From assembly GCF_001742225.1 (NCBI RefSeq), contig NZ_CP017075.1, positions 1,736,001 to 1,800,000 of the forward strand: DNA of 64,000 nt. Reading direction: 5' to 3'. Shown here in pieces: positions 1 to 64,000 of this stretch (within the stretch, counting starts at the first letter, position 1; every line of letters begins with the position of its first letter). The DNA is from Novosphingobium resinovorum (GTDB lineage: Bacteria > Pseudomonadota > Alphaproteobacteria > Sphingomonadales > Sphingomonadaceae). The position numbers and the translations under genes were made by a program. The notes under the pieces were generated by a model that saw nothing but the letters and a program-made list of their open reading frames with translations, was not told the origin of the DNA and did no database searches.

Positions 1-984
1 ATAAGTCAGTTCGTTGTTGAGCACGAAATTGAACGTCATCGCCACCAGCGCGGCGATCGTGTTCGCAATGTTGAAGGTCGTGCTCTCGGACCAGTTGCCG
101 TAGACGAAACGCTCGCCGAAGACGACGTGGAGCATCGTCCACAGCACCGCCAACTGCACCACCACGCCCATGGCGCCCACGGTGCCGAACAGCGCGAAAC
201 GGGTCGGGATGATCCGGCCCAGCCATTTGTCGTAAAGGCCCACGAGGAATTCGAACACGACGGTCTGGTCCAGCTTGCTTTCGCCTTCTGCTCGCGCGGC
301 GAAGTTGAGGGGGAATTCTTTGACGCGCAGCGGGGTGTCCACCGTCGCCAGGATGTCGAGCAGGATCTTGAAGCCGACGCCCGACAAGCGGTGCGCGTCG
401 GCGCGCAGGGTCTGGGTGCGCAGCATGAAGAAGCCGCTCATCGGGTCGGTCAGCTCCACTCCGGTCACCTTGTTGGCGATGCGGTTGGCGAAGCCTGATG
501 CCTTGACGCGGTCGGGGCGGCCCCATGCCTCGGTGCTGGCGCCCTCGGCGAAGCGAGAGGCATAGGCGAGGTCGTACTCGCCCGAGGCGACGGCCTTGAG
601 CATGCCCGGCAGCAGCGCGGGATCGTGCTGGTGGTCGGCGTCCATCACCGCGACCACGGGGGCGGCGGTGGAGCACATCCCCTCGATCGCGGCGCTGGCG
701 AGGCCGCGGCGGCCGATGCGCTGGATGCAGCGCACGCGCGGATCGGACAGCGACAGGCGGCGCGCCTCGTCCGAGGTGCCGTCGGGGCTGTTGTCGTCGA
801 CGTAGATGGCTTCCCACGCGATTCCGGCGAGCGCCTTGTCGAGTCGCTCGATCATCGTCGCGATGTTCTTGCGCTCGTTGTAGGTCGGCAGGACCACCGC
901 CAGTTCCAGCGGCTTCGCCTGCGGCGAAACTGCGCGAACGGCGGCTTCGGAAGCCTGCGCGAGATCGGTCGTGGAAATGTTCAT
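1..984 (-). CDS. GT2 glycosyltransferase fused to GtrA-type membrane domain (3' end outside window)
   Basis: Translation from the ATG at 984 gives a dolichol-phosphate-mannose-synthase-like GT-A domain (about residues 28-250): VVLPTYNE near the start, a YVDDNSPDG nucleotide-binding stretch and a DADHQHDP metal/sugar motif. It is followed by a GtrA-like hydrophobic region from about 255 that runs off the left edge. Such proteins transfer a sugar from a nucleotide sugar to a polyprenyl phosphate carrier at the inner membrane; the GtrA part probably helps translocate the lipid-linked sugar. 328 codons are visible, so the C-terminus is missing. The product sugar cannot be told. The gene stands 58 bp downstream of leuB on the same strand. 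The family call is firm; the role in surface polysaccharide modification is inference. Confidence 0.88.
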   Translation of the reverse strand, partial: MNISTTDLAQASEAAVRAVSPQAKPLELAVVLPTYNERKNIATMIERLDKALAGIAWEAIYVDDNSPDGTSDEARRLSLSDPRVRCIQRIGRRGLASAAIEGMCSTAAPVVAVMDADHQHDPALLPGMLKAVASGEYDLAYASRFAEGASTEAWGRPDRVKASGFANRIANKVTGVELTDPMSGFFMLRTQTLRADAHRLSGVGFKILLDILATVDTPLRVKEFPLNFAARAEGESKLDQTVVFEFLVGLYDKWLGRIIPTRFALFGTVGAMGVVVQLAVLWTMLHVVFGERFVYGNWSESTTFNIANTIAALVAMTFNFVLNNELTY

Positions 985-1042
985 GCGCCCTGTTTTTAGG
1001 TTGTAAACGTCAAGAAACGATTATTGCGTAGCGGCGCAACCT

Positions 1043-2086
1043 TTACAGGCGCGCGAGCACCGCGTCACCGATTTCCTTCGTGCCGGCCGAGCCGCCGAGG
1101 TCGCCGCCCTTGATGCCGTCCGCGAGCGCGGCGGCAACGGCGGCTTCGATGCGGGCGGCTTCGGCTTCGAGACCGAAGGAGTGGCGCAGCAGCATGGCGG
1201 CCGACAGGATCGTCGCCATCGGGTTCGCCAGGCCCTTGCCCGCGATGTCGGGGGCGGAACCGTGGATCGGCTCGTAAAGGCCGAAGGTGCCTTCCGCGAG
1301 ACTGGCCGATGCGAGCAGGCCGATCGAGCCGACGCACATGCTGGCCTGATCGCTCAGGATGTCGCCGAACAGGTTGCCGGTGACGATCACATCGAAGGCG
1401 CCGGGGTTCTTCACCAGCTGCATCGCCGCGTTGTCGACGTACATGTGCGTCAGTTCGACGTCAGGATATTCGGCCGAAACCTCGATCACCACGTCGCGCC
1501 ACAGCTGCGAGGTTTCCAGCACGTTGGCCTTGTCCACCGAGCACAGCTTGCCGCAGCGCCCCTGCGCGGCCTTGAAGCCAGCGTGGGCGATGCGGCGCAC
1601 TTCGTCCTCGGCATAGGACATCATGTCCCAGCCCTGACGGCGGCCGTCTTCCAGCGTGCGGGTGCCCTTCTCGCCGAAGTACACGTCGCCGTTGAGTTCG
1701 CGCACGATCAGCAGGTCGATCTTGCCGGCGACTTCCGGGCGCAGGGTGGAGAGGTCTTCGAGGCCCTTGAACACCGTGGCGGGGCGCAGGTTGGCGAACA
1801 AGCCCAGTTCCTTGCGCAGGCCCAGCACCGCCTGTTCAGGGCGTAGCGCACGCTCCAGGTGGTCGAGCGAAAAGTCGCCCACTGCGCCGAACAGGATCGC
1901 GTCGGAAGACCGCGCGATCTCGAGCGTCGCGGCGGGCAGCGGGTGGCCGTGCTTGCGATAGGCCGCGCCGCCGACGTCGCCCTCGACCAGCTCAAGACCG
2001 TCGATCTGCAGCGCTTCGAGCACGCGGACTGCCTCGGCAGTCACTTCGGGACCGATCCCGTCTCCGGCAAATACAGCGATGCGCAT
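1043..2086 (-). CDS. leuB: 3-isopropylmalate dehydrogenase
   Basis: Third step of leucine biosynthesis: NAD-dependent oxidative decarboxylation of 3-isopropylmalate in the cytoplasm. The 347-aa protein starts [15 protein letters not shown], and carries the substrate arginines (R91, R101, R129), the catalytic Tyr in VYFGEKG (about Y136), K186 and the metal aspartates in [10 protein letters not shown] and GDILSDQAS (D218, D242, D246). The frame is open another 55 codons upstream, but the start at 2086 has a good Shine-Dalgarno (GAGGAAA, about 2092-2098) and gives normal family length. It lies 10 bp downstream of recO and is probably cotranscribed. No leader or attenuator is evident. leuA/C/D are not in the window. 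Confidence 0.96.
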
Positions 2087-2096
2087 AGTCGTTTCC

Positions 2097-2702
2097 TCAA
2101 GCCTCGATCCGAGCCAGCCGCTCGCGCAGCAGGACGCGCGCCGCCATAACGTCTCTTCTGCGATCGGCAAGCGGGTAGCGGGCCAATTCTCGACCAACGG
2201 CATCGAAGGTGGCCAGCAGCGCGGGCCAATCGTGCTCCGGCGGGCGCGCAATTCGCGCGCCGTAGCCCAGTTCGCGCAATGTCAGCACTTCATAGCGCAG
2301 CAGCCCCAGCGCCCAGCCGCGCGCGGACGGCGCGACGCAGATCGCCTCCAGCACGCCCGAGAGCGCATCATAGAGAGCGGGAAACGGCTGGCGCTCGGGC
2401 AGGACCGAGGCCGCGAGCGCGGTGACCCAGCCGATCGCGGCGGCGGGCAGCGGCTCGGTGATCCAGGGCGCGCGGCTCTGGAGCAGTTCAAGGCGGGCGA
2501 AGGGAAGCTGGGTGTCGGACTTCGAGCGGACGTCCGCCTCGACGGTGTTGCCGGGAATCAGGACCGGCCGCAGTTCGCGCCCCCTGCCCCCGGCGACGAA
2601 GGCGGCGACGAGGCCGTGGTCGGCGGTCAGCAGGCGCGCAATGACGGCGTTCTCGCCGTGCGGCAGGGCGGCGCAGACAAGGGCGGGGGCGCGAAAGTGC
2701 AT
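2097..2702 (-). CDS. recO: DNA repair protein RecO
   Basis: RecO works with RecF/RecR to load RecA onto SSB-coated gaps and anneals single strands. The N-terminal OB-fold (about residues 1-80) shows the expected pattern, with [13 protein letters not shown] and a [15 protein letters not shown] segment; the rest is a helical C-terminal domain. At 201 aa it is shorter than the roughly 240 aa of the E. coli protein, and I see no Cys4 zinc-finger cluster, which fits alphaproteobacterial short versions. It is followed by leuB with a 10-bp gap and preceded by a small hypothetical gene 27 bp away. The family call rests on overall resemblance rather than a catalytic motif. Confidence 0.88.
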
Positions 2703-2729
2703 CGCGCCTTCCTCTGCCGGTTCAATGCG

Positions 2730-2993
2730 TCAGTTGCAAATTTCCTCGACCTCGGCGCGCGCGTGCTCGGCCTGCTTGTCCTTGGTGATGAGGGGGTTTT
2801 CCACACGCCCCATCGTCCAGTTGCGACCGAGGCGGACGGTCTGGTTGGGCGCACACCAGATCTCGCCCGAACCGTCGAGAGCGGTGACCCAGATCAGATT
2901 ATGCTCCTGCCCGTAGTCGATCATGCCGATGGCATAGCCATCGTCCTTGCCGACGACGTGAAGCGGAATGGTAGGATTGAGCTGCGTGAACAT
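2730..2993 (-). CDS. small conserved hypothetical protein (87 aa)
   Basis: 87-aa soluble protein starting MFTQLNPTIP, with the core GYAIGMIDYGQEHNLIWVTA and a C-terminal charged helix ending EVEEICN. No signal peptide or membrane segment. The start at 2993 is preceded by GAAAGG (about 3003-3008). I have the impression that similar proteins occur across sphingomonads, but I know no function. It sits 27 bp upstream of recO and could share its transcript. Codon usage is like the neighbours, so it is very probably real. Confidence 0.75.
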   Translation of the reverse strand: MFTQLNPTIPLHVVGKDDGYAIGMIDYGQEHNLIWVTALDGSGEIWCAPNQTVRLGRNWTMGRVENPLITKDKQAEHARAEVEEICN

Positions 2994-3072
2994 CGCGTGC
3001 CTTTCATGGGCTATCGCGATGTTCAACCCTGCGTGCGCGAGAAACGTTCCCGGCGCACATAACGCAAGCTGA

Positions 3073-3324
3073 TCAGTTGGCGCCCAGCTTGGCCTCGAGC
3101 GCGTCGAGCCGCGCCTTGAGCGATTCCGTCTCTGCACGCGCGGTGGCGGCGAGTTCCTTGACCGCGTCGAATTCCTCGCGGCTGACGAAGTCCATGTCAC
3201 CCATGAACTCCTTCACGCGCTCACGCGCGGAATCGCGCGCCTCGCGGCCCATGCCCGCAAGAGTGCCGGCGGCACTGTTCAACATCTTGGCGAAGTCGGC
3301 GACGAAGGGGTTTTCGCTTTGCAT
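3073..3324 (-). CDS. ubiK: BMFP/UbiK-type ubiquinone biosynthesis accessory factor
   Basis: 83-aa protein starting MQSENPFVADFAKML. It has the two-helix plan of the BMFP (DUF526) family: an N-terminal amphipathic helix (to about 30), then a coiled coil (about 50-80) of the form ELAATARAETESLKARLDALEAKLG. UbiK proteins form trimeric coiled coils that help assemble the Ubi complex for aerobic ubiquinone synthesis. The open frame extends far upstream, but that extension is Arg/Gly-rich shadow sequence antisense in style to tspO, so the start at 3324 is preferred. Function is assigned by family only; the family also has membrane-fusogenic activity in vitro. Confidence 0.8.
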   Translation of the reverse strand: MQSENPFVADFAKMLNSAAGTLAGMGREARDSARERVKEFMGDMDFVSREEFDAVKELAATARAETESLKARLDALEAKLGAN

Positions 3325-3365
3325 GGGCCCTAAATGGAGCGCGCGAAGGCAAGGCGCAAGGGGTA

Positions 3366-3920
3366 TCAGATGTCGAACCGCTCCACTGCGCTCGAACGCT
3401 GCACGCCGTCCATGCCCGGGTTGGCCTGCAGGAACGCGAAGTTGAGATAAGTCGCGAAGACCAGCCACAATACGTAAGGCAGCAGCAGCGCCGACGCTAC
3501 GGTGCGCACGCGGGCGAAGAGTATCATCGTCACCACCGCCGCCAGCAGGATCGCCGCGATCAGCACCAGCGCCGCGCTCATCCGGTGCATGCCGAAGAAC
3601 ACCGGCGACCACGCCAGGTTCAGCACGAACTGCACCGCGAAGGCCAGCACCGCGATCCCGCGTCCACGCGCGCCGCGCGCCGCGAGCACCATCGCCAGCG
3701 CCACTCCCATCATCACGTAGAGCACCGACCACACGATCGCGAAAGTCACCGGCGGCGGATAGACGGCGGGCTTCACCAATGCGTCGAACCATGAATTGCC
3801 CGGCCCGCTTCCCGCCATTTGTCCGGAGAGGAACCCCAGCAGCAGCACGACGGGAACGCATACCAGCAGCCAGCGCATCAGGCTGGCGCGCAACTGGCCG
3901 GGGGAAGCTAACAGGTTCAT
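3366..3920 (-). CDS. tspO: TspO/MBR family membrane protein
   Basis: 184-aa membrane protein with five predicted membrane helices. Diagnostic TspO features include WFDALVKPAVYPPP in the first loop, FAIVWSVLYVMMGVA in helix 2, LAFAVQFVLNLAWSPVFFG in helix 3 and LPYVLWLVFATYLN near the end. TspO binds porphyrins and cholesterol-like ligands and is linked to tetrapyrrole and stress responses in alphaproteobacteria. The first 15 or so residues are a short extension before helix 1. The 89-bp gap upstream (3921-4009), before the tlyA stop, probably holds its promoter. The family call is certain; the physiological ligand is unknown. Confidence 0.93.
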   Translation of the reverse strand: MNLLASPGQLRASLMRWLLVCVPVVLLLGFLSGQMAGSGPGNSWFDALVKPAVYPPPVTFAIVWSVLYVMMGVALAMVLAARGARGRGIAVLAFAVQFVLNLAWSPVFFGMHRMSAALVLIAAILLAAVVTMILFARVRTVASALLLPYVLWLVFATYLNFAFLQANPGMDGVQRSSAVERFDI

Positions 3921-4009
3921 GCGCGCAAAAGGTCCCGAATCAGGAATTTACCCAAGAATGGCGCGGTTTGTGGTACGCGGCGGGCCGCTGCGCAATCGTT
4001 AGCGAACAG

Positions 4010-4786
<777 letters not shown>

Positions 4787-4835
4787 GGGATGGTATGCAC
4801 TTGAGATGGGCGGCGCCTCATTCCATACCACGGGC

Positions 4836-5396
4836 ATGAAGGCAAATCCGCGCAGCCGCGCCACCCCTCTTTCCGCCCTGCTTCTTACCGGTCTCGCTGC
4901 AACGGCGGCTTTGTCGGGATGCGTACCGCCGCCGCCGAGCACGCCCGCCCCGCGGCCCGGCGCCACGCATGCACCGCAGCCCCGCCCGGCGACTCCGACC
5001 GCCCCGCCGCCCTCGCCAATGGCCGCCGACTGGCGCGATGCACCGCAGACGCCGGGCAGCTGGAGCTACGCGGGCAACGGCAGCGCCTCGGGCGCGACGT
5101 TCGGGAACGGCCAGTTCATCGTCCAGTGCGACACCGCGCGCACCGTCACCCTCCTGCGCGCCGCAGCGCCCCGGGCAGGAGCGGTGGGCATGTCGATCAC
5201 CAGTTCCACCGGCGCACGCGCGCTGACCGGCACCGCCACGCCGCGCGGCGTGGTCGTCACCCTGCCCGCCCGCGATTCGGCGCTCGACGCCATGGCGTTC
5301 AGTCGCGGCCGCTTCGCCGTATCAGTGACTGGGGAGCCCACGCTCTACCTGCCGAGCTGGACCGAAATCTCGCGTGTGATCGAGGATTGCCGCTGA
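4836..5396 (+). CDS. putative lipoprotein with Pro/Ala-rich linker
   Basis: 186 aa starting MKANPRSRATPLSALLL. Residues 1-29 form a lipoprotein signal with lipobox LSGC (Cys29), followed by a Pro/Ala/Thr-rich linker (about 30-63) and a compact domain (about 64-186) beginning DWRDAPQTPGSWSYAG and ending ISRVIEDCR. It should be anchored to the inner or outer membrane facing the periplasm. An ATG 30 bp upstream (4806) is in frame, but the later start gives a canonical signal peptide. I do not recognise the C-terminal domain. Two cysteines in the mature domain (in FIVQCDTA and EDCR) could form a disulfide. Divergent from tlyA; followed by a palindromic repeat. Confidence 0.75.
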   Translation: MKANPRSRATPLSALLLTGLAATAALSGCVPPPPSTPAPRPGATHAPQPRPATPTAPPPSPMAADWRDAPQTPGSWSYAGNGSASGATFGNGQFIVQCDTARTVTLLRAAAPRAGAVGMSITSSTGARALTGTATPRGVVVTLPARDSALDAMAFSRGRFAVSVTGEPTLYLPSWTEISRVIEDCR

Positions 5397-5418
5397 GGGA
5401 GCGCCTTAACGACGGGGC

Positions 5419-5487
5419 TTCGACAAGCTCAGCCTGAGCGGGATTGAAAGGTCACTTTTGAATCCCGCTCAGGCTGAGCTTGTCGAA
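5419..5487. repeat. long palindromic repeat, TTCGACAAGCTCAG family
   Basis: Perfect 27-bp inverted repeat: left arm 5419-5445 begins TTCGACAAGCTCAGCCTGAG, right arm 5461-5487 is its exact reverse complement, with a 15-bp loop. A related pair occurs at 7367-7435. In RNA it would fold into a very stable hairpin and could end transcription from the upstream lipoprotein gene. I associate the sequence with dispersed sphingomonad intergenic repeats (recollection, not checked). Confidence 0.9.
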
Positions 5488-5767
5488 CGGAGCCAAGCCG
5501 CGCGCAACATCAAAAAGGGCGATTTCAGGCCGCACTCCAGAGCCCCCAAAAGCAGCGATTTCAAATCACCGCGCGGCTGGGGATAACTGGCCGGAAGCGA
5601 AGATCATGACCGCAAAAAATTAGTTTTCAAGACTTGTTGTGCGCTGCGGGATGTACCAGATTTCACTCAAGACGACGGCCTTTCGGGATACGCGCCCGGG
5701 AAGCAGCCGAAGTCCCAGCCGCGAAAGCGGCGCACTATGGCTAAACAGCGCGAAAGGAGGTGATCCG

Positions 5768-5824
5768 ATGTCTCATGGTTCAGCAGAGAGGTCGGCAATT
5801 TCCGTCGCGAGGCATTATCGCTGA
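5768..5824 (+). CDS. 18-aa leader-type peptide MSHGSAERSAISVARHYR
   Basis: Short frame ATG...TGA placed 7 nt after GGAGG inside a Shine-Dalgarno matching 15 nt of the 16S 3' end, which would make ribosome binding exceptionally strong. The peptide is basic and Ser-rich and does not resemble a classical Leu/Ile/Val attenuator peptide. It lies between the structured upstream RNA and a terminator at 5877, so it may serve a regulatory role or be a real microprotein. Equally, the SD-like tract could be a 16S-binding decoy and the frame chance. Confidence in translation is modest. Confidence 0.35.
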   Translation: MSHGSAERSAISVARHYR

Positions 5825-5876
5825 TAAACAAGCGATAAAGGCTTCGCTGGCGGCACTTCCCGGCCGCTGACCATGC

Positions 5877-5918
5877 GAAGGGCCGTACCGGCAAGCCGGT
5901 GCGGCCCTTCTCATTTGT
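5877..5918 (+). terminator. intrinsic terminator of the candidate RNA
   Basis: 16-bp stem 5877-5892 / 5895-5910 (GAAGGGCCGTACCGGC with its complement, one G-U pair) closed by AA, followed by TCATTTGT. It ends the 5635-5918 unit about 260 bp before ilvE, so that RNA is unlikely to be a simple continuous ilvE leader unless read-through is regulated. Confidence 0.8.
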
Positions 5919-6048
5919 ACGCCCCTCCACCACCGACTGCGTCGGCGGTTCCCCTCCCCATCGCTTCGCGACAGGGAGGATGGGCTTGATCCTCCCTGTC
6001 GCGAAGCGATGGGGAGGTGGCAGCGGCGAAGTCGCTGACGGAGGGGTA
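5918..6048. repeat. large palindromic element before ilvE
   Basis: Inner perfect 29-bp arms 5953-5981 and 5989-6017 (left begins CCTCCCCATCGCTTCGCGAC; 7-bp loop), flanked by an imperfect outer pair (CCCCTCC near 5921 and GGAGGGG at 6040-6046). It resembles other CCCCTCCC/GGGAGGGG-type elements in this window (25354-25468, 41378-41489). The remaining 6049-6181 is AT-richer and probably contains the ilvE promoter; nothing else is seen there. Confidence 0.85.
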
Positions 6049-6181
6049 TTCTTCGATGATTTGCCTCCCCGGGCCATCGTGCTAAGACTGAATGCTAGAG
6101 TAGCAATATTGCTTCCGGGTTGCATTCTGAGAAATTTTCGTTCAACGGCGCAATTCTGTTGCAGACTTGAGGATACGTTCG

Positions 6182-7282
6182 ATGGCGACTCTCGCCGATG
6201 CCGGCCTGACTTTCACCACCCTTGCCCACCCCGCCCCCGCCAGCGCCGAGACGCGCGCGGCCGTGCTGGCGAACCCCGGCTTCGGCACCAATTTCACCGA
6301 CCATATGGTGACGATCGAGTGGACTGAAGGTCAGGGCTGGCATGACGCGGTAATCGGCCCTCGCCAGCCGATCCCGCTCGATCCGGCGGCGGCGGTGCTG
6401 CACTATGCGCAGGAAATCTTCGAGGGCCTCAAGGCCTACAAGCAGGCCGACGGCGCCATCGCGCTGTTCCGCCCCGAAGCCAATGCCGCGCGCTTCAACA
6501 TGTCGGCCGAGCGTCTCGCCATGCCCGCGCTGCCCGAAAGCGTGTTCGTCGAAGCCATCGAGAAGCTGGTGCAGATCGACCGCGCCTGGATTCCCGAGGG
6601 CGAAGGCGCGTCGCTCTACCTGCGCCCGTTCATGATCGCGACCGAGGCGTTCCTCGGCGTGCGCCCGGCCAAGCAGTACAAGTTCATCGTCATCGCCAGC
6701 CCGGCGGGCAACTACTTCAAGTCGGGCGCGCCTGCCGTGTCGATCTGGGTTTCGGACTATACCCGCGCCGCCCCCGGCGGCACCGGCGCAGCCAAGTGCG
6801 GCGGCAACTATGCCGCCAGCCTCGTGCCGCAGGCCGAAGCGATCGCGCGCGGCCATGACCAGGTCGTCTTCCTCGACGCCGCCGAGCACAAGTGGATCGA
6901 GGAACTGGGTGGCATGAACCTCTACTTCGCGTTCGACGACGGCACCCTGCTGACTCCTGAACTGACCGGCACCATCCTGCCCGGCATCACCCGTGACAGC
7001 CTGCTGCAACTCGCCCGCGAAGAGGGCCTGACGGTGACGGAAGGCCGCTACAGCCTCGACCAGTGGCGCGCGGATGCTGCTTCGGGCAAGCTGATCGAGA
7101 CGTTCGCCTGCGGCACCGCTGCGGTCGTCACCTCGGTCGGCAAGGTCTCGGGCCGCGATGGAGATTTCACCATCGGCACCGGCGGCCCCGGCCAGTTGAC
7201 CGGCAAGCTGAAGAACCGCCTCGTATCGATCCAGCGCGGCGAAGCGCCGGACACTCACAGCTGGATCCGCAAGATCGGCTGA
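6182..7282 (+). CDS. ilvE: branched-chain amino acid aminotransferase
   Basis: PLP-dependent transaminase for the last step of Leu/Ile/Val synthesis and first step of their breakdown. The 366-aa length and motifs match the large, eukaryote-like BCAT type: EIFEGLKAYK (about 78-87), FRPEANAARFN, LYLRPFMIAT, the catalytic lysine K205 in GAAKCGGNYAASL, EELGGMNLYF and a C-terminal TFACGTAAVVT phosphate-binding loop. The ATG at 6182 has GAGGA at 6169-6173; a TTG five codons earlier is in frame but less likely. Monocistronic by appearance, flanked on both sides by palindromic repeats. leuB at the left of the window belongs to the same pathway but is not linked in an operon. Confidence 0.96.
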   Translation: MATLADAGLTFTTLAHPAPASAETRAAVLANPGFGTNFTDHMVTIEWTEGQGWHDAVIGPRQPIPLDPAAAVLHYAQEIFEGLKAYKQADGAIALFRPEANAARFNMSAERLAMPALPESVFVEAIEKLVQIDRAWIPEGEGASLYLRPFMIATEAFLGVRPAKQYKFIVIASPAGNYFKSGAPAVSIWVSDYTRAAPGGTGAAKCGGNYAASLVPQAEAIARGHDQVVFLDAAEHKWIEELGGMNLYFAFDDGTLLTPELTGTILPGITRDSLLQLAREEGLTVTEGRYSLDQWRADAASGKLIETFACGTAAVVTSVGKVSGRDGDFTIGTGGPGQLTGKLKNRLVSIQRGEAPDTHSWIRKIG

Positions 7283-7300
7283 AGCTGGCATTGAGGATGG

Positions 7301-7494
7301 CGTCGTCCCGGACTTGATCCGGGACCCCTGGCCATGAGCAGCCCACCTCTTCGCCAGACGTGGCACTTCGACAAGCTCAGGGTGGGCGGAGGTTGCGCCA
7401 AGCGCCCAATCCCGCTCAGGCTGAGCTTGGCGAAGCCCCCGCCGAACCTCGCGCCTAAAGACAGGCACCGATCCCGGATCAAGCCCGGGATGAC
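7301..7494. repeat. nested palindromic repeats of two families
   Basis: Outer inverted pair: CGTCGTCCCGGACTTGATCC... (7301-7327) against GATCCCGGATCAAGCCCGGG... (7470-7494). Inside lies a TTCGACAAGCTCAG-type pair, 7367-7390 against 7411-7435, diverged from the copy at 5419-5487. The two families are nested, as if one element inserted into the other. The rest of 7283-7633 shows no gene. Confidence 0.85.
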
Positions 7495-7633
7495 TGCAAA
7501 TTGGCGCCGCGTCGATCCGCGCCCTTCATCGAACATCCGGACGAAGCGCTTATATAACCGCTTCCCGCCTTGTCGGCGCTCCTGCGCGAACCTACCTGTG
7601 CGCCGTCTTCCATCTCCCAAGGAGCGTTCCCGC

Positions 7634-8479
7634 ATGGCCGATCTCACCTACACCCCGCCCAAGGTCTGGACCTGGGACCAGCCCAACGGCGGTGAGTTCG
7701 CCGGCATCAACCGCCCGACCGCCGGCGCCCGCTTCGAACGCGAACTGCCGCGCGGCCAGCACCCCTTCCAGCTCCATTCGCTCGGCACCCCGAACGGACA
7801 GAAGGTGACGATCATGCTCGAGGAACTCCTCGCGGCGGGCTACGAAGCCGAATACGACGCCTGGCTGATCTCGATCTCGGACAGCGACCAGTTCTCCTCG
7901 GGCTTCGTGTCGATCAACCCGAACTCCAAGATCCCCGCCCTTCTCGACCTGTCCGGCCCGGAGCCGGTGCGCGTGTTCGAATCGGGCTCGATCCTGTTCC
8001 ACCTCGCCGAGAAGTTCGGCGCCTTCATGCCAACCTCCGGCCCCGGCCGCACCGAATGCATGAACTGGCTGATGTGGCAGATGGGCAGCGCGCCGATGCT
8101 GGGCGGCGGCTTCGGCCACTTCTACGCCTATGCGCCGGAAAAGTACCAATACCCGATCGACCGCTACGCGATGGAGGCCAAGCGCATCCTCGACGTCGCT
8201 GACAAGCGCCTCGGCGAAACGCGCTATCTGGCGGGTGACGAGTACACCATCGCCGACATCGCCGCCTACGGCTGGTTCGGCGGCTTCGTGCGCGGCGACG
8301 CCTATGGCGACGCGGCGACCTTCCTCGACGTGCCGAGCTATGAGAACCTCATGCGCTGGGGCGAGGAGTTGGGCGCCCGCGAGCCGGTGCGCCGTGGCCG
8401 CATCGTCAACCGCAAGGGCGAAGGCTTCGTGCCCGAGCGCCACAGCGCCGCCGACATCGACGCGGTGCTGAACACCTGA
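7634..8479 (+). CDS. yghU: YghU-family glutathione S-transferase
   Basis: 281-aa GST of the YghU/Ure2-like class. After a roughly 45-residue N-terminal extension typical of YghU (TPPKVWTWDQPNGGEFAGINRPTAG is the family signature stretch, cited here in part), the thioredoxin-fold domain follows with HSLGTPNGQKVTIMLEE, SINPNSKIPAL and VFESGSILFHLAEKFG, then the all-alpha C-terminal domain (WLMWQMGSAPMLGGGFGHF). YghU enzymes reduce organic peroxides and disulfides with two GSH molecules bound. The ATG at 7634 has AAGGAGCG at 7618-7625; the upstream in-frame region is repeat sequence. Followed by a GC-rich hairpin and tRNA-Gln. Confidence 0.9.
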   Translation: MADLTYTPPKVWTWDQPNGGEFAGINRPTAGARFERELPRGQHPFQLHSLGTPNGQKVTIMLEELLAAGYEAEYDAWLISISDSDQFSSGFVSINPNSKIPALLDLSGPEPVRVFESGSILFHLAEKFGAFMPTSGPGRTECMNWLMWQMGSAPMLGGGFGHFYAYAPEKYQYPIDRYAMEAKRILDVADKRLGETRYLAGDEYTIADIAAYGWFGGFVRGDAYGDAATFLDVPSYENLMRWGEELGAREPVRRGRIVNRKGEGFVPERHSAADIDAVLNT

Positions 8480-8489
8480 GAATGATGTG

Positions 8490-8525
8490 CCCGGCGCTGG
8501 GGAAAAACCTCTTCCCAGCGCCGGG
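8490..8525 (+). terminator. GC-rich hairpin after yghU (no U-tract)
   Basis: Perfect 12-bp stem CCCGGCGCTGGG / CCCAGCGCCGGG (8490-8501 and 8514-8525) with a 12-nt A-rich loop, beginning 10 bp after the stop. There is no following T-run, so it may stabilise the mRNA 3' end or terminate weakly rather than act as a classical terminator. Confidence 0.55.
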
Positions 8526-8580
8526 ACAACACGCTAAGCGCGCCTCTCCCGATCGTCGGCGCTGCACGCGTCCGATCCGC

Positions 8581-8655
8581 TGGGGCGTCGCCAAGTGGTA
8601 AGGCACCGGTTTTTGGTACCGGCATTCGCAGGTTCGAATCCTGCCGCCCCAGCCA
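8581..8655 (+). tRNA. tRNA-Gln (anticodon TTG)
   Basis: Full cloverleaf: acceptor TGGGGCG/CGCCCCA, D-arm GCC...GGC, anticodon stem CCGGT/ACCGG enclosing loop TTTTGGT with anticodon TTG, and a GGTTCGAATCC T-arm region. Discriminator G at 8652 and encoded CCA 8653-8655. It reads CAA (and CAG by wobble). No integrase or att-like duplication is seen next to it. Confidence 0.97.
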
Positions 8656-8730
8656 GTTTTTCTCCCAGACCCGCCTCGATCCATCGCGCGCCTGTGCTAT
8701 AGGCGCAGGCACTCTCCTCGTTCGCGTGAG

Positions 8731-9753
8731 ATGCTTACGGCCAAGCCGACCGCCAGACCTGCACTGGATTTCAGCGCTGCGCTCGGCGCGGCGGGAGCGG
8801 CTGCGCCCGGGCTGATCTGGGGCCTCGACTTCGCACCCGACGGCAGCCACGAACCCGCGCCCTGCGGCCCCGCGCCGGAGGGACGGTTCCGCTGGCTGCA
8901 CCTCAACCTTGCCGACCATGGCACCCGGGCATGGATCGAACAGCCGGCGCTGTTCCCGATGGCCGCGCGCGAACTCCTGCTGTCGTCCGATTCGCACCAG
9001 CGCGCCCTCGTCGAGAGCGGCGCGGTGTGCTGTATCCTCCACGATTTCGAACGCGACTTCGACGTGCGCGCCACCGCTCGGGTCGGCGCGCTGCGCGTGG
9101 CGATCCTGGGCGGGCTGATCGTCACCGCCCGGCGCCATCCGCTGGGCGCCGCCGACATCGTCATGCAGCGTGTCGGCGGCGGCGCGCGGGTGACCGGGGC
9201 GGCCGCCGCGCTCGACCTGCTGGTGGGCGCGCTGGCGCAAAACATCGACATGGTCATCCGCAACCTGTCCGCCGACATGCAGGCCGCCGAGGACGCCTTC
9301 CTCGAAGGCCACCACCCGCCGACCAGCCGCAACCTCCTCGACATCCGCCGCCGCCTTGCGCAGATCCATCGCATGCTCGACGGTGCCCAGCGCGTGTTCC
9401 GGCGGCTGGAGCAGGATGACGAACTGCCCGAGACGCTGCAGCCCACGGTCGAGAAACTGTCGCAGCGACTGCAGGGCCTCGATGCCGACGCCCTCGCCGT
9501 GCAAGGGCAGTTGCGGCTGCTGCGTGACGAACTCGACCTGCAGCAGGACCAACGCACCAACCAGAACCTCTACCTGCTATCGGTCATGACTGCGCTGATG
9601 CTGCCCGCCACGCTGGTAACCGGGCTGTTCGGCATGAACACCGGGGGCCTTCCCTTCAGCGGAGCGCACGGCACCCTCGTCGCCACCGGGATCGCTGCGG
9701 GCACCGCTCTGGCGACTTACCTGTTCCTCAGGAGCAAGGGATTCTTCCGCTAG
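8731..9753 (+). CDS. zntB: ZntB/CorA-like divalent cation channel
   Basis: 340 aa of the CorA metal-ion superfamily: a large cytoplasmic alpha/beta and helical domain (1-275, with a long coiled region from about 170 to 275) and two C-terminal membrane helices (about 283-303 and 318-338). The signature GMN is at 301-303 in LFGMNTGGLP, where ZntB/CorA form the pore entrance. The loop after GMN reads TGGLPF, as in ZntB proteins rather than the MPE..-type loop of Mg-CorA, which points to Zn2+ transport, though this is inference. It begins 75 bp after tRNA-Gln and ends about 200 bp before a TonB receptor. Confidence 0.88.
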   Translation: MLTAKPTARPALDFSAALGAAGAAAPGLIWGLDFAPDGSHEPAPCGPAPEGRFRWLHLNLADHGTRAWIEQPALFPMAARELLLSSDSHQRALVESGAVCCILHDFERDFDVRATARVGALRVAILGGLIVTARRHPLGAADIVMQRVGGGARVTGAAAALDLLVGALAQNIDMVIRNLSADMQAAEDAFLEGHHPPTSRNLLDIRRRLAQIHRMLDGAQRVFRRLEQDDELPETLQPTVEKLSQRLQGLDADALAVQGQLRLLRDELDLQQDQRTNQNLYLLSVMTALMLPATLVTGLFGMNTGGLPFSGAHGTLVATGIAAGTALATYLFLRSKGFFR

Positions 9754-9951
9754 GTTGCAGGAACGTGAGATTTTTTCGAAATGTTGCGGTGACGGAATAC
9801 AACTACCTTTCAATCACTTGCCTAGAAGATGAGGCGAAGATGAAGGTCGCGCGACTCCAGTGTCATCGAACTTCCATACAACTGTCGTGATGCAGCCATA
9901 TTAGCCGCCCCGAGGCAGACAAATTCTGCCAAAAAAGGGTGGAAATTCAAC

Positions 9952-12447
9952 ATGATGAATAAGGTTGTCCGCGCGACGCTGCTCGCCGGCTCGATCCTCG
10001 CCAGCATGAGCGCTTCGAACGCCTGGGCCGATGCTCCTGCAGCCGACACGGCGGCGGACGCAGCAGCGGATTCGGGTCTTGGCGACATCGTCGTCACCGC
10101 GACCAAGCGTGAGACCAATCTTCAGGAAACCCCGATCTCGATCAACGTGGTCAACCAGGCCGCGCTGAAGGATCGCCACGTCCAGAGCCTTTACGATCTC
10201 GCCGACGGCGCCGTGCCGTCGCTGCGCATCGCCACCTTCGAAGCCCGCCAGAGCGCGCTGACCATCGGCATTCGCGGCATCGTGCCGCTCGACGCCAACC
10301 AGCCCGCGCGTGAACAGGGCGTCGGCATCTACGTCGACGGCGTCTACATGGGCCGCCAGCACGGCCTCAACGCCGCGCTGTTCGACGTCGAGCGCGTCGA
10401 AGTGCTCAAGGGCCCGCAGGGCACCCTGTTCGGCCGCAACACCGAAGGCGGCGCGCTCAGCATCGTCTCGAAGGCCCCCACCGGCGAGTTCGGCGGCCGC
10501 ATCGAAGGCGGCTTGGGCAACTACGGTTCGTACAACAGCGCGATCCACGTCGACCTGCCCAAGTTCGCAGGCTTCTCGGTCAAGCTCGACGGCGTGCTGC
10601 AGCACCAGGACCCGACCACCAAGAACCCGCTCGAAGGCCAGGCCGGCTTCAACCAGTACCACCGCAAGGGCGGCCGCGTGGCCGTGCGCTGGCAGCCGAC
10701 CAGCACCATCACCAACGACTTCTCCTACGACGTCGCGCGCGATGAGAACACGCCGTTCTACAGCCAGCTGCTGAACTACAACCCCAACGGCTGCGTCGCC
10801 GGCACTCAGGCCGCGAACGCCGCCTGCAAGCTGCCCGGCACCGACTACACCACCATCACCGGCACGGTTAAGCCGCTGATGCCGGGCGTCGTCGTCAACG
10901 GCGACACCCGCATGAAGACCGCCGACATCGGCGTGCCGCAGCAGGTCAGCGTCGACAAGACCCACGGCTTCACCAACACCCTGAAGTGGGAAGCCTCCCC
11001 CGAGATCGAAATCCGCTCGATCACCGCATGGCGCGGCGTCGACGCGACGCAGTGGGACAACTCGGGCGGCGCGCACCGTCCGCCGCTGGTCAGCCTGACC
11101 TCGGCCTGCACCCAGACCGCTCCGTGCGCCTTCAGCCGCTACAGCCTTGCCGACCTGCGCCAGCGCCAGTTCAGCCAGGAACTGCAGGCCGTGGGCACCT
11201 TCGGCAAGATCGACTACGTTGCGGGTCTGTTCTACTTCAATGAGCACGTCAGCGACGATGCGGCGACGCCGAACTCGAACGGCGTGTACCTCAATGCCGC
11301 CGGCCAGCCGGTCTACACCATCCTGAATTCGTGCACCGGTTCGGGCGGGTTCGGTTCGGACGTCGGCTGCCGCTCGATCGACCGCGCCTCGGAAGTGTGG
11401 TCCAAGAGCTACGCTGCCTACGGCCAGCTGACCTACAACGCCACCGACAAGCTGCACGTCACCGTCGGCGGCCGCTACACGCATGACGAGAAGAAGGGCG
11501 TCCTGCACTTCTCGCGCAACGTCAACTACGACACCAACCCGCCCGCCGCGAGCGTCGGCTACAAGCCGCTCGATGCGACCTGGAACCGCTTCAACCCGAT
11601 GGCGACGGTGGCTTACGACGTGACCGACGACATGCACGTCTATGCCAAGTACGCCACCGGCTACCGCGCCGGCGGCGCCAGCTCGCGCACGTCCAACTAC
11701 CAGTCGTTCAATCCGGAGGACGTGAAGTCCTACGAAGTGGGCCTGAAGTCGGACTTCTGGGATCACCGCGCCCGCTTCAACCTGGCAGGCTACATCATGG
11801 ACCGCAAGAACAGCCAGGTCGACATCAGCTCGATCCAGTTCGTGGGTTCGAGCAGCTTCAACAACCTCGTCACCATCAATGCTCCCGGCATCACCAAGAT
11901 CCGCGGCATCGAGGCGGACCTGACGCTGGAGCCGATCGACGGCCTGACGCTGAACGCATCGTACGCCTACACCTATACCAAGATCCCGCCGGTGCTCATC
12001 ACCGCGGCGGATACCGCGGGCCGTTCCACCAGCGTCTACCAGCAGTTTTACATCGTGTTCACCCCGCGCAATGCGGCCAGCGGCTCGATCGACTACGTGC
12101 TGCCGATCGGTGCGCAGGACACCAAGATCAAGTTCCACATCGACGGCAACTACTCGCAGGCGACGCAGGCCTTCGACCAGTTCGCCACCAAGAACGACGC
12201 CTCGCTCATCTTCAACGGCCGGATCTCGCTCGCCGACATCGGCGTGGGTGACCACAAGCTGACGCTGGGCGTGTGGGGCCGCAACCTCTTCAACGAGCAG
12301 TACGTGTTCCGCCGTGACCCGTCGAACAGCCTGCCCGGCGCCCCGACCACCAACGTCACCGTCGGTAGCATTTCCAACGTGCTGGGCGACTACGGCAACT
12401 TCAACGCGCCGCGCACTTTCGGCATCGACGCCAGCGTCGCGTTCTAA
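9952..12447 (+). CDS. TonB-dependent outer-membrane receptor
   Basis: 831 aa. Signal peptide (about 1-26, ending NAWA), a TonB-box/early-plug stretch GDIVVTATKRETNLQETPIS (about 43-62), a plug with YVDGVYMGRQ and VEVLKGPQGTLFGRNTEGGAL, then a 22-strand beta-barrel ending in a C-terminal aromatic strand (FGIDASVAF). It imports a substrate across the outer membrane using TonB-ExbBD energy. The plug type (GTLFGRNTEGG) is common in sphingomonad iron-complex or aromatic-compound receptors, but no substrate gene is adjacent, so specificity is unknown. Two ATGs are adjacent (9952, 9955); GGTGG lies about 10 nt upstream. The two-component genes downstream are on the opposite strand. Confidence 0.93.
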   Translation: MMNKVVRATLLAGSILASMSASNAWADAPAADTAADAAADSGLGDIVVTATKRETNLQETPISINVVNQAALKDRHVQSLYDLADGAVPSLRIATFEARQSALTIGIRGIVPLDANQPAREQGVGIYVDGVYMGRQHGLNAALFDVERVEVLKGPQGTLFGRNTEGGALSIVSKAPTGEFGGRIEGGLGNYGSYNSAIHVDLPKFAGFSVKLDGVLQHQDPTTKNPLEGQAGFNQYHRKGGRVAVRWQPTSTITNDFSYDVARDENTPFYSQLLNYNPNGCVAGTQAANAACKLPGTDYTTITGTVKPLMPGVVVNGDTRMKTADIGVPQQVSVDKTHGFTNTLKWEASPEIEIRSITAWRGVDATQWDNSGGAHRPPLVSLTSACTQTAPCAFSRYSLADLRQRQFSQELQAVGTFGKIDYVAGLFYFNEHVSDDAATPNSNGVYLNAAGQPVYTILNSCTGSGGFGSDVGCRSIDRASEVWSKSYAAYGQLTYNATDKLHVTVGGRYTHDEKKGVLHFSRNVNYDTNPPAASVGYKPLDATWNRFNPMATVAYDVTDDMHVYAKYATGYRAGGASSRTSNYQSFNPEDVKSYEVGLKSDFWDHRARFNLAGYIMDRKNSQVDISSIQFVGSSSFNNLVTINAPGITKIRGIEADLTLEPIDGLTLNASYAYTYTKIPPVLITAADTAGRSTSVYQQFYIVFTPRNAASGSIDYVLPIGAQDTKIKFHIDGNYSQATQAFDQFATKNDASLIFNGRISLADIGVGDHKLTLGVWGRNLFNEQYVFRRDPSNSLPGAPTTNVTVGSISNVLGDYGNFNAPRTFGIDASVAF

Positions 12448-12561
12448 GCGAATTCCCCCGGCTTTCGCGGGCCGGGGGGACACTGCGGATCGCGCGGGCG
12501 AGTGCCTGCCCTTTCACGATGGGAAAGGCGCTCAAACCGCCTCCCGCGCGATCTGCTACTG

Positions 12562-12601
12562 GACCGGCGTGACGCATCCCCCGCGTTACGCCGGTCTTTT
12601 T
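12562..12601 (+). terminator. intrinsic terminator after TonB receptor
   Basis: 14-bp stem 12562-12575 / 12583-12596 (GACCGGCGTGACGC with its complement, one G-U) and a 7-nt loop, followed by TTTTT. It lies 115 bp after the receptor stop. The sequence between stop and terminator (12448-12561) shows no gene. Confidence 0.88.
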
Positions 12602-12630
12602 GCGTTTGCAGAGAGCCACGAGATATAGCC

Positions 12631-12743
12631 CGTCATCCCAACGAAGGCTGGGACCGCTGGCGTGTTACCCTTCGCTGTCGTTCAGACGACCTGTCGACAG
12701 TTGGGTTTTGTCGGCATGAGGTCCCAGCCTTTGCTGGGATGAC
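12631..12743. repeat. palindromic repeat, CGTCATCCC..GGGATGACG family
   Basis: Arms CGTCATCCCAACGAAGGCTG... at 12631-12655 and the complementary GGTCCCAGCCTTTGCTGGGA... at 12720-12743. It sits between the convergent ends of the TonB receptor and the histidine kinase gene and is related to copies at 27317 and 38091. Confidence 0.85.
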
Positions 12744-12752
12744 GACGGTGCT

Positions 12753-14117
12753 TCAAACCGGCAACCGCGCCACGATGCGCAGCCCCGGCCCGGCATCCTC
12801 AAGCGCCAACGTTCCCCGGTGGAGGCGCACGATCGCTTCCATCAGCGGCAGACCCAGGCCATGGCCACCGCCCTGCCCACCATAATGCCCACCATTCTGG
12901 CCCGACCGCTCGACCCGTCCGAACCGGCGCATCACATGCTCGCGCTGGCTTGCGGGGATACCCGGGCCATCGTCGGTGACGACAAGCACCACCGCCTGCG
13001 CCTCGCGCGCGACCGAAACCCTGATCCGCGTGCCCGAAGGGGTATGCCGAACCGCGTTCTCCAGCATGTTGACCAGAAGCTGCGACAGAAGCTGCCGGTC
13101 GCCGACCAGCTTTGCCTCGTCGGCGCGTTCCATCAGCACGCGCTGGCCGCGCTCCTGCGCGACGGGCTGCACCATCTCGACGATCTCGGCCGCCAGTTCG
13201 CCCATGTCGAGCGGCCGGAAACCGGCGCGGCGCGAGCCGTCCTCGATCTCGGCGATCCGCAGCATCGCGGCGAACATGCCGAGCAGTTCGTCGGCCTGCA
13301 TGCGCGCCATCGCCACGCGATCTCGCACGGGCTCGGCGGCGGCGCTCTGTTCCAGCAGCGCCAGTTCGTTGCGCAGCCGCGCCAACGGGGTGCGCATCTC
13401 GTGCGATATGTCGTTGGAGACGTTGCGGATTTCGCCCATAAGCTGGCCGATGCGGTCGAGCATGCGGTTGAAGGCACCCGCTTGCTGGTCGAACTCGCCG
13501 CCGTCGCCGGGCATCGGGACGCGCTGGGCAAGGTCGCCCTCGATGATCGATTCCGCCGTGTGGCGCACCGCGTCGATGCGCTTGCCGACCAGGCGCCGGA
13601 ATGCCAGCAGTCCCCACAGCACCACCAGCACGATGGCGCCGAACCCGGCGAAGTAGATCCGGCGGCGCGCGGCGAAATAGTTGTCGACCGGCTCCGTCTC
13701 GGCGAAGATGGCAAGGCGCATGCCGCCGCCGATCTCGCGGATCAGCACGCGGCCCGCGCTGAGCCCCGCGATCCGGTCCTGCCGTCCGAGCGTGGAGTAA
13801 CCCAGCGGCAGTTCCCGGTTCAGCCGGACATTGCCGACGATGGGGTTCCCGTGCGCATCGCTCAGCAGCACGCCGAGGTCGCCGGTATCGCGCTGCCGCG
13901 CCATCTCCATGATATGTTGGCTCAGTTCCGCACGGTTCGGAGTGGTCCCCCTCGGCACCAGCGTCTCGCTCTCCGACTCGATGCGCTCATCCACCAGCAC
14001 CCGCACCATCGAGGCGGTCGCGAAGAAGGTTCCGAACCCCGCCAGCGCCGTCACCGTCAGGAACAGCGCGAGGAACACCACGGTGAGGCCGCGCAGGGAT
14101 CGGGGGAGCGGCCTCAT
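12753..14117 (-). CDS. sensor histidine kinase with HAMP domain and Gly/His-rich ATP-lid insert
   Basis: 454 aa. TM1 about 13-36, periplasmic sensor about 40-150, TM2 about 155-173, HAMP about 174-226, HisKA with H239 in NDISHEMRTPLARL, and HATPase with N-box NMLENAVRH (N350, N354), G1 DDGPGIP (382-388) and G2 GLGLPLMEAI. Between F399 and the GLGL there is an unusual run, SGQNGGHYGGQGGGHG (405-420), longer than the normal ATP lid and rich in Gly and His. The partner regulator is immediately upstream with a 4-bp overlap (ATGA), so the two are translationally coupled. The stimulus is unknown. Confidence 0.92.
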   Translation of the reverse strand: MRPLPRSLRGLTVVFLALFLTVTALAGFGTFFATASMVRVLVDERIESESETLVPRGTTPNRAELSQHIMEMARQRDTGDLGVLLSDAHGNPIVGNVRLNRELPLGYSTLGRQDRIAGLSAGRVLIREIGGGMRLAIFAETEPVDNYFAARRRIYFAGFGAIVLVVLWGLLAFRRLVGKRIDAVRHTAESIIEGDLAQRVPMPGDGGEFDQQAGAFNRMLDRIGQLMGEIRNVSNDISHEMRTPLARLRNELALLEQSAAAEPVRDRVAMARMQADELLGMFAAMLRIAEIEDGSRRAGFRPLDMGELAAEIVEMVQPVAQERGQRVLMERADEAKLVGDRQLLSQLLVNMLENAVRHTPSGTRIRVSVAREAQAVVLVVTDDGPGIPASQREHVMRRFGRVERSGQNGGHYGGQGGGHGLGLPLMEAIVRLHRGTLALEDAGPGLRIVARLPV

Positions 14118-14791
14118 GCCCGCAGCACGTACCCCATGCCGCGCACGGTGGCGATCGGATCGTCACCGTGCTGCAACAGCTTGACGCGCAACTGGCGTAT
14201 ATGGGCATCGACGATGTTGGTCGTGGTCTCGAAGTCCTGCCCCCAGATCCGCTCGATCAGCATGGGCCGCGTCACCACTTCGCCGGCATCGCGTGCGAGG
14301 GCCAGCAGTAGCCGGAACTCGGTCTGCGAAAGCGCCAGCGGCTGCCCGCCGCGCCAGACCATGAGGCGCGAGGGGCTGATCACGATATCGCCCGCAGCAA
14401 TCGTATCACTGGGCTGCTCGGTCGTCCGCCGCGCCCGCACGAGGGCATTGAGCCGCGCGTTCAGTTCGAGCGGATCGACCGGCTTTACCACGTAGTCGTC
14501 GGCACCCGCCTCCAGCCCCTCGACCTTGTCGAGCGTCTGGCCAAGCGCGGTCAGCATCAGCACCGGCATGGTCATGCCCTGCCCGCGCATCTCCCGCAGC
14601 AGCGTGACGCCGTCCATCGTCGGCAGCATCCAGTCGAGCACAACCGCGTCGAAGGGCCGTCTGCCCAGCAGCGACAGCGCTTCCTGCCCGTCCCCGACCG
14701 GCTGCACCTCGTGCTCGAAATGCCCGAGTTGCTCGGTAAGCTGGCGACGAAGGTGGGAATCGTCCTCGACCAGGAGGATCTGCAGGCTCAT
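14114..14791 (-). CDS. OmpR-family response regulator (partner of kinase 12753-14117)
   Basis: 225 aa. Receiver domain with acidic pair E9-D10-D11, phospho-acceptor D53 in VVLDWMLPTMDG, switch Thr in MLTALG and K in DYVVKPVDP. A winged-helix DNA-binding domain (about 130-225) includes LSQTEFRLLLALARDAGEVV and VDAHIRQLRVKL and ends TVRGMGYVLRA. I chose the ATG at 14791 because the protein then begins directly with the receiver (MSLQILLVEDD); in-frame ATGs 10 and 36 codons upstream lack a better ribosome site. It overlaps the kinase gene by 4 bp. The 104-bp gap to the next two-component pair upstream may hold its own promoter. Confidence 0.93.
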   Translation of the reverse strand: MSLQILLVEDDSHLRRQLTEQLGHFEHEVQPVGDGQEALSLLGRRPFDAVVLDWMLPTMDGVTLLREMRGQGMTMPVLMLTALGQTLDKVEGLEAGADDYVVKPVDPLELNARLNALVRARRTTEQPSDTIAAGDIVISPSRLMVWRGGQPLALSQTEFRLLLALARDAGEVVTRPMLIERIWGQDFETTTNIVDAHIRQLRVKLLQHGDDPIATVRGMGYVLRA

Positions 14792-14895
14792 GCGGACGTG
14801 CCCCGTGAAATTGCGCTCCATGAAAGCGCGAGGGTGAATTGCCCCATCATAGTGCCCGGATTTCCGCATGACCACCAGCGAGATGGCAGCGATCG

Positions 14896-16269
14896 TCAAA
14901 CCGTGAAAGTCACCGTCACCCGCAGGCCCGGCTTCGCATCGCCGAGTTCGAGCTGTGCGCCCATGCGCTCGGCGGTGGACTTGACGATGGCCAGGCCGAG
15001 GCCGCTGCCGGGCGGCCCGCGCTCGCCCTGCAGCCGGGCGAAGCGCGACATCGCCATCTCGCGCAGTTCGGCCGGAATGCCGGGGCCGGTATCGACCACC
15101 GCGAGCCGGACCACACCCGCTTCCGCGCTCAGTTCGATCTGCGCCATGCCACCGGGGCGATTGTAGCGGATCGCGTTGTCGACGAGGTTGGACAGCATCT
15201 CGAACACCAGCGTGCGATGTCCGTGGATGCGGTAAGGCCCGTCTCCGGCCTCGAGTAGCAATTCGACGTCCGCCTCGATCGCCTGCCGGATGCGGCGGGA
15301 GATCACGTGCTGGCTCAGTTCCTTGAGATCGATCTCGTGGTCAGGCGGCAGCACCCCCGCCTCGTCGGCACGGGCAAGCGTGAGGAGCTGCGTCAGCAGG
15401 CGTTCGAGGCGGTCGGTCGCCTCCTCGATCTCGTGCAGCGCCTCGCCCGAGCCGCGCCGCGCCAGCGCGACCTGCACCTTGAGCACCGAGAGCGGCGTAC
15501 GCATCTGGTGCGAAGCATCGGCGGTGAAGCGGCGCATGCCGGTGGTGGCATCGTCAAGCCGCGCCAGAAGCCGGTCGAACGAGCGCGACAGCGGGCGCAG
15601 TTCGGTCGGCAACGGTCCGGTGCGCAGCGGCGAGAGATCGGGTGCGGCGCGGGTATCACGCGCCTCGATCACGCCGCGCAGGTCCGAGAGTGGCCGCAGG
15701 CTCCACCCGAGCGCGGGGCGGATCAGCAGGAGCACGATGCCGACCAGCACGCACTCGCCGATCAGCAGCGCGATCATCAGCTTGTCGCGCAGGGAATTAC
15801 GGTTCTGCAGCGTCTCGGCCACCTGCACCACGACCGGCGCATCGATCCGCGGCAGGTTGCGGCGGATCTCGGCTATGCGGATGCGCTGGCCGCGAAACTG
15901 CGCGAAACGGAAGCGCGGCTCATCGACGGAGAGCACGGAAATGTCGGGCGCGGGCAGATCCGCGTAGCCGGTGAGCAACGTATTGCCCACGGCGATCCGG
16001 TAGTAGACGTTGTCGCGCTCGGAGTTCTCCAGCATGCCGAAAGCGGCGGGCGGCAGGTCGAGAGTAACCTCGCCGCGCTCAACCTGCACGGTCTCGGCGA
16101 TGGCGCCCAGCGCACCGCCGAGCACGCGGTCGTTGGTGCGGCGCACGACGTCGGAAATCAGTACCCAGCCGAGCAGTCCCAGCACCAGCGCCAGCGCCGC
16201 CAGCGGCCCGAACATCGCCAGCAGAAGGCGGAAGCGCAGGGAAATGGCTCTGCCCGCACCGCCGCTCAT
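14896..16269 (-). CDS. TctE/2CSK_N-type sensor histidine kinase
   Basis: 457 aa. TM1 about 14-38, an extracytoplasmic domain of about 120 residues (40-160) of the 2CSK_N type seen in TctE-like kinases, TM2 about 162-184, a short linker, HisKA with H254 in FTADASHQMRTPLSVL, N-box NLVDNAIRYN, G1 DTGPGIP and G2 GSGLGLAIV. TctE-like kinases often sense a carboxylate presented by a periplasmic binding protein. A binding protein gene lies divergently at 17028, which makes this pairing attractive here (inference). It overlaps the upstream regulator by 4 bp. The long in-frame extension beyond 16269 is antisense-type shadow of the regulator, so it was rejected. Confidence 0.92.
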   Translation of the reverse strand: MSGGAGRAISLRFRLLLAMFGPLAALALVLGLLGWVLISDVVRRTNDRVLGGALGAIAETVQVERGEVTLDLPPAAFGMLENSERDNVYYRIAVGNTLLTGYADLPAPDISVLSVDEPRFRFAQFRGQRIRIAEIRRNLPRIDAPVVVQVAETLQNRNSLRDKLMIALLIGECVLVGIVLLLIRPALGWSLRPLSDLRGVIEARDTRAAPDLSPLRTGPLPTELRPLSRSFDRLLARLDDATTGMRRFTADASHQMRTPLSVLKVQVALARRGSGEALHEIEEATDRLERLLTQLLTLARADEAGVLPPDHEIDLKELSQHVISRRIRQAIEADVELLLEAGDGPYRIHGHRTLVFEMLSNLVDNAIRYNRPGGMAQIELSAEAGVVRLAVVDTGPGIPAELREMAMSRFARLQGERGPPGSGLGLAIVKSTAERMGAQLELGDAKPGLRVTVTFTV

Positions 16270-16931
16270 GACCGGTCGAGCATGTAACCCACCCCGCGCA
16301 CGGTGCGGATCGCTGGGCCGTCGGGTGCGAGTTTGCTGCGTAGGCGGGTGACGTTGACCTCCAGCGCGTTGGAACCGACCGGATCGTCGAAGCCGAAGAC
16401 CTCGGCTTGCAAGGTCTCGCGGTTGACGATCTGGCCCGCCCGCGCCGCCAGAGCCTCCAGCACCGCCCATTCGCGGCGGCGCAGTTCGATCAGGCGCCCC
16501 GCCACCTCGACGCGGCCGGTAGAGCGGTTCACCGTCATCGCCCCGATGGCGATCTCGGGCGCGGCGTCGCCGCCCCGGCGGCGGCCCAGCGCACGCACGC
16601 GGGCCTCCAGTTCCTCCACCTCGAAGGGTTTGCGCAAGTAATCGTCGGCGCCGAGGTCGAGGCCGCGCACCCGGTCGTCGAGGCCGTCACGCGCGGTCAG
16701 CATCAGCACCTGCGACTGGTCGCCCCGCGCGCGCAGGCGAGCGAGCACCTGGAACCCGTCGATGTCGGGCAGGCCGACGTCGAGGATCACCAGCGAATAC
16801 GGCTCGGTCGCCGAAACCGACAGCGCTTCCTCCCCGCCCGCCACGTGATCGACCGCGTGTCCCGCCGCGCGCAGCAGCGAAAGGATGCCCCGTGCCAGTG
16901 CCGCGTCGTCTTCAACGATGAGGATTCTCAC
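16266..16931 (-). CDS. TctD-like OmpR-family response regulator
   Basis: 221 aa. Receiver with E7-D8-D9, phospho-acceptor D51 in LVILDVGLPDIDG, T in MLTARDG and K in DYLRKPFEVEE; winged helix with ELRRREWAVLEALAARAGQIV and SNALEVNVTRLRSKL. The form of the DNA-binding domain (LxRREWxVLE, VExxxxRLRxKL) is that of TctD/QseB-type regulators. First gene of a minus-strand run (this regulator, its kinase, a second regulator, a second kinase). The 96-bp interval 16932-17027 separates it from the divergent binding-protein gene, its likely target. Confidence 0.93.
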   Translation of the reverse strand: MRILIVEDDAALARGILSLLRAAGHAVDHVAGGEEALSVSATEPYSLVILDVGLPDIDGFQVLARLRARGDQSQVLMLTARDGLDDRVRGLDLGADDYLRKPFEVEELEARVRALGRRRGGDAAPEIAIGAMTVNRSTGRVEVAGRLIELRRREWAVLEALAARAGQIVNRETLQAEVFGFDDPVGSNALEVNVTRLRSKLAPDGPAIRTVRGVGYMLDRS

Positions 16932-17027
16932 GATCGAAATCCATGAAAGGTCAGTGACAGGTTGAAAACGTACATCATCGAGCGCTGCTTATCCGAACAT
17001 AGAGGCGGAAAGCGAGAGGAGTCGACA

Positions 17028-18125
17028 ATGCGTTCTTTCACCCCTGTTCTGGCACTAGCGGTCCTTCTGGCCGGACCCGCAGCCGCGCAGAAGCCCGAGG
17101 CGCCGCAGCGCCCCTCCGGTTATCCGCGCAGCTACGACACGCTGATCGCCGACGCCCGCGCCGACGGCAAGGTACGCATCTACGCCAATGCCGACCGCGC
17201 CGAGATGGTGCCGGTGGTGGCGGAGTTCAAACGGCTCTTCCCCGGCATCGCGGTCTACTACGCCGACATCGGCTCGACCGAGATGTACCAGCGCTACACC
17301 CGCGAGACGCGCAGCCGCCAGTATTCGGCCGACATCGTGTGGTCCTCGGCGATGGACCAGCAGATCAAGCTCATCAACGACGGCTACGCGCAGCAGTACG
17401 CCAGCCCCGAGAAGCCCGCCCTGCCCGAAACGGCGGTGTGGAAGAACATGGGCTACGGCGTCACCGCCGAGCCGATCGGCTTCGTCTACAACCGCAGGAT
17501 CATATCGGACGCACAGGCCCCGCGCACGCATCAGGCACTCGAGGAATTGCTCCGCCGCCGCCGCGTCGAATTCACCGGCAAGGTCGCGACGTTCGATGCG
17601 GCCCGCTCCAACACCGGCTATCTCTATCTCTCGCAGGACTTCCTCGCGACGCGCGACACCCGCTCGCTGGTCGAGGCGATCGGCGCGACGCGCCCCGTTC
17701 TGGAAATCAGCACCCAGCCGATGCTGGCGGGCGTCGCCTCCGGCAAGCTGGCGATCGCGTACAATGTCATCGGCTCCTACGCGCTGGAGCAGGCGCGCCG
17801 CAGTCCGCAGCTGGGTGTGGTGTTCCCCAAGGACTACACGCTCGTCACTTCGCGCATCGCCTTCATCGGACGGGACGCGCGCCATCCGGCGGCGGCGAAG
17901 CTGTTCCTCGATTTCCTTCTTTCGCGCGCCGGGCAGGCCCAGCTTGCCCGGCACAGTCTGTGGCCGGTGCGCACCGACGTACCCGCCCGCCGCCTGCCTA
18001 CGCAGCAGACGCGCGTAGTGCGCGTCGGCCCTCAACTTCTCGTCAATCTGGATCACCTGACCCGGCAGCGATTCCTGCGCGAATGGAACGCCGCTCTGGT
18101 CACAGGGAGAGAACAAAAACCATGA
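17028..18125 (+). CDS. periplasmic AfuA/PgtC-like solute-binding protein, no ABC partner
   Basis: 365 aa with a signal peptide (about 1-20, cleavage after GPAAA) and the type II binding-protein fold of the COG1840 family: VRIYANADRAEMVPVVAEFKRLFP near the start, YSADIVWSSAMDQ, EPIGFVYNRR, and a C-terminal HPAAAKLFLDFLLS. Members are either ferric-iron ABC binding proteins or, like PgtC of the phosphoglycerate system, regulatory proteins that present a ligand to a sensor kinase. No ABC permease or ATPase is nearby, while a TctE-type kinase is divergently encoded 760 bp away, so the second role is more likely. Start at 17028 has GAGAGGA at 17014-17020. Its stop overlaps the porin start (ATGA). 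Confidence 0.85.
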   Translation: MRSFTPVLALAVLLAGPAAAQKPEAPQRPSGYPRSYDTLIADARADGKVRIYANADRAEMVPVVAEFKRLFPGIAVYYADIGSTEMYQRYTRETRSRQYSADIVWSSAMDQQIKLINDGYAQQYASPEKPALPETAVWKNMGYGVTAEPIGFVYNRRIISDAQAPRTHQALEELLRRRRVEFTGKVATFDAARSNTGYLYLSQDFLATRDTRSLVEAIGATRPVLEISTQPMLAGVASGKLAIAYNVIGSYALEQARRSPQLGVVFPKDYTLVTSRIAFIGRDARHPAAAKLFLDFLLSRAGQAQLARHSLWPVRTDVPARRLPTQQTRVVRVGPQLLVNLDHLTRQRFLREWNAALVTGREQKP

Positions 18126-19606
18126 CCCGTACTCTGATGGCCAGTGCAGCATTCCTTGCACTGGCAGTTGCCAACCCCGCGCTGGCGCAAGCGCCGACGC
18201 GCGACGAACTCGCCGATCTGGTGCGCGCGCAGGCCGCCGAGATCGCCTCGCTGCGCCAGCGCGTCGATGCGCTGGAAGCCACCCGCACCGCTGCAGCAGC
18301 GCCGCAGCAAAGCGCTCCCGTAGTCGCTGCCGCCGAACCCGAGCAGGCCGCGCCGACCATCCTCTCGACCCAGCCCTATGCGGCCCAGCTTCTTCCCCCC
18401 GGCCCCGCCGAGCGCGACATCGAGCGCGTGCGCGCCACCGCCGTCGCCGCGACGGACGTGACGACCGAATGGGGCCAGGGCCTGCCGGTATTCCACTCGG
18501 GCGACGGCACCTTCAGCTTCAAGCCGCGCGGCCGCATCATCACCGACGTCAGCACCACCCGTGGCTCCAAGTACGACGGCCGCAACCTGACGACCACCGG
18601 CATGCGCGCGCTGCGCATGGGCCTTGAGGGCACCGTCGGCAGCCACTTGTTCTACCAGTTCGAAAGCGACTTCTCCGAGAACGCGGTCGACGTCGTCACC
18701 GCCTTCATCGGCTGGAAGAACAAGATCGCGCCCGGCCTCGACTACGACGTGCGCGTCGGCCACTTGTTCAACGACCGCAGCTTCGAAGGCTCGACCGGTT
18801 CGGACTCCACCCCGTTCGCCGAGCGCACCGTGGTCGCCACCGCGATCATCCCGCAGCGCGCCTTCTATGGCCTCGGCATCATGCCGCGCCTGTTCTGGAA
18901 GACCGGCCACGCCTCGCTCACCGTCACCGGCGACCGCATCGACGGCGACCAGTCCACCTCGGACAACCGCACCGTGATCGCCCGCGCGCACTGGAACCCG
19001 ATCAAGAGCCCGCGTCAGGTGCTCCACCTCGGCATCTGGGGCTTCGACGAGCACCTCCAGCCGGGCAAGAACACGCTGGGCCGCAACACCGTGATCGGCG
19101 GCCGCTTCAACGGCGCGCTGCGGCTGTCGACCGGCGACATCATCGGCGGCACCGGCACCACCGGCTACGGCGCGGAACTCGGCGGCTACACCGGCCCGCT
19201 GTGGGTCATGGCCGAGGCAGGCGAACGCCACGCCCGGCTCGACAACGGACGCCCGGACTTCGTCACGCAGGCATGGAGCGTCTCGGGCGGCTTCTTCATC
19301 ACCGGCGACCTGCCGCCCTACAACCCGCGCCTCGGCAGCTTCGGCCAGCCCAAGGTGCTGCGCCCCGTCTTCGACGGCGGCCCGGGCGCGATCGAGTTGA
19401 CCGCGCGCTACGAGAACCTGGAATTCAAGGACATCGCCACGCCTGCTCAGGGCTGGGCGGCGACGCTGGGCGCGAACTGGTATCTCAACAGCTTCGTGCG
19501 CTTCCAGGTCAACGCGATCCACTGGAACACCGAGAACACCGCCGGGATCTACACCGGCAAGGATGACGGCGAGACGCTCACCGCGCGCGTCGGCGTCACC
19601 TTCTAA
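18122..19606 (+). CDS. OprO/OprP-type outer-membrane porin
   Basis: 494 aa. Signal peptide (about 1-22, NPALA-QA), an N-terminal coiled coil (about 25-55, ELADLVRAQAAEIASLRQRVDALEA in part), an Ala/Pro-rich linker, then a 16-strand beta-barrel of the Porin_O_P family (FKPRGRIITDVSTTRG, LGNxx-like trimer turns, GWAATLGANWYLN, final strand LTARVGVTF ending in Phe). Phosphate porins OprO/P are the best-known members; many homologues carry other anions. Start ATG overlaps the binding-protein stop, so both are translated from one mRNA. With the downstream CitMHS gene, an organic-anion uptake route across both membranes is plausible (inference). Confidence 0.88.
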   Translation: MTRTLMASAAFLALAVANPALAQAPTRDELADLVRAQAAEIASLRQRVDALEATRTAAAAPQQSAPVVAAAEPEQAAPTILSTQPYAAQLLPPGPAERDIERVRATAVAATDVTTEWGQGLPVFHSGDGTFSFKPRGRIITDVSTTRGSKYDGRNLTTTGMRALRMGLEGTVGSHLFYQFESDFSENAVDVVTAFIGWKNKIAPGLDYDVRVGHLFNDRSFEGSTGSDSTPFAERTVVATAIIPQRAFYGLGIMPRLFWKTGHASLTVTGDRIDGDQSTSDNRTVIARAHWNPIKSPRQVLHLGIWGFDEHLQPGKNTLGRNTVIGGRFNGALRLSTGDIIGGTGTTGYGAELGGYTGPLWVMAEAGERHARLDNGRPDFVTQAWSVSGGFFITGDLPPYNPRLGSFGQPKVLRPVFDGGPGAIELTARYENLEFKDIATPAQGWAATLGANWYLNSFVRFQVNAIHWNTENTAGIYTGKDDGETLTARVGVTF

Positions 19607-19647
19607 GCCTTTCCCTTTCAAACCATGACCAGAACCGGGGACCAACA

Positions 19648-20949
19648 ATGAGTCTCGCCCTTATCGGCTTCCTGATGGTGGCCACCTTCATGACGCTCAT
19701 CATGACCAAGCGGATGACCCCGCTGGTCGCGCTGAGCGTCGTGCCCACCACGTTCGCGCTTCTCGCCGGCTTCCACGCCGGGCTGGGCGACATGATGATC
19801 GACGGCGTCAAGAACCTTGCGCCAACCGGCGTCATGCTGCTGTTCGCGATCCTGTTCTTCAGCACGATGACCGACACCGGCCTGTTCGACCCGCTGGTCG
19901 GCAAGCTGATCCGGCTGGTCCATGGCGACCCGATGCTGATCCTGATCGGCTCGGTCGTCCTGTGCGCGCTCGTCAGCCTCGATGGCGACGGGTCGACCAC
20001 CTACATCATCACGATGGCCGCCATGCTGCCGCTCTACAAGCGCTACGACATGAACCGCCTCTACCTTGTCTGCCTGCTGATGGTGACGAGCGGCGTGATG
20101 AACCTGACGCCGTGGGGCGGGCCGACGGCGCGCGCCGCCAGCGCCCTGAAGCTCGATCCCGCCGCGCTGTTCCTGCCGCTGATTCCCGGCATGATCGCGG
20201 GCCTCGCGTTCCTGATCGGCCTTGCCATCTACTTCGGCCGCAAGGAGCGCCGCCGCATCGGCAAGGTGGAGAACCTCGCCGCGCTGGAGGCGAGCGACCT
20301 CGCCGTCTCGCAGTGGCCCGAGGCGCGCCGCCCGAAGATGATCTGGTTCAACGGCGCGCTCGTCATCGCGCTGCTGGTGCTGCTGGTCTGGGGCGTGCTG
20401 CCGCTGCCGATCCTGATGATGCTGGCCTTCGCCATCTCGATGATCGCCAACTACCCGGACACCAAGTCGCAAAAGGAGCGCATCAGCGCGCATGCGGGCA
20501 ACGTCCTCTCGGTCGTCTCGCTGATCTTCGCGGCGGGCATCTTCACTGGCATCCTCTCAGGCACCGGCATGGTCGAGGCGATGAGCAAGGAAGTCGTCGG
20601 GCTGATCCCGCCGGTCCTCGGCCCCTACATGGCGCCGATCACCGCCCTCATCAGCCTGCCGGGCACGTTCTTCATCTCGAACGACGCCTTCTACTTCGGC
20701 ATGCTGCCGATCCTGGCCGAAGCCGGTGCGCACTACGGCGTCGAGCCGATGGCGATCGCCCGCGCCTCGCTGATGGGCCAGCCGGTCCACCTGCTCAGCC
20801 CGCTGGTGCCCTCGACCTACCTGCTGGTGAGCCTTGCCGGCGTGGATCTGGCGGACCACCAGAAGTTCACGCTGGTCCCGGCGGCGCTGTGCTGCCTCGT
20901 CATGACCGTGGTGGGCATGGCGGTGCTGGCCTTCCCGTTCGTGGGGTGA
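19648..20949 (+). CDS. CitMHS-family citrate/metal-citrate transporter
   Basis: 433 aa with about 11-12 membrane helices. CitMHS (ion-transporter superfamily) features include TKRMTPLVALSVVPTTFALL in the first helices, LVSLDGDGSTTYIITMAAMLP, the conserved MNLTPWGGPTARAA loop, and FISNDAFYFGMLPILAEA in the second half. Characterised members bring in citrate complexed with Mg2+, Ca2+, Fe3+ or other metals, in symport with H+. It starts 41 bp after the porin and should be in the same operon, under control of the divergent TctDE-like pair. Substrate could be citrate or a related tricarboxylate. Confidence 0.9.
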   Translation: MSLALIGFLMVATFMTLIMTKRMTPLVALSVVPTTFALLAGFHAGLGDMMIDGVKNLAPTGVMLLFAILFFSTMTDTGLFDPLVGKLIRLVHGDPMLILIGSVVLCALVSLDGDGSTTYIITMAAMLPLYKRYDMNRLYLVCLLMVTSGVMNLTPWGGPTARAASALKLDPAALFLPLIPGMIAGLAFLIGLAIYFGRKERRRIGKVENLAALEASDLAVSQWPEARRPKMIWFNGALVIALLVLLVWGVLPLPILMMLAFAISMIANYPDTKSQKERISAHAGNVLSVVSLIFAAGIFTGILSGTGMVEAMSKEVVGLIPPVLGPYMAPITALISLPGTFFISNDAFYFGMLPILAEAGAHYGVEPMAIARASLMGQPVHLLSPLVPSTYLLVSLAGVDLADHQKFTLVPAALCCLVMTVVGMAVLAFPFVG

Positions 20950-20974
20950 ATGCCGCATGATGATCTCTCCCCTT

Positions 20975-21057
20975 CGTCATTGCGAGCATAGCGAAGCAAT
21001 CCAGGGCGGCCTCATGCCGCGCTGGATTGCCGCGCCCCTGCGGGGCTCGCAATGACG
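20975..21057. repeat. palindromic repeat, CGTCATTGCGAG family, overlapping the AbrB-type start codon
   Basis: Left end CGTCATTGCGAG (20975-20986), right end CTCGCAATGACG (21046-21057), with internal complementarity around AGCAATCCAG and CTGGATTGC. Same family as 29454-29530 and 31179-31262. The right arm contains the ATG (21052-21054) used by the next gene. Confidence 0.88.
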
Positions 21058-22125
21058 GTGCGGGGGATCATCGGTGACGCGGGGACGCTGGGCGTCATCC
21101 TGCGCTTCATCGCCGCACTCGCCGTCGGCGCGTGCGGCGGCGCCTTCTTCTGGTCGATCCATGCCCCGCTGCCGTGGGTGCTGGGATCGATGACCGCGTG
21201 CGCGGCGGGCAGCATCGCGCGCCTGCCGATCGCCGCGAATTCCGCCACCCGCAGGCCGATGTCGGCCGTGCTCGGCGTCGTGCTGGGCAGTGCGTTCCAC
21301 CCCGGCATAGCCGCGCAGGCGGCGCAGTGGATCGTGCCGATCGCACTGCTACCGCTGTTCCTGACCAGCGCCGCCATCGCCTGCGTCTTCTATTTCCGCA
21401 AGATCGCAAAGTTCGACCCGCCCACCGCCTACTTCGCCGGAATGCCGGGAGGCATCGCCGAGATGGTCGTCCTCGGCTCCGAGCGCGGCGCGGACGAGCG
21501 CACGATCGGCCTGATACACGGCGCGCGGATCTTCCTCGTCGTCTTCATCCTCCCCTTCCTCATCCGCCTGTTCGAGGCGGAGACCGGCCACGCCCCGCTT
21601 CCTCCCCAGGTTTCGGGCGTGGCCGACTGGACCTTGCTGCCATGGGCGCTAGGCTGCATGATCGTCGGCAGCGTGATCGGCCGCGCGCTGAAACTCCCCG
21701 CGTGGCACCTGATGGGGCCGCTGTTCGTCAGCGCCGCCGTCCACCTGACGGGCCTCAGCGACTTCCACATCCCGGCATGGGCCATCGCCGCCGCGCAGGT
21801 CGGCCTCGGCGCGACGATCGGCTGCCGTTTCGTAGGGCTGGACCTGCCGACGCTGCTGCGCACGCTGATGCTGGCGGCGGGATCGACCGCGATCCTCTTG
21901 GTCATAACCTTCGTCTGGGCATTCGGCATCGGCTGGGCTACCGGACTGGACCCGGCGCTGCTGACGCTGGCCTACTCGCCCGGCGGCGTGGCGGAAATGA
22001 GCATGGTGGCCCTCAGCCTCGCACTGGAGGCAAGCTTCGTGGTCGTCCACCACCTCGTCCGCGTGGTGCTGGTCATCATCGGCGCGCCCGCCGCGTTCAC
22101 GTTCATGAGGTCGCCAGATGCCTGA
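21052..22125 (+). CDS. AbrB-type membrane protein (duplicated AbrB/DUF transporter family)
   Basis: 357-aa membrane protein with about ten helices in two repeats; each repeat carries a PLPWVLGSM.. or PAWHLMGPLFVSA-type segment and a PGGxAEM motif (MPGGIAEMVVLGSERGAD at about 143, SPGGVAEMSMVALSL at about 310). This is the hallmark of the AbrB membrane family (not the DNA-binding AbrB). E. coli AbrB is linked to regulation of aidB; many relatives sit beside transporters and may export small acids. The start ATG lies inside a palindromic repeat; a GTG at 21058 is an alternative. Its 3' end overlaps the ATP-grasp gene by 8 bp. Confidence 0.82.
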   Translation: MTVRGIIGDAGTLGVILRFIAALAVGACGGAFFWSIHAPLPWVLGSMTACAAGSIARLPIAANSATRRPMSAVLGVVLGSAFHPGIAAQAAQWIVPIALLPLFLTSAAIACVFYFRKIAKFDPPTAYFAGMPGGIAEMVVLGSERGADERTIGLIHGARIFLVVFILPFLIRLFEAETGHAPLPPQVSGVADWTLLPWALGCMIVGSVIGRALKLPAWHLMGPLFVSAAVHLTGLSDFHIPAWAIAAAQVGLGATIGCRFVGLDLPTLLRTLMLAAGSTAILLVITFVWAFGIGWATGLDPALLTLAYSPGGVAEMSMVALSLALEASFVVVHHLVRVVLVIIGAPAAFTFMRSPDA

Positions 22126-23188
22126 TCCCTTCCGCGAACAGATCGCCATCCTCTACCAGGCGATCGAACCGCCGGTGATCGACGGCCAGCGCAAGGACGC
22201 CAAGCCCGGCGGCTATTCTGACAGCGGCGCCGACATGGGCGTCGCGCTGCGCTCGGTCGGCTGCACGCTGGTGACGCCGGTGGCCGATCCCGATCCCACA
22301 TCGGTGTTCGACTGGGTCTGGCCCGACACGCCCGACGGCATCGACGCCGCGCTGGCAGCAGGCGCGACGCTGCTCTGGGCCAACACCGTCGTGTTCGACG
22401 GCCACCCGATCGAAGCCGCCAGCCGCCGCGCATGGGTGGTCAGCGCCGATCCGCGCACCATGCAAGAGGTGGACGACAAAGCCGCCACCAACGCCCGCCT
22501 CGCCGCCGAGGGCCTGCCCGTCGCCGGTTCCTGGGTGGTCGACGGCGCCGCGCCCGATATCGAGGCACAGCTTGCCGCCTTCGCCGGGCACCTCCCGCTG
22601 GTGGTGAAGCCCCTGCGCGGTCGCGGCAGTCAGGGCGTCAGCGTCGCGCGCAGCGTTGAAGAGATGATTGCAGCCACCCGCGCCATCGTCGCAGGCGGCA
22701 AGTTCGGCACCGCGATCATGATCGAGCAGTTCCTGCCGGGTCAGGAAATCACCATCACGGTCATGCCCGCAGCCGCACGCGAAGGCGAGAGCAAGCCCTT
22801 CGCCCTGCCCCCGGTCCGCCGATTCGACCAGCATGACGACGTCGCGCCCTACAACGGCGACGTCCCCGTCAGCACCAACAGCGCGGCGATGACGGGCGAG
22901 GAATGCGCTGACCCGGCCATCGTCGCGGTCACCGCCGCCTGCGAACGGGCCGCCGCGATCATCGGAATCCGCACCCCGATGCGGATCGACTGCCGCCAGG
23001 ACGCGACCGGCGACTACCTGTTGTTCGACGTCAACATCAAACCCAACCTCACCGGCGCGGGCCGACCTGGCCGCGACCATGAGGACAGCCTTTCCACAAT
23101 CGCCGCCGCCGCCATAGGCTGGCGCTACGCAGACCTCCTCGTCGCAGCCATCCGCGGCGCGTGGACCAACAGGGACAATATCGCATGA
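22118..23188 (+). CDS. ATP-grasp ligase of unknown substrate
   Basis: 356-aa soluble protein with an ATP-grasp fold like D-Ala-D-Ala ligases. An N-terminal Rossmann-like part (to about 120) is followed by the lid and ATP site: DDKAATNARLAAEGLPV, LVVKPLRGRGSQGVSVA, IEQFLPGQEITITV (about 205-218), and the metal-binding end FDVNIKPNLTG, with D and N in the positions of the ligase's Mg2+ ligands. It should ligate a carboxylate to an amine via an acyl phosphate. The start overlaps the AbrB-type gene and the stop overlaps the TerC-type gene, so all three are translationally coupled. The product is unknown. Confidence 0.82.
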   Translation: MPDPFREQIAILYQAIEPPVIDGQRKDAKPGGYSDSGADMGVALRSVGCTLVTPVADPDPTSVFDWVWPDTPDGIDAALAAGATLLWANTVVFDGHPIEAASRRAWVVSADPRTMQEVDDKAATNARLAAEGLPVAGSWVVDGAAPDIEAQLAAFAGHLPLVVKPLRGRGSQGVSVARSVEEMIAATRAIVAGGKFGTAIMIEQFLPGQEITITVMPAAAREGESKPFALPPVRRFDQHDDVAPYNGDVPVSTNSAAMTGEECADPAIVAVTAACERAAAIIGIRTPMRIDCRQDATGDYLLFDVNIKPNLTGAGRPGRDHEDSLSTIAAAAIGWRYADLLVAAIRGAWTNRDNIA

Positions 23189-23838
23189 CTGACCTTTGGC
23201 AGCACATTGTTGCCGACTTCTCCAACATCGGCTCACCGGCTGCGCTGTCCGCCTTCGGGCAGGTGGTGCTGATCGACATCATGCTGGCCGCCGACAACGC
23301 GATCGTCGTCGGCGCGCTCGCCGCCGGGCTTCCGGCCGCGATGCGCCGCAAGGTCATCATGATCGGCGTGATCGCCGCTCTGGTGCTGCGCGTCGCTTTC
23401 GCGCTCGTGGTCAGCCAGTTGATGCAGATCGTCGGGCTCGTCTTCGCGGGCGGCCTGCTGCTGATCTGGGTGGCATGGAAGATGTGGCGCGAACTGCGCG
23501 AGGACCGCAGCGACGACGAACCCGACTCGACCATCGCCAAGGTCGCCCCGCGCAGTTTCGCCGGCGCGGCATGGGCCGTCGCCGTCGCCGACGTCAGCAT
23601 GAGCATCGACAATGTGCTGGCCGTCGCGGGCGCCGCGCGCGACCACCCCGGCATCCTCGCGGTCGGCCTGATCCTCTCGGTCGCGCTGATGGGCATCGCC
23701 GCCAACGTTCTGGCGCGCGTCATCGAGACCTATCGCTGGCTCGCCTACGTCGGCCTGCTGGTGATCCTGTGGGTCGCGGGCAAGATGATCTGGGAGGGCC
23801 TCGTCGATCCTTCGCGCGGAATCATTGCCCTGTTCTGA
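23185..23838 (+). CDS. TerC/YjbE-family integral membrane protein (putative Mn2+ exporter)
   Basis: 217 aa, seven predicted membrane helices, two repeats each with acidic metal-site motifs: LIDIMLAADNAIVVGALAAG (D31, D37) and VAVADVSMSIDNVLAVAGAA (about 130-148). This pattern, with xDNAIVVG and SIDNVLAV, defines the YjbE branch of TerC proteins, which export Mn2+ and help metallate exported proteins in Bacillus. The start is within the stop of the ATP-grasp gene (ATGA). A perfect 13-bp hairpin follows 11 bp after the stop. Linkage with a CitMHS locus may reflect metal homeostasis, but this is inference. Confidence 0.87.
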   Translation: MTDLWQHIVADFSNIGSPAALSAFGQVVLIDIMLAADNAIVVGALAAGLPAAMRRKVIMIGVIAALVLRVAFALVVSQLMQIVGLVFAGGLLLIWVAWKMWRELREDRSDDEPDSTIAKVAPRSFAGAAWAVAVADVSMSIDNVLAVAGAARDHPGILAVGLILSVALMGIAANVLARVIETYRWLAYVGLLVILWVAGKMIWEGLVDPSRGIIALF

Positions 23839-23849
23839 ACGATAGATGC

Positions 23850-23879
23850 GGACGGCAGGCGGCGAACCGCCTGCCGTCC
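23850..23879 (+). terminator. perfect 13-bp hairpin after TerC-type gene
   Basis: GGACGGCAGGCGG - CGAA - CCGCCTGCCGTCC (23850-23862, 23867-23879). Very stable but without a T-run; probable 3' boundary of the AbrB/ATP-grasp/TerC operon. The remaining 94 bp to the Rrf2 gene would carry that gene's promoter. Confidence 0.6.
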
Positions 23880-23973
23880 GACCGCCCCGCGATGAGACAT
23901 TGTATCGGCACGGGTTGCATCGCACTGCACTTGCACGGCATGAGTATCCGATGACCAGCTTCGGAACGCCTGC

Positions 23974-24417
23974 GTGCAACTGACCCGTTACACCGACTAT
24001 GCCGTGCGCGTCCTGCTGCATGTCGGTGCGCGGGACGAAGGGGACCTCTCCTCTATCGCCGAGATCGCGCAGACTTACGACATTTCACGCAACCACCTGA
24101 TGAAAGTGGTGCAGGATCTTGGCCAGGCCGGGTTTCTCGAAACCGTGCGCGGTCGTGGCGGCGGGCTAAGGCTGGGCCGCCAGGCGAACGAGATCACCGT
24201 CGGCGAGGTCGTACGTCATACCGAAACCGGCTTCCAGCTGGTCGACTGTACAAACTGCATAGTGCGCACCGCCTGCACCCTGCCGCGCGTCTTCAACGAG
24301 GCGACGCGCGCCTTCCTCGACGTGCTTGACCGTTACACACTGGCCGATGCACTGACCCGCCGTGACGATCTGCGGCGTATTTTCCGCGCTTTCGCCCCGA
24401 CCGATCAGGCGCTCTGA
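23974..24417 (+). CDS. nsrR: Rrf2-family Fe-S regulator, NsrR-like
   Basis: 147 aa with a GTG start at 23974; translation MQLTRYTDYAVRVLLHVG is the classical NsrR beginning, whereas an ATG at 23951 is out of phase with it. Winged helix (about 1-75) includes YDISRNHLMKVVQDLGQAGFLETVRGRGGG. The Fe-S ligands are C92, C95 and C101 in VDCTNCIVRTACTLP, a C-x2-C-x5-C arrangement. NsrR binds a [2Fe-2S] or [4Fe-4S] cluster and derepresses NO-detoxification genes when it reacts with nitric oxide. No flavohemoglobin or hmp-like target is in the window. The next gene, an SDR, begins 136 bp downstream. Confidence 0.87.
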   Translation: MQLTRYTDYAVRVLLHVGARDEGDLSSIAEIAQTYDISRNHLMKVVQDLGQAGFLETVRGRGGGLRLGRQANEITVGEVVRHTETGFQLVDCTNCIVRTACTLPRVFNEATRAFLDVLDRYTLADALTRRDDLRRIFRAFAPTDQAL

Positions 24418-24553
24418 CGACGCCGTCCGAGGGCCTGGGCGCCAGAACCGCGGGGACGCCCGAGCGATACTTGCACCGGGTTAGCATCGGCGCCGCGACA
24501 CGGCGGAGCGGGCTGCGCTAGCCAGACCCTCGATACGATTCGGGGAGATGAAC

Positions 24554-25348
24554 ATGAAGATCGACAACACCCTTGCCGCCGTGGTCACCGGCGGCGCCTC
24601 GGGCCTTGGCCGGGCGAGTGCGAAGGCGCTGGCCGATGCAGGCGTCAAGGTCGCCATCTTCGACATCAGCGAGGAAGCGGGCGAAGCCTTCGCGGCGGAA
24701 ATCGGCGGCGTGTTCTGCAACGTCGACATCACCAGCGAGGAGAGCGTCGAGGCCGGCTTCGCCAAGGCGCGCGAGGCCCATGGGCAGGAGCGCATCGTCG
24801 TCCACTGCGCAATCGTCGCGGGCGGCGGCAAGACCGTCTCGTTCGACAAGAAGACCGGCGGCTACAAGCGCACGCCGACCGAGCAGATCGCCAAGTCGGC
24901 CGAAGGAATCTTCACCGCCTCCTACCGCGTCGCCTCGATCGCGGCGCTGGGCATGGCAACGGCGGAAACCCTGAACGAGGACGGCGAACGCGGCACGATC
25001 ATCCTCACCTCCTCGGCCGCCGCAGAGGACGGACAGATCGGTCAGGTCGCCTACGGCGGCGGCAAGGGCGCGGTGAACGCGATGGTCCTGCCGATGGCGC
25101 GCGACCTCATGGACCTCGGCATCCGCGTCAACGCGATCATGCCGGGCACTTTCGCGACGCCGCCAATGCTGCGCGTCAAGGAACATGCGCCCGAAGTGTA
25201 CGAGAACCTCGGCAAGGCGGTGCCCTTCCCGCGCCGTCTCGGCAATCCGGAGGAGTTCGGCTCGCTGGTGCTCGAACTGGTGCGCAACATCTATTTCAAC
25301 GGCCAATGCATCCGCCTCGACGGCGCGATCCGCATGCCGCCGAAGTAA
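24554..25348 (+). CDS. SDR-family protein with altered NNAG and catalytic Asn
   Basis: 264 aa, 17beta-HSD10-like SDR. Cofactor motif TGGASGLG (12-19), FDIS for NAD preference, Ser/Tyr/Lys at about S153-S154, Y167 and K171 (SSAAAEDGQIGQVAYGGGK), and a C-terminus LDGAIRMPPK. Compared with its paralogue at 54119-54904, the VNCAG motif reads VHCAIVAG and the catalytic Asn (N119 in AINLVG) is replaced by Ile (AEGIFTAS). The start at 24554 has GGGGAG 6 nt upstream; an ATG 6 bp earlier is too close to it. It may be a weakened or repurposed enzyme. Substrate class (short acyl-CoA or steroid-type alcohols) is inferred from family only. Confidence 0.85.
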   Translation: MKIDNTLAAVVTGGASGLGRASAKALADAGVKVAIFDISEEAGEAFAAEIGGVFCNVDITSEESVEAGFAKAREAHGQERIVVHCAIVAGGGKTVSFDKKTGGYKRTPTEQIAKSAEGIFTASYRVASIAALGMATAETLNEDGERGTIILTSSAAAEDGQIGQVAYGGGKGAVNAMVLPMARDLMDLGIRVNAIMPGTFATPPMLRVKEHAPEVYENLGKAVPFPRRLGNPEEFGSLVLELVRNIYFNGQCIRLDGAIRMPPK

Positions 25349-25353
25349 GCGAA

Positions 25354-25468
25354 CACCCACCCCGTACGGCTAGGTCGCTGCGCTCCCAAGCCTTCCGGCC
25401 CTCCCGCGGGCGGGAGAGCGTGGCGCTGTTTCTCCCCTCCCGCCTGCGGGAGGGGCTGGGGGTGGGTC
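25354..25468. repeat. palindromic element, ACCCACCCC...GGTGGGT family
   Basis: Outer ends ACCCACCCC (25355) and GGGGGTGGGT (about 25458-25467), internal palindromes CTCCCGC-GG-GCGGGAG (25401-25416) and CCCCTCCCGC/GCGGGAGGGG (about 25434-25456). Same type as 41378-41489. Nothing else is seen between the SDR and the CLC gene apart from the latter's promoter region. Confidence 0.8.
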
Positions 25469-25523
25469 TTTTCCCATCTTACTTCCGCTTGACTCCCCCT
25501 CCCTGCCCGGCCCAATCGGCCCG

Positions 25524-27275
25524 ATGCGACGCATGGGGATTCACGCTCTCAAGGCCCTGGCCATCCGGCAGCGCCAGCGGCTGCGGTCGAGCGAAATGGC
25601 CTTCATCGTGCTGGCCCTCGTCGCCGGGCTGGCGGCGGGCTGGCTAACGAACCTGCAGGGCTTCATCGCCCACGGCATCCAGCGACTGCTCTACGGCATC
25701 GGCGACAACCGGCTGAGTGCGCTCGGCGAGATCCGCAACTGGTGGCGGCTGCTGGCGCTGCCGCTGGGCGGGCTGGTGCTGGTGGCAATGACGCATTTCC
25801 TGAAAGCCCGCCGCCGCGCCCCGATCGACGTCGTCGAGGCCAACGCGCTGCACAGCGGCCGCATTCCCTTCGTCGACAACCTGGTGATCTCGGTCCAGAC
25901 GATCCTCTCCAACGGCGCGGGTGCATCGGTGGGGCTGGAGGCGGCTTATGCGCAGATGGGCGGCGGCGTCGCCTCGGTGCTGGGGCAGTGGTTCAAGCTG
26001 CGCCGCTCGGACATGCGCACCCTTGTCGGCGCGGGCGCGGGCGCAGCGGTCGGCGCCGCGTTCGGAGCGCCGCTGGCGGGCGCGTTCTACGCCTTCGAAA
26101 TCGTCATCGGAACATATACGCCCGCCGCGATCGCTCCGGTCGTGGCTGCCGCGCTGGGTGCCGCCTTCGTGACGCGGGCGCTGGGGGTGGAGCCCTACCT
26201 CATCGCCACCGCCGCCGACCGGACACTGACTACCGGCGACTACTTCATCTACACGATCCTGGGCCTCGCCTGCGCGCTGGTGGGCATCGCGATGATGCGC
26301 CTCGTCACGTTCGCGGAGCAGAAGATGCAGGGCGTAAGCGGTCGCATCGCACGCTGGAAGCCGGTGATCGGCGGATTCCTGCTGATGCCGCTCGCCATGG
26401 TGACCCCGCAGACGCTTTCCGCCGGGCACGGGGCGATGCACCTTAACATCGCGATGCAACCGGCGCTGCAGTTCCTCGTCACCGTGCTGGTGCTCAAGGT
26501 GCTGGCCTCCGCGATCTCGATCGCCTTCGGATTTCGCGGCGGCCTGTTCTTCGCCTCGCTGTTCATCGGCTCGCTGGTCGGGCTGATCTTCGCCGCGCTC
26601 GCATCGATGGCTGGTATCGCGCTCGACATCAACGACGCAGCGCTGGTCGGCATGTCGGCGCTCGCGGTCTCGGTGGTGGGCGGCCCGATGACGCTCGCCA
26701 TGCTGATGCTGGAGACCACCCACGACTTCGCGCTGATGGGCGTTGTGCTGACCGCCTCGCTGGTGTCGAGCGCGCTGACCCGCGAGACCTTCGGCTATTC
26801 GTTCTCCACCTGGCGCCTGCACGTGCGCGGCTCGATCATCCGGTCCCCGCGCGATATCGGCTGGATGCTGGCGCTGACGGCCGGGCGCATCATGCGCAAG
26901 GACTGGAAGAGCGCAGCGGCCAGCCTCTCGGTCGCAGACTTCCGCGCGCAAGTGCCGCTGGGTTCGACGAGCAAGGCGATCCTGCTCGATGACGAGGGGC
27001 ACTACGCCGGGATCGTGGCGACGGCTTCGGCGTACAATCCCGAACTGGCGCCCGATACACAAGTGGGCACGCTGGCGACGCTGCAGGCGAACACCCTATC
27101 GCCGGTCACGGACATCCGGGCGATGCTGAAAGCCTTCGACCTTGCCGTGGCGGACGAACTGGCGGTGGTGGACGGCGTCGGCAACGTCGTCGGCGTGGTG
27201 ACCGAACGGCATGCGAGGCGGCGCTACTTCGAGGAAATCGAAGCCTCGCAGCGGGAGCTGTTCGGGGAGAATTGA
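25524..27275 (+). CDS. CLC-family chloride channel/antiporter with C-terminal CBS-like region
   Basis: 583 aa. Membrane domain (about 25-435) of the CLC family: SNGAGASVGLEAAYAQMG (about 131-148) in the position of the GREGP filter segment, with the gating Glu retained, and FGFRGGLFFASLFIG (about 346-360) in the GxFxP position. The usual GSGIP segment is not obvious: the equivalent stretch reads DVVEANALHSGR. Residues 440-583 form a cytoplasmic region with CBS-like pairs (FRAQVPLGSTSKAILLDDEG and VVDGVGNVVGVVTERHARR). CLC proteins of this branch exchange Cl- for H+ or act as channels. Two in-frame ATGs (25524, 25533) are possible. Preceded and followed by palindromic repeats, so probably monocistronic. 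Confidence 0.9.
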   Translation: MRRMGIHALKALAIRQRQRLRSSEMAFIVLALVAGLAAGWLTNLQGFIAHGIQRLLYGIGDNRLSALGEIRNWWRLLALPLGGLVLVAMTHFLKARRRAPIDVVEANALHSGRIPFVDNLVISVQTILSNGAGASVGLEAAYAQMGGGVASVLGQWFKLRRSDMRTLVGAGAGAAVGAAFGAPLAGAFYAFEIVIGTYTPAAIAPVVAAALGAAFVTRALGVEPYLIATAADRTLTTGDYFIYTILGLACALVGIAMMRLVTFAEQKMQGVSGRIARWKPVIGGFLLMPLAMVTPQTLSAGHGAMHLNIAMQPALQFLVTVLVLKVLASAISIAFGFRGGLFFASLFIGSLVGLIFAALASMAGIALDINDAALVGMSALAVSVVGGPMTLAMLMLETTHDFALMGVVLTASLVSSALTRETFGYSFSTWRLHVRGSIIRSPRDIGWMLALTAGRIMRKDWKSAAASLSVADFRAQVPLGSTSKAILLDDEGHYAGIVATASAYNPELAPDTQVGTLATLQANTLSPVTDIRAMLKAFDLAVADELAVVDGVGNVVGVVTERHARRRYFEEIEASQRELFGEN

Positions 27276-27316
27276 GGGCGCGCGGTGCGCCCGGCCGGTC
27301 CGTCGTCTTCCTACCT

Positions 27317-27406
27317 CGTCATTCCCGCGAAGGCGGGAACCCAACTGATGACATCGCATGTTGCACGGTCATCAGCTGGGCCCCCGCCTTCGCGGGGGTG
27401 ACAACG
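27317..27406. repeat. palindromic repeat, CGTCATTCCCGCGAAGGCGGG family
   Basis: Left arm 27317-27343 (CGTCATTCCCGCGAAGGCGG...), right arm 27377-27406 (complementary, CCGCCTTCGCGGG core). Convergent gene ends flank it (CLC plus strand, CocE-type gene minus strand), so it may act as a bidirectional terminator. Related copy at 38091-38177. Confidence 0.88.
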
Positions 27407-27458
27407 TAATTTTGAATTGGAGAGACACCTCCCGCTGGCAGGAGGTGTCCCTTTCAGA

Positions 27459-29351
27459 TCAGTCCTGAGCCACCGGCAGCCACACCGCGCTGGCCTGATC
27501 GCCGCCGAAGTGCACCGTCTCGGTCGCCTTCACGTAGTCCTTGGGCTTGGCGTCCATGATCGAGGGCACCCAGCTCTGCGGATTGCGATCGTAGAGCGGG
27601 AACAGGCTGGACTGGACCTGCACCATGATCTTGTGCCCCGGCAGGAACACATGATCGACGTTGGGCAGTGCCCACTTGAAGTCGTAGACCTTGCCCGGTT
27701 CCAGCGCCTGCGGCTTGTCGAAACCGCCGACGTAGCGGCCACGGAAGATCTCGATGCCGATGCCCAGCTGGTAGCCCGCCATCTTCGGATCGGCGGTGTT
27801 CTCCTGCGGGTAGACGTCGATCAGCTTGACGACATAGTCGCTGTCCTGCCCGGACGTCGCCGCGCGCAAGTCCACCTTGGGTGCGCCCTTGATGTGGACC
27901 GGCTTGTCGAGCACGCCGGTCTGGTAGCTGAGCACGTCGGTACGGCCGTCAGCGAAGCGCTGGTCCTGCACCAGCCAGGTCTTCCACTCATCACCCTTCA
28001 TGTGGACGGGGCGCGGCAGCATCGGCACGGGCTTGGCCGGGTCGGAGACGTAGCTGTCGGAACCCGACGCGCCCTTGGTCCACGACAGTGAGGAATTCGC
28101 GCCGAGGTAGAGCGGCGTATAGGCGCCCGCCGGCCATGCCTGCGACACCTCCCACTTGTTCTCGCCCGTCGCGTACGTCAGCACCGGCGGCGTATCGCAC
28201 GCGGGCGCGTTCGTCTTGAGGTGACAGTCGAAGAACGGCTTCATGTACTGCGTGCGAAACTGCAGGCCGGTGTCACCCTCCCACTTCAGCGGGCCAAGTT
28301 CGCGCGCCTCGTAGTTCACCTGAGAGTGCCGCCACGGACCAATGACGAGGCTGACGTTGTCGTTGCCGCCCGCCTTCAGCGCCTGATAGACCGCCGGAGC
28401 GCCGTAGCTGTCCTCCTGGTCCCACTGGCCGACCACCAGCATCGTCGGCACCGTCAGCTTGCGCGCGCCAAGCAGCTTGTCGACCGCCTGCCCCTGCCAC
28501 CATGCGTCGTAGCTCGGGTGCTCCAGCACCTTGCGCACTACCGGCAGGTCGAGCAGCCCATAGGCCTTGGCATAGTCCATCGCCGAGCCGCCTTCGAGGT
28601 AGGCGGTGTAATCGTCACCGCCGCCGCGCGGAACGTCGCCGCCGCCTTTCTTCACCGTCTGGCCGAGGTCGTAATCGAAGCCGAACATGCGGAAGGCGCC
28701 GTTGTGGAACCAGTCGTCGCCCATCCAGCCATCGACCATCGGGCTCTGCGGCACGGCCGCCTTGAGCGCCGGGTGCGGATCGATCAGCGCCATCAGCGAG
28801 GTGAAGCCCAGATACGACGAGCCGGTGATGCCGACCTTGCCGTTGCTTTCCTTCACGTTCTTCACCAGCCAGTCGATCGTGTCGTAGGCGTCGGTGGCGT
28901 GATCGACCTTCGTCTTGTTGAGCGGCCCGCGCAAAGGCCGGTTCATGACGTAGTCGCCCTCCGACCCGTCCAGCCCGCGCACGTCCTGATAGACGCGGAT
29001 GTAACCGTCGTTGACGAATTCGGCGTCGGCGACGGGCAGGATTTCCTCGATCTTCTGGCTGCGGTTGCGGCTGCTCATCTTGTCCGCATTGTACGGCGTG
29101 CGGCTGAGCAGGATCGGGCCGTCCTGCGTGCCCTTGCGGTAGATGATGACGGTGAACAGCTTGGTCCCGTCACGCATCGGGATCATCACCGTCTTGCGCA
29201 CGTAGTCCGCCTGAGGGCGAACCCAGTCGTACGACTTCACCTGCTCGTTCATCATGGTGTCGGTGGGCGCCTGCGCGGAAAGCGACGAGGCAAGAGCGAG
29301 GGCCGCGACGGCGGCGGCAGTATAGCCGAGGGGGCGGAAATGCTTTGTCAT
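27459..29351 (-). CDS. CocE/NonD-family secreted hydrolase (alpha-amino-acid ester hydrolase-like)
   Basis: 630 aa with a signal peptide (about 1-26, SSLSA-QA), so periplasmic or secreted. Alpha/beta-hydrolase domain with nucleophile S179 in ITGSSYLGFTS (G-x-S-Y-x-G motif of the S15/CocE group), Asp about D311 in VVGQWDQEDS and His342 in IGPWRHSQV, and a C-terminal jelly-roll domain (about 430-630). The layout and N-terminal DYVRKTVMIPMRDGTKLFT match alpha-amino-acid ester hydrolases, which cleave or synthesise amino-acid esters and beta-lactam side chains. The start at 29351 precedes a clean signal peptide; longer in-frame upstream sequence is repeat DNA. Natural substrate unknown. Confidence 0.88.
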   Translation of the reverse strand: MTKHFRPLGYTAAAVAALALASSLSAQAPTDTMMNEQVKSYDWVRPQADYVRKTVMIPMRDGTKLFTVIIYRKGTQDGPILLSRTPYNADKMSSRNRSQKIEEILPVADAEFVNDGYIRVYQDVRGLDGSEGDYVMNRPLRGPLNKTKVDHATDAYDTIDWLVKNVKESNGKVGITGSSYLGFTSLMALIDPHPALKAAVPQSPMVDGWMGDDWFHNGAFRMFGFDYDLGQTVKKGGGDVPRGGGDDYTAYLEGGSAMDYAKAYGLLDLPVVRKVLEHPSYDAWWQGQAVDKLLGARKLTVPTMLVVGQWDQEDSYGAPAVYQALKAGGNDNVSLVIGPWRHSQVNYEARELGPLKWEGDTGLQFRTQYMKPFFDCHLKTNAPACDTPPVLTYATGENKWEVSQAWPAGAYTPLYLGANSSLSWTKGASGSDSYVSDPAKPVPMLPRPVHMKGDEWKTWLVQDQRFADGRTDVLSYQTGVLDKPVHIKGAPKVDLRAATSGQDSDYVVKLIDVYPQENTADPKMAGYQLGIGIEIFRGRYVGGFDKPQALEPGKVYDFKWALPNVDHVFLPGHKIMVQVQSSLFPLYDRNPQSWVPSIMDAKPKDYVKATETVHFGGDQASAVWLPVAQD

Positions 29352-29453
29352 GGTCGCATGGGTGGACCGTGCATTTCCTGGGGTCAAGACGGGAAGAGAG
29401 ACGCAGGGGTTTACGTTCCGCAGGCCCCGTATATCGGCATCGCTTCCCCAATC

Positions 29454-29530
29454 CGTCATTGCGAGCGAAGCGAAGCAACCCAGGGCAGCACTACACGGCC
29501 CTGGGGTGCTTCGCTTCGCTCGCAATGACG
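29454..29530. repeat. near-perfect palindromic repeat, CGTCATTGCGAGCGAAGCGA family
   Basis: 33-bp arms 29454-29486 and 29498-29530 with one mismatch and an 11-bp loop. It lies between the CocE-type gene (start 29351) and the DAHP synthase stop (29624), in the upstream region of the former. No other gene is seen in 29352-29623. Confidence 0.92.
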
Positions 29531-29623
29531 AAGTTTGGGCTTCGGTGTGGGCCATAACTGCGCGCACACCGAAGCCATTTCACGGGGTGCAGGGGTGGTA
29601 AACCCCTGCCTTCCCCTTCAACT

Positions 29624-30997
29624 TCAAGCCGCCTGCTTCTGCCCCTGAGTAGCCTCAAGGTTCAGCAGGTCCGCCATCTCGAACGCCAGTTCGATCGACT
29701 GCGCACCGTTCAGACGCGGATCGCAGTGCGTGTGGTAGCGGTCCTTCAGCGCCTCGTCGGTGATGGCGATGGCGCCGCCGGTGCACTCGGTCACGTCCTG
29801 CCCGGTCATCTCGATATGGATTCCGCCTGCATGCGTGCCTTCCGCGCGGTGGACCGCGAAGAAGCCGCGCACTTCGGCGAGGATGCGGTCGAACGGACGG
29901 GTCTTGAAGCCGCTGTCCGACTTGATGACGTTGCCGTGCATCGGGTCGCAGGACCACACCACCGGATGACCTTCGCGCTTCACCGCGCGCACCAGCTTGG
30001 GCAGGCCGGCTTCGACCTTGTCGTGGCCGTAGCGGCTGATGAGCGTCATGCGGCCCGGCTCGCGGCCCGGGTTCAGCGTGTCGAGCATCCGCAGCAGCGC
30101 GTCCGGCTCAAGCGACGGACCGCACTTCATTCCGATCGGGTTACCGACGCCGCGCAGGTATTCGACGTGGGCCGAGCCCTCGAAGCGGGTGCGGTCGCCG
30201 ATCCACAGCATGTGCGCCGAGCAGTCGTACCAGTCGCCCGTCAGCGAATCGCGGCGGGTCAGCGCCTGCTCGTAAGGGAGCAGCAGCGCTTCGTGGCTGG
30301 TGTAGAAGTCGGTGCCCTGAAGCTGCGGGACCGAGCTGGGTTCGACACCGCAAGCCGCCATGAAGTCGAGCGCTTCGCCGATGCGATCGGCCATCTGCGA
30401 GAACTTCTCGCCCCAGGGGCTGCGGCCGATGTGGTCGAGCGTCCACTGGTGGACCTGGCGCAAGTTGGCATAGCCGCCGTGCGCGAAGGCGCGCAGCAGG
30501 TTCAGCGTCGAGGACGACTGGCCGTAAGCGCGCAGCATGCGCTCGGGATCGTTGCGGCGCGCCTCGGCGTTGCCTTCAATGCCGTTGATGATGTCGCCGA
30601 AGTAGCTGGGCATCTCGACGCCGCCGACCATCTCGGTCGGGGCCGAGCGCGGCTTGGCGAACTGGCCGGCCATGCGGCCCAGCTTCACCACCGGCTGCTT
30701 GCTGGCGAAGGTCAGCACCACCGCCATCTGCAGCAGCACGCGGAAGCTGTCGCGGATGTTGTCGGCGCTGAATTCGGCGAAGCTCTCGGCGCAGTCACCG
30801 CCCTGGAGCAGGAAACCGCGACCGGCGGCGACTTCGGCAAGGTCGGCCTTCAGAGCACGGGCTTCACCGGCAAAGACGAGCGGCGGAAACTTCGCAAGCG
30901 TGGCCTCGACCTCGCTGAGTTTCGCCTGATCGCCATAAACCGGGAGGTGGCGCGCCTCTTGCGTCTTCCAGCTCTCCGGTGTCCAGTTGGTAGCCAC
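29624..30997 (-). CDS. aroG: class II 3-deoxy-7-phosphoheptulonate (DAHP) synthase
   Basis: First step of the shikimate pathway: PEP plus erythrose-4-P to DAHP. 457 aa; class II (plant-like) motifs include [15 protein letters not shown] with the metal-ligand C69, [55 protein letters not shown] and [16 protein letters not shown]. The frame is open to an ATG at 31045, but the GTG at 30997 has AGAGGAG (about 31006-31012) at good spacing and yields the usual start [11 protein letters not shown]. The symbol follows the mycobacterial class II enzyme. Feedback regulation is not evident from sequence. Flanked by palindromic repeats on both sides. Confidence 0.94.
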
Positions 30998-31178
30998 TGT
31001 ATCGTACTCCTCTGGCCCGTCACCTGATTGTGTGGGCTTTTCCAAGCGCTGCAGGTCCTCCCGGGCAGCGCAAGCAAGGCGCGGCCTTTAGCGCTTGTCG
31101 GCAATTTTTGCAAAGCCGGGTTTGGCGATCATGGTGATCGGTTGCGTGATGGACTACCCGCCCCCTCCCCCCCAACTT

Positions 31179-31262
31179 CGTCATTGCGAGGAAACGAAGC
31201 TGACGAAGCAATCCAGGGCATCCTAGACCGCCCTGAATTGCTTCGCTGCGCACGCAATGACG
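31179..31262. repeat. palindromic repeat, CGTCATTGCGAG family
   Basis: Left arm from 31179 (CGTCATTGCGAG), right end CGCAATGACG at 31253-31262, internal pair GAAGCAATCCAGGGC / GCCCTGAATTGCTTC-like. It begins about 180 bp upstream of the DAHP synthase start and ends 9 bp from the stop of the M16 gene. Confidence 0.85.
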
Positions 31263-31271
31263 AGGGAAGAG

Positions 31272-34223
31272 TTACTTCCCCGCCACGCCGCCTTCCTTGC
31301 CCTCGGGCATGACCTCAAGCCGCCACGAATGGTCACGGCCGAGATACCGCGCCGCCAGCGCCTGCATCGCCTGCGGGGTGGTCACCGTATAGTCGCTCAG
31401 CACCGAACGCACGGTGCCGATGCGGGTGGGATCGGTCGTCGCGCCTTCGAGCTGGCTCATGAAGAACGAGGTGCTCGACGCCGCGCGGGTCACCTGCTGG
31501 CGCAGCGGCTCGGTGACGAGCGCCAGTTCGTCCGCCGTGGGAGGGTTGGCGATGAGGTCCTGCGCGATCTCGTCGGCGGTCTGGAAGAACACCGGCACCG
31601 ACTTGGGATCGACCTGCGCCACCGCCGTGATCGAGCCGCCTGCGGCGAGGTCCACCGGCCACTGCGAGTAGACGTAAGGCGCATAGGACACGCCCAGCTT
31701 CTCACGCACCGCGTTCATCAGGCGGTTGGTGAACAGCTGCGTGAGGATTTCCAGCTGGCGCGATTCGCGGATGCCCATGACACCGCCGCCGGTCGGCCAG
31801 GAAACCACCGCCGCCGCCTGATCCGGGTCGCCGTGGTGGATCAACTCGATCGGCTTGTCCGACGGCTGCGGCACGTCGATCTTCGCCTGCACCGCGCTGA
31901 CCGGCGCGGGCTGGCGCGACTTGAGCGCGCCGAAGGTCTTCTCCAGCGCGGCGATGGCGGCGGCCTTGTCGAAGTCGCCGAAGATCTGGACTTCGACGGG
32001 GCCTTCCTTGAGCGCCTTGCTCCAGACGCGCTTGAAGCCGTCCGCCGTCGTCGCCTCGATCTGGTCGGGCGTGGGGGTGGCGAAGCGCTTGTCCTGACCG
32101 CGCTGGTAGAACTGCAGGTCGCGGTTCAGCACGCCCTGCGGCGAGGTGTTGAACGTGGCGTACTGGATCGCCGCCGCGGCCTTGGCGCGGGTGAAGGGCG
32201 CGACGTCCCACTTGGGCAGGTCCAGCTTGGCCGCGAACAGGTAGAGCTGATCGGCAAGGTCGGACGGGCGCGTCTCTGCGGAGAGCTGGAACGAGGCGTC
32301 CTGCACCTCGAAGTCGAAGCCCATCTTGCGGCCGGTGGAGATGCGATCGAGATCGTCCTGCCCCAAAGTGGCAAGGCCCGAGCCGACCAGCGCATAGTTA
32401 CCCAGCGTGATGTAAGCTGCGTCCTTCGGGTCGATCGAGCGGTAGCCGCCGCCGAAGCGCGCCTTGACCATGACGCGGCCCGGCTCCTCGACCACCGGCC
32501 ACAGCATCGCCTTCACGCCGTTGGCAAAAGTCAGTTCCTCGATTTCGAGGAGGCCGGTCGGTACGTCGCTGACGGCCTTCTTGGCCGCACCGATCGCGGG
32601 CAGCTTTTCGAACGAGATCGGCTTGAGCGCCGCGCGCACGCTGGCGTCCGCCTTGACCGGCTCGGAGAGCGCAAGCTGCAGCGCCTTGTCGGTGGCGGCG
32701 CCGTCCTTCTGCACGGTGAACAGGGCGCGGGTGACGTTGCCGGTGAACAGCTTGCGGGTGTGCTCCAGTACTGCCTGCGGGGTGAACAACGGCTTCGACT
32801 TGCGGAAGATGTCCAGCACGTCCTGCGGCGCGGCCACCGTCTCGCGGATGTCGAGCGCGTTGACGAGGTCGTCGGCGATCTTGCTGCCGGGCAGGATGCG
32901 CTGCTGCTCGACCGGGACCTGGAAAGCGACTTCCATCTCGGCCGCCTCGCGGTCGATCTCCGCCTGCGTCGGCGCACGGGTGAGTGCATCGGCGATCACC
33001 GCGCGCACGTCGCGAAGGCTGGCCTGCCAGTCATCACCCAGCGGCGTCACCGACACGAACGTCGCGTCGGCTGAGCGCGCGACATCGTCCTGATTGACCG
33101 AGGCCGACAGGAAGCTGCCCCCTGCCCGCGCCTTGGATTCAAGGCGGCGATTGATGATCGCCTGAGCCAGCGCATCGGTCATCAGGCCCTGGTTGTAGGG
33201 AATGTTGTCGATAACCTGCCGCCACGGGCGCAGCACCGCGTACATCAGCGAGGGCGGCAGGTCGGGTTCGACCAGCACGCGAGTCTCGCCCACCGGATTC
33301 TTCGGATCGGCGCCCGCAGGTGCCTCGGGATCGCCAAAGCTGGGGGCCACAGCCTTGGGACCGGGCACCTTCCAGTCGGTGAACCACTTCTTGACGTAGC
33401 TTTCCAGCATCGCAGGATCGACGTCACCGGCGACGATCACCGCCACGTTGTCCGGGCGATACCAGCGCGAATAGAACGCCCGCACACTTTGCGGCGTCGC
33501 CGAAGTCAGCGATTCGAGCGTGCCGATCGGCTCCCGGTTGGCCAGCGGCTGCCCGGCATAGAGCACCTTCTGCATCGCGTCGGACACACGCTTGGAGGCA
33601 CCGCCCCGCTCGCGCATTTCGGACAGCACGATCGGCAGGTCCTGCTTGAGGTTCGAGGCCGAGAGCGTCGGCGCGGTGACCATGCCGCTCATCAGCTTGA
33701 ACGTCTCGTCCAGCGAAGTCGGCGTGGCATTGGGCAGGTCGAGCTTGAACACGGTCTGCGTAGTGGAAGTCACCGCATTGGTATCGCTGCCGAAAGTCGC
33801 CCCGAGGCGCTGGAACGCGGCGATCGCGGTGCCCTCGGGGATGTACTTCGACTGGCGGAACAGCATGTGCTCCAGCAAATGCGCATAGCCGCGCTCGCCA
33901 TCGGTCTCGTAGAGCGAACCGGCATCGACGCGGATGCGGATCGAGACCTGGCCCGGCGGCACCCCGTTCTTGCGCACCGCATACTTGATGCCATTGGGCA
34001 GTTCGCCGAAGTGCCATTCCGGATCATGCGGAATGTCGCTGCCGCGATAGAGCCACGGATCGGCCTGGCCGACCGAGGGGGCCACGATCGGCGCAGTATC
34101 GGGCACCGACTGAGGCTGCGCGGTTTGCGCCTGCGCCTCCGGCACCAACAGGAGCGGAATCGGAGCCTGGGCAAGGAGAAGCAGGCAGGCGAGCGAGCGA
34201 GCGGCGCGCGGGGAGGTCGTCAT
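31272..34223 (-). CDS. M16-family zinc metallopeptidase (periplasmic, two-repeat)
   Basis: 983 aa with signal peptide (about 1-32, EAQAQ). M16/pitrilysin family: inverted zinc motif H115-L-L-E118-H119 in GYAHLLEHMLFR, preceded by NGIKYAVRKNGVPPGQVSIRIRVDAGS. The third Glu ligand is probably in the LSEMRERGG region about 75 residues later. A second, catalytically inactive M16 repeat occupies roughly 550-960. Such enzymes degrade peptides that enter a closed chamber formed by both halves. Not near a pqq or mpp-like partner. The 129-bp gap to the divergent Nfu-type gene (34224-34352) holds both promoters. Confidence 0.92.
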   Translation of the reverse strand: MTTSPRAARSLACLLLLAQAPIPLLLVPEAQAQTAQPQSVPDTAPIVAPSVGQADPWLYRGSDIPHDPEWHFGELPNGIKYAVRKNGVPPGQVSIRIRVDAGSLYETDGERGYAHLLEHMLFRQSKYIPEGTAIAAFQRLGATFGSDTNAVTSTTQTVFKLDLPNATPTSLDETFKLMSGMVTAPTLSASNLKQDLPIVLSEMRERGGASKRVSDAMQKVLYAGQPLANREPIGTLESLTSATPQSVRAFYSRWYRPDNVAVIVAGDVDPAMLESYVKKWFTDWKVPGPKAVAPSFGDPEAPAGADPKNPVGETRVLVEPDLPPSLMYAVLRPWRQVIDNIPYNQGLMTDALAQAIINRRLESKARAGGSFLSASVNQDDVARSADATFVSVTPLGDDWQASLRDVRAVIADALTRAPTQAEIDREAAEMEVAFQVPVEQQRILPGSKIADDLVNALDIRETVAAPQDVLDIFRKSKPLFTPQAVLEHTRKLFTGNVTRALFTVQKDGAATDKALQLALSEPVKADASVRAALKPISFEKLPAIGAAKKAVSDVPTGLLEIEELTFANGVKAMLWPVVEEPGRVMVKARFGGGYRSIDPKDAAYITLGNYALVGSGLATLGQDDLDRISTGRKMGFDFEVQDASFQLSAETRPSDLADQLYLFAAKLDLPKWDVAPFTRAKAAAAIQYATFNTSPQGVLNRDLQFYQRGQDKRFATPTPDQIEATTADGFKRVWSKALKEGPVEVQIFGDFDKAAAIAALEKTFGALKSRQPAPVSAVQAKIDVPQPSDKPIELIHHGDPDQAAAVVSWPTGGGVMGIRESRQLEILTQLFTNRLMNAVREKLGVSYAPYVYSQWPVDLAAGGSITAVAQVDPKSVPVFFQTADEIAQDLIANPPTADELALVTEPLRQQVTRAASSTSFFMSQLEGATTDPTRIGTVRSVLSDYTVTTPQAMQALAARYLGRDHSWRLEVMPEGKEGGVAGK

Positions 34224-34352
34224 TACGCAAGGTATAGGGAGGCCTCTCCTTAAGGGCCAGTGAATAGCGCCGTCATTTCGGCGCTCGTTTCGCCGCTTTC
34301 ATGGCCCTTGTACCCTTGACCCTCCCGACACTTCACCTAAATCGCAATCACC

Positions 34353-34928
34353 ATGTTCATAGAAACCGAAGCAACGCCCAATCCCTCGACGCTCAAGTTC
34401 CTGCCCGGCCGGCAGGTCATGACTTCGGGCACGCGCGAATTCCTTTCGCCCGAGGATGCGGAAACCTCGCCGCTGGCACAGGCGCTGTTCGACCTCGGTG
34501 ACGTGGTCAGCGTGTTCTTCGGCGGCAGCTTCATCGCGGTTACGGCGGCGCCCGGCGTCGAGTGGCCCTCGCTGCGCCCGCAGGTGGTCGCGATCCTGCT
34601 CGACCATTTCGTTTCGGAAGCCCCTCTGTTCACCGGCGGCGACGCCAGCGGTTTCTCGGTGCCGGCCGAGGACGAGGATTATGGCGACGACCCGGCCGAC
34701 GCCGACATCGTCGCCCAGATCAAGGACCTGATCGAAAGCCGCGTGCGCCCGGCCGTCGCCAACGATGGCGGCGACATCATTTACCGCGGTTTCCGCGAAG
34801 GCGTCGTCTACCTCTCGATGCAGGGCGCCTGCTCGGGCTGTCCGTCCTCATCGGCGACGCTCAAGCATGGCATCGAAAGCCTGCTCAAGCATTACGTCCC
34901 CGAAGTCAGCGAAGTCCGCGCGGCCTGA
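34353..34928 (+). CDS. nfuA: Nfu-type Fe-S cluster carrier
   Basis: 191 aa. N-terminal Nfu_N domain (about 1-88, MFIETEATPNPSTLKFLPG, the typical eukaryote/alphaproteobacterial start) and C-terminal NifU-like domain (about 115-185) with the cluster-binding C160-x2-C163 in GACSGCPSS. It receives [4Fe-4S] clusters and passes them to target enzymes. Length and layout match mitochondrial NFU1-like proteins. No scaffold isc/suf genes are here. The next gene, tsaB, begins 34 bp downstream, and this order (nfu, tsaB, rimI) is usual in alphaproteobacteria. The symbol is used broadly; this branch differs from E. coli NfuA in the N-domain. Confidence 0.92.
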   Translation: MFIETEATPNPSTLKFLPGRQVMTSGTREFLSPEDAETSPLAQALFDLGDVVSVFFGGSFIAVTAAPGVEWPSLRPQVVAILLDHFVSEAPLFTGGDASGFSVPAEDEDYGDDPADADIVAQIKDLIESRVRPAVANDGGDIIYRGFREGVVYLSMQGACSGCPSSSATLKHGIESLLKHYVPEVSEVRAA

Positions 34929-34962
34929 ACGGCGCGATGACGACGCGGCGCGGGATATTCGC

Positions 34963-35592
34963 GTGACGGCCGCCTCCACCCTGGTGATCGACAGCGCGAC
35001 CGACGCCTGTTCGGTCGCGCTCTTCTCGGGCGATACCCTCGTCGCGGGTGAATATCGCCTGCTTGGGCGCGGCCATGCCGAAGCGTTGGTGCCGATGATC
35101 GCCGCCTTGCCCGGCAAGGGCCGCGCGAACCGCATCGCCGTCGCGCTCGGCCCCGGCAGCTTCACCGGCGTACGCGTCGGCCTCGCCGCCGCTCGCGCGC
35201 TGGCGCTGGCTTGGGGAGCGCACACGGTCGGCTATCCCACACTGGCCCTCATCGCAGCCATGGCCCGCGGCAGCGAAGGGAACCGGCCGCTTGCCGTCGC
35301 CACCTCGGGCGGGCACGGCGAATGGTTCGTCGAGAGCTTCGCCGCCGACGGCACCGGCACACACGCCCTCGCCTCGCTGCGCCCCGATGCCGCCGCCACT
35401 TCGGTGACCGAAGAACTCGTCGTCGGCAGCCAGGCGCAGGCATTGATCGCGGCGCGAGGCTCCGGGCGGGCATTGCCCCTGCTTCCCGACGCGCGCGCTT
35501 TTCTGCTCCTGCCCGAGACGGCGCTGCTGACGGAAACTCATCCGCTCTACGGACGCGGCCCCGATGCCAAGTTGCCTGCGGGGGCGGCATGA
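34963..35592 (+). CDS. tsaB: tRNA t6A threonylcarbamoyltransferase subunit TsaB
   Basis: 209 aa beginning at GTG 34963 (VTAASTLVIDSATDACSVALF). No ATG occurs in this frame nearby; the overlapping ATG at 34936 opens a nine-codon frame ending at the same GTGA. ASKHA-fold features: LVIDSATDACSVAL (phosphate 1-like), AVALGPGSFTGVRVGLAAARALAL (the strongest TsaB signature, about 56-80) and HGEWFVESF. TsaB with TsaD and TsaE forms t6A37 on ANN-decoding tRNAs. The stop overlaps the rimI start by 4 bp, so the two are coupled. Confidence 0.93.
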   Translation: MTAASTLVIDSATDACSVALFSGDTLVAGEYRLLGRGHAEALVPMIAALPGKGRANRIAVALGPGSFTGVRVGLAAARALALAWGAHTVGYPTLALIAAMARGSEGNRPLAVATSGGHGEWFVESFAADGTGTHALASLRPDAAATSVTEELVVGSQAQALIAARGSGRALPLLPDARAFLLLPETALLTETHPLYGRGPDAKLPAGAA

Positions 35593-36047
35593 TCGACGAT
35601 ATCGACCGGATCATGGCGATCATGACCGCATCGTTCGACCCGGTCTACGGCGAAGCGTGGAATCGCCGCCAAGTCGAGGACGCGCTGAAGTTCGGGAACT
35701 GCCATTACGAAGTCTTGTGTGCGCAAGGTCACATACCGGACGAGACCGAATCGGCCGCGGGTTTTTTCTTGTCGCGCACCGGATTTGAAGAAGAAGAACT
35801 TCTGCTCCTTGCGGTAACCCCCGAAAGTCGCGGACAAGGACTTGGGCGCGCACTTCTCCAAAACCTTCGCATCGGCGCTATCAGTCGCGGCGCGCATCGG
35901 CTGCTTCTCGAAATGAGAAGAGGTAATCCCGCCGAAACACTTTACAGAAATTTCGGCTTTTACCCGATTGGCGAAAGACGCGAATACTATCGCACTCCAA
36001 GCGGTCAGCGGCTCGACGCTGTTACATTTGCCTGCGACATCGGTTGA
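35589..36047 (+). CDS. rimI: ribosomal protein S18-alanine N-acetyltransferase-like GNAT
   Basis: 152-aa GNAT protein: MIDDIDRIMAIMTASFDPVYGEAWNRRQVEDAL, core strand LLLLAVTPESRGQGLGRALLQ with the acetyl-CoA loop R81-GQGLGR, and LEMRRGNPAETLYRNFGFYPIGERREYY near the end. The LY.N.GF...G.R..YY pattern is RimI-like. RimI acetylates the N-terminal Ala of S18 and other proteins. Start ATG is inside the tsaB stop. Base composition is noticeably AT-richer than the neighbours from about 35700 to the stop and into the mucR leader, with AAA/GAA/TTT codons common; this may be local drift or recombination. Confidence 0.88.
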   Translation: MIDDIDRIMAIMTASFDPVYGEAWNRRQVEDALKFGNCHYEVLCAQGHIPDETESAAGFFLSRTGFEEEELLLLAVTPESRGQGLGRALLQNLRIGAISRGAHRLLLEMRRGNPAETLYRNFGFYPIGERREYYRTPSGQRLDAVTFACDIG

Positions 36048-36214
36048 AATAGGGTCGAAGTGGCCCTTTTCATTCATGAATCGATTAATGCAAGTCACGT
36101 GCAACTTTGAATCGAACTTGCACTCGTCGTGAAAATCGTTCATTGCGTCGCACAGGCAGACCTGCAAAGGTTTGCCGCCTGAATAACTTGGTCGCACCAA
36201 AGGACGTAGTAGAA

Positions 36215-36661
36215 ATGGAAACCATCCAGACCGACCTGAACGAGACGCTGATCACGCTCGCGTCGGACATCGTCGCCGCGCACGTCAGCAACAACAGCGT
36301 CTCGGTCGAAGATCTTCCCACTCTCATCACCAACGTCTACGGTGCCCTCGCCGGCCTCGGCGGCGCCCCCGTGGTCGAGGAAGAGAAGCCCGAGCCTGCC
36401 GTTTCGATCCGCGCCTCGGTCAAGCCCGATTACATCGTGTGCCTTGAAGACGGCAAGAAGCTCAAGATGCTCAAGCGCCACCTCATGACGCACTACAACA
36501 TGACCCCGGAAGACTACCGCGCGCGCTGGAACCTGCCCGCCGATTACCCGATGGTCGCCCCCAACTATGCCGAGAAGCGCCGCGAACTGGCGAAGAAGAT
36601 CGGCCTGGGCCGCAAGTCGAACGCGCGCCGCGGTCGCAAGCCCAAGACCGCCGCAGCCTGA
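36215..36661 (+). CDS. mucR: MucR/Ros-family zinc-finger transcriptional regulator
   Basis: 148 aa. N-terminal oligomerisation region (about 1-60), then the prokaryotic zinc finger with ligands C76, D79 (or a near residue), H89 and H93 in VCLEDGKKLKMLKRHLMTHYNMTPEDYRARW (quoted in part), and a basic C-terminal tail (GRKSNARRGRKPKT). MucR binds AT-rich promoters as an H-NS-like silencer, often controlling exopolysaccharide, motility and its own gene. The upstream 36048-36214 is AT-rich and could be an autoregulatory target (inference). The longer in-frame upstream extension lacks conserved residues, so the ATG at 36215 was chosen. Confidence 0.93.
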   Translation: METIQTDLNETLITLASDIVAAHVSNNSVSVEDLPTLITNVYGALAGLGGAPVVEEEKPEPAVSIRASVKPDYIVCLEDGKKLKMLKRHLMTHYNMTPEDYRARWNLPADYPMVAPNYAEKRRELAKKIGLGRKSNARRGRKPKTAAA

Positions 36662-36799
36662 TCCTTCTTGGGCGGTCGCCCGAGGCCTGACCTCCGACGC
36701 ACCCGCACTCACGTTACGGAAATTCGATTTTCCGGGGACAAAGGGTGCGATCGATTGCCAGGGTCCGGTAACCGACCGTCCAACTCGGTTGTGATTGCA

Positions 36800-36837
36800 G
36801 GCGCATCGCCTTATCTAGGCGGTGCGCCTTCTTCTTT
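36800..36837 (+). terminator. hairpin with U-rich tail close before fur
   Basis: 11-bp stem 36800-36810 / 36818-36828 (GGCGCATCGCC with GGCGGTGCGCC, one G-U), 7-nt loop, then TTCTTCTTT. It lies 140 bp after the mucR stop but only 16 bp before the fur GTG, so it may end mucR transcription with fur starting downstream of it, or act as an attenuator for fur. The rest of 36662-36852 holds no gene. Confidence 0.65.
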
Positions 36838-36852
36838 ACTTACAGGTCCACC

Positions 36853-37296
36853 GTGAACCAACCCATCGACATCGAAGCCCTCTGCGCCGAGCGTGGCCTG
36901 CGCATCACCGAACAGCGTCGCGTGATCGCCAAGGTCCTATCGGAAAGCACCGACCACCCCGACGTCGAAAAGCTGCACGAACGTGCGACCGCGATCGACC
37001 CCGGCATCTCGATCGCCACGGTCTACCGCACCGTGCGCCTGTTCGAAGAGGCAGGCATTCTCGATCGCCACGACTTCGGCGACGGCCGCGCCCGCTATGA
37101 AGCCGCGCCCGAGGCGCACCACGATCACATGATCGACGTCGAGAGCGGCCAGGTCATCGAATTCGTCGATCCCGAACTGGAAGCCCTGCAGCGCCAGATC
37201 GCCGAGCGCCTGGGCTACCGCCTCGTCGATCATCGCATGGAACTCTACGGCGTCCGCCTCGACCGCGAGGACGGCGAGACCACTCCGCGCCGCTAA
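36853..37296 (+). CDS. fur: Fur-family metalloregulator (Fur/Mur type)
   Basis: 147 aa, GTG start at 36853 (VNQPIDIEALCAERGLRITEQRR). Winged helix with HPDVEKLHERATAIDPGISIATVYRTVRLFEEAGIL, then a dimerisation domain with metal ligands in H89-H90-D91-H92 and D95/E97 (HHDHMIDVESGQVIEF). The CxxC structural-zinc motifs of E. coli Fur are absent; the only Cys is C11. This is typical of alphaproteobacterial Fur/Mur proteins, several of which respond to Mn2+ rather than Fe2+. It is followed 8 bp later by the acyltransferase gene. Which metal it senses cannot be decided from the sequence. Confidence 0.92.
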   Translation: MNQPIDIEALCAERGLRITEQRRVIAKVLSESTDHPDVEKLHERATAIDPGISIATVYRTVRLFEEAGILDRHDFGDGRARYEAAPEAHHDHMIDVESGQVIEFVDPELEALQRQIAERLGYRLVDHRMELYGVRLDREDGETTPRR

Positions 37297-37304
37297 GCGA
37301 TACC

Positions 37305-38069
37305 ATGACCACGACCATGCCCCTCGCCGACCGCCGTATCGCGGCCTGGGGCTGGCCGCTGATCGCGCTGCGCCTTGCCGCCATGCTGGCATTGCTGGTG
37401 GCGAGCGTGGCGCTTTATTACATTTTCGCACCGTTCACCGCGCGCAACCCGGTCCCGCGCCGGTTCCTGCGCGGTGTTGGCGCCATCGCGGGCCTTCGCG
37501 TGCAGGTTCGCGGCGCCCGTCCGGCCCGGCGCACCTTCTTCCTCGCCAATCACGTCAGCTGGCTGGATATCCTCGCCATCGCCGGGCGCACCGGCAGCGC
37601 CTTCGTCGCGCATGACGGCCTCGCGCAGATCGGCCCGCTGCGCTGGCTGTGCGAAATGAACGACACCGTCTTCGTCGCCCGGCACGAACGCCGCAGCGTC
37701 TCCGCTCAAATCGAGCAGGTTCGCGCCGCGCTGAGCGATACCGGCGCACTGACGATCTTCCCCGAAGGCACGACTTCGGACGGAACCGGCACGCTGGCAT
37801 TCAAGTCCTCGCTGCTTTCCGCGATCGAGGGCGATTCGGATATTCCGGTGCAGCCGGTGTGGCTCGACTACGGTGCGGAAACCCGCACGGTGGCCTGGGT
37901 GGGCGAGGAACCGGGGCTCGATAATGCTCTCGCCATTCTGGCGCGCTGGCGGCCGGTGGACCTGACGCTTCACTTCCTGCCGCCGCTCTCGCCCGAGGAT
38001 CGCGCCGACCGCAAGCGCATGGCGGCGGCCGCTCGAACAGCTATCGAAGCGGCGCGAACGGGGTTCTGA
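37305..38069 (+). CDS. plsC: PlsC-type 1-acyl-sn-glycerol-3-phosphate acyltransferase
   Basis: 254 aa. One N-terminal membrane helix (about 20-42), then the acyltransferase fold with NHVSWLD (H83-x4-D88), the substrate-binding FPEGTTSDG (152-160) and LPVQPVW-like strand (IPVQPVWLDYG). PlsC makes phosphatidic acid from lysophosphatidate at the membrane, but related proteins acylate ornithine lipids or other acceptors, so the symbol names the family. It begins 8 bp after fur and is probably cotranscribed. Two ATGs (37305, 37317) could start it; the first was taken. The 3' end faces the palindromic repeat at 38091. Confidence 0.88.
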   Translation: MTTTMPLADRRIAAWGWPLIALRLAAMLALLVASVALYYIFAPFTARNPVPRRFLRGVGAIAGLRVQVRGARPARRTFFLANHVSWLDILAIAGRTGSAFVAHDGLAQIGPLRWLCEMNDTVFVARHERRSVSAQIEQVRAALSDTGALTIFPEGTTSDGTGTLAFKSSLLSAIEGDSDIPVQPVWLDYGAETRTVAWVGEEPGLDNALAILARWRPVDLTLHFLPPLSPEDRADRKRMAAAARTAIEAARTGF

Positions 38070-38090
38070 CCCCAGCTTCGATTATATCGT

Positions 38091-38177
38091 CGTCATTCCC
38101 GCGAAAGCGGGAACCCATCTCCTGATGGTGCCTGTCGAACGGGCGTCAGTTGGGTCCCCGCCTTCGCGGGGATGACG
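38091..38177. repeat. palindromic repeat, CGTCATTCCCGCGAA family
   Basis: Left arm CGTCATTCCCGCGAAAGCGG... at 38091-38115, right arm GGGTCCCCGCCTTCGCGGGG... at 38153-38177, between convergent plsC and the lipoprotein gene. Same family as 27317-27406. Confidence 0.88.
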
Positions 38178-38240
38178 GCAAACTTTCAATCGGAAGCATC
38201 ACGCGGAAGAAGGCGAGGCTCACACGCCCCAGCCACACCC

Positions 38241-38900
38241 TCAACGCGTGGCGTTGTAAGCCAGCTGGCCTTCGTCGAGCTGGAAGCCGACCAGCACCTC
38301 GAACGAAGCGCGGGCGACCGCAGCCTTGACCTCGGGCTCGGACAGCGGATCGACGGCAGCGTCGGTGTCGCCGGCCTTGCGCTTGCGGGTGATGCGGTCG
38401 CGAATCTCGTCGGGCAGCGTCGCGGCGGCGCGATCGATGAAGGCGTTGGTGCTCACGTTCGCCTGCGCACGGGCCTGCCCATCCGCGAAGCTGAGCGTCA
38501 CGTTGCCCACGCGCTTGGAGATCACGGAAGTGCCGCCCTGCAGCACGCTCACGAAGAACGGCAGCGTCACCTGACGCGCCCCGGCCGTGTCGCTGCGGCG
38601 GCCGAGCACCTGGAACGTCACCGTCGAAGTCACCTTCTCGCCCACGGCTTCGTCGCACTGCGCACGCACCTGGGTCATCGAGGCAGTGACGTCGATCGCG
38701 TCGGCAGTCTTTGCCGGTCCACGGAAGGTGGTGATGTCGCCGGTGTAGTCGGGAATGCCGACCGCCGGGCACTTCGAGCGCACGGCGGTGATGCCGACGC
38801 CCTGATCGACCACGATCTCGCCCTTGGTCTTGCACCCGCTCAGCGCGGTCATCGCGGCGGCGGAGCACAGGACAGTAGCGGTCAGGCGGCGTGCATTCAT
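38241..38900 (-). CDS. putative lipoprotein of unknown function
   Basis: 219 aa with a lipoprotein signal, MNARRLTATVLCSAAAMTALSGCKTKG, lipobox LSGC at about Cys23. The mature part contains VDQGVGITAVRSKCPAVGIPDYTGDITTF, a beta-rich segment (VTLPFFVSVLQGGTSVISKRVGNV) and a helical end (AAATLPDEIRDRITRKRKAG and SEPEVKAAVARASFEVLVGFQLDEGQ, quoted in part). I believe similar proteins are common in sphingomonads, but I know no function. It would sit in the periplasm anchored to a membrane. Its start is 68 bp from the divergent ispH start, and the two promoters must share that interval. Confidence 0.8.
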   Translation of the reverse strand: MNARRLTATVLCSAAAMTALSGCKTKGEIVVDQGVGITAVRSKCPAVGIPDYTGDITTFRGPAKTADAIDVTASMTQVRAQCDEAVGEKVTSTVTFQVLGRRSDTAGARQVTLPFFVSVLQGGTSVISKRVGNVTLSFADGQARAQANVSTNAFIDRAAATLPDEIRDRITRKRKAGDTDAAVDPLSEPEVKAAVARASFEVLVGFQLDEGQLAYNATR

Positions 38901-38968
38901 CGTGAACTTCCTCGAATGGCGTGCGCTTGCCCTAGCGAGGCGCGCGGCAAAGCGCTAGGGGGACGAAC

Positions 38969-39943
38969 ATGAACGCGCCCTTTCAGTCCACGACGGCGAG
39001 TGCCGCCGACAGCCCGATCCGCCTCCTGATCGCCGCCCCGCGCGGCTTCTGCGCCGGGGTAGACCGCGCCATCGAGATCGTCGAGCGTGCGATCGAGCTT
39101 TACGGCGCGCCCGTCTACGTGCGCCACGAGATCGTCCATAACAAGTTCGTGGTGGACAGCCTGAAGGCCAAGGGCGCCGTCTTCGTCGAGGAACTGGACG
39201 AAGTCCCGGACGGCGTGCCGGTGATCTTCAGCGCCCACGGCGTGCCCAAGGCGGTCCCCGCAGCCGCCAGTGCGCGCGGGCTGGAATGGCTCGACGCCAC
39301 CTGCCCGCTGGTCAGCAAGGTCCACCGCCAGGCCGAGCGCCAGATCGAGGCCGGGCGCCACATCCTGTTCATCGGCCACGCCGGGCACCCCGAGGTCATC
39401 GGCACTTTCGGGCAGGTCCCCGAGGGCAACATGACGCTGGTGGAAACGGTCGAGGACGTCGCCGCGCTGGAATTCGCGCCCGGCACCGAGCTTTCCTACC
39501 TCTCGCAGACGACGCTGTCGGTGGACGACACCCACGCCATCATCAAGGCCATCGAGGCGCGCTTCCCGCAGGTCGTCGCGCCCAAGGCCGAGGACATCTG
39601 CTACGCCACCTCCAACCGGCAGGCGGCGGTCAAGCAGATCGCGCCGCAGTGCGAACTGGTGATCGTGATCGGCTCGCCCAAGAGCAGCAACTCGCTGCGC
39701 CTCGTCGAAGTCGCCGAGCGTTGCGGCACGCCTGCGCACATGATCCAGCGCGCGGCCGAGATCGATCCGGTATGGCTGGAAGGCATCGCCACCGTCGGCC
39801 TCACCGCAGGGGCTTCCGCTCCCGAGGAACTGGTCAACGAAGTGATCGCCCGCATCAAGGAGCTGCGCACCGTCGCGGCAGAGGAAATCGTGACCGAACG
39901 CGAGCACATGACCTTCAAGCTCCCCCGCCAGCTGGCCCGCTGA
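38969..39943 (+). CDS. ispH: 4-hydroxy-3-methylbut-2-enyl diphosphate reductase
   Basis: Last step of the MEP isoprenoid pathway: reduction of HMBPP to IPP and DMAPP by a [4Fe-4S] enzyme. 324 aa with cluster ligands C28 (APRGFCAGV), C112 (DATCPLV) and C211 ([10 protein letters not shown]), the substrate histidines in RHEIVHNK and SAHGV (H57, H90) and the catalytic Glu in [12 protein letters not shown] (E142). The N-terminal extension before [12 protein letters not shown] is about 15 residues. Three genes (ispH, thrB, rnhA) are packed with gaps of 3 and -4 bp, indicating one operon. Confidence 0.97.
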
Positions 39944-39946
39944 ACC

Positions 39947-40933
39947 ATGGCAGTCTACACAAGGCTTGGCGCCGAAGAGATGGCCGGGATCATCGCGGCA
40001 TTCGAAGTTGGCACGCTGACGTCCGCCAAGGGCATCGCCGAAGGCGTCTCGAACAGCAACTGGCTGATCGAGACCGAGCAGGCCGGAACCGCGCGCCGCT
40101 TCATCCTGACGATGTTCGAGAGCCGCACCGAGATCGCGGACCTGCCGTTCTTCCTCGACCTGCTCGATCACCTCGCCGCGCACGGCGCGCCCGTCGCCCG
40201 CACCATGCACGACTGCGAGGGCGCCAGCCACCGCCTGCACCGCACGCCCGAGGGCGACAAGGCGCTCGCGCTGATCGAGTTCCTGCCCGGCGTCTCGGTC
40301 TCCGAGCCGACGCCCGAGCAAGCCCGTGCGGTCGGCGGAGCGCTCGCGCAGATCCATCTGGCGGCGGCTGACTTCCCCGCATCGCGCGAGAACTCGCTGG
40401 CGCTCCCGGCCTGGCAGCAACTGCTCAAGGATTGCGGGCGCGAGGCGCTCGAATCGATCCACCCTGAACTTGGCCGAATCGTCGAGCGCGAACTGGCGCT
40501 GCTGGCCGCCGAATGGCCCGCCGATCTGCCGCGCGGCGTGATCCATGCCGACCTGTTTCCCGACAACGTCCTGATGCTCGGCGACAAGGTTACAGGACTC
40601 ATCGACTTCTACTTCGCCTGCACCGACCTGTTCGCTTACGATGTCGCGGTGACACACGCGGCATGGTGCTTCAGTTCCGACGGTGCCCGGTTCGACCCGG
40701 CGCTCTCCCGCGCTCTGCTCGAGGGCTATGCCGCGGTGCGCCCGCTCAGCGAGGTCGAGTGCGCGGCGCTGCCCTTGCTCGCGCGCGGCGCGGCGATGCG
40801 TTTCCTGGCGACACGAGCCTACGACTGGCTCAATACGCCTGCCGATGCGCTCGTGACGCCCAAGGACCCGATGGCCTTCGCCCGGCGTCTGGATTTCTAC
40901 GCGAACCCGGAAAATGCGGGAGTATTCGCATGA
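39947..40933 (+). CDS. thrB: homoserine kinase, APH-fold type
   Basis: 328 aa; phosphorylates homoserine in threonine synthesis. This is the ThrB2 class with an aminoglycoside-phosphotransferase fold, not the GHMP type. It shows [13 protein letters not shown] (nucleotide loop), catalytic loop [10 protein letters not shown] (200-209) and the Mg2+ Asp in [10 protein letters not shown] (D220), with [21 protein letters not shown] before it. Start ATG 39947 is 3 bp after ispH; its stop overlaps the rnhA start by 4 bp (ATGA). The ispH-thrB-rnhA order is common in Sphingomonadales and other alphaproteobacteria, as I recall. Confidence 0.95.
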
Positions 40934-41364
40934 AGCAGGTCGAGATCTTCACCGACGGCGCCTGCAAGGGCAATCCCGGCCCTGGCGGCTGGGGCGTGCT
41001 GCTGCGCATGGGTCCGCACGAGAAGGAGATGTCGGGCGGCGAGCCCGACACCACCAACAACCGCATGGAGATGACGGCCGCGATCAAGGGCCTGAGCGCC
41101 CTGATCGAGCCTTGCGACGTCACCCTCTTCACCGACAGCAAGTACGTCATCGACGGCATCACCAAGTGGGTCCACGGCTGGAAGAAGAAGGGCTGGGTCA
41201 ACGCCAGCAAGCAGCCGGTCCGCAATGCCGACTTGTGGCACGATCTGATCGAGGCCGCCGGTCGCCACAAGGTCGAATGGCAATGGGTGCGCGGCCACAG
41301 CGGCCATGCCGAGAACGAGCGCGTGGACAAGCTGGCGAGCGACGCGGCGAAGGCGGCGGCTTAA
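40930..41364 (+). CDS. rnhA: ribonuclease HI
   Basis: 144 aa, cytoplasmic endonuclease cutting RNA in RNA-DNA hybrids. The DEDD residues are D9 ([17 protein letters not shown]), E47 (NNRMEMTA), D69 (FTDSKYV) and D133 (ERVDKLA), with H123 ([10 protein letters not shown]) as the flexible catalytic histidine. The basic protrusion helix ([18 protein letters not shown]) is present. It is the last gene of the operon and is followed by a palindromic repeat, which may terminate the transcript. Length matches the family. Confidence 0.97.
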
Positions 41365-41377
41365 CGCAAAGCGAAGG

Positions 41378-41489
41378 CCCATCCCCGGCCCATTCCGCTT
41401 GCGGGAGGGGAGACATGAACTTGCCCTCCCGCTTGCGGGAGGGTCGCGAGATTTGGCGATTTATCGCCTAGTCGCAGCGGGGTGGGTTT
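41378..41489. repeat. palindromic element with CCCTCCCGC-TT-GCGGGAGGG core
   Basis: Contains the perfect palindrome CCCTCCCGC-TT-GCGGGAGGG at 41424-41443, a GGCGAT-TT-ATCGCC palindrome (about 41456-41469) and ends GGTGGGTTTT. Same type as 25354-25468. Occupies nearly all of the rnhA-FUSC gap. Confidence 0.82.
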
Positions 41490-41504
41490 TCTAAGGTCAC
41501 CGCG

Positions 41505-42608
41505 ATGCTCTCTCTTCCCCCGATCCTGAAGACCGAAATCCGCGCGCTCGTCACCCCCGGCCCGCGTATGGCGGACGAGTGGGCCTGCGTCGCCTCCGTA
41601 TTGCTGGCGATCGTCATCGCCCGTGCCATCGGCGCGGAGATGGTGTCATGGGCGGCTTTCAGCGCCTTCGTCCTGCTCAAGAGCGACGTGGCGGAGACGC
41701 TTGTGCGCGGGGTGATGCGGATCGTCGGCACGGCGATAGGCTCGGGCCTTGCACTGCTGGTGGTGCCTTATGCCGCGCGCTCGCTGCCTTTGGCGATGAT
41801 CGCAGCCGAACTGGTCGGCGCGATCGGTCTCTACGGGATGTTGACGGCGCGGCGCGCTTACGCCTGGCTGCTGTTCGGCCTGACCTTCGAGATGATCCTG
41901 TTCGACAAGATCGAGCGGCCGGACCTCGACACTATCCACTTCGCCCAGACGCGCCTGCTGGAAGTCGTCGCGGGCACCGTCGCCTGCACGCTGGTAAGCC
42001 TCGCTGCGGGCGCATTGACGGGCAAGCGCTGGTGGATGGATCGCAAGGCCCCGCCGGAACGGATGCGCTGGCACCCTCACGCGGCGCGCCATGCCTCGCA
42101 GGCGGGGCTTGCGATCGCGATGCTGCCCCTGCTCCACGCGCTGTTCGACCTGCCCGAGCTACCGCAGGCAGCAGTGACGATCATGGCAGTGATGATCGTG
42201 CCGGTCGCCGGGATCGGCGCCAGCGGCTTCGTCCCCGTATCCCGGCGGCTGTTCCAGCGCGCGCTCGGGTGTATCGCAGGTGGCGGGCTGGCGCTGGTCG
42301 TGCTGCTTCTGGCGCAAGGAAGCGCACCGGTGCTCATCGCCGGCACCGGCCTCGGCATCGTCATCGGCCGTCATATCGAGAACGGTCTGCCCAAGGTCAC
42401 TTACCTTGGCCTGCAGTTCACGCTGGCGGTGCTGGTCGTGCTGGTGCCCGACAGCTACGAGCATGCCGCTGCCGGCCCCGCTGCGCAGCGCCTGCTGAGC
42501 GTGTTCGTCGGCATGGCAGTACTGGAACCGGTGCTGCTCGCCTGGCACTTCGTCGCGCCGGGGCGCAAGGTGCCGCAAGGCTCCCCGGACGCCCCGAACG
42601 CGGAATGA
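41505..42608 (+). CDS. FUSC-family inner-membrane protein (aromatic acid exporter-like)
   Basis: 367-aa membrane protein with two blocks of about five helices each (about 25-170 and 200-350). The N-terminal block has SWAAFSAFVLLKSDVAETLVRGVMRIVGTAIGSGLALL, and the second has PVSRRLFQRALGCIAGGGLALVVLLL; the R(G/A)xxRxxGTxxGxxLA motif is characteristic of FUSC proteins such as AaeB. FUSC members export small aromatic acids or act as small channel-like proteins. The usual cytoplasmic FUSC half is reduced, so this is a compact version. Substrate unknown. Its end meets the opposite-strand DUF1508 gene 3 bp away. Confidence 0.8.
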   Translation: MLSLPPILKTEIRALVTPGPRMADEWACVASVLLAIVIARAIGAEMVSWAAFSAFVLLKSDVAETLVRGVMRIVGTAIGSGLALLVVPYAARSLPLAMIAAELVGAIGLYGMLTARRAYAWLLFGLTFEMILFDKIERPDLDTIHFAQTRLLEVVAGTVACTLVSLAAGALTGKRWWMDRKAPPERMRWHPHAARHASQAGLAIAMLPLLHALFDLPELPQAAVTIMAVMIVPVAGIGASGFVPVSRRLFQRALGCIAGGGLALVVLLLAQGSAPVLIAGTGLGIVIGRHIENGLPKVTYLGLQFTLAVLVVLVPDSYEHAAAGPAAQRLLSVFVGMAVLEPVLLAWHFVAPGRKVPQGSPDAPNAE

Positions 42609-42611
42609 TGC

Positions 42612-42794
42612 TCAGTCGGTGGTCGTATCAACCACTTCGGCGCCGGGCCCGTTCTTCTTGAGCGATTCGATCGCGCTTTTCGCGCTGGCCTTGCTGGAAT
42701 AGCCTTCGGTCCAGAACATGGTCTCGGAATTGTAGCAGAAGTAGGCGACGAACTCTCCGGCCTTGTTCTTCCGGATTTCGAAACGATGGGCCAT
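42612..42794 (-). CDS. DUF1508 (YegP-like) small protein
   Basis: 60 aa: a single DUF1508 repeat, MAHRFEIRKNKAGEFVAYF, then SETMFWTEGYSSKASAKSAIESLKKN. YegP of E. coli has two such repeats; single-repeat forms are common. The fold is a small alpha/beta unit resembling a half of a domain-swapped dimer, and its role is unknown. Start at 42794; the next gene upstream on the minus strand starts 83 bp away. It is a compact real gene by codon use and motif. Confidence 0.85.
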   Translation of the reverse strand: MAHRFEIRKNKAGEFVAYFCYNSETMFWTEGYSSKASAKSAIESLKKNGPGAEVVDTTTD

Positions 42795-42877
42795 TTGCGA
42801 CTCTCCATGCGGGTGTCATTTCCCAGCCGCAGATGAGCAATTTGCGCGCATGGACGCAAGCGCCGCGAAGGTCGAAC

Positions 42878-43963
42878 TCAGCCGAAGCGACCCGGCGCGA
42901 ACGGAGCCGGATCGACCTCGCCCGGCGCCTCTCCCATCAGTAGCCGCGCGCCCAGATCGGCGGCGGCGGGCGCAGTCTGGATGCCAAACCCGCCCTGCCC
43001 GGCGAACCAGAAGAACGCAGGCTCGTCCGGCGCGAAGCCGTAGACCGGCAGGCGATCCGGCGCGAAGGAGCGCAGGCCCGCCCAGCGATGCTCCACCCGC
43101 TCGACTGCCCAGTCGACGACGTGTTCGAAGCGGTCGACCGCGAGAGCCACGTCGATCTCCTCGGGCGCGGCGTCGCACGGCGCACTCGGCGTCTCGTCAT
43201 GCGGGCTGAGCCAGAGGCGGCCACTCTCGGGCTTGAAGTAGAACGTCTCCGCCACGTCGAGGACCAGCGGCAGGTCGTCAGGCACATCGGCGGCGACGGC
43301 GACTTGCGCGATCGTGCGGCGATAGGGCGCGATGCCGAGCGGGGAGATGCCCGCCAGCCTTGCCACGCCGTCCGCCCAGGCTCCGGCCGCGTTCACCAGC
43401 ACGCCCGCCTGCACCTGCCGCCCGTCCGCGAGCGTCAGCGCCCAGCCATCGGCGTTGCGCTGCGCCGCCGTCAGTCCGGCGCGGCACCATAACTCGACAC
43501 CTGCGCGGCGTGCCGCAGCAAGGTAGTGCTGATGAAGAGAGGCCACGTCGATGTCGCACGTGCTCGGCTCCAGTGCACCGCAAGTCCATTCGGGGCACAG
43601 GCCGGGCACGCGGGCGACGATCTCCGCACGGCTCGGCAGGTGCATTTCCACCCCTGCCGTGCGGTAGCGTTCGGCGAAGAGTTCGACGTCACGCTCCTGC
43701 CCGGCCCGGCCGAGCGTCAGCGCGCCGCGCGGGGTCAGGACGCCGAGTTCGCGCAAGGTCGGCCCGGACGCGGTAGTCAGCGGCTGGACCCCGGGACCGC
43801 CGTAACTCTCGGTCCAGAAGGCGGCGGAACGGCCAGTGGCGTGATAGCCCGGCCGCTCCTCGGCTTCCAGCATGAGCACCCTTGCGCGCGTGCCGATGGC
43901 CGCGGCCAGAGATGCCCCGGCCATGCCGGCCCCGACGACGACGATATCGAACGCTGCTTCCAT
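42878..43963 (-). CDS. FAD-dependent D-amino-acid dehydrogenase, DauA-like
   Basis: 361-aa flavoprotein of the DAO family. FAD-binding GAGMAG (11-16), then GYHATGRSAAFWTESYG, SLHQHYLAAARRAG, VLVNAAGAWADGVARLAG, PYRRTIAQV, RWAGLRSFAPD and FFWFAGQGGFGIQTAPA. These stretches closely resemble my memory of Pseudomonas D-arginine dehydrogenase DauA, which oxidises D-Arg and D-Lys to keto acids. No dauB or dauT partner is visible. It lies 5 bp downstream of the alpha/beta hydrolase on the same strand, so they probably form one transcript. Substrate (D-amino acid versus other amine) is inference. Confidence 0.85.
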   Translation of the reverse strand: MEAAFDIVVVGAGMAGASLAAAIGTRARVLMLEAEERPGYHATGRSAAFWTESYGGPGVQPLTTASGPTLRELGVLTPRGALTLGRAGQERDVELFAERYRTAGVEMHLPSRAEIVARVPGLCPEWTCGALEPSTCDIDVASLHQHYLAAARRAGVELWCRAGLTAAQRNADGWALTLADGRQVQAGVLVNAAGAWADGVARLAGISPLGIAPYRRTIAQVAVAADVPDDLPLVLDVAETFYFKPESGRLWLSPHDETPSAPCDAAPEEIDVALAVDRFEHVVDWAVERVEHRWAGLRSFAPDRLPVYGFAPDEPAFFWFAGQGGFGIQTAPAAADLGARLLMGEAPGEVDPAPFAPGRFG

Positions 43964-43968
43964 CGCGG

Positions 43969-44934
43969 TCAGCCCCTAGCGGGGGCACGGCGATCGAGAA
44001 AGTCCCTGATGGCATCGAGCGCACGAGTGCGCACCGGATCGACTTCGCGCAGGATTTCGTGGCGGCACTCGGACCCGAAGGCGACGAGTTCGCCATGCGG
44101 CAAGCGCCCGGCGGCACGGCGGATCGCGCGCCAGGAGACGAGGCCGTCGATACTGGTGCCCAGCAGCAGCACCGGCACCTCGACCGCCTCCAGCACGCCG
44201 GGCCGCTCCAGCGAGCGGATCGAGGCGAGCGCGCGCTCGATCCAGCCCCAGCTGGCCGCGCCCATGCCGATGACCGGGCGCTTGCGGCGCCACCAGTCCT
44301 CGTCGTCGTAGCGGCTCTCGTCGTGAGTGAGCAGCAGGCTGCGGGCCTTGGGTTGGGCGCCGGGCTTCTCGCCGCCTTTCCATGCCGGGCGGCGCGGATC
44401 GCCGAGCCGCACGATGCCCCGTGCGACCCGGTGCAGCACGCCTGCCGGAATCCACGTCGGATGAATGCCCAGCATCGGTGCGGAGAGCACCAGCGCGTCG
44501 GGCCGCACGACGCCTTCGGCCACCGCGCGCAGCACGATCTGCCCGCCCATCGAATGCGCAATGGCAATGTGCGGTCCCGGCGTCGAGGCGGCCCAGTCGG
44601 CATAGAGCGCGGCGTAATCCTTCACCCAGAGCGCGAAGTCGGGCACGTGGCCCGTTGCCGCATCGCGGCCGAGGCGGCCCGAACCCGCCTGGCCGCGCCA
44701 GTCGGCCGAAGTAACGTTCCAGCCCTCGCGGTGCCAGCCGTCGAGGGTTTCCAGCCATTTCTCGTAAGCGTCGCCGCGCCCGGGCATGAACAGGATCGAG
44801 CCGCGCCCGCCGCCCTGCCAGTCGATCCGGCGCAGCAGGTGGCCATCGGGCAAGGCCCAGCGCGATTCGCGGGCTTCGGCGGGAATCGCCCGGCGCGCGG
44901 GGGACTTGACGAGACTTTCGACGGCGGAGGTCAC
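43969..44934 (-). CDS. alpha/beta hydrolase, monoacylglycerol lipase/lysophospholipase-like
   Basis: 321 aa. Serine hydrolase (S33/Hydrolase_4 type) with the nucleophile elbow IAHSMGGQ (S128), oxyanion loop FMPGRGDAYEKW, a lid region with GIHPTWIPAGV and a catalytic Asp/His pair likely in LGTSIDGLVS and ECRHEILREVD. No signal peptide. Such enzymes usually cleave lysophospholipids or monoglycerides (PldB-like). It is the first gene of a two-gene minus unit with the DauA-like gene, and its start is 97 bp from the divergent cpaA start. There is no clear link between hydrolase and pilus. Confidence 0.86.
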   Translation of the reverse strand: MTSAVESLVKSPARRAIPAEARESRWALPDGHLLRRIDWQGGGRGSILFMPGRGDAYEKWLETLDGWHREGWNVTSADWRGQAGSGRLGRDAATGHVPDFALWVKDYAALYADWAASTPGPHIAIAHSMGGQIVLRAVAEGVVRPDALVLSAPMLGIHPTWIPAGVLHRVARGIVRLGDPRRPAWKGGEKPGAQPKARSLLLTHDESRYDDEDWWRRKRPVIGMGAASWGWIERALASIRSLERPGVLEAVEVPVLLLGTSIDGLVSWRAIRRAAGRLPHGELVAFGSECRHEILREVDPVRTRALDAIRDFLDRRAPARG

Positions 44935-45031
44935 TATGATGGAAAGCCCCGGTTCGTGATCGATGTGTCGTGGTTACTATTTGGTAGCGGTTGCCGAGGT
45001 AGAGCGCTCTCGATCCGATAGGATGAAAAGC

Positions 45032-45742
45032 ATGACGGGCGCTGTATTTTCCTACGCACTGCTGGCCGCATTGGCAACGGCGCTGCTCGTCGCGGCGTTC
45101 ACCGACTTGCGCGCGCGGCACATCGACAACTGGCTCAACCTGGGCATCGCGGTCGCCGCGCCGCTGTGGTGGCTGGCGATAGGGCTCGGCCCTTTCGACA
45201 TCGGCGTGCAGATCGGGCTGGCGGCGGCGACGTTCGCGGTGGCCTGCGTGCTTTTCGCCATCGGCCAGATGGGCGGCGGCGACGTCAAGCTGCTGACCGC
45301 GCTGGCGCTGTGGTTCTCGCCTGCCGCGTTCCTGCAACTGGTCGTGCTGATGGCGGTGCTGGGCGGCGGCGCCTCGCTGGCAATGGCCGCATTCAACATG
45401 CAACCGGGGCGCAAGGAGATGGTGCGCGACGCCCTCGCCGGGCTCGTCGCCTTCGCCTGGGTGTGGTGCGCGGGCGCCATCGTCTTCGCCATCGCGACGC
45501 ATCGCCCGGTGGTGGAGCCCGCAACCATGGAGGCCGTCGCCGGGGTCTTGCCGGGCCTCTGGGCGATCCCCCTCGCCGCGATCGTGGTGCTGGGCCTGTT
45601 CCTCTTCGGGATGCGCCACATCATGCGCCGCCAGAAGTCGCGAATCGAGGTGCCCTACGGCATCGCCATCGCCGCCGCATCGCTGTGGGTGATGGGTTCG
45701 CAGACGCTCAGCGCCGCGCATTCCGCCGGAATCGCAGGCTGA
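45032..45742 (+). CDS. cpaA: prepilin peptidase CpaA/TadV (A24 family)
   Basis: 236 aa with about six membrane helices. Aspartyl protease residues of the A24 family: D25 in FTDLRARHIDNWLN and D84 in GQMGGGDVKLLTA, the second in the conserved GxGD-like context. It cleaves prepilin leaders of Flp-type pilins and methylates or processes TadE/F-like pseudopilins. The ATG at 45032 is preceded by AGGA with 8-nt spacing; an ATG 9 bp earlier is less well placed. The C-terminal extension (about 160-236) is longer than usual. First gene of the Tad/Cpa cluster. Confidence 0.92.
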   Translation: MTGAVFSYALLAALATALLVAAFTDLRARHIDNWLNLGIAVAAPLWWLAIGLGPFDIGVQIGLAAATFAVACVLFAIGQMGGGDVKLLTALALWFSPAAFLQLVVLMAVLGGGASLAMAAFNMQPGRKEMVRDALAGLVAFAWVWCAGAIVFAIATHRPVVEPATMEAVAGVLPGLWAIPLAAIVVLGLFLFGMRHIMRRQKSRIEVPYGIAIAAASLWVMGSQTLSAAHSAGIAG

Positions 45743-45844
45743 AGCTAACGCGGTTTACGCAAGCAACGGGGTGAACCCGTTCTTAACCAATTTACCTCAT
45801 AAGTCCGAACAGTTCGGGGATTTTGCTAAGGGGCTTTCCAAGCC

Positions 45845-46852
45845 ATGGACAGGAAGAAAGTGGTGCTGCTCGCGGTTGCGCTGCTCGTCGCAGCCTTCAC
45901 CGCATTTGCTGCGAGGACGATGTTCGCAGGCGGGGGCGCGCCGCAGGCCGGAGCCGTTCCGGCCGCCGACCAGAATGGCCCCAAAGTGCTGGTCGCCCAG
46001 CGCGCGCTGCCGGTGGGCACGATCATCACCGCCGATTCGGTCTCGTTCCAGAGCTGGCCGGACAACCTCGTCCAGGACGCCTATTACGTCGATGGCAAGG
46101 CCGACATGACCAAGCTGCTCGGCACCGTCGTGCGCTTTCCGATCACCGCCGGCCAGCCGCTGACGCAAGGAGCGCTCGTCGCGCCGGGCGACCGCGGGTT
46201 CCTAGCCGCCGCGCTCGGACCGGGCATGCGCGCCGTCACCATCTCGGTCTCGGCCGACACCGGCGTCGGCGGCTTCGTCTTCCCGGGCGACCGCATCGAC
46301 CTCGTCCTCACGCAGGACGTGAAGGGCGAAGGCGACTCGCTGCGTACCGCCGAGACGATCCTGCGTAACCTGCGCGTCCTCGCGACGGACCAGGCGACCG
46401 CTAGCACGGTGGAGGACGGCAAGACGGTCGTGCAGGGCTTCCGCACCGTCACCCTCGAAGTGACCCCGCGCATCGCCGAGAAGGTTGCCGTCGCGCAGAC
46501 CATAGGCACGCTCAGCCTGTCGCTGCGCGCGATCGCCGATAACCAGGGCGAATTCGACCGTATTCTCGCCAGCGGCGACGTCAAGCTGCCCGAGGGTGCG
46601 ACCCGCGAGCAGGAAGAGAAGTTCATGAGCCAGGCCATGAACCGCCCGATGGACGGCGCCACCACCTACGTCACCGGCGCCGACGTCTCGCGCTTCCAGC
46701 GTTCCAGCCGCCCGGCACAGGGCGGCGGCGCTCCGGCCCCCGCTCCCGCCGTCGGCGCCGCTCCGCAGGTTGCCGCAGCGCCGGTCCATGTCGGCCCCGT
46801 GGTCCGCGTGACCCGCGGCAAGGACACCACCGTCGAGCCGGTGGGCAAGTAA
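45845..46852 (+). CDS. cpaB: Flp pilus assembly protein CpaB/RcpC
   Basis: 335 aa. An N-terminal signal-anchor helix (about 5-25), a SAF domain (about 47-112, VLVAQRALPVGTIITADSVSFQSWP quoted in part) and the RcpC/CpaB core with ISVSADTGVGGFVFPGDRIDLVLTQ (about 140-165) and VTLEVTPRIAEKVAVAQTIGTLSLSLR. CpaB is periplasmic or inner-membrane bound and stabilises the secretin. A Pro/Ala-rich tail (about 290-335) is variable. The 102-bp gap before it (45743-45844) includes TTAACC-type sequence that could be a CtrA half site, weakly supported. Stop TAA is followed by cpaC 47 bp later. Confidence 0.92.
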   Translation: MDRKKVVLLAVALLVAAFTAFAARTMFAGGGAPQAGAVPAADQNGPKVLVAQRALPVGTIITADSVSFQSWPDNLVQDAYYVDGKADMTKLLGTVVRFPITAGQPLTQGALVAPGDRGFLAAALGPGMRAVTISVSADTGVGGFVFPGDRIDLVLTQDVKGEGDSLRTAETILRNLRVLATDQATASTVEDGKTVVQGFRTVTLEVTPRIAEKVAVAQTIGTLSLSLRAIADNQGEFDRILASGDVKLPEGATREQEEKFMSQAMNRPMDGATTYVTGADVSRFQRSSRPAQGGGAPAPAPAVGAAPQVAAAPVHVGPVVRVTRGKDTTVEPVGK

Positions 46853-46899
46853 CGATGACCGCGTCCACGCACCGTCCGTCACCCTTTGAGGGCAATTCG

Positions 46900-48423
46900 A
46901 TGAAGCAGCGTCTTCTCAAGTCCGCACTGATCGCCGCCACCATGCTGGCCCCCATGACCGCCGCCCCGGCGCAGGCGCAGACGGCCTCGGTCGTCCACCC
47001 CGCGCAGGACGTCAGCCTGTCGATCGGCAGCGGCCAGCTCGTCAACGTTCCCGGTTCGATGGCCGACGTCTTCGTCGCCAACGATGCGGTCGCGGACGTG
47101 CAGGTCAAGTCGTCGAAGCAGTTCTACGTGTTCGGCAAGGCCGGCGGCACCACCACGGTCTACGCCAGCAATGCGGCGGGCGCGGTGGTGTGGTCGGGCA
47201 CGGTGCGCGTGGGATCGAACCTCGACAGCGTCGATTCGATGCTGCGCCTCGCGATACCGGACGCCAACATCGGCGTCTCGACGATGGGCTCCAGCACCTT
47301 CCTGCTGACCGGCACGATCAAGAACCCCGAAGACGCCGCCGAGGCCGAACGCCTCGTCACGGCTTACGCGGGCAAGGAAGCCAACGTCATCAGCCGCCTG
47401 CGCATCGCCACGCCGCTGCAGGTCAACCTGCAGGTGCGCATCGCTGAAGTCAGCCGCTCGCTGGTAAAAAGCCTCGGTGTCCGCCTTGCTACGGTCGACC
47501 AGACCAATGGCTTCAAGATCGGCGTGGGTCAGGGCAATGCCGTCAGCGAGCAGTACGTTCCCGGCGGACCACTCGGCGTCGGCAATCTGACTCCGCCGAG
47601 CAATGGCTCGGCAATTGCCGGGCTCGCCACCGGCACTACCCTCGGCCTCACCGGCAAGCTGCTGGGGGTCAACATCCTCGGCGCGCTCGACGCGGGCGAG
47701 ACGGTCGGCCTCGTCAGCACGCTGGCGCAGCCCAATCTTACCACCCTCTCGGGCGAGACGGCGGACTTCCTGGCCGGCGGCGAGTTCCCGATTCCCCTGA
47801 GCCAGGGCCTCGGCGCGACCTCGATCGAGTACAAGAAGTACGGTGTCAGCCTCAGCTACACGCCCACGGTGCTGGCCAACGGCCGTATCTCGATGCGCGT
47901 GCGGCCGGAAGTCTCGGAACTTTCGAGCGAAGGCGCGGTGACGCTCAACGGCTATTCGATCCCGGCCCTCACCGTGCGCCGCACCGAAACCACGGTGGAA
48001 CTCGGCTCGGGCCAGAGCTTCATGATCGCCGGACTGCTGAGCAACAATACCGCCAACTCCATCCAGAAGATGCCGGGCGCAGGCGACCTGCCGATCCTGG
48101 GCTCGCTGTTCCGTTCGACCGGGTACAAGCGCGGCGAGACCGAACTGGTCATCATCGTCACCCCCTATCTGGTGAACCCGATGAATTCGGCCTCGCAGAT
48201 CGCGCTGCCGACCGACGGCTTCAAGTCGCCCAACGAACTGCAGCGCATCCTGGGCAACATGGATAGCGACGGCGCCAGCGGCGAAAAGCGTCCGGAAGCG
48301 ACGAAGACTCCGTCTGGAGCCACGGGTCCGGGCATCGGCGCGGCTACCCCTGTCCCGTCGAAGGACAAAAAGACCAAGCGCACCGCCGCCGACGACTCCG
48401 CCAAGCCCGGCTTCAGCTTCTAA
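46900..48423 (+). CDS. cpaC: Tad outer-membrane secretin CpaC/RcpA
   Basis: 507 aa. Signal peptide (about 1-27, AQAQ), N-terminal pilus-assembly domain with LVNVPGSMADVFVANDAVADVQVKS and FYVFGKAGGTTTVYAS, a BON-like segment and the secretin domain with VGLVSTLAQPNLTTLSGETADFLAGGEFPIP, VELGSGQSFMIAGLLSNN and LPILGSLFRST..ETELVIIVTPYLV. It forms the multimeric outer-membrane gate through which the Flp pilus leaves. The ATG at 46900 has TGAGGG upstream (46887-46892); an ATG 45 bp earlier is in frame. A Lys-rich tail (about 475-507) is unusual but not unknown. Confidence 0.94.
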   Translation: MKQRLLKSALIAATMLAPMTAAPAQAQTASVVHPAQDVSLSIGSGQLVNVPGSMADVFVANDAVADVQVKSSKQFYVFGKAGGTTTVYASNAAGAVVWSGTVRVGSNLDSVDSMLRLAIPDANIGVSTMGSSTFLLTGTIKNPEDAAEAERLVTAYAGKEANVISRLRIATPLQVNLQVRIAEVSRSLVKSLGVRLATVDQTNGFKIGVGQGNAVSEQYVPGGPLGVGNLTPPSNGSAIAGLATGTTLGLTGKLLGVNILGALDAGETVGLVSTLAQPNLTTLSGETADFLAGGEFPIPLSQGLGATSIEYKKYGVSLSYTPTVLANGRISMRVRPEVSELSSEGAVTLNGYSIPALTVRRTETTVELGSGQSFMIAGLLSNNTANSIQKMPGAGDLPILGSLFRSTGYKRGETELVIIVTPYLVNPMNSASQIALPTDGFKSPNELQRILGNMDSDGASGEKRPEATKTPSGATGPGIGAATPVPSKDKKTKRTAADDSAKPGFSF

Positions 48424-48441
48424 GCGAGAAAGGGGATCACC

Positions 48442-49080
48442 ATGCGCAAAGCTACTCTCGCCCGTACCGCCATCGCCTTCGGCTTCGGCCTCTCGCTGGC
48501 CGCTTGCGGCGGCGTGCCGGACAACCGCTCGGTCTATTCGGTCCACCAGCCGGTGGTCGAAAAGTCCGACTACCGCATCGACGTGACCAGCAGCGGCGCG
48601 GGCCTCGCCTATGGCGAGCAAGGCCGCCTTGCCGGCTGGTTCGAGGCCATGGGCCTCAAGTACGGCGACCGCATCTCGGTCGACGATCCGAGCATGAGCA
48701 CCGCCACCCGCAGCGCCATCGCGGCAGTGGCGGAGCACTATGGGCTCGTCCTCGACGAAGCCACCACCCCGAGCGGCACCGTGCCCGCAGGCACCACCCG
48801 CGTCACGATCAGCCGCGCGAAGGCCTATGTCCCGGGCTGCCCGGACTGGTCGGCCAAGAGCGACTTCAACCCGGGCAACGCCACTTCGACCAACTACGGT
48901 TGCTCGGTGAACTCGAATCTCGCCGCTATGGTCGCCAATCCGGAAGACCTGATCCACGGCCAGACCGACACCGGATCGACCACGGTAATGACGTCGAACA
49001 AGGCGATCGACGCCTATCGCGCCGCCGCGCCGACCGGCAAGGGCAACTCGGTCTCCGCGACCGGCAGCAAGGGCAACTGA
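48442..49080 (+). CDS. cpaD: CpaD family pilus assembly lipoprotein
   Basis: 212 aa with lipobox LAAC (about Cys22). The mature protein includes VHQPVVEKSDYRIDV, GDRISVDDPSM, RAKAYVPGCPDWSAKSDFNPGN and YGCSVNSNLAAMVANPEDLIHG, the strongest CpaD signature. CpaD is an outer-membrane lipoprotein that helps the secretin insert. It ends TGATG, sharing its stop base with the cpaE start codon at 49080. All the preserved blocks are at the expected spacing, so it looks functional. Confidence 0.93.
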   Translation: MRKATLARTAIAFGFGLSLAACGGVPDNRSVYSVHQPVVEKSDYRIDVTSSGAGLAYGEQGRLAGWFEAMGLKYGDRISVDDPSMSTATRSAIAAVAEHYGLVLDEATTPSGTVPAGTTRVTISRAKAYVPGCPDWSAKSDFNPGNATSTNYGCSVNSNLAAMVANPEDLIHGQTDTGSTTVMTSNKAIDAYRAAAPTGKGNSVSATGSKGN

Positions 49081-50354
49081 TGGCCATGAACGCTCCCTGG
49101 AAGACGGGCGGCCCCGGCGGCCGCGACCAGTTCGCCGCATTCCTGTGCGACGAGGCCTCGCTCGACGTATTACGCCCCATCGCCATCGAGATGGGCTGGC
49201 AGCCGGAGAAGTGCCACAAGGGCGGCCTGCGCAATGCCGTGCAGTCGCTGTCGATCTCGGCCAGCCCGAACATCCTGCTCGTCGATCTTTCGGAGAGCGG
49301 CGACCCGCTGAGCGACATCAACGCCCTCGCCGAAGTCTGCGAGCCGGGCACGGTCGTCGTCGCGGTGGGCCAGGTCAACGACGTACGCCTCTACCGCGAC
49401 CTCATCGCCAGCGGTATCCACGACTACCTGCTCAAGCCCCTGCAGTCCGCCGCCGTGCGCGACGCACTGGCCCAGGCGCAGTCGGTATTCTCGACCCCGC
49501 GCACGCATGACGTCGCGGCGGGCAAGCGGCATATCTCGACCGCCGTGATCGGCACGCGCGGGGGTGTCGGCGCATCGACGCTGGCGACGTCGCTGGCGTG
49601 GCTGTTCAGCACCGACCACAAGCTGCCGACCGCGCTGCTCGACCTCGACATCCACTTCGGCACCGGCGCGCTTTGCCTCGATCTGGAGCCGGGCCGCGGC
49701 CTGACCGACGCGATCGAGAACCCCAGCCGCATCGACGGCCTGTTCATCGAGCGCGCGATGATCCGCGCGAACGACAACCTCGCGATCCTCTCGGCCGAAG
49801 CGCCGATCAACGCACCGCTGCTGACCGACGGCTCCGCCTTCGTACAGCTCGAGGAGGAACTCCGCGCCGCGTTCGAGATGACCGTGGTGGACATGCCGCG
49901 CAACATGCTGATCAACTTCCCCCAGCTCGTCGCCGACCTCGGCGTCGCGGTGCTGGTGACGGAGATGACACTGGCCTCGGCGCGCGACACCATCCGCCTG
50001 CTCTCGTGGTTCAAGGCCAATGCGCCGCAGACCCGCGTGATCATCGTCGCCAACAAAGTGCAGACGGCGATGGCAGAGATCAGCAAGGCCGACTTCGAAG
50101 CCTCGATCGAGACCAGGATCGACGTCTCGATCCCCTATGACCTCAAGGCCGCATCGATGGCCGCAAAGCTGGGTCAGACCTTCGCCGACGCCAACCGTGC
50201 CACCAAGGCCGGCGCCGTGCTGCGCGACCTTGCCCGCGACATCGCCGATATCGCCGAGGACGACGGCGCCGCCGCCAAGCCCTCGCTGCTCGGGAAGTTC
50301 GACCTCAAGGCGATGATGCCCAAGGCGAAGAAGAAGGCTCCCGCGTCCTCGTAA
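49080..50354 (+). CDS. cpaE: CpaE/TadZ pilus-localising MinD-like ATPase
   Basis: 424 aa. N-terminal receiver-like domain (about 15-135, ILLVDLSESGDPLSDI and YLLKPL), then a MinD/ParA-like ATPase with the deviant Walker A GTRGGVGAST (158-167; a P-loop of the TadZ class lacking the usual second Lys) and LLDLDIHFGTGALCLDLE. The C-terminus has a Lys-rich tail (KAKKKAPASS). CpaE/TadZ marks a pole and recruits the motor. It is followed by tadB after 28 bp with no CpaF gene in between. Start at 49080 is overlapped with the cpaD stop, and an ATG six bases later (49086) is also possible. Confidence 0.93.
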   Translation: MAMNAPWKTGGPGGRDQFAAFLCDEASLDVLRPIAIEMGWQPEKCHKGGLRNAVQSLSISASPNILLVDLSESGDPLSDINALAEVCEPGTVVVAVGQVNDVRLYRDLIASGIHDYLLKPLQSAAVRDALAQAQSVFSTPRTHDVAAGKRHISTAVIGTRGGVGASTLATSLAWLFSTDHKLPTALLDLDIHFGTGALCLDLEPGRGLTDAIENPSRIDGLFIERAMIRANDNLAILSAEAPINAPLLTDGSAFVQLEEELRAAFEMTVVDMPRNMLINFPQLVADLGVAVLVTEMTLASARDTIRLLSWFKANAPQTRVIIVANKVQTAMAEISKADFEASIETRIDVSIPYDLKAASMAAKLGQTFADANRATKAGAVLRDLARDIADIAEDDGAAAKPSLLGKFDLKAMMPKAKKKAPASS

Positions 50355-50382
50355 GGCGCATGTTCGCAAGGTTCGACAGGAT

Positions 50383-51354
50383 ATGAACTTCCTTCAGGTC
50401 ATCATGGTGACGACGGGGCTCACGGGCTTCGCGCTGCTCGTCTGGGCGCTTCTTTCGGGGCCAAACCCCAAGAAGGAATCGACCCGGCGCCTGAAGTCGG
50501 TGCGCTTCCGCCACTCGAACAACGCCAGCGACCGGCTGGAGGCGCAGATGCGCCGCGCCGTTGCCGCCCGCAAGCCGAGGATCCACCAGATCGCCGGCTC
50601 CGCCTCGCGCGCGGAGGCGCTGGCGCTGCGTCTGCACCGTTCTGGCCTGCCCTGGACCTTGCAGCAGTATCTCTACGGCTCGATCGGCCTCGGCGCGGTG
50701 ATAACGCTGCTGATCCTGATGAAGACGGGCGCGCTGTTCCTTGCCCTCGCCTTCGGCGTCTTCATCGGCGCAGGGTTGCCGCACATGGTCGTCAGCCACT
50801 TCATCAAGCGCCGCTCCAACGCCTTCACCGTCAAGTTCGCCGACGCCATCGACCTGCTCGTGCGCGGCCTGCGCTCGGGCCTGCCGGTCTCGGAGACGCT
50901 CACCATCGTCTCGCAGGAAATCCCCGGCCCCGTCGCCGAGGAATTCAAGCTGATCACCGACCGCATGAAAGTCGGCAAGACCATGGAGGATGCCCTCCAG
51001 GAAACCGCCGACCGCCTGAACATGCCCGAATTCAACTTCTTCTGCATCACCCTCGCCATCCAGCGCGAGACCGGCGGCAACCTGGCGGAGACGCTGGCGA
51101 ACCTGTCGGACGTGCTGCGCAAGCGCGCGCAGATGAAGCTCAAGATCCGTGCGATGAGTTCGGAATCCAAGGCTTCGGCCTACATCGTCGGCTCGCTGCC
51201 GTTCATCGTCTTCTTCATGATCTGGTGGATCAGCCCCCAGTACATCGGCCAGTTCTTCATCGACGAGCGCCTGATGGTCGCCGGCATCGGCGGCGCCATC
51301 TGGATGGGCATCGGTGCCTTCATCATGGCCAAGATGGTCAGCTTCGAGATCTGA
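50383..51354 (+). CDS. tadB: Tad inner-membrane platform protein TadB
   Basis: 323 aa of the T2SS-F family. An N-terminal helix (about 5-25), a cytoplasmic part with RLHRSGLPWTLQQYLYGS, two helices (about 100-140) and the characteristic FKPPDAI-like region VKFADAIDLLVRGLRSGLPVSETLTIVSQEIPGP followed by ETGGNLAETLANLSDVLRKR, then two more helices (about 265-320). With TadC it forms the platform for pilin assembly driven by the TadA/CpaF ATPase. Starts 28 bp after cpaE, ends 10 bp before tadC. All motifs are intact. Confidence 0.94.
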   Translation: MNFLQVIMVTTGLTGFALLVWALLSGPNPKKESTRRLKSVRFRHSNNASDRLEAQMRRAVAARKPRIHQIAGSASRAEALALRLHRSGLPWTLQQYLYGSIGLGAVITLLILMKTGALFLALAFGVFIGAGLPHMVVSHFIKRRSNAFTVKFADAIDLLVRGLRSGLPVSETLTIVSQEIPGPVAEEFKLITDRMKVGKTMEDALQETADRLNMPEFNFFCITLAIQRETGGNLAETLANLSDVLRKRAQMKLKIRAMSSESKASAYIVGSLPFIVFFMIWWISPQYIGQFFIDERLMVAGIGGAIWMGIGAFIMAKMVSFEI

Positions 51355-51364
51355 GGACCAGCAC

Positions 51365-52378
51365 ATGCTCGAACAACCCGCCGGTCCCACCCTCCTCGGC
51401 TTCGACGTCACTTACGTCGGGACACTGCTCACCATCGTCGCGGCCGCCGCGGTGCTCTTCGCGATCTACACCGCGATTACCATCCGCGACCCGATGCAAA
51501 AGCGCGTCAAGGCGCTGAACGCCCGGCGCGAGCATCTCAAGGCGGGCATCATCACCACCGCCCGCAAGCGCCAGAGCCTGATCCGCCGCAACGACACCAC
51601 CGACAAGATGGGTGCGTTCCTCGGCAAGGCGCGGATGCTGCAGGACAGCCAGATCAAGACCATCCAGCAGAAGCTGGCGCAGGCCGGCATCCGCAACAAG
51701 GAATGGGCCGTCGCGGTCGTCCTCGCCCGCCTCGTCGCGCCGATCGTGCTGGGCGGTTTCGCCGCGCTGGTGATTTACGGGATCGATTATTTTCCGCAGT
51801 GGTCGGACTTCAAGAAGTTCATGGCCTTCGCCGCGATGGTGTTAGCCGGATACAAAGGCCCGGACATCTACATCCAGAACCTCGTGTCCAAGCGCACCGA
51901 CGCGATCCGCAAGGGCCTGCCCGACGCGCTCGACCTGCTCGTCATCTGCGCCGAAGCGGGCCTGACCGTGGACGCCGCCTTCGAGCGCGTCTCACGCGAA
52001 CTGGGCCGCGCCTACCCGGAACTGGGCGACGAGTTCTCGATGACCTCGATCGAACTCTCGTTCCTCACCGAACGCCGCGCCGCGTTCGAGAACCTCGCCT
52101 ACCGCGTCAACCTCGACGCGGTGAAGGGCGTGGTGACGACGATGGTGCAGACCGAACGCTACGGCACCCCGCTGGCCTCTGCGCTACGCGTGCTCTCGGC
52201 CGAATTCCGCAACGAACGCATGATGCGCGCCGAGGAAAAGGCGGCGCGCCTGCCCGCGATCATGACCGTGCCGCTGATCCTGTTCATCCTGCCGACGCTG
52301 TTCGTCGTCATCCTCGGCCCGGCGGCGTGCTCGATCGGCGATGCGTTCTCGGGGACGGGTCCAGGCAAGGCGGGATAA
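51365..52378 (+). CDS. tadC: Tad inner-membrane platform protein TadC
   Basis: 337 aa of the T2SS-F family, with an N-terminal helix (about 18-38), KARMLQDSQIKTIQQKLAQAGIRNKEW, two membrane helices (about 120-165), LPDALDLLVICAEAGLTVDAAFERVSRELG, ERYGTPLASALRVLSAEFRNERMMRAEEKAARLP and a last helix (about 300-325). The pair of T2SS-F proteins is complete. The start ATG at 51365 is 10 bp after the tadB stop. After the stop, a 9-bp hairpin (52401-52422) probably ends the cluster; no tadD, tadE/F or flp follows. Confidence 0.94.
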   Translation: MLEQPAGPTLLGFDVTYVGTLLTIVAAAAVLFAIYTAITIRDPMQKRVKALNARREHLKAGIITTARKRQSLIRRNDTTDKMGAFLGKARMLQDSQIKTIQQKLAQAGIRNKEWAVAVVLARLVAPIVLGGFAALVIYGIDYFPQWSDFKKFMAFAAMVLAGYKGPDIYIQNLVSKRTDAIRKGLPDALDLLVICAEAGLTVDAAFERVSRELGRAYPELGDEFSMTSIELSFLTERRAAFENLAYRVNLDAVKGVVTTMVQTERYGTPLASALRVLSAEFRNERMMRAEEKAARLPAIMTVPLILFILPTLFVVILGPAACSIGDAFSGTGPGKAG

Positions 52379-52400
52379 AGGCCAGAAGAATAAGGGTGGA

Positions 52401-52422
52401 CGCGAGGGTCAGCACCCTCGCG
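52401..52422 (+). terminator. short hairpin after tadC
   Basis: CGCGAGGGT-CAGC-ACCCTCGCG, perfect 9-bp stem, no U-run. Likely 3' boundary of the tad operon, but weak as a classical terminator. Confidence 0.5.
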
Positions 52423-52501
52423 CTCCCGGTACTGTCGGCGCAGCGCGCGAAGTTCTCCCGCACCTCTGGTCTCTGCCGGTCGTTGCGGTTACTTGCCAGC
52501 C

Positions 52502-53188
52502 ATGGATGACCTTTTCGCCGCGCAGACAGTTCGCGATCGCAAGCTGGAACGGCGCGATGTCGAAGCGCTTGTCGGCAGTCCCTGGCACATCACGAACTGC
52601 GATCTGGATGAGGCGGACCTGTCGGGTCTCGACTTGTCCGCCTGGACCTTCGAACAGTGCAGCCTGCGCCATGCGAAACTGTCCGGCGCGAAACTGGAGC
52701 AGACCCGCTGGCGCTCGTGCCGGGGCGCCTTCGCAGACTTCATCGGCTGCGACCTCAGCGACGCGGCATTCACCGCCTGCGACTTCAACAATTCTGCGCT
52801 GCGGCGCGCCATGCTGCAGGGAACCCGCTTTTCCCGCAGCAAGCTGACGGGCGCCGACATGTCCGATCTCAAGGCGCTGGAAGTCCATTTCGACGAAACC
52901 CTGCTCGTCGGTGCGAAGCTGCCCGGCCTGTCGTTCCGCAAGACGACCCTGCAGCGCATCGACTTCTCACAGGCCGACCTGCGCAAGGTGGATTTCCGGA
53001 TGACCACTTTCGAAGGCTGCAGCCTGCGCGATGCGCAAGTGGACGGCGCGCGCTTCGAGGGTGCAGACTTGCGCGGCGCCGATCTGGGCGGCGTGACCCT
53101 CGGCGATGCGCGGCGCTTCCGCGGCGCGACGATCTCACGCGATCAGGCTGCCCTGTTGCTGGGCGAAGTGGGACTGAAGGTGCGCTGA
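52502..53188 (+). CDS. pentapeptide-repeat protein, Qnr/McbG-like architecture
   Basis: 228 aa composed of A(D/N)LxX-type repeats, for example DLDEADLSGLDLSAWTFEQCSLRHAKLSGAKLEQ (quoted in part) and ADLRKVDFRMTTFEGCSLRDAQVDGARFEGADLRGADL, making a right-handed quadrilateral beta-helix. The repeats cover about 38-205, and a C-terminal cap with ISRDQAALLLGEVGLKVR resembles the end of Qnr proteins. Size and cap fit Qnr/McbG-type DNA-gyrase-protecting proteins, though I see no loops A/B of the kind required by Qnr. The ATG at 52502 is preferred. Function is not established; gyrase protection is inference only. Confidence 0.8.
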   Translation: MDDLFAAQTVRDRKLERRDVEALVGSPWHITNCDLDEADLSGLDLSAWTFEQCSLRHAKLSGAKLEQTRWRSCRGAFADFIGCDLSDAAFTACDFNNSALRRAMLQGTRFSRSKLTGADMSDLKALEVHFDETLLVGAKLPGLSFRKTTLQRIDFSQADLRKVDFRMTTFEGCSLRDAQVDGARFEGADLRGADLGGVTLGDARRFRGATISRDQAALLLGEVGLKVR

Positions 53189-53198
53189 CGGCGGCGTT

Positions 53199-53462
53199 TC
53201 AGCCGTCCGTCTCTACCAGTTCCGCGATCTCGAAGGCGAACCCCTTCCACCCGCGCATCTTCGCCGCCTCGTCCAGCGGAAGGCGCTTCTTCTTCGCCTC
53301 CGCCAGCGAGCGGGCGTGCCCCCAGAACACCTCGGTCCTGCCGTTCTGCAACTCGGCCACCACGCGCCAGTAATGCGTGAAAGGATCGGTCGTCGGCCCG
53401 ATGGTCTTGACGTAGCCGTCCGCCATCGTCGCGGTGAGATAACGCTTCTTCTTGCGGGCCAT
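53199..53462 (-). CDS. small conserved hypothetical protein (87 aa)
   Basis: 87 aa starting MARKKKRYLTATMADGYVK, with HYWRVVAELQNGRTEVFWGHARSLAEAKKKR and an acidic end (EIAELVETDG). Basic N-terminus, no signal or membrane segment. It overlaps the TetR stop (TGATG; stop 53464-53462, start 53462-53460), so it is translationally coupled to the regulator and belongs to the SDR-TetR operon. The function is unknown; the small beta-rich layout is similar to DUF1508-sized proteins but shows no clear relation. Confidence 0.72.
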   Translation of the reverse strand: MARKKKRYLTATMADGYVKTIGPTTDPFTHYWRVVAELQNGRTEVFWGHARSLAEAKKKRLPLDEAAKMRGWKGFAFEIAELVETDG

Positions 53463-54112
53463 CAGTGCGCGAGGATGCCTGCCATGATGATGTCGATCGT
53501 ATGCTCGCGGTAACGGTCCCGCAGTTCCTCGGTCAGGCTGTCCTGGTCGAAACAGTGCTTGAGCACCAGCCGCGCCGAGAAGAAGCGGTCCACCGCCCCC
53601 GTCACCGTGAAGTAGAACAACTGCGGGTCGATCTCGCGGAACACCCCTGCCCGCACGCCGTCGCCGATCAACTGCTCGTAAGCGCGGTAGATCGGCGAGA
53701 GGTAGCAATTGGCGATGCGCCGCGCCTCGGTATCGTCGCTCTCGCGCACCATGCGCATGGTCAGGCGATTGAGATACGGCACTTCGTAGAAGGTATCGAC
53801 CACCTTCCACAAGTGCCGCCGCAGCTTGGCCTCCGGCTCCCACCCGTCCTTGGCGACGAGCGCGTCGACGCTGACGACGATCGCCTCCCAGTCACGGTCG
53901 AGCAGCGCCTTGAGCAGCCCCGCCTTGTTGCCGAAGTAGTACTTCACCAGCGCCGAGTTCAACCCGGAGCGGAGGCTCAGTTCGGAAAGCGAGATGTCGA
54001 TCACGTCGCCGTCGCGCATGATCGCACTCGCCGTGTCGAGCAGCATCGCACGCGCGCCCGGAGGCGCGACTTCCACGGCGCCGGCGGTCAGGGAGACGGG
54101 ACGTTCCTTCAT
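53462..54112 (-). CDS. TetR-family transcriptional regulator
   Basis: 216 aa. N-terminal helix-turn-helix (about 20-65) with ISLSELSLRSGLNSALVKYYFGNKAGLLKALLDRDWE, the Y-Y-F-x-x-K pattern of TetR proteins, followed by a helical ligand-binding/dimer domain. It lies 6 bp after the SDR and is the second gene of that operon. A long inverted repeat upstream of the SDR (54967-54999) is a good candidate operator, so autoregulation is likely. Related regulators of the HSD10-type SDR loci often sense acyl-CoA or steroids, but this is inference. Confidence 0.92.
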   Translation of the reverse strand: MKERPVSLTAGAVEVAPPGARAMLLDTASAIMRDGDVIDISLSELSLRSGLNSALVKYYFGNKAGLLKALLDRDWEAIVVSVDALVAKDGWEPEAKLRRHLWKVVDTFYEVPYLNRLTMRMVRESDDTEARRIANCYLSPIYRAYEQLIGDGVRAGVFREIDPQLFYFTVTGAVDRFFSARLVLKHCFDQDSLTEELRDRYREHTIDIIMAGILAH

Positions 54113-54118
54113 CGGCGC

Positions 54119-54904
54119 TTACTTCGGCCCCATGCGGATCGCACCGTCGAGACGGATCGATTCGCCGTTGAGATAGTCGTGCTCCAGCATGAACAACGCC
54201 AGCTTCGCGTACTCTTCCGCCTTGCCGAGGCGCTTGGGGAACGGCACCATCGCCGCCAGCGCATCCTGCACGCCCTGCGGCATTCCCGCCATCATCGGCG
54301 TCTCGAAAATGCCCGGCAGGATCGTGTTGACGCGAATGCCCTCGCTCATGAGATCGCGCGCGACCGGCAGCGTCATCGCCAGTACCCCGCCCTTCGACGC
54401 GGCATAGGCGGCCTGCCCGATCTGGCCGTCCTGCGCCGCGACGCTCGCGGTGTTGACGATGGCCCCACGCGAACCGGCCGCGTCGAGCGGCTCCAGCGTC
54501 GCCATGCCCGCCGCCGACTTGCTGATGCAGCGGAAGGTGCCCACGAGGTTGATCGCGATCGCCTTCTCAAACAGCGCCATGTCGTGCGACCTGGGCTCGC
54601 CCGTCTCGCGATTCTTGCCGACGGTCTTGGCGGCCGGCGCGATGCCTGCGCAATTGACCAGCACCCGCTCCTGCCCATGCGCCGCGCGTGCTTTCGCGAA
54701 TCCGGCGATCACGCTGTCCTCGTCGGTCACGTTGACCGCGCAGAACACGCCGCCGATCTCGGCTGCAAGCGCTTCGCCAGCTTCGGCATTGAGGTCGAAG
54801 ATCGCGACCTTCACGCCCTGCGCCGCGAGCGCCCGCGCCGTCGCCGCGCCAAGTCCGGAAGCCGCGCCGGTGACCACTGCGGCCATGGAGTTGTCGAGTT
54901 TCAT
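54119..54904 (-). CDS. SDR-family 3-hydroxyacyl-CoA/17beta-HSD10-like dehydrogenase
   Basis: 261 aa. Complete SDR catalytic set: TGAASGLG (12-19), VNCAGIAP (NNAG, about 83-90), N119 in AINLVG, S154 in NTASVAAQDG, Y167 and K171 in AAYAASKGG. FDLN at the end of strand 2 indicates NAD(H). Closest in layout to type II 3-hydroxyacyl-CoA dehydrogenase (HSD17B10). It is a paralogue of the SDR at 24554, sharing the LDGAIRM-x-PK end. First gene of an operon with a TetR gene 6 bp downstream. The substrate is probably a short-chain hydroxyacyl-CoA, inferred from family. Confidence 0.92.
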   Translation of the reverse strand: MKLDNSMAAVVTGAASGLGAATARALAAQGVKVAIFDLNAEAGEALAAEIGGVFCAVNVTDEDSVIAGFAKARAAHGQERVLVNCAGIAPAAKTVGKNRETGEPRSHDMALFEKAIAINLVGTFRCISKSAAGMATLEPLDAAGSRGAIVNTASVAAQDGQIGQAAYAASKGGVLAMTLPVARDLMSEGIRVNTILPGIFETPMMAGMPQGVQDALAAMVPFPKRLGKAEEYAKLALFMLEHDYLNGESIRLDGAIRMGPK

Positions 54905-54966
54905 GCCGATTTCCTTTTCCTGTCGCGCCCTATGCCGATCCGGCGAAGCAGACCATCGATTTTGTC

Positions 54967-54999
54967 CGAGGCGATTTAATCAATCGGTTAAATGCCTCG
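54967..54999. promoter_or_regulatory. inverted-repeat operator candidate upstream of SDR-TetR operon
   Basis: CGAGGC(g)ATTTAA - TCAATCGG - TTAAATGCCTCG: arms 54967-54979 and 88-99 complementary except one bulged G (54973). Its centre is about 79 bp upstream of the SDR start at 54904, a normal place for a TetR operator. Confidence 0.65.
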
Positions 55000-55372
55000 A
55001 GAGGGCCGGTCAATCCATTGCGCAAGATCGATTTGCAGCAACGCAACAGGATTTCACCGGGGCGATGGCGTGCGCAAGAAACTCTGTGGACAATGCCTAT
55101 ATGCAACAGGTCTATTGTTCCAACTAATCGGCTGGAATCCTTGCGCGGTTGCAGAACGGCCACGGTTCATCGCGCATGGCTGTTGCGTCATTGCCACAAT
55201 CGCCAACCCATTTCTCCCAACTTGGCAAATTCCGTTGAAAGGCGATCCCTCCGGCGCAACAACATTTCACATGGCATCACGATGCGTGCGCGCATCCGAA
55301 AGCCGGCAACGGGTCATCAGGCGAACTTGGTCACGCATTCGCCTGCTGAACGAAGCAACAAGGGACACAAAA
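55000..55372. other. gene-free region before the giant TonB receptor
   Basis: Moderately AT-richer DNA between the SDR operon's operator and the TonB receptor at 55373. Open frames run through it, but they have no motif, signal or ribosome site. It should carry the receptor's promoter and its 5' untranslated region. A Shine-Dalgarno AAGGGA lies at 55360-55365. I saw no hairpin or repeat. Confidence 0.6.
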
Positions 55373-58300
55373 GTGAAAACCACGATCCAGAAGGCCGCAC
55401 TGCGCGGCGCGACAAGCCTTACGGCTTGCGCATTGCTGTGCGGCACCGCACACGCGCAGAACGCAGTTCCGCAAGCGGCCGATGCCGTCGATGATGCGAA
55501 CACCATTGTCGTCACCGGCTCGATCCTGCGCCAGACCGACAAGGAAACCGCTTCGCCGGTCACCGTGCTGTCGTCGGACAGCCTGCAAAAGCGCGGCATC
55601 AACACCGCGTCCGAAGCTCTCCAGCGCCTCAGCGCCAACGGCGCGGGTACGATCGCCAGCGGCTGGAACAACGGTTCGAACTTCGCGGCCGGCGCCAACG
55701 CCCCGGCGCTGCGCGGCCTGACCGTGCAGAACACCCTTTCGATCGTCGATGGCCTGCGCCTCGCTCCGTACCCGCTTGCGGATGACGGCCAGCGCAACTT
55801 CGTCGATCTCAACACAATCCCCAACGCGATCATCGAGCGCATCGAAGTCCTCAAGGACGGCGCTTCGTCGACCTACGGCGCCGACGCTATCGCGGGCGTG
55901 GTCAACATCATCACCAAGAAGGAAGTCCAGGGCATCCACGCGAATGGTTCGCTGGGCGTCTCGGATCGTGGGGACTCGGGCGAGCAGCGCATCGACCTGA
56001 CCGTGGGCTACGGCGATCTCGCCGAGCAGGGCTTCAATGTTTACGTCTCGGGCGAATACCAGAAGAACGATGCTCTGCTAGCCCGCCAGCGCGGTTATCC
56101 GAACAACTCGCTCGACCTCACCGGCATCTGCGGCGTAAGCGAAAATCCGAACAGCCCAGGCGCCCAGACCTGCATGAACAACGGCAACCTCAACGGCTAC
56201 ACGCCGGAGACGGGCGCGTTCAACGGCATGTTCGGCACGCCGGGCATTCCGCTCGTTCGCCCCGTCGCTGCCGACGGAACCACCGGCAACGGCCGTTTCA
56301 GCTACCTCAACCCCTCACTGGGCTGCGGCCAGTTCCCGCTAAACCCGAACATCGGCGCCTCGACCTCGGCCCCGCTTTCGGGCGCATGCGAAGTCGATAC
56401 CCAGTACAACTACCGAATGCTTCAGCCGGACATTGAACGCTATGGCTTCACCGGCCGCGCAACCGTCAATCTGGGTGACCGCGCGCAGTTTTACGCAATG
56501 GGCACTTACTACCAGACCAACACTCTGGCGACGCTGGCTCCGGCTGCATTCAACGGCCGCCCCGCGGCTTCGCCGAGCGGTCAAGTTCCGGCCCTCTACA
56601 ACGTGTTGCTTCCGGCTTACGTCTGCGCTGCAGGCGTCGGCACCGTCAGCGGCCTGGGCACCGGCTGCGACGCCACCAACGGCACGCTCAACCCGTACAA
56701 CCCTTATGCGGCCAGCGGCCAGCGCGCGCAGATGCTGCTGTCGTCGCCGTTCACCCGCACCGACGAGACCCGCACCCGCTCGCTCCGCGGCGTCGCCGGC
56801 ATCGATGGCTCGTTTGGCAACGACTGGCGTTACAGCGCGAACTTCACGGCTTCGGAAGTTCGCCTCAAGCGTTATCAGGATAACTACCTGATTCCGCAGC
56901 GCATCATGAACCTGGCGGCGACCGGCGGCTTCAACTTCGCCGACCCGCTAGCGAACTCGCAGGATGTGTGGAACTACGTCGCCCCGCAGAGCGTGACCAC
57001 GTCGGTCTCGAAGCTGTGGCAGGTGCAGGGCACCCTCGCCAAGGACCTGTTCGAACTGCCCGGTGGGCCGCTGCAGGCAGCCGTCGGCGTCGCCTACCGC
57101 AAGGAATCGATCAACGCGCCTTCGGCCAACCCGGCCAACGACGCTTCGCCGTATGATCGCTACTACACGATCAACGCCGTCGGTGCGGAAGGTTCGCGTA
57201 ACGTCAAGTCGGCGTTCTTCGAACTCTCCGCCCCGGTTATCGACCAACTCGAACTGACCGCTTCGGGTCGTTACGACAAGTATTCGACCGGCCAGCAGAA
57301 CTTCTCGCCGAAGATCGGCATCAAGTTCAAGCCGGTTGACGAACTCGTGCTGCGCGGCACCTTCTCGAAGGGCTTCCGCATCCCGTCGTTCAACGAAGCC
57401 TTCGGTCTGCCGACCACCGGCTACGTCAACAAGACGATCGACTGCGGCGTATATATCGACTTCTGTAATGCGCACCGGAACGACAACGGTGATCTGAACA
57501 GCTACGTGCCGCGCGGGACCTACAGCGTCGGCCTCACCACTGCGGGCAACCCGCAGCTGAAGCCGGAGAAATCGACCTCGTTCACCGCCGGTGTCGTCTT
57601 CGAGCCGATCCGCAACGTTTCGTTCAGCGTCGATTTCTGGCACATCAAGACCAAGGATCTCATCATTGGTCTGCCCAGCACCAAGGTGTATGAAGATGAG
57701 TACTACCTGAACAATGGCGTCATCACCACGCCGGGTGCCGTCGCCATCCCGGGTTCGATCGATCAGGAAAAGCCGAACGCGCTTCCGCTGCTCGGGTTCC
57801 TGCAGAGCTCTTTCATCAACGCCAGCTCGCAGACCGTTAGCGGCATCGACTTCGGCATCAACGCCAGCTACGATCTGACCGATGATCTGACCTTCATCAG
57901 CCAGCTCGACGCTTCGTACACGATGAAGTACAAGCTGGTCGATCCAGACGGTGTCTCGTACCGTTATGAGGGCACTCTGAGCCCCTGCAACATCACTTCG
58001 TGCTCGGGCGCTCCCAAGTTGCGCGGTACTTGGCAGAACACCCTGGCTTACAAGAACACCTCGGTGACGCTGACCGCGTACTACACCAAGGGCGTTCTGA
58101 GCGACCAGCTCGACGCCGGCGGCGAGCGCGGCACCTGCACTAGCTCGGTTCACTACCAGGACACGTCGCCTGCAATCGGCACCACGCCCGCCTACGGCGG
58201 TACGCCAGTGATGTGCAAGTCGAAGGACATCTGGAACTTTGACCTGTCGATCAACCAGAAGGTCAACGACAACCTTTCGATCTACGCGAACTTCCTGAAC

Positions 58301-58426
58301 GTGTTCGACATCAAGGCGCCGTTCGATCCGAACGCTGCTTACGGTATCTCGAACTACAACCCGGCGTTTGCAGGCCCGAACCTTATCGGCCGCTACATCC
58401 GTATCGGTGCGAAGGTCGACTTCTAA
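55373..58426 (+). CDS. large TonB-dependent outer-membrane receptor (1017 aa)
   Basis: GTG start at 55373 with AAGGGA 7 nt upstream; the in-frame ATG 127 codons earlier gives no signal peptide. Signal peptide about 1-27 (GTAHA-QN), TonB-box region DANTIVVTGS, plug with LSIVDGLRLAPYPLADDG and IERIEVLKDGASSTYGADAIAGVVNIITKK, then a long barrel ending RYIRIGAKVDF. Cys pairs in long extracellular loops (for example CGVSENPNSPGAQTC and CNITSC) suggest disulfide-bonded loops. This class (about 1000 aa, plug with GASSTYGADAIAG) is common in sphingomonads and xanthomonads for carbohydrate or peptide uptake; the substrate is unknown. Confidence 0.94.
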   Translation: MKTTIQKAALRGATSLTACALLCGTAHAQNAVPQAADAVDDANTIVVTGSILRQTDKETASPVTVLSSDSLQKRGINTASEALQRLSANGAGTIASGWNNGSNFAAGANAPALRGLTVQNTLSIVDGLRLAPYPLADDGQRNFVDLNTIPNAIIERIEVLKDGASSTYGADAIAGVVNIITKKEVQGIHANGSLGVSDRGDSGEQRIDLTVGYGDLAEQGFNVYVSGEYQKNDALLARQRGYPNNSLDLTGICGVSENPNSPGAQTCMNNGNLNGYTPETGAFNGMFGTPGIPLVRPVAADGTTGNGRFSYLNPSLGCGQFPLNPNIGASTSAPLSGACEVDTQYNYRMLQPDIERYGFTGRATVNLGDRAQFYAMGTYYQTNTLATLAPAAFNGRPAASPSGQVPALYNVLLPAYVCAAGVGTVSGLGTGCDATNGTLNPYNPYAASGQRAQMLLSSPFTRTDETRTRSLRGVAGIDGSFGNDWRYSANFTASEVRLKRYQDNYLIPQRIMNLAATGGFNFADPLANSQDVWNYVAPQSVTTSVSKLWQVQGTLAKDLFELPGGPLQAAVGVAYRKESINAPSANPANDASPYDRYYTINAVGAEGSRNVKSAFFELSAPVIDQLELTASGRYDKYSTGQQNFSPKIGIKFKPVDELVLRGTFSKGFRIPSFNEAFGLPTTGYVNKTIDCGVYIDFCNAHRNDNGDLNSYVPRGTYSVGLTTAGNPQLKPEKSTSFTAGVVFEPIRNVSFSVDFWHIKTKDLIIGLPSTKVYEDEYYLNNGVITTPGAVAIPGSIDQEKPNALPLLGFLQSSFINASSQTVSGIDFGINASYDLTDDLTFISQLDASYTMKYKLVDPDGVSYRYEGTLSPCNITSCSGAPKLRGTWQNTLAYKNTSVTLTAYYTKGVLSDQLDAGGERGTCTSSVHYQDTSPAIGTTPAYGGTPVMCKSKDIWNFDLSINQKVNDNLSIYANFLNVFDIKAPFDPNAAYGISNYNPAFAGPNLIGRYIRIGAKVDF

Positions 58427-58458
58427 AGTCTCCTGCGTTCCGCATGGAAATCTACAGG

Positions 58459-58489
58459 AAGGGCGGTCTCGCAAGAGGCCGCCCTTTTT
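58459..58489 (+). terminator. intrinsic terminator of TonB receptor
   Basis: 12-bp stem AAGGGCGGTCTC / GAGGCCGCCCTT (58459-58470, 58475-58486) with GCAA loop and TTT, one G-U pair. It ends the receptor transcript 33 bp after the stop. Confidence 0.85.
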
Positions 58490-58544
58490 GCATGCCCGCA
58501 CCTCAAACGCCTCATCCCTGGCGAAAACCGTTTCATCGCAATAT

Positions 58545-58584
58545 GTTGTAATGTTACAACTGAGGGCGGAAATGTTGCACATTT
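58545..58584. promoter_or_regulatory. two adjacent palindromes upstream of the second giant receptor
   Basis: Perfect palindromes GTTGTAA-TG-TTACAAC (58545-58560) and AAATGT-TGC-ACATTT (58570-58584), centres about 25 bp apart, i.e. on nearly the same helix face. They lie about 120-160 bp upstream of the start at 58705 and after the previous gene's terminator, so they are candidate operators. The rest of 58585-58704 is leader sequence with AAGGGG at 58695-58700. Confidence 0.55.
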
Positions 58585-58704
58585 GCGGCACATCCTTGTT
58601 GCAGTCGCGAACAGGACCTGCAGGATGATCTCATTACCCGGATTTCCGGCCGGGTCGCGGACTTCCAGCTCCGCATGGGCAACGCATGGGCAACAAGGGG
58701 ACTT

Positions 58705-61689
58705 ATGATGAAAACCGCTAGAAGCGCCCTGCTTCTTGGCGTCGCCGCGATTCCGGCGATCGCCGCTGTGGCCGCCGCACCGGCGCGCGCGCAGGACAGC
58801 ACGCAGGCTGCCGAGAGCAGCGACACCGCCGATTCCATCATCGTGACCGGCACGCGCATCGCCCGGCCCGGCCTTGATACGGCCAATCCGGTCACGGTCG
58901 TGACCTCCAAGGACCTGACCGACGCCGGCACCACCAACGTCACCGATTATCTCAAGACGATCCCGGCGCTGCAGGCTTCGCTCAGTTCCTACAACAACTC
59001 CGGTGATCGCGCCGCGATCGGCTTCACCGGCCTCAATCTGCTCGATCTGCGCAACCTCGGCTATCAGCGCACGCTGGTCCTGATCGACGGCCGCCGCCAG
59101 GTCGCATCGGTCGACGGCACGCAGGCCGTGGACATCAACACGATCCCGAGCGATCTGCTCGAACGCGTCGAAGTGCTCACCGGCGGCGCTTCCGCGATCT
59201 ACGGTGCGGACGGCGTCTCGGGCGTCGTCAATTTCATCCAGAAGAAGGATTTCGAGGGCGTCACCGGCCGCGTCCAGACCGGTATCTCGAAGTACGGCGA
59301 TGCCGGCCAGCGGCTGATCTCGCTCACAGCGGGCCATAACTTCGCCGATGGTCGCGGCAACTTCGCGGTGGCCTGGGAACACGCCGAGGAAGATCGCCTC
59401 AGCTCGCACCGCCGCAAATATCTCGACGGAGAAAACCGCACCGGCTTCTACCTCAACGCCGACGACACCGAGACGGGCAGCCAGAACAATGACGGCATCC
59501 CGGACTACATTCCGCTCAAGGGCGTGCGCTACAACGACACGTCCCCGGCGGGCGCGATCGACGTCGATTTCGATTTCGCACCGGACTTCGTGGGTGGTTT
59601 GGGCCAGCGGTACGACCCGGGCGTGTTCGTTCCCAACTTCTACCAGCAGGGCGGTTCGGGCACCCTCACCTCGCTTTACGGCAACGACCTGCTGCCCGAG
59701 ATCAACCGCGACGTCGTCAGCGGCCTGTTCCACTTCGACTTCAGCGACGCCTTCAAGCTCTATGCCGAAGGCAAGTACGCGCGCAGCCGCTCCTTCTCGC
59801 TCGCGCAGCCGACCTGGGACTATTACCTCTTCATCCCCGAAGACAACCCGTACATCCCGGATGCCGTGCGCGCCGCCATCGATCCCGCCAACGGCGGCGT
59901 CCTGGTCAACCGCGACAACTTCGACTTCGGCCGCCGCGGTGAGGATATCACCCGCAAGACCCTGCGCGGCGTGATCGGCGCCCGGGGCGAGATCAGCCCG
60001 AACCTGTCCTACGACGTCAGCTACGTTTACGGCCAGACGAAGGTGCGCTCGCACTACACCAACAACATGATCACCGACCGCTACCTGGCGGCGATCGATG
60101 CGGTGAGCGATGGGAACGGCGGCGCCACCTGCCGGGTCAACCTGGACCCGACCTGGACGCCGAACCAGCCCTTCGGCGACTATGGCACGCGCAGCATCAT
60201 TCCGCCGACGACCTTCTCGTCCGGCGACTGCATGCCGCTTAACCTGTTCGGTGAGAACAACGCGAGCAATCGCGCCGCGCTCGACTGGATCATGGCCGAT
60301 ACGGTGGATCGCACCACGCTGACCCAGCATGTCGTCAGCGGCTCGCTCACCGGCAATACCGAGGGCCTGTTCGAACTGCCCGGCGGCGCCATCGGCTTCG
60401 CGGTCGGCGGCGAATACCGCAAGGAAAAGAGCAGCTTCGTTGCCGACGAACTGGCAGCGCAGGGCCTCACCTTCACCAACTCGCTGGGCAACACTCAGGG
60501 CCAGTTCGACGTGTGGGAGGCATTCGGCGAAGTCGACGTGCCGATTCTGGCCGACATGCCGTTCGCCAAGCGCCTCGGCCTGAACGGCGCATTCCGTTAT
60601 TCGGACTATTCCAGCATCGGTTCGACCAATGCCTGGAAGGTCGGCGGCGAATGGGCCCCGGCGCGCGACATCACGTTCCGCGGCACGTACTCGAAGGCCG
60701 TGCGCGCACCGAACATCGGTGAGTTGTACGGCCAGCAGTCGCAGACTTACGAGTTCATCGACGATCCGTGCGGCAGCGACTACCTGCAGAACGGCACCCA
60801 GTACCGCGTCACCAATTGTCAGGCCCTGCTCAGCGGTCTCGGCGTTGCCGATCCCGCGAACTACAACGACACGCGCGGCAGCAACATCCCCGGCTTTTCG
60901 GGCGGCAATCCCGACCTGCGTGAGGAAACCGCGAAGACCTGGACGGCGGGCGTGGTGCTCCAGCCCTCGTTCATCCCGCGCCTGACAATCACTGCCGACT
61001 GGTACGATATCCGCATCAAGAACGCGATCACCACTGTCGATGCGCAGACCGTGGCCGACCTGTGCGTCGATCAGGCATCGCTCGACAACCAGTACTGCTC
61101 CACCATCACGCGCCAGAACGGCGGCCAGAATGCAGGGTACATCACCAGCTTCCTGGTCGGGCCGCTCAACGTCGCGAACATGCACACCTCGGGCCTCGAC
61201 TTTCAGGTCAACTACACGGTGCCGACCGACAAGTACGGCGTGTTCGGCGCGCGCGTGGTGGGCAACTATCTGCACCGCCTGACGGAGATTCCCATCCCCG
61301 GTGCGGATCCCGTCAACAACGCCTACGTCGCGGGCAACATCGCGCCCAAGTTCCAGGTCACCACCGACATCACCTGGGCCAAGGGACCGTTCAGCCTCGA
61401 CTGGCAGATCAACTACTACTCGAAGATGTACCGGTACGATCGCCAGACGGTCGCCAACAACCCGGACGTCGTCGCGCCGGAATACATGAAGATCAAGGAG
61501 CGCTTCTCGCACGACCTGAGCTTCACGTATGATGTGGGTGACGAATTCACGATCTACGGCGGCATCAACAACCTGTTCGACCAGAAGCCGGACTTCGCCT
61601 CGTTGAACACGCCGGTCAGCGCGATCGGTCGTTACTTCTTCATGGGCGCCAAGGTGAAGCTGGCTGACCTGTTCGGCGGCGCCCGGTAA
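58705..61689 (+). CDS. large TonB-dependent outer-membrane receptor (994 aa)
   Basis: ATG at 58705 or 58708 with AAGGGG upstream at 58695-58700. Signal peptide about 1-30 (APARA-QD), TonB box DSIIVTGTRIARPGLDT, plug with TLVLIDGRRQVASVDGTQAVDINTIPSDLLERVEVLTGGASAIYGADGVSGVVNFIQKKDFEG (quoted in part) and a barrel ending GRYFFMGAKVKLADLFGGAR. Same class as the gene before it but not a close duplicate. Loop cysteines (about CGSDYLQNGTQYRVTNC) suggest disulfides. Tandem receptors with separate terminators imply independent regulation. Substrate unknown. Confidence 0.94.
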   Translation: MMKTARSALLLGVAAIPAIAAVAAAPARAQDSTQAAESSDTADSIIVTGTRIARPGLDTANPVTVVTSKDLTDAGTTNVTDYLKTIPALQASLSSYNNSGDRAAIGFTGLNLLDLRNLGYQRTLVLIDGRRQVASVDGTQAVDINTIPSDLLERVEVLTGGASAIYGADGVSGVVNFIQKKDFEGVTGRVQTGISKYGDAGQRLISLTAGHNFADGRGNFAVAWEHAEEDRLSSHRRKYLDGENRTGFYLNADDTETGSQNNDGIPDYIPLKGVRYNDTSPAGAIDVDFDFAPDFVGGLGQRYDPGVFVPNFYQQGGSGTLTSLYGNDLLPEINRDVVSGLFHFDFSDAFKLYAEGKYARSRSFSLAQPTWDYYLFIPEDNPYIPDAVRAAIDPANGGVLVNRDNFDFGRRGEDITRKTLRGVIGARGEISPNLSYDVSYVYGQTKVRSHYTNNMITDRYLAAIDAVSDGNGGATCRVNLDPTWTPNQPFGDYGTRSIIPPTTFSSGDCMPLNLFGENNASNRAALDWIMADTVDRTTLTQHVVSGSLTGNTEGLFELPGGAIGFAVGGEYRKEKSSFVADELAAQGLTFTNSLGNTQGQFDVWEAFGEVDVPILADMPFAKRLGLNGAFRYSDYSSIGSTNAWKVGGEWAPARDITFRGTYSKAVRAPNIGELYGQQSQTYEFIDDPCGSDYLQNGTQYRVTNCQALLSGLGVADPANYNDTRGSNIPGFSGGNPDLREETAKTWTAGVVLQPSFIPRLTITADWYDIRIKNAITTVDAQTVADLCVDQASLDNQYCSTITRQNGGQNAGYITSFLVGPLNVANMHTSGLDFQVNYTVPTDKYGVFGARVVGNYLHRLTEIPIPGADPVNNAYVAGNIAPKFQVTTDITWAKGPFSLDWQINYYSKMYRYDRQTVANNPDVVAPEYMKIKERFSHDLSFTYDVGDEFTIYGGINNLFDQKPDFASLNTPVSAIGRYFFMGAKVKLADLFGGAR

Positions 61690-61717
61690 CGGAACTTCCA
61701 ATCGCAGCTCATGTAAA

Positions 61718-61752
61718 AAGGGCGGGATCGCAAGATCCCGCCCTTCCTTTTT
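61718..61752 (+). terminator. strong terminator between convergent TonB receptor and clpB
   Basis: Perfect 12-bp stem AAGGGCGGGATC-GCAA-GATCCCGCCCTT (61718-61745) followed by CCTTTTT. The preceding AAAAA on the other strand gives a T-run there, so it may serve both the receptor and clpB. Confidence 0.92.
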
Positions 61753-61759
61753 CAGTGAC

Positions 61760-64000
<2,241 letters not shown>

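Follow-up and report, generated by a model that had tools for sequence, protein, structure and literature searches.

On comparative sequence evidence, a short element upstream of ilvE in the alphaproteobacterium Novosphingobium resinovorum is a free-standing small-RNA gene, and we regard it as firmly identified as a divergent homologue of the CC2171 sRNAs (RF01867). The RNA carries a near-ideal ribosome-binding site that is a complement of the 3′ tail of 16S rRNA, and a short open reading frame (ORF), of which the start and stop codons appear to be kept under selection and the peptide does not. The reading that we favor, with a probability of roughly 0.4, is a translation-coupled regulatory RNA whose fold would depend on the capture of 30S subunits and whose peptide would be a by-product.

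All coordinates refer to the window, that is, the whole 64,000-nucleotide stretch of DNA that was analysed, and all features of the element are on its + strand. The element lies in a gene-free stretch between a frame ending at 5396 and the ilvE-like aminotransferase gene at 6182–7282 (+ strand; PF01063, E = 3.2e-32), which is a neighbor outside the element. The whole RNA gene is placed at 5738–5918 by the RF01867 match and by conservation in the family; both ends are estimates, and the likely transcript is about 180 nt long. It contains a 15-nt Shine–Dalgarno (SD) element, GAAAGGAGGTGATCC, at 5752–5766, complementary to the whole 16S 3′ tail, and an ORF at 5768–5824 (MSHGSAERSAISVARHYR) with ATG at 5768–5770, 18 sense codons and TGA at 5822–5824. 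A hairpin around the stop codon (5815–5838) follows, and a terminator-like stem-loop with a 15-bp stem and a weak U-tract is found at 5877–5910. The pieces described in a previous sequence-only reading of this DNA (the 15-nt complement, ATG, 18 codons, TGA, further hairpin and terminator-like stem) are all present. Near-perfect palindromes occur on both sides of the element, at 5419–5487 (34-nt arms, 94%) and 5953–6017 (29-nt arms, 100%), and they may be akin to the REP-like repeats of sphingomonads.

The segment 5744–5907 matches the RF01867 model over its full length (1–159 of 159) with 56.6 bits and E = 6.3e-11, a score that falls under the RF01867 gathering score of 75. At gathering thresholds, a search of the window with Rfam yields a tRNA only; the sole tRNA found in the window is tRNA-Gln (TTG) at 8581–8655. 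Against the whole genome the model gives a single match at E ≤ 0.01 (E = 1.2e-10). Among 289 genomes of the class, 69 have a match at E ≤ 0.01 and 9 exceed the gathering score, as do 3 of 14 loci from other lineages. In a further check all 8 loci matched at E ≤ 0.01, all under the gathering score, and even these scores are inflated because the loci were chosen by their SD pattern. The earlier suggestion of membership in a structured-RNA family thus acquires a name, CC2171. The likeness to speF-type leaders that accompanied it does not hold: at E ≤ 5 the segment 5380–6200 has 28 Rfam matches, none of them to speF, and a speF leader was rejected.

The window element shares with RF01867 the SD core GAAAGGAGGUGAUCC followed by the start region UGUCUCAU, and the terminator, and in the alignment to the model it may also form the long-range helix that links the start region to the stretch just before the terminator; the Rfam consensus can also be read as a short GUG...UAA frame. 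It differs from the description line of the family ("caulobacter sRNA"), which mentions neither an ORF nor a 16S complement; the sphingomonad ORF has 18 codons. CC2171 itself reportedly comes from Landt et al. 2008. In the available text of PMC5596092, an RF01867 candidate of M. huakuii, MH_s33, is listed with sequencing coordinates. The "Intergenic 60" sRNA of Paracoccus, conserved in Rhodobacterales and Sphingomonadales according to the accessible part of PMC5107571, could be the same RNA, a comparison made by description only. No 16S complement or ORF is described for the CC2171 family in the literature searched, which consisted of partial texts and mostly excluded subscription journals. 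Relative to those texts, the complement to the 16S tail, an ORF kept without its peptide and the class-wide range would be new.

In a sphingomonad from the same family, which also has the element, the 16S gene ends in ...GGCTGGATCACCTCCTTTCTAAGG. All 15 nt of GAAAGGAGGTGATCC can therefore pair with the tail, which is that of the relative and not of the window genome. The 16S 39-mer of S. meliloti, in the part of PMC6943124 that was available, agrees with it. The duplex has a predicted energy of −28.8 kcal/mol (ViennaRNA duplexfold), compared with −13.5 kcal/mol for the best competitor among 961 candidate ATG or GTG starts of window ORFs of at least 150 aa, a set that counts several starts per ORF and includes spurious ORFs. 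The 12-mer AAAGGAGGTGAT has two copies in the 6.9-Mb genome, one in the window element and one on contig C5. The latter (G000, C5:46577; L190 1501–1604) precedes a 29-aa hydrophobic ORF that is weakly Hol_Tox-like (PF16935, E = 0.0047, below the curated cut-off). The 15-mer is perfect in 107 of the 112 family matches to a 33-nt core with at most 3 mismatches. It is also perfect in 20 of 21 element loci of a set anchored on ilvE and fetched without reference to the SD (best 30 of 58 genomes). A 13-mer is present in 54 of the 60 loci collected by blastn or RF01867 (L009–L068, the window's own counted twice). The six deviating loci comprise L011, with a 2-nt deletion, and five A-to-G changes that still allow a G–U pair with 16S, one of them with a second change. 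Loci L070–L188 were fetched by an exact SD-and-start pattern, and the invariance of SD and start in them is by construction since that pattern was the query. In a copy from Rhodospirillaceae (L135, 2570–2772) the 11-nt segment GGATCACCTCC mimics the 16S tail and is predicted to pair with the RNA's own SD.

With the interval as a blastn query, 225 of 249 family genomes had a match at E ≤ 0.01, a count that includes weak matches taken without inspection. The 33-nt core occurs in 112 of 149 family genomes, one copy in each, and its reversed-pattern control gave 0. An exact 20-nt pattern was found in 63 of 289 class genomes and, in a phylum-wide sample, in 65 of the 113 alphaproteobacterial genomes and none of the 186 from elsewhere, with 0 matches of the reversed pattern in all genomes of that sample. 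The 20-nt pattern is single in each genome, with the sole exception of G091, which has two copies. At least 119 named loci belong to Alphaproteobacteria by title or to metagenome-assembled genomes labelled only Proteobacteria or Pseudomonadota (4), and the named genera, by our own placement, span Sphingomonadales, Rhodobacterales, Hyphomicrobiales, Caulobacterales, Acetobacterales and Rhodospirillales. We distinguish five lineages, partly named from the first residues of the ORF: MSHG (sphingomonads), MSHC (mainly Caulobacterales and Hyphomicrobiales), MSSE, Rhodobacterales and Bradyrhizobium. Some Sphingomonas-like genomes carry an element of the MSHC, that is Caulobacter-like, type (L053 in G091, and L132), and G091 has the MSHG type as well.

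The window element has 0 matches in 72,556 plasmid and 50,697 phage records, and a mobile or phage origin was rejected on this basis. The exact pattern does occur on 16 viral contigs, in some as part of ordinary longer ORFs and in others as short-ORF copies of the Bradyrhizobium or MSHC type. Short-ORF elements are present on the viral-classed contigs L221, L222, L224, L228, L232 and L236, several of them near contig ends, and those of L221, L222, L228 and L232 are of the Bradyrhizobium type. Such copies are possibly the host flank of prophages.

The 5′ end of the RNA was estimated from the relatives. Among the blastn matches listed, conservation begins at about 5712 at the earliest, and many more distant matches begin at 5738. 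In four other lineages the best promoter-like match often puts a −10-like hexamer 24–28 nt upstream of the SD (among the loci listed, 36 of 46 in MSHC, at least 18 of 30 in MSSE, 15 of 17 in Rhodobacterales and 8 of 9 in Bradyrhizobium), and such a hexamer would place the RNA start about 14 nt before the SD. Promoter-like scores modestly exceed those of shuffled sequences (for example, 7.17 vs 6.43), and in sphingomonads no promoter-like match above shuffles was found at the element (6.02 vs 6.24). From the ends of the distant matches and the hexamers of the other lineages we infer a start of the window RNA near 5738. The compact unit that had been drawn at 5635–5918 therefore stands in its 3′ part and loses its 5′ part, and the expected transcript of 250–280 nt gives way to the shorter one.

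The closest relatives have the element ahead of ilvE: a single cluster of downstream genes takes in 29 loci, with the window's own entered twice, and among 30 ilvE-anchored loci including the window's (best 30 of 58 genomes) it lies within 1.5 kb of ilvE in 21. The linkage is lost in other orders and in part of the family. The ilvE cluster is found downstream in 13 of the 32 named sphingomonad loci listed that have a downstream ORF, and 6 of 9 genomes with no element adjacent to ilvE carry it elsewhere, in G036, for example, at a distance of 303 kb. Of the 114 named loci listed with an ORF downstream, 56 have the first such ORF running opposite to the element, and the downstream proteins of the listed loci are very mixed, with unrelated neighbors in other orders. 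The flanking ORFs were called heuristically, and the comparison drew on 92 of the 114 ORFs downstream and 76 of the 116 upstream. Neighbors differ and lie on either strand, and the element is a gene of its own. The proposal of a leader whose translation gates something is accordingly not supported for a downstream gene, and gating survives solely as a possible control over the RNA's own fold.

Some local associations do recur. In Rhodobacterales the element follows a Vut_1 gene in 16 of the 17 loci listed, and a gene with an RF-1 domain, which we take to be ArfB-like, is within the next two ORFs in 8 of the 17. It adjoins the element in L077, L080, L082, L094, L130, L162 and L182 and is one ORF further in L096; L174 and L117 are also listed with an RF-1-domain neighbor, and the case in a Hyphomonadaceae genome is in another orientation. 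A link to ribosome rescue is possible, as is shared gene order. In Pelagibacterium luteolum (L144, 4867–5280) an FMN riboswitch (5129–5280) closely follows the element.

The frame is 14–36 codons long in 117 of the 119 named loci listed, with one frame of 59 codons and one cut by a contig end. Between the 10th and 90th percentile, the first in-frame stop falls at 18–19 codons in sphingomonads, 18–18 in Rhodobacterales, 14 in Bradyrhizobium, 20.5–25 in MSHC and 22–26 in MSSE. Its position is mostly wide in frames +1 and +2, with exceptions such as frame +2 of MSSE (1–2 codons), and every one of the five groups makes use of TAA, TGA and TAG. The peptide shows no sign of purifying selection. The dN/dS ratio (Nei–Gojobori) of frame 0 is 1.13 in sphingomonads (46 unique sequences; 0.74 and 0.53 in the control frames), 0.90 in Rhodobacterales (17), 1.03 in 25-codon MSHC sequences (13) and 1.21 in Bradyrhizobium (6); smaller sets gave 1.13–3.64 or were uninformative. 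In sphingomonads and Rhodobacterales the ratio of frame 0 is not lower than that of the other two frames. These estimates come from short ORFs overlapping RNA structure, with pairs more than 35% different left out; the groups total 170 loci, and the sphingomonad group includes L143 (Azospirillum, 59-aa frame), which is probably an ordinary gene. Peptides are alike within lineages (MSHGSA..., VSRVILERGVGT..., ...KRCHLAGIAR), and between lineages they share little past the first residues.

The interval folds better than all of 200 dinucleotide shuffles (z = −5.76). In the RNAalifold consensus of 39 sphingomonad sequences (alignment A1), 23 of 49 pairs changed on both sides, all of them in the stop-codon stem (5815–5822 with 5831–5838) and the terminator; columns 82–102 in the stop-codon hairpin, for example, have CG 17, GC 15 and UA 3 times. 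The consensus also contains a start-codon hairpin at 5765–5795 (CCGAU 5765–5769 with GUCGG 5791–5795), assigned to a closed state, whose pairs do not vary and hence do not covary. The covariance check suggested by the sequence-only reading finds covariation in the stop-codon stem and the terminator and, for a further helix, P1, in two other lineages. P1 joins codons 3–7 (in the window 5774–5784, codons 3–6) to a strand abutting the terminator (5866–5875) and was tested by permuting partners among sequences 5000 times. Real partners were better than permuted ones in MSHC (−8.85 vs −7.33) and MSSE (−6.37 vs −4.89), with 0 of 5000 permutations as good in either lineage, compared with 2522 and 3615 of 5000, respectively, for a control strand shifted by 25 nt. 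The strands are complementary in the window, but they are invariant in sphingomonads (1718/5000). The permutation test gave no support for P1 in Rhodobacterales (4370/5000) or Bradyrhizobium (796/5000). P1 therefore coevolves in two of the five lineages, MSHC and MSSE. In the window RNA the P1 state is predicted to lie 5.3 kcal/mol above the minimum (−92.0 vs −97.3), and the sphingomonad median is 3.5.

An internal anti-SD, CACTTCC at 5854–5860, can pair with GGAGGUG of the SD in an alternative closed state, with a probability of about 0.98 in the single-sequence fold of the window RNA. The segment predicted to hide the SD is CACTTCC in sphingomonads, C(A/G)(C/T)CTCC in Rhodobacterales and TCACCTC, inside the ORF, in Bradyrhizobium. 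Long-range SD sequestration of at least 0.8 is more frequent with native than with shuffled tails in sphingomonads (0.79 vs 0.33), Rhodobacterales (0.93 vs 0.29) and Bradyrhizobium (1.00 vs 0.26), and it is not enriched in MSHC (0.00 vs 0.25) or MSSE (0.21 vs 0.23); these values come from 14 loci per lineage (6 in Bradyrhizobium) with 12 shuffles each. Universal SD sequestration was rejected on account of the last two lineages. Native MSHC RNAs expose both the SD and the start codon more than their shuffles do, and in sphingomonads pairing of the start codon is not above that with shuffled tails (0.60 vs 0.64). Elements outside 150–245 nt were dropped from the closed-fold, shuffle, stop-position and P1 tests, and some terminator positions found by script are wrong, such as that of L010 in the stop-position test. 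RNAalifold gave 37 pairs for 14 Rhodobacterales sequences, including the SD:anti-SD pairing and 7 pairs with two-sided changes. For 22 MSHC sequences it gave only the terminator and a 3-pair SD hairpin, without P1. In prefix folds of the window RNA the SD is mostly paired by 79 nt, before the anti-SD is made, and a simple co-transcriptional order of open then closed states gained no clear support from them.

These results lead us to propose the following scheme. The very strong SD would capture a 30S subunit. An initiating ribosome covers the codons that form the 5′ strand of P1, so that engagement of the 30S and formation of P1 would be mutually exclusive and a captured subunit would have to open P1. 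The ribosome would then translate a few codons and leave at the stop, and because the ORF is short the 3′ part of the RNA would be spared. The RNA would thus have two forms, one engaged by a ribosome and the other closed, and how stable it is, or how it acts in trans, would track how readily, or what kind of, 30S initiates. The peptide is seen as a by-product because start and stop are kept at dN/dS values of about 1, and the element may sense or hold ribosomes instead of making a useful protein. Counting against this explanation, the A1 consensus contains neither P1 nor the SD:CACTTCC helix (CACTTCC is in a hairpin loop, and SD pairing is limited to positions of the GGU 5759–5761 type with ACC), SD sequestration is limited to some lineages, start-codon pairing in sphingomonads does not exceed that of shuffles, and P1 is missing from the MSHC consensus and unsupported in Rhodobacterales and Bradyrhizobium. 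The energy of the P1 state in the window RNA and the early pairing of the SD in prefix folds count against it as well.

A cis-acting leader or attenuator of ilvE is suggested by the position of the element in the nearest relatives (the 29-locus cluster and the 21 of 30 anchored loci), but the element has its own terminator, Ile, Leu and Val are not abundant in its peptide, the ilvE cluster follows at only 13 of the 32 sphingomonad loci listed, and 6 of the 9 family loci lacking the element at ilvE have a copy elsewhere in the genome. Neighbors in other orders are unrelated, and this explanation is largely refuted; we give it very little credence. A small mRNA or dual-function sRNA with a functional 18-aa peptide would account for the conserved start, stop and ORF length and for the similarity of peptides within each lineage, and two previously predicted ncRNAs of Caulobacter are in fact translated according to the available text of Schrader et al. 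2014 (PMC4117421). Against it, nonsynonymous changes are about as frequent as synonymous ones or more so, lineages have little in common past the first residues, and several of the conserved stretches overlap predicted RNA pairing. A functional peptide as the main product was rejected because dN/dS is about 1, and we consider the explanation as a whole improbable.

The RNA could serve no other purpose than to bind up 30S subunits, or to compete for the tail of 16S rRNA, with the ORF and stop codon merely releasing ribosomes. The very strong pairing with the entire tail, an SD invariance that exceeds the needs of initiation, and the open SD and start of the MSHC type all fit such a sponge or reservoir, the sponge being among the options of the sequence-only reading. 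A single-copy gene, however, needs extremely strong transcription to matter against thousands of ribosomes, and P1, the narrow range of ORF lengths and the closed states are left unexplained, which makes this role unlikely in our estimation. Other sRNAs or mRNAs that have C-rich loops of the CCUCC type might instead be the pairing partners of the G-rich SD, ribosome binding being a side effect, and sponge sRNAs are known in Caulobacter (SisA; available portion of PMC12559287). The conserved complement, however, takes in GAAA and GAUCC and so comes close to the exact limits of the 16S tail, and a start codon and ORF follow at initiation spacing in the loci read (the start being part of the query for L070–L188). 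We therefore rate such a trans-acting sRNA as a poor candidate.

A bolder form of the translation-coupled regulatory RNA would be a dedicated gauge of ribosome state across the Alphaproteobacteria. Only, or mainly, those 30S subunits whose 16S tail is freely exposed would read it, such as subunits lacking bS21, newly matured or idle. Translation of an ORF indifferent to sequence would flip the fold, and the folded or the unfolded RNA would act in trans. We consider this form unlikely, but were it true, an mRNA-like RNA would be maintained because initiating on it is useful in itself, whatever it encodes. A start and stop selected without a selected peptide have no precedent in the partial texts of the literature searched. 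The Rfam family labelled as a Caulobacter sRNA has relatives in many alphaproteobacterial groups, its member here carries the strongest 16S complement found in the window, and a dedicated RNA of this kind would offer a compact, genetically simple handle on the sensing of 30S availability or heterogeneity.

Among known systems, the speF-type leader is likewise a structured RNA of alphaproteobacteria, and the element differs from it in having no match to its covariance model. A tiny ORF on a small RNA is shared with rnTrpL/peTrpL of Sinorhizobium meliloti, although rnTrpL, in the available parts of PMC10117765 and PMC7298713, is leaderless and acts as the trpE attenuator; the present RNA bears an SD, and no downstream gene is conserved with it. 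Pos19 of Rhodobacter sphaeroides is likewise an alphaproteobacterial sRNA, 219 nt long, with a translated sORF (translation of our element being predicted) and with regulation independent of that translation. As far as the accessible text of PMC5036791 goes, Pos19 differs in being reported only in strains of R. sphaeroides, in an SD that is partly important, in its longer ORF and in its RpoE promoter. The exceptionally strong pairing between SD and 16S tail has its counterpart in the rpsU mRNA of Flavobacteriales, whose extended SD is read by ribosomes lacking bS21 (available text of PMC9976891). The pairing of −28.8 kcal/mol found here is stronger than the −13 kcal/mol associated there with bS21-free reading, though the energies of that paper may have been obtained by another method. 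The same partial text has rpsU as the mRNA of a ribosomal protein, in bacteria with ribosomes that disregard SDs, unlike our free-standing RNA with a drifting tiny peptide. It is this bS21-free reading of very strong SDs in Flavobacterium, as far as it is set out in the available text of PMC9976891, that suggests the reading of the element as a ribosome gauge.
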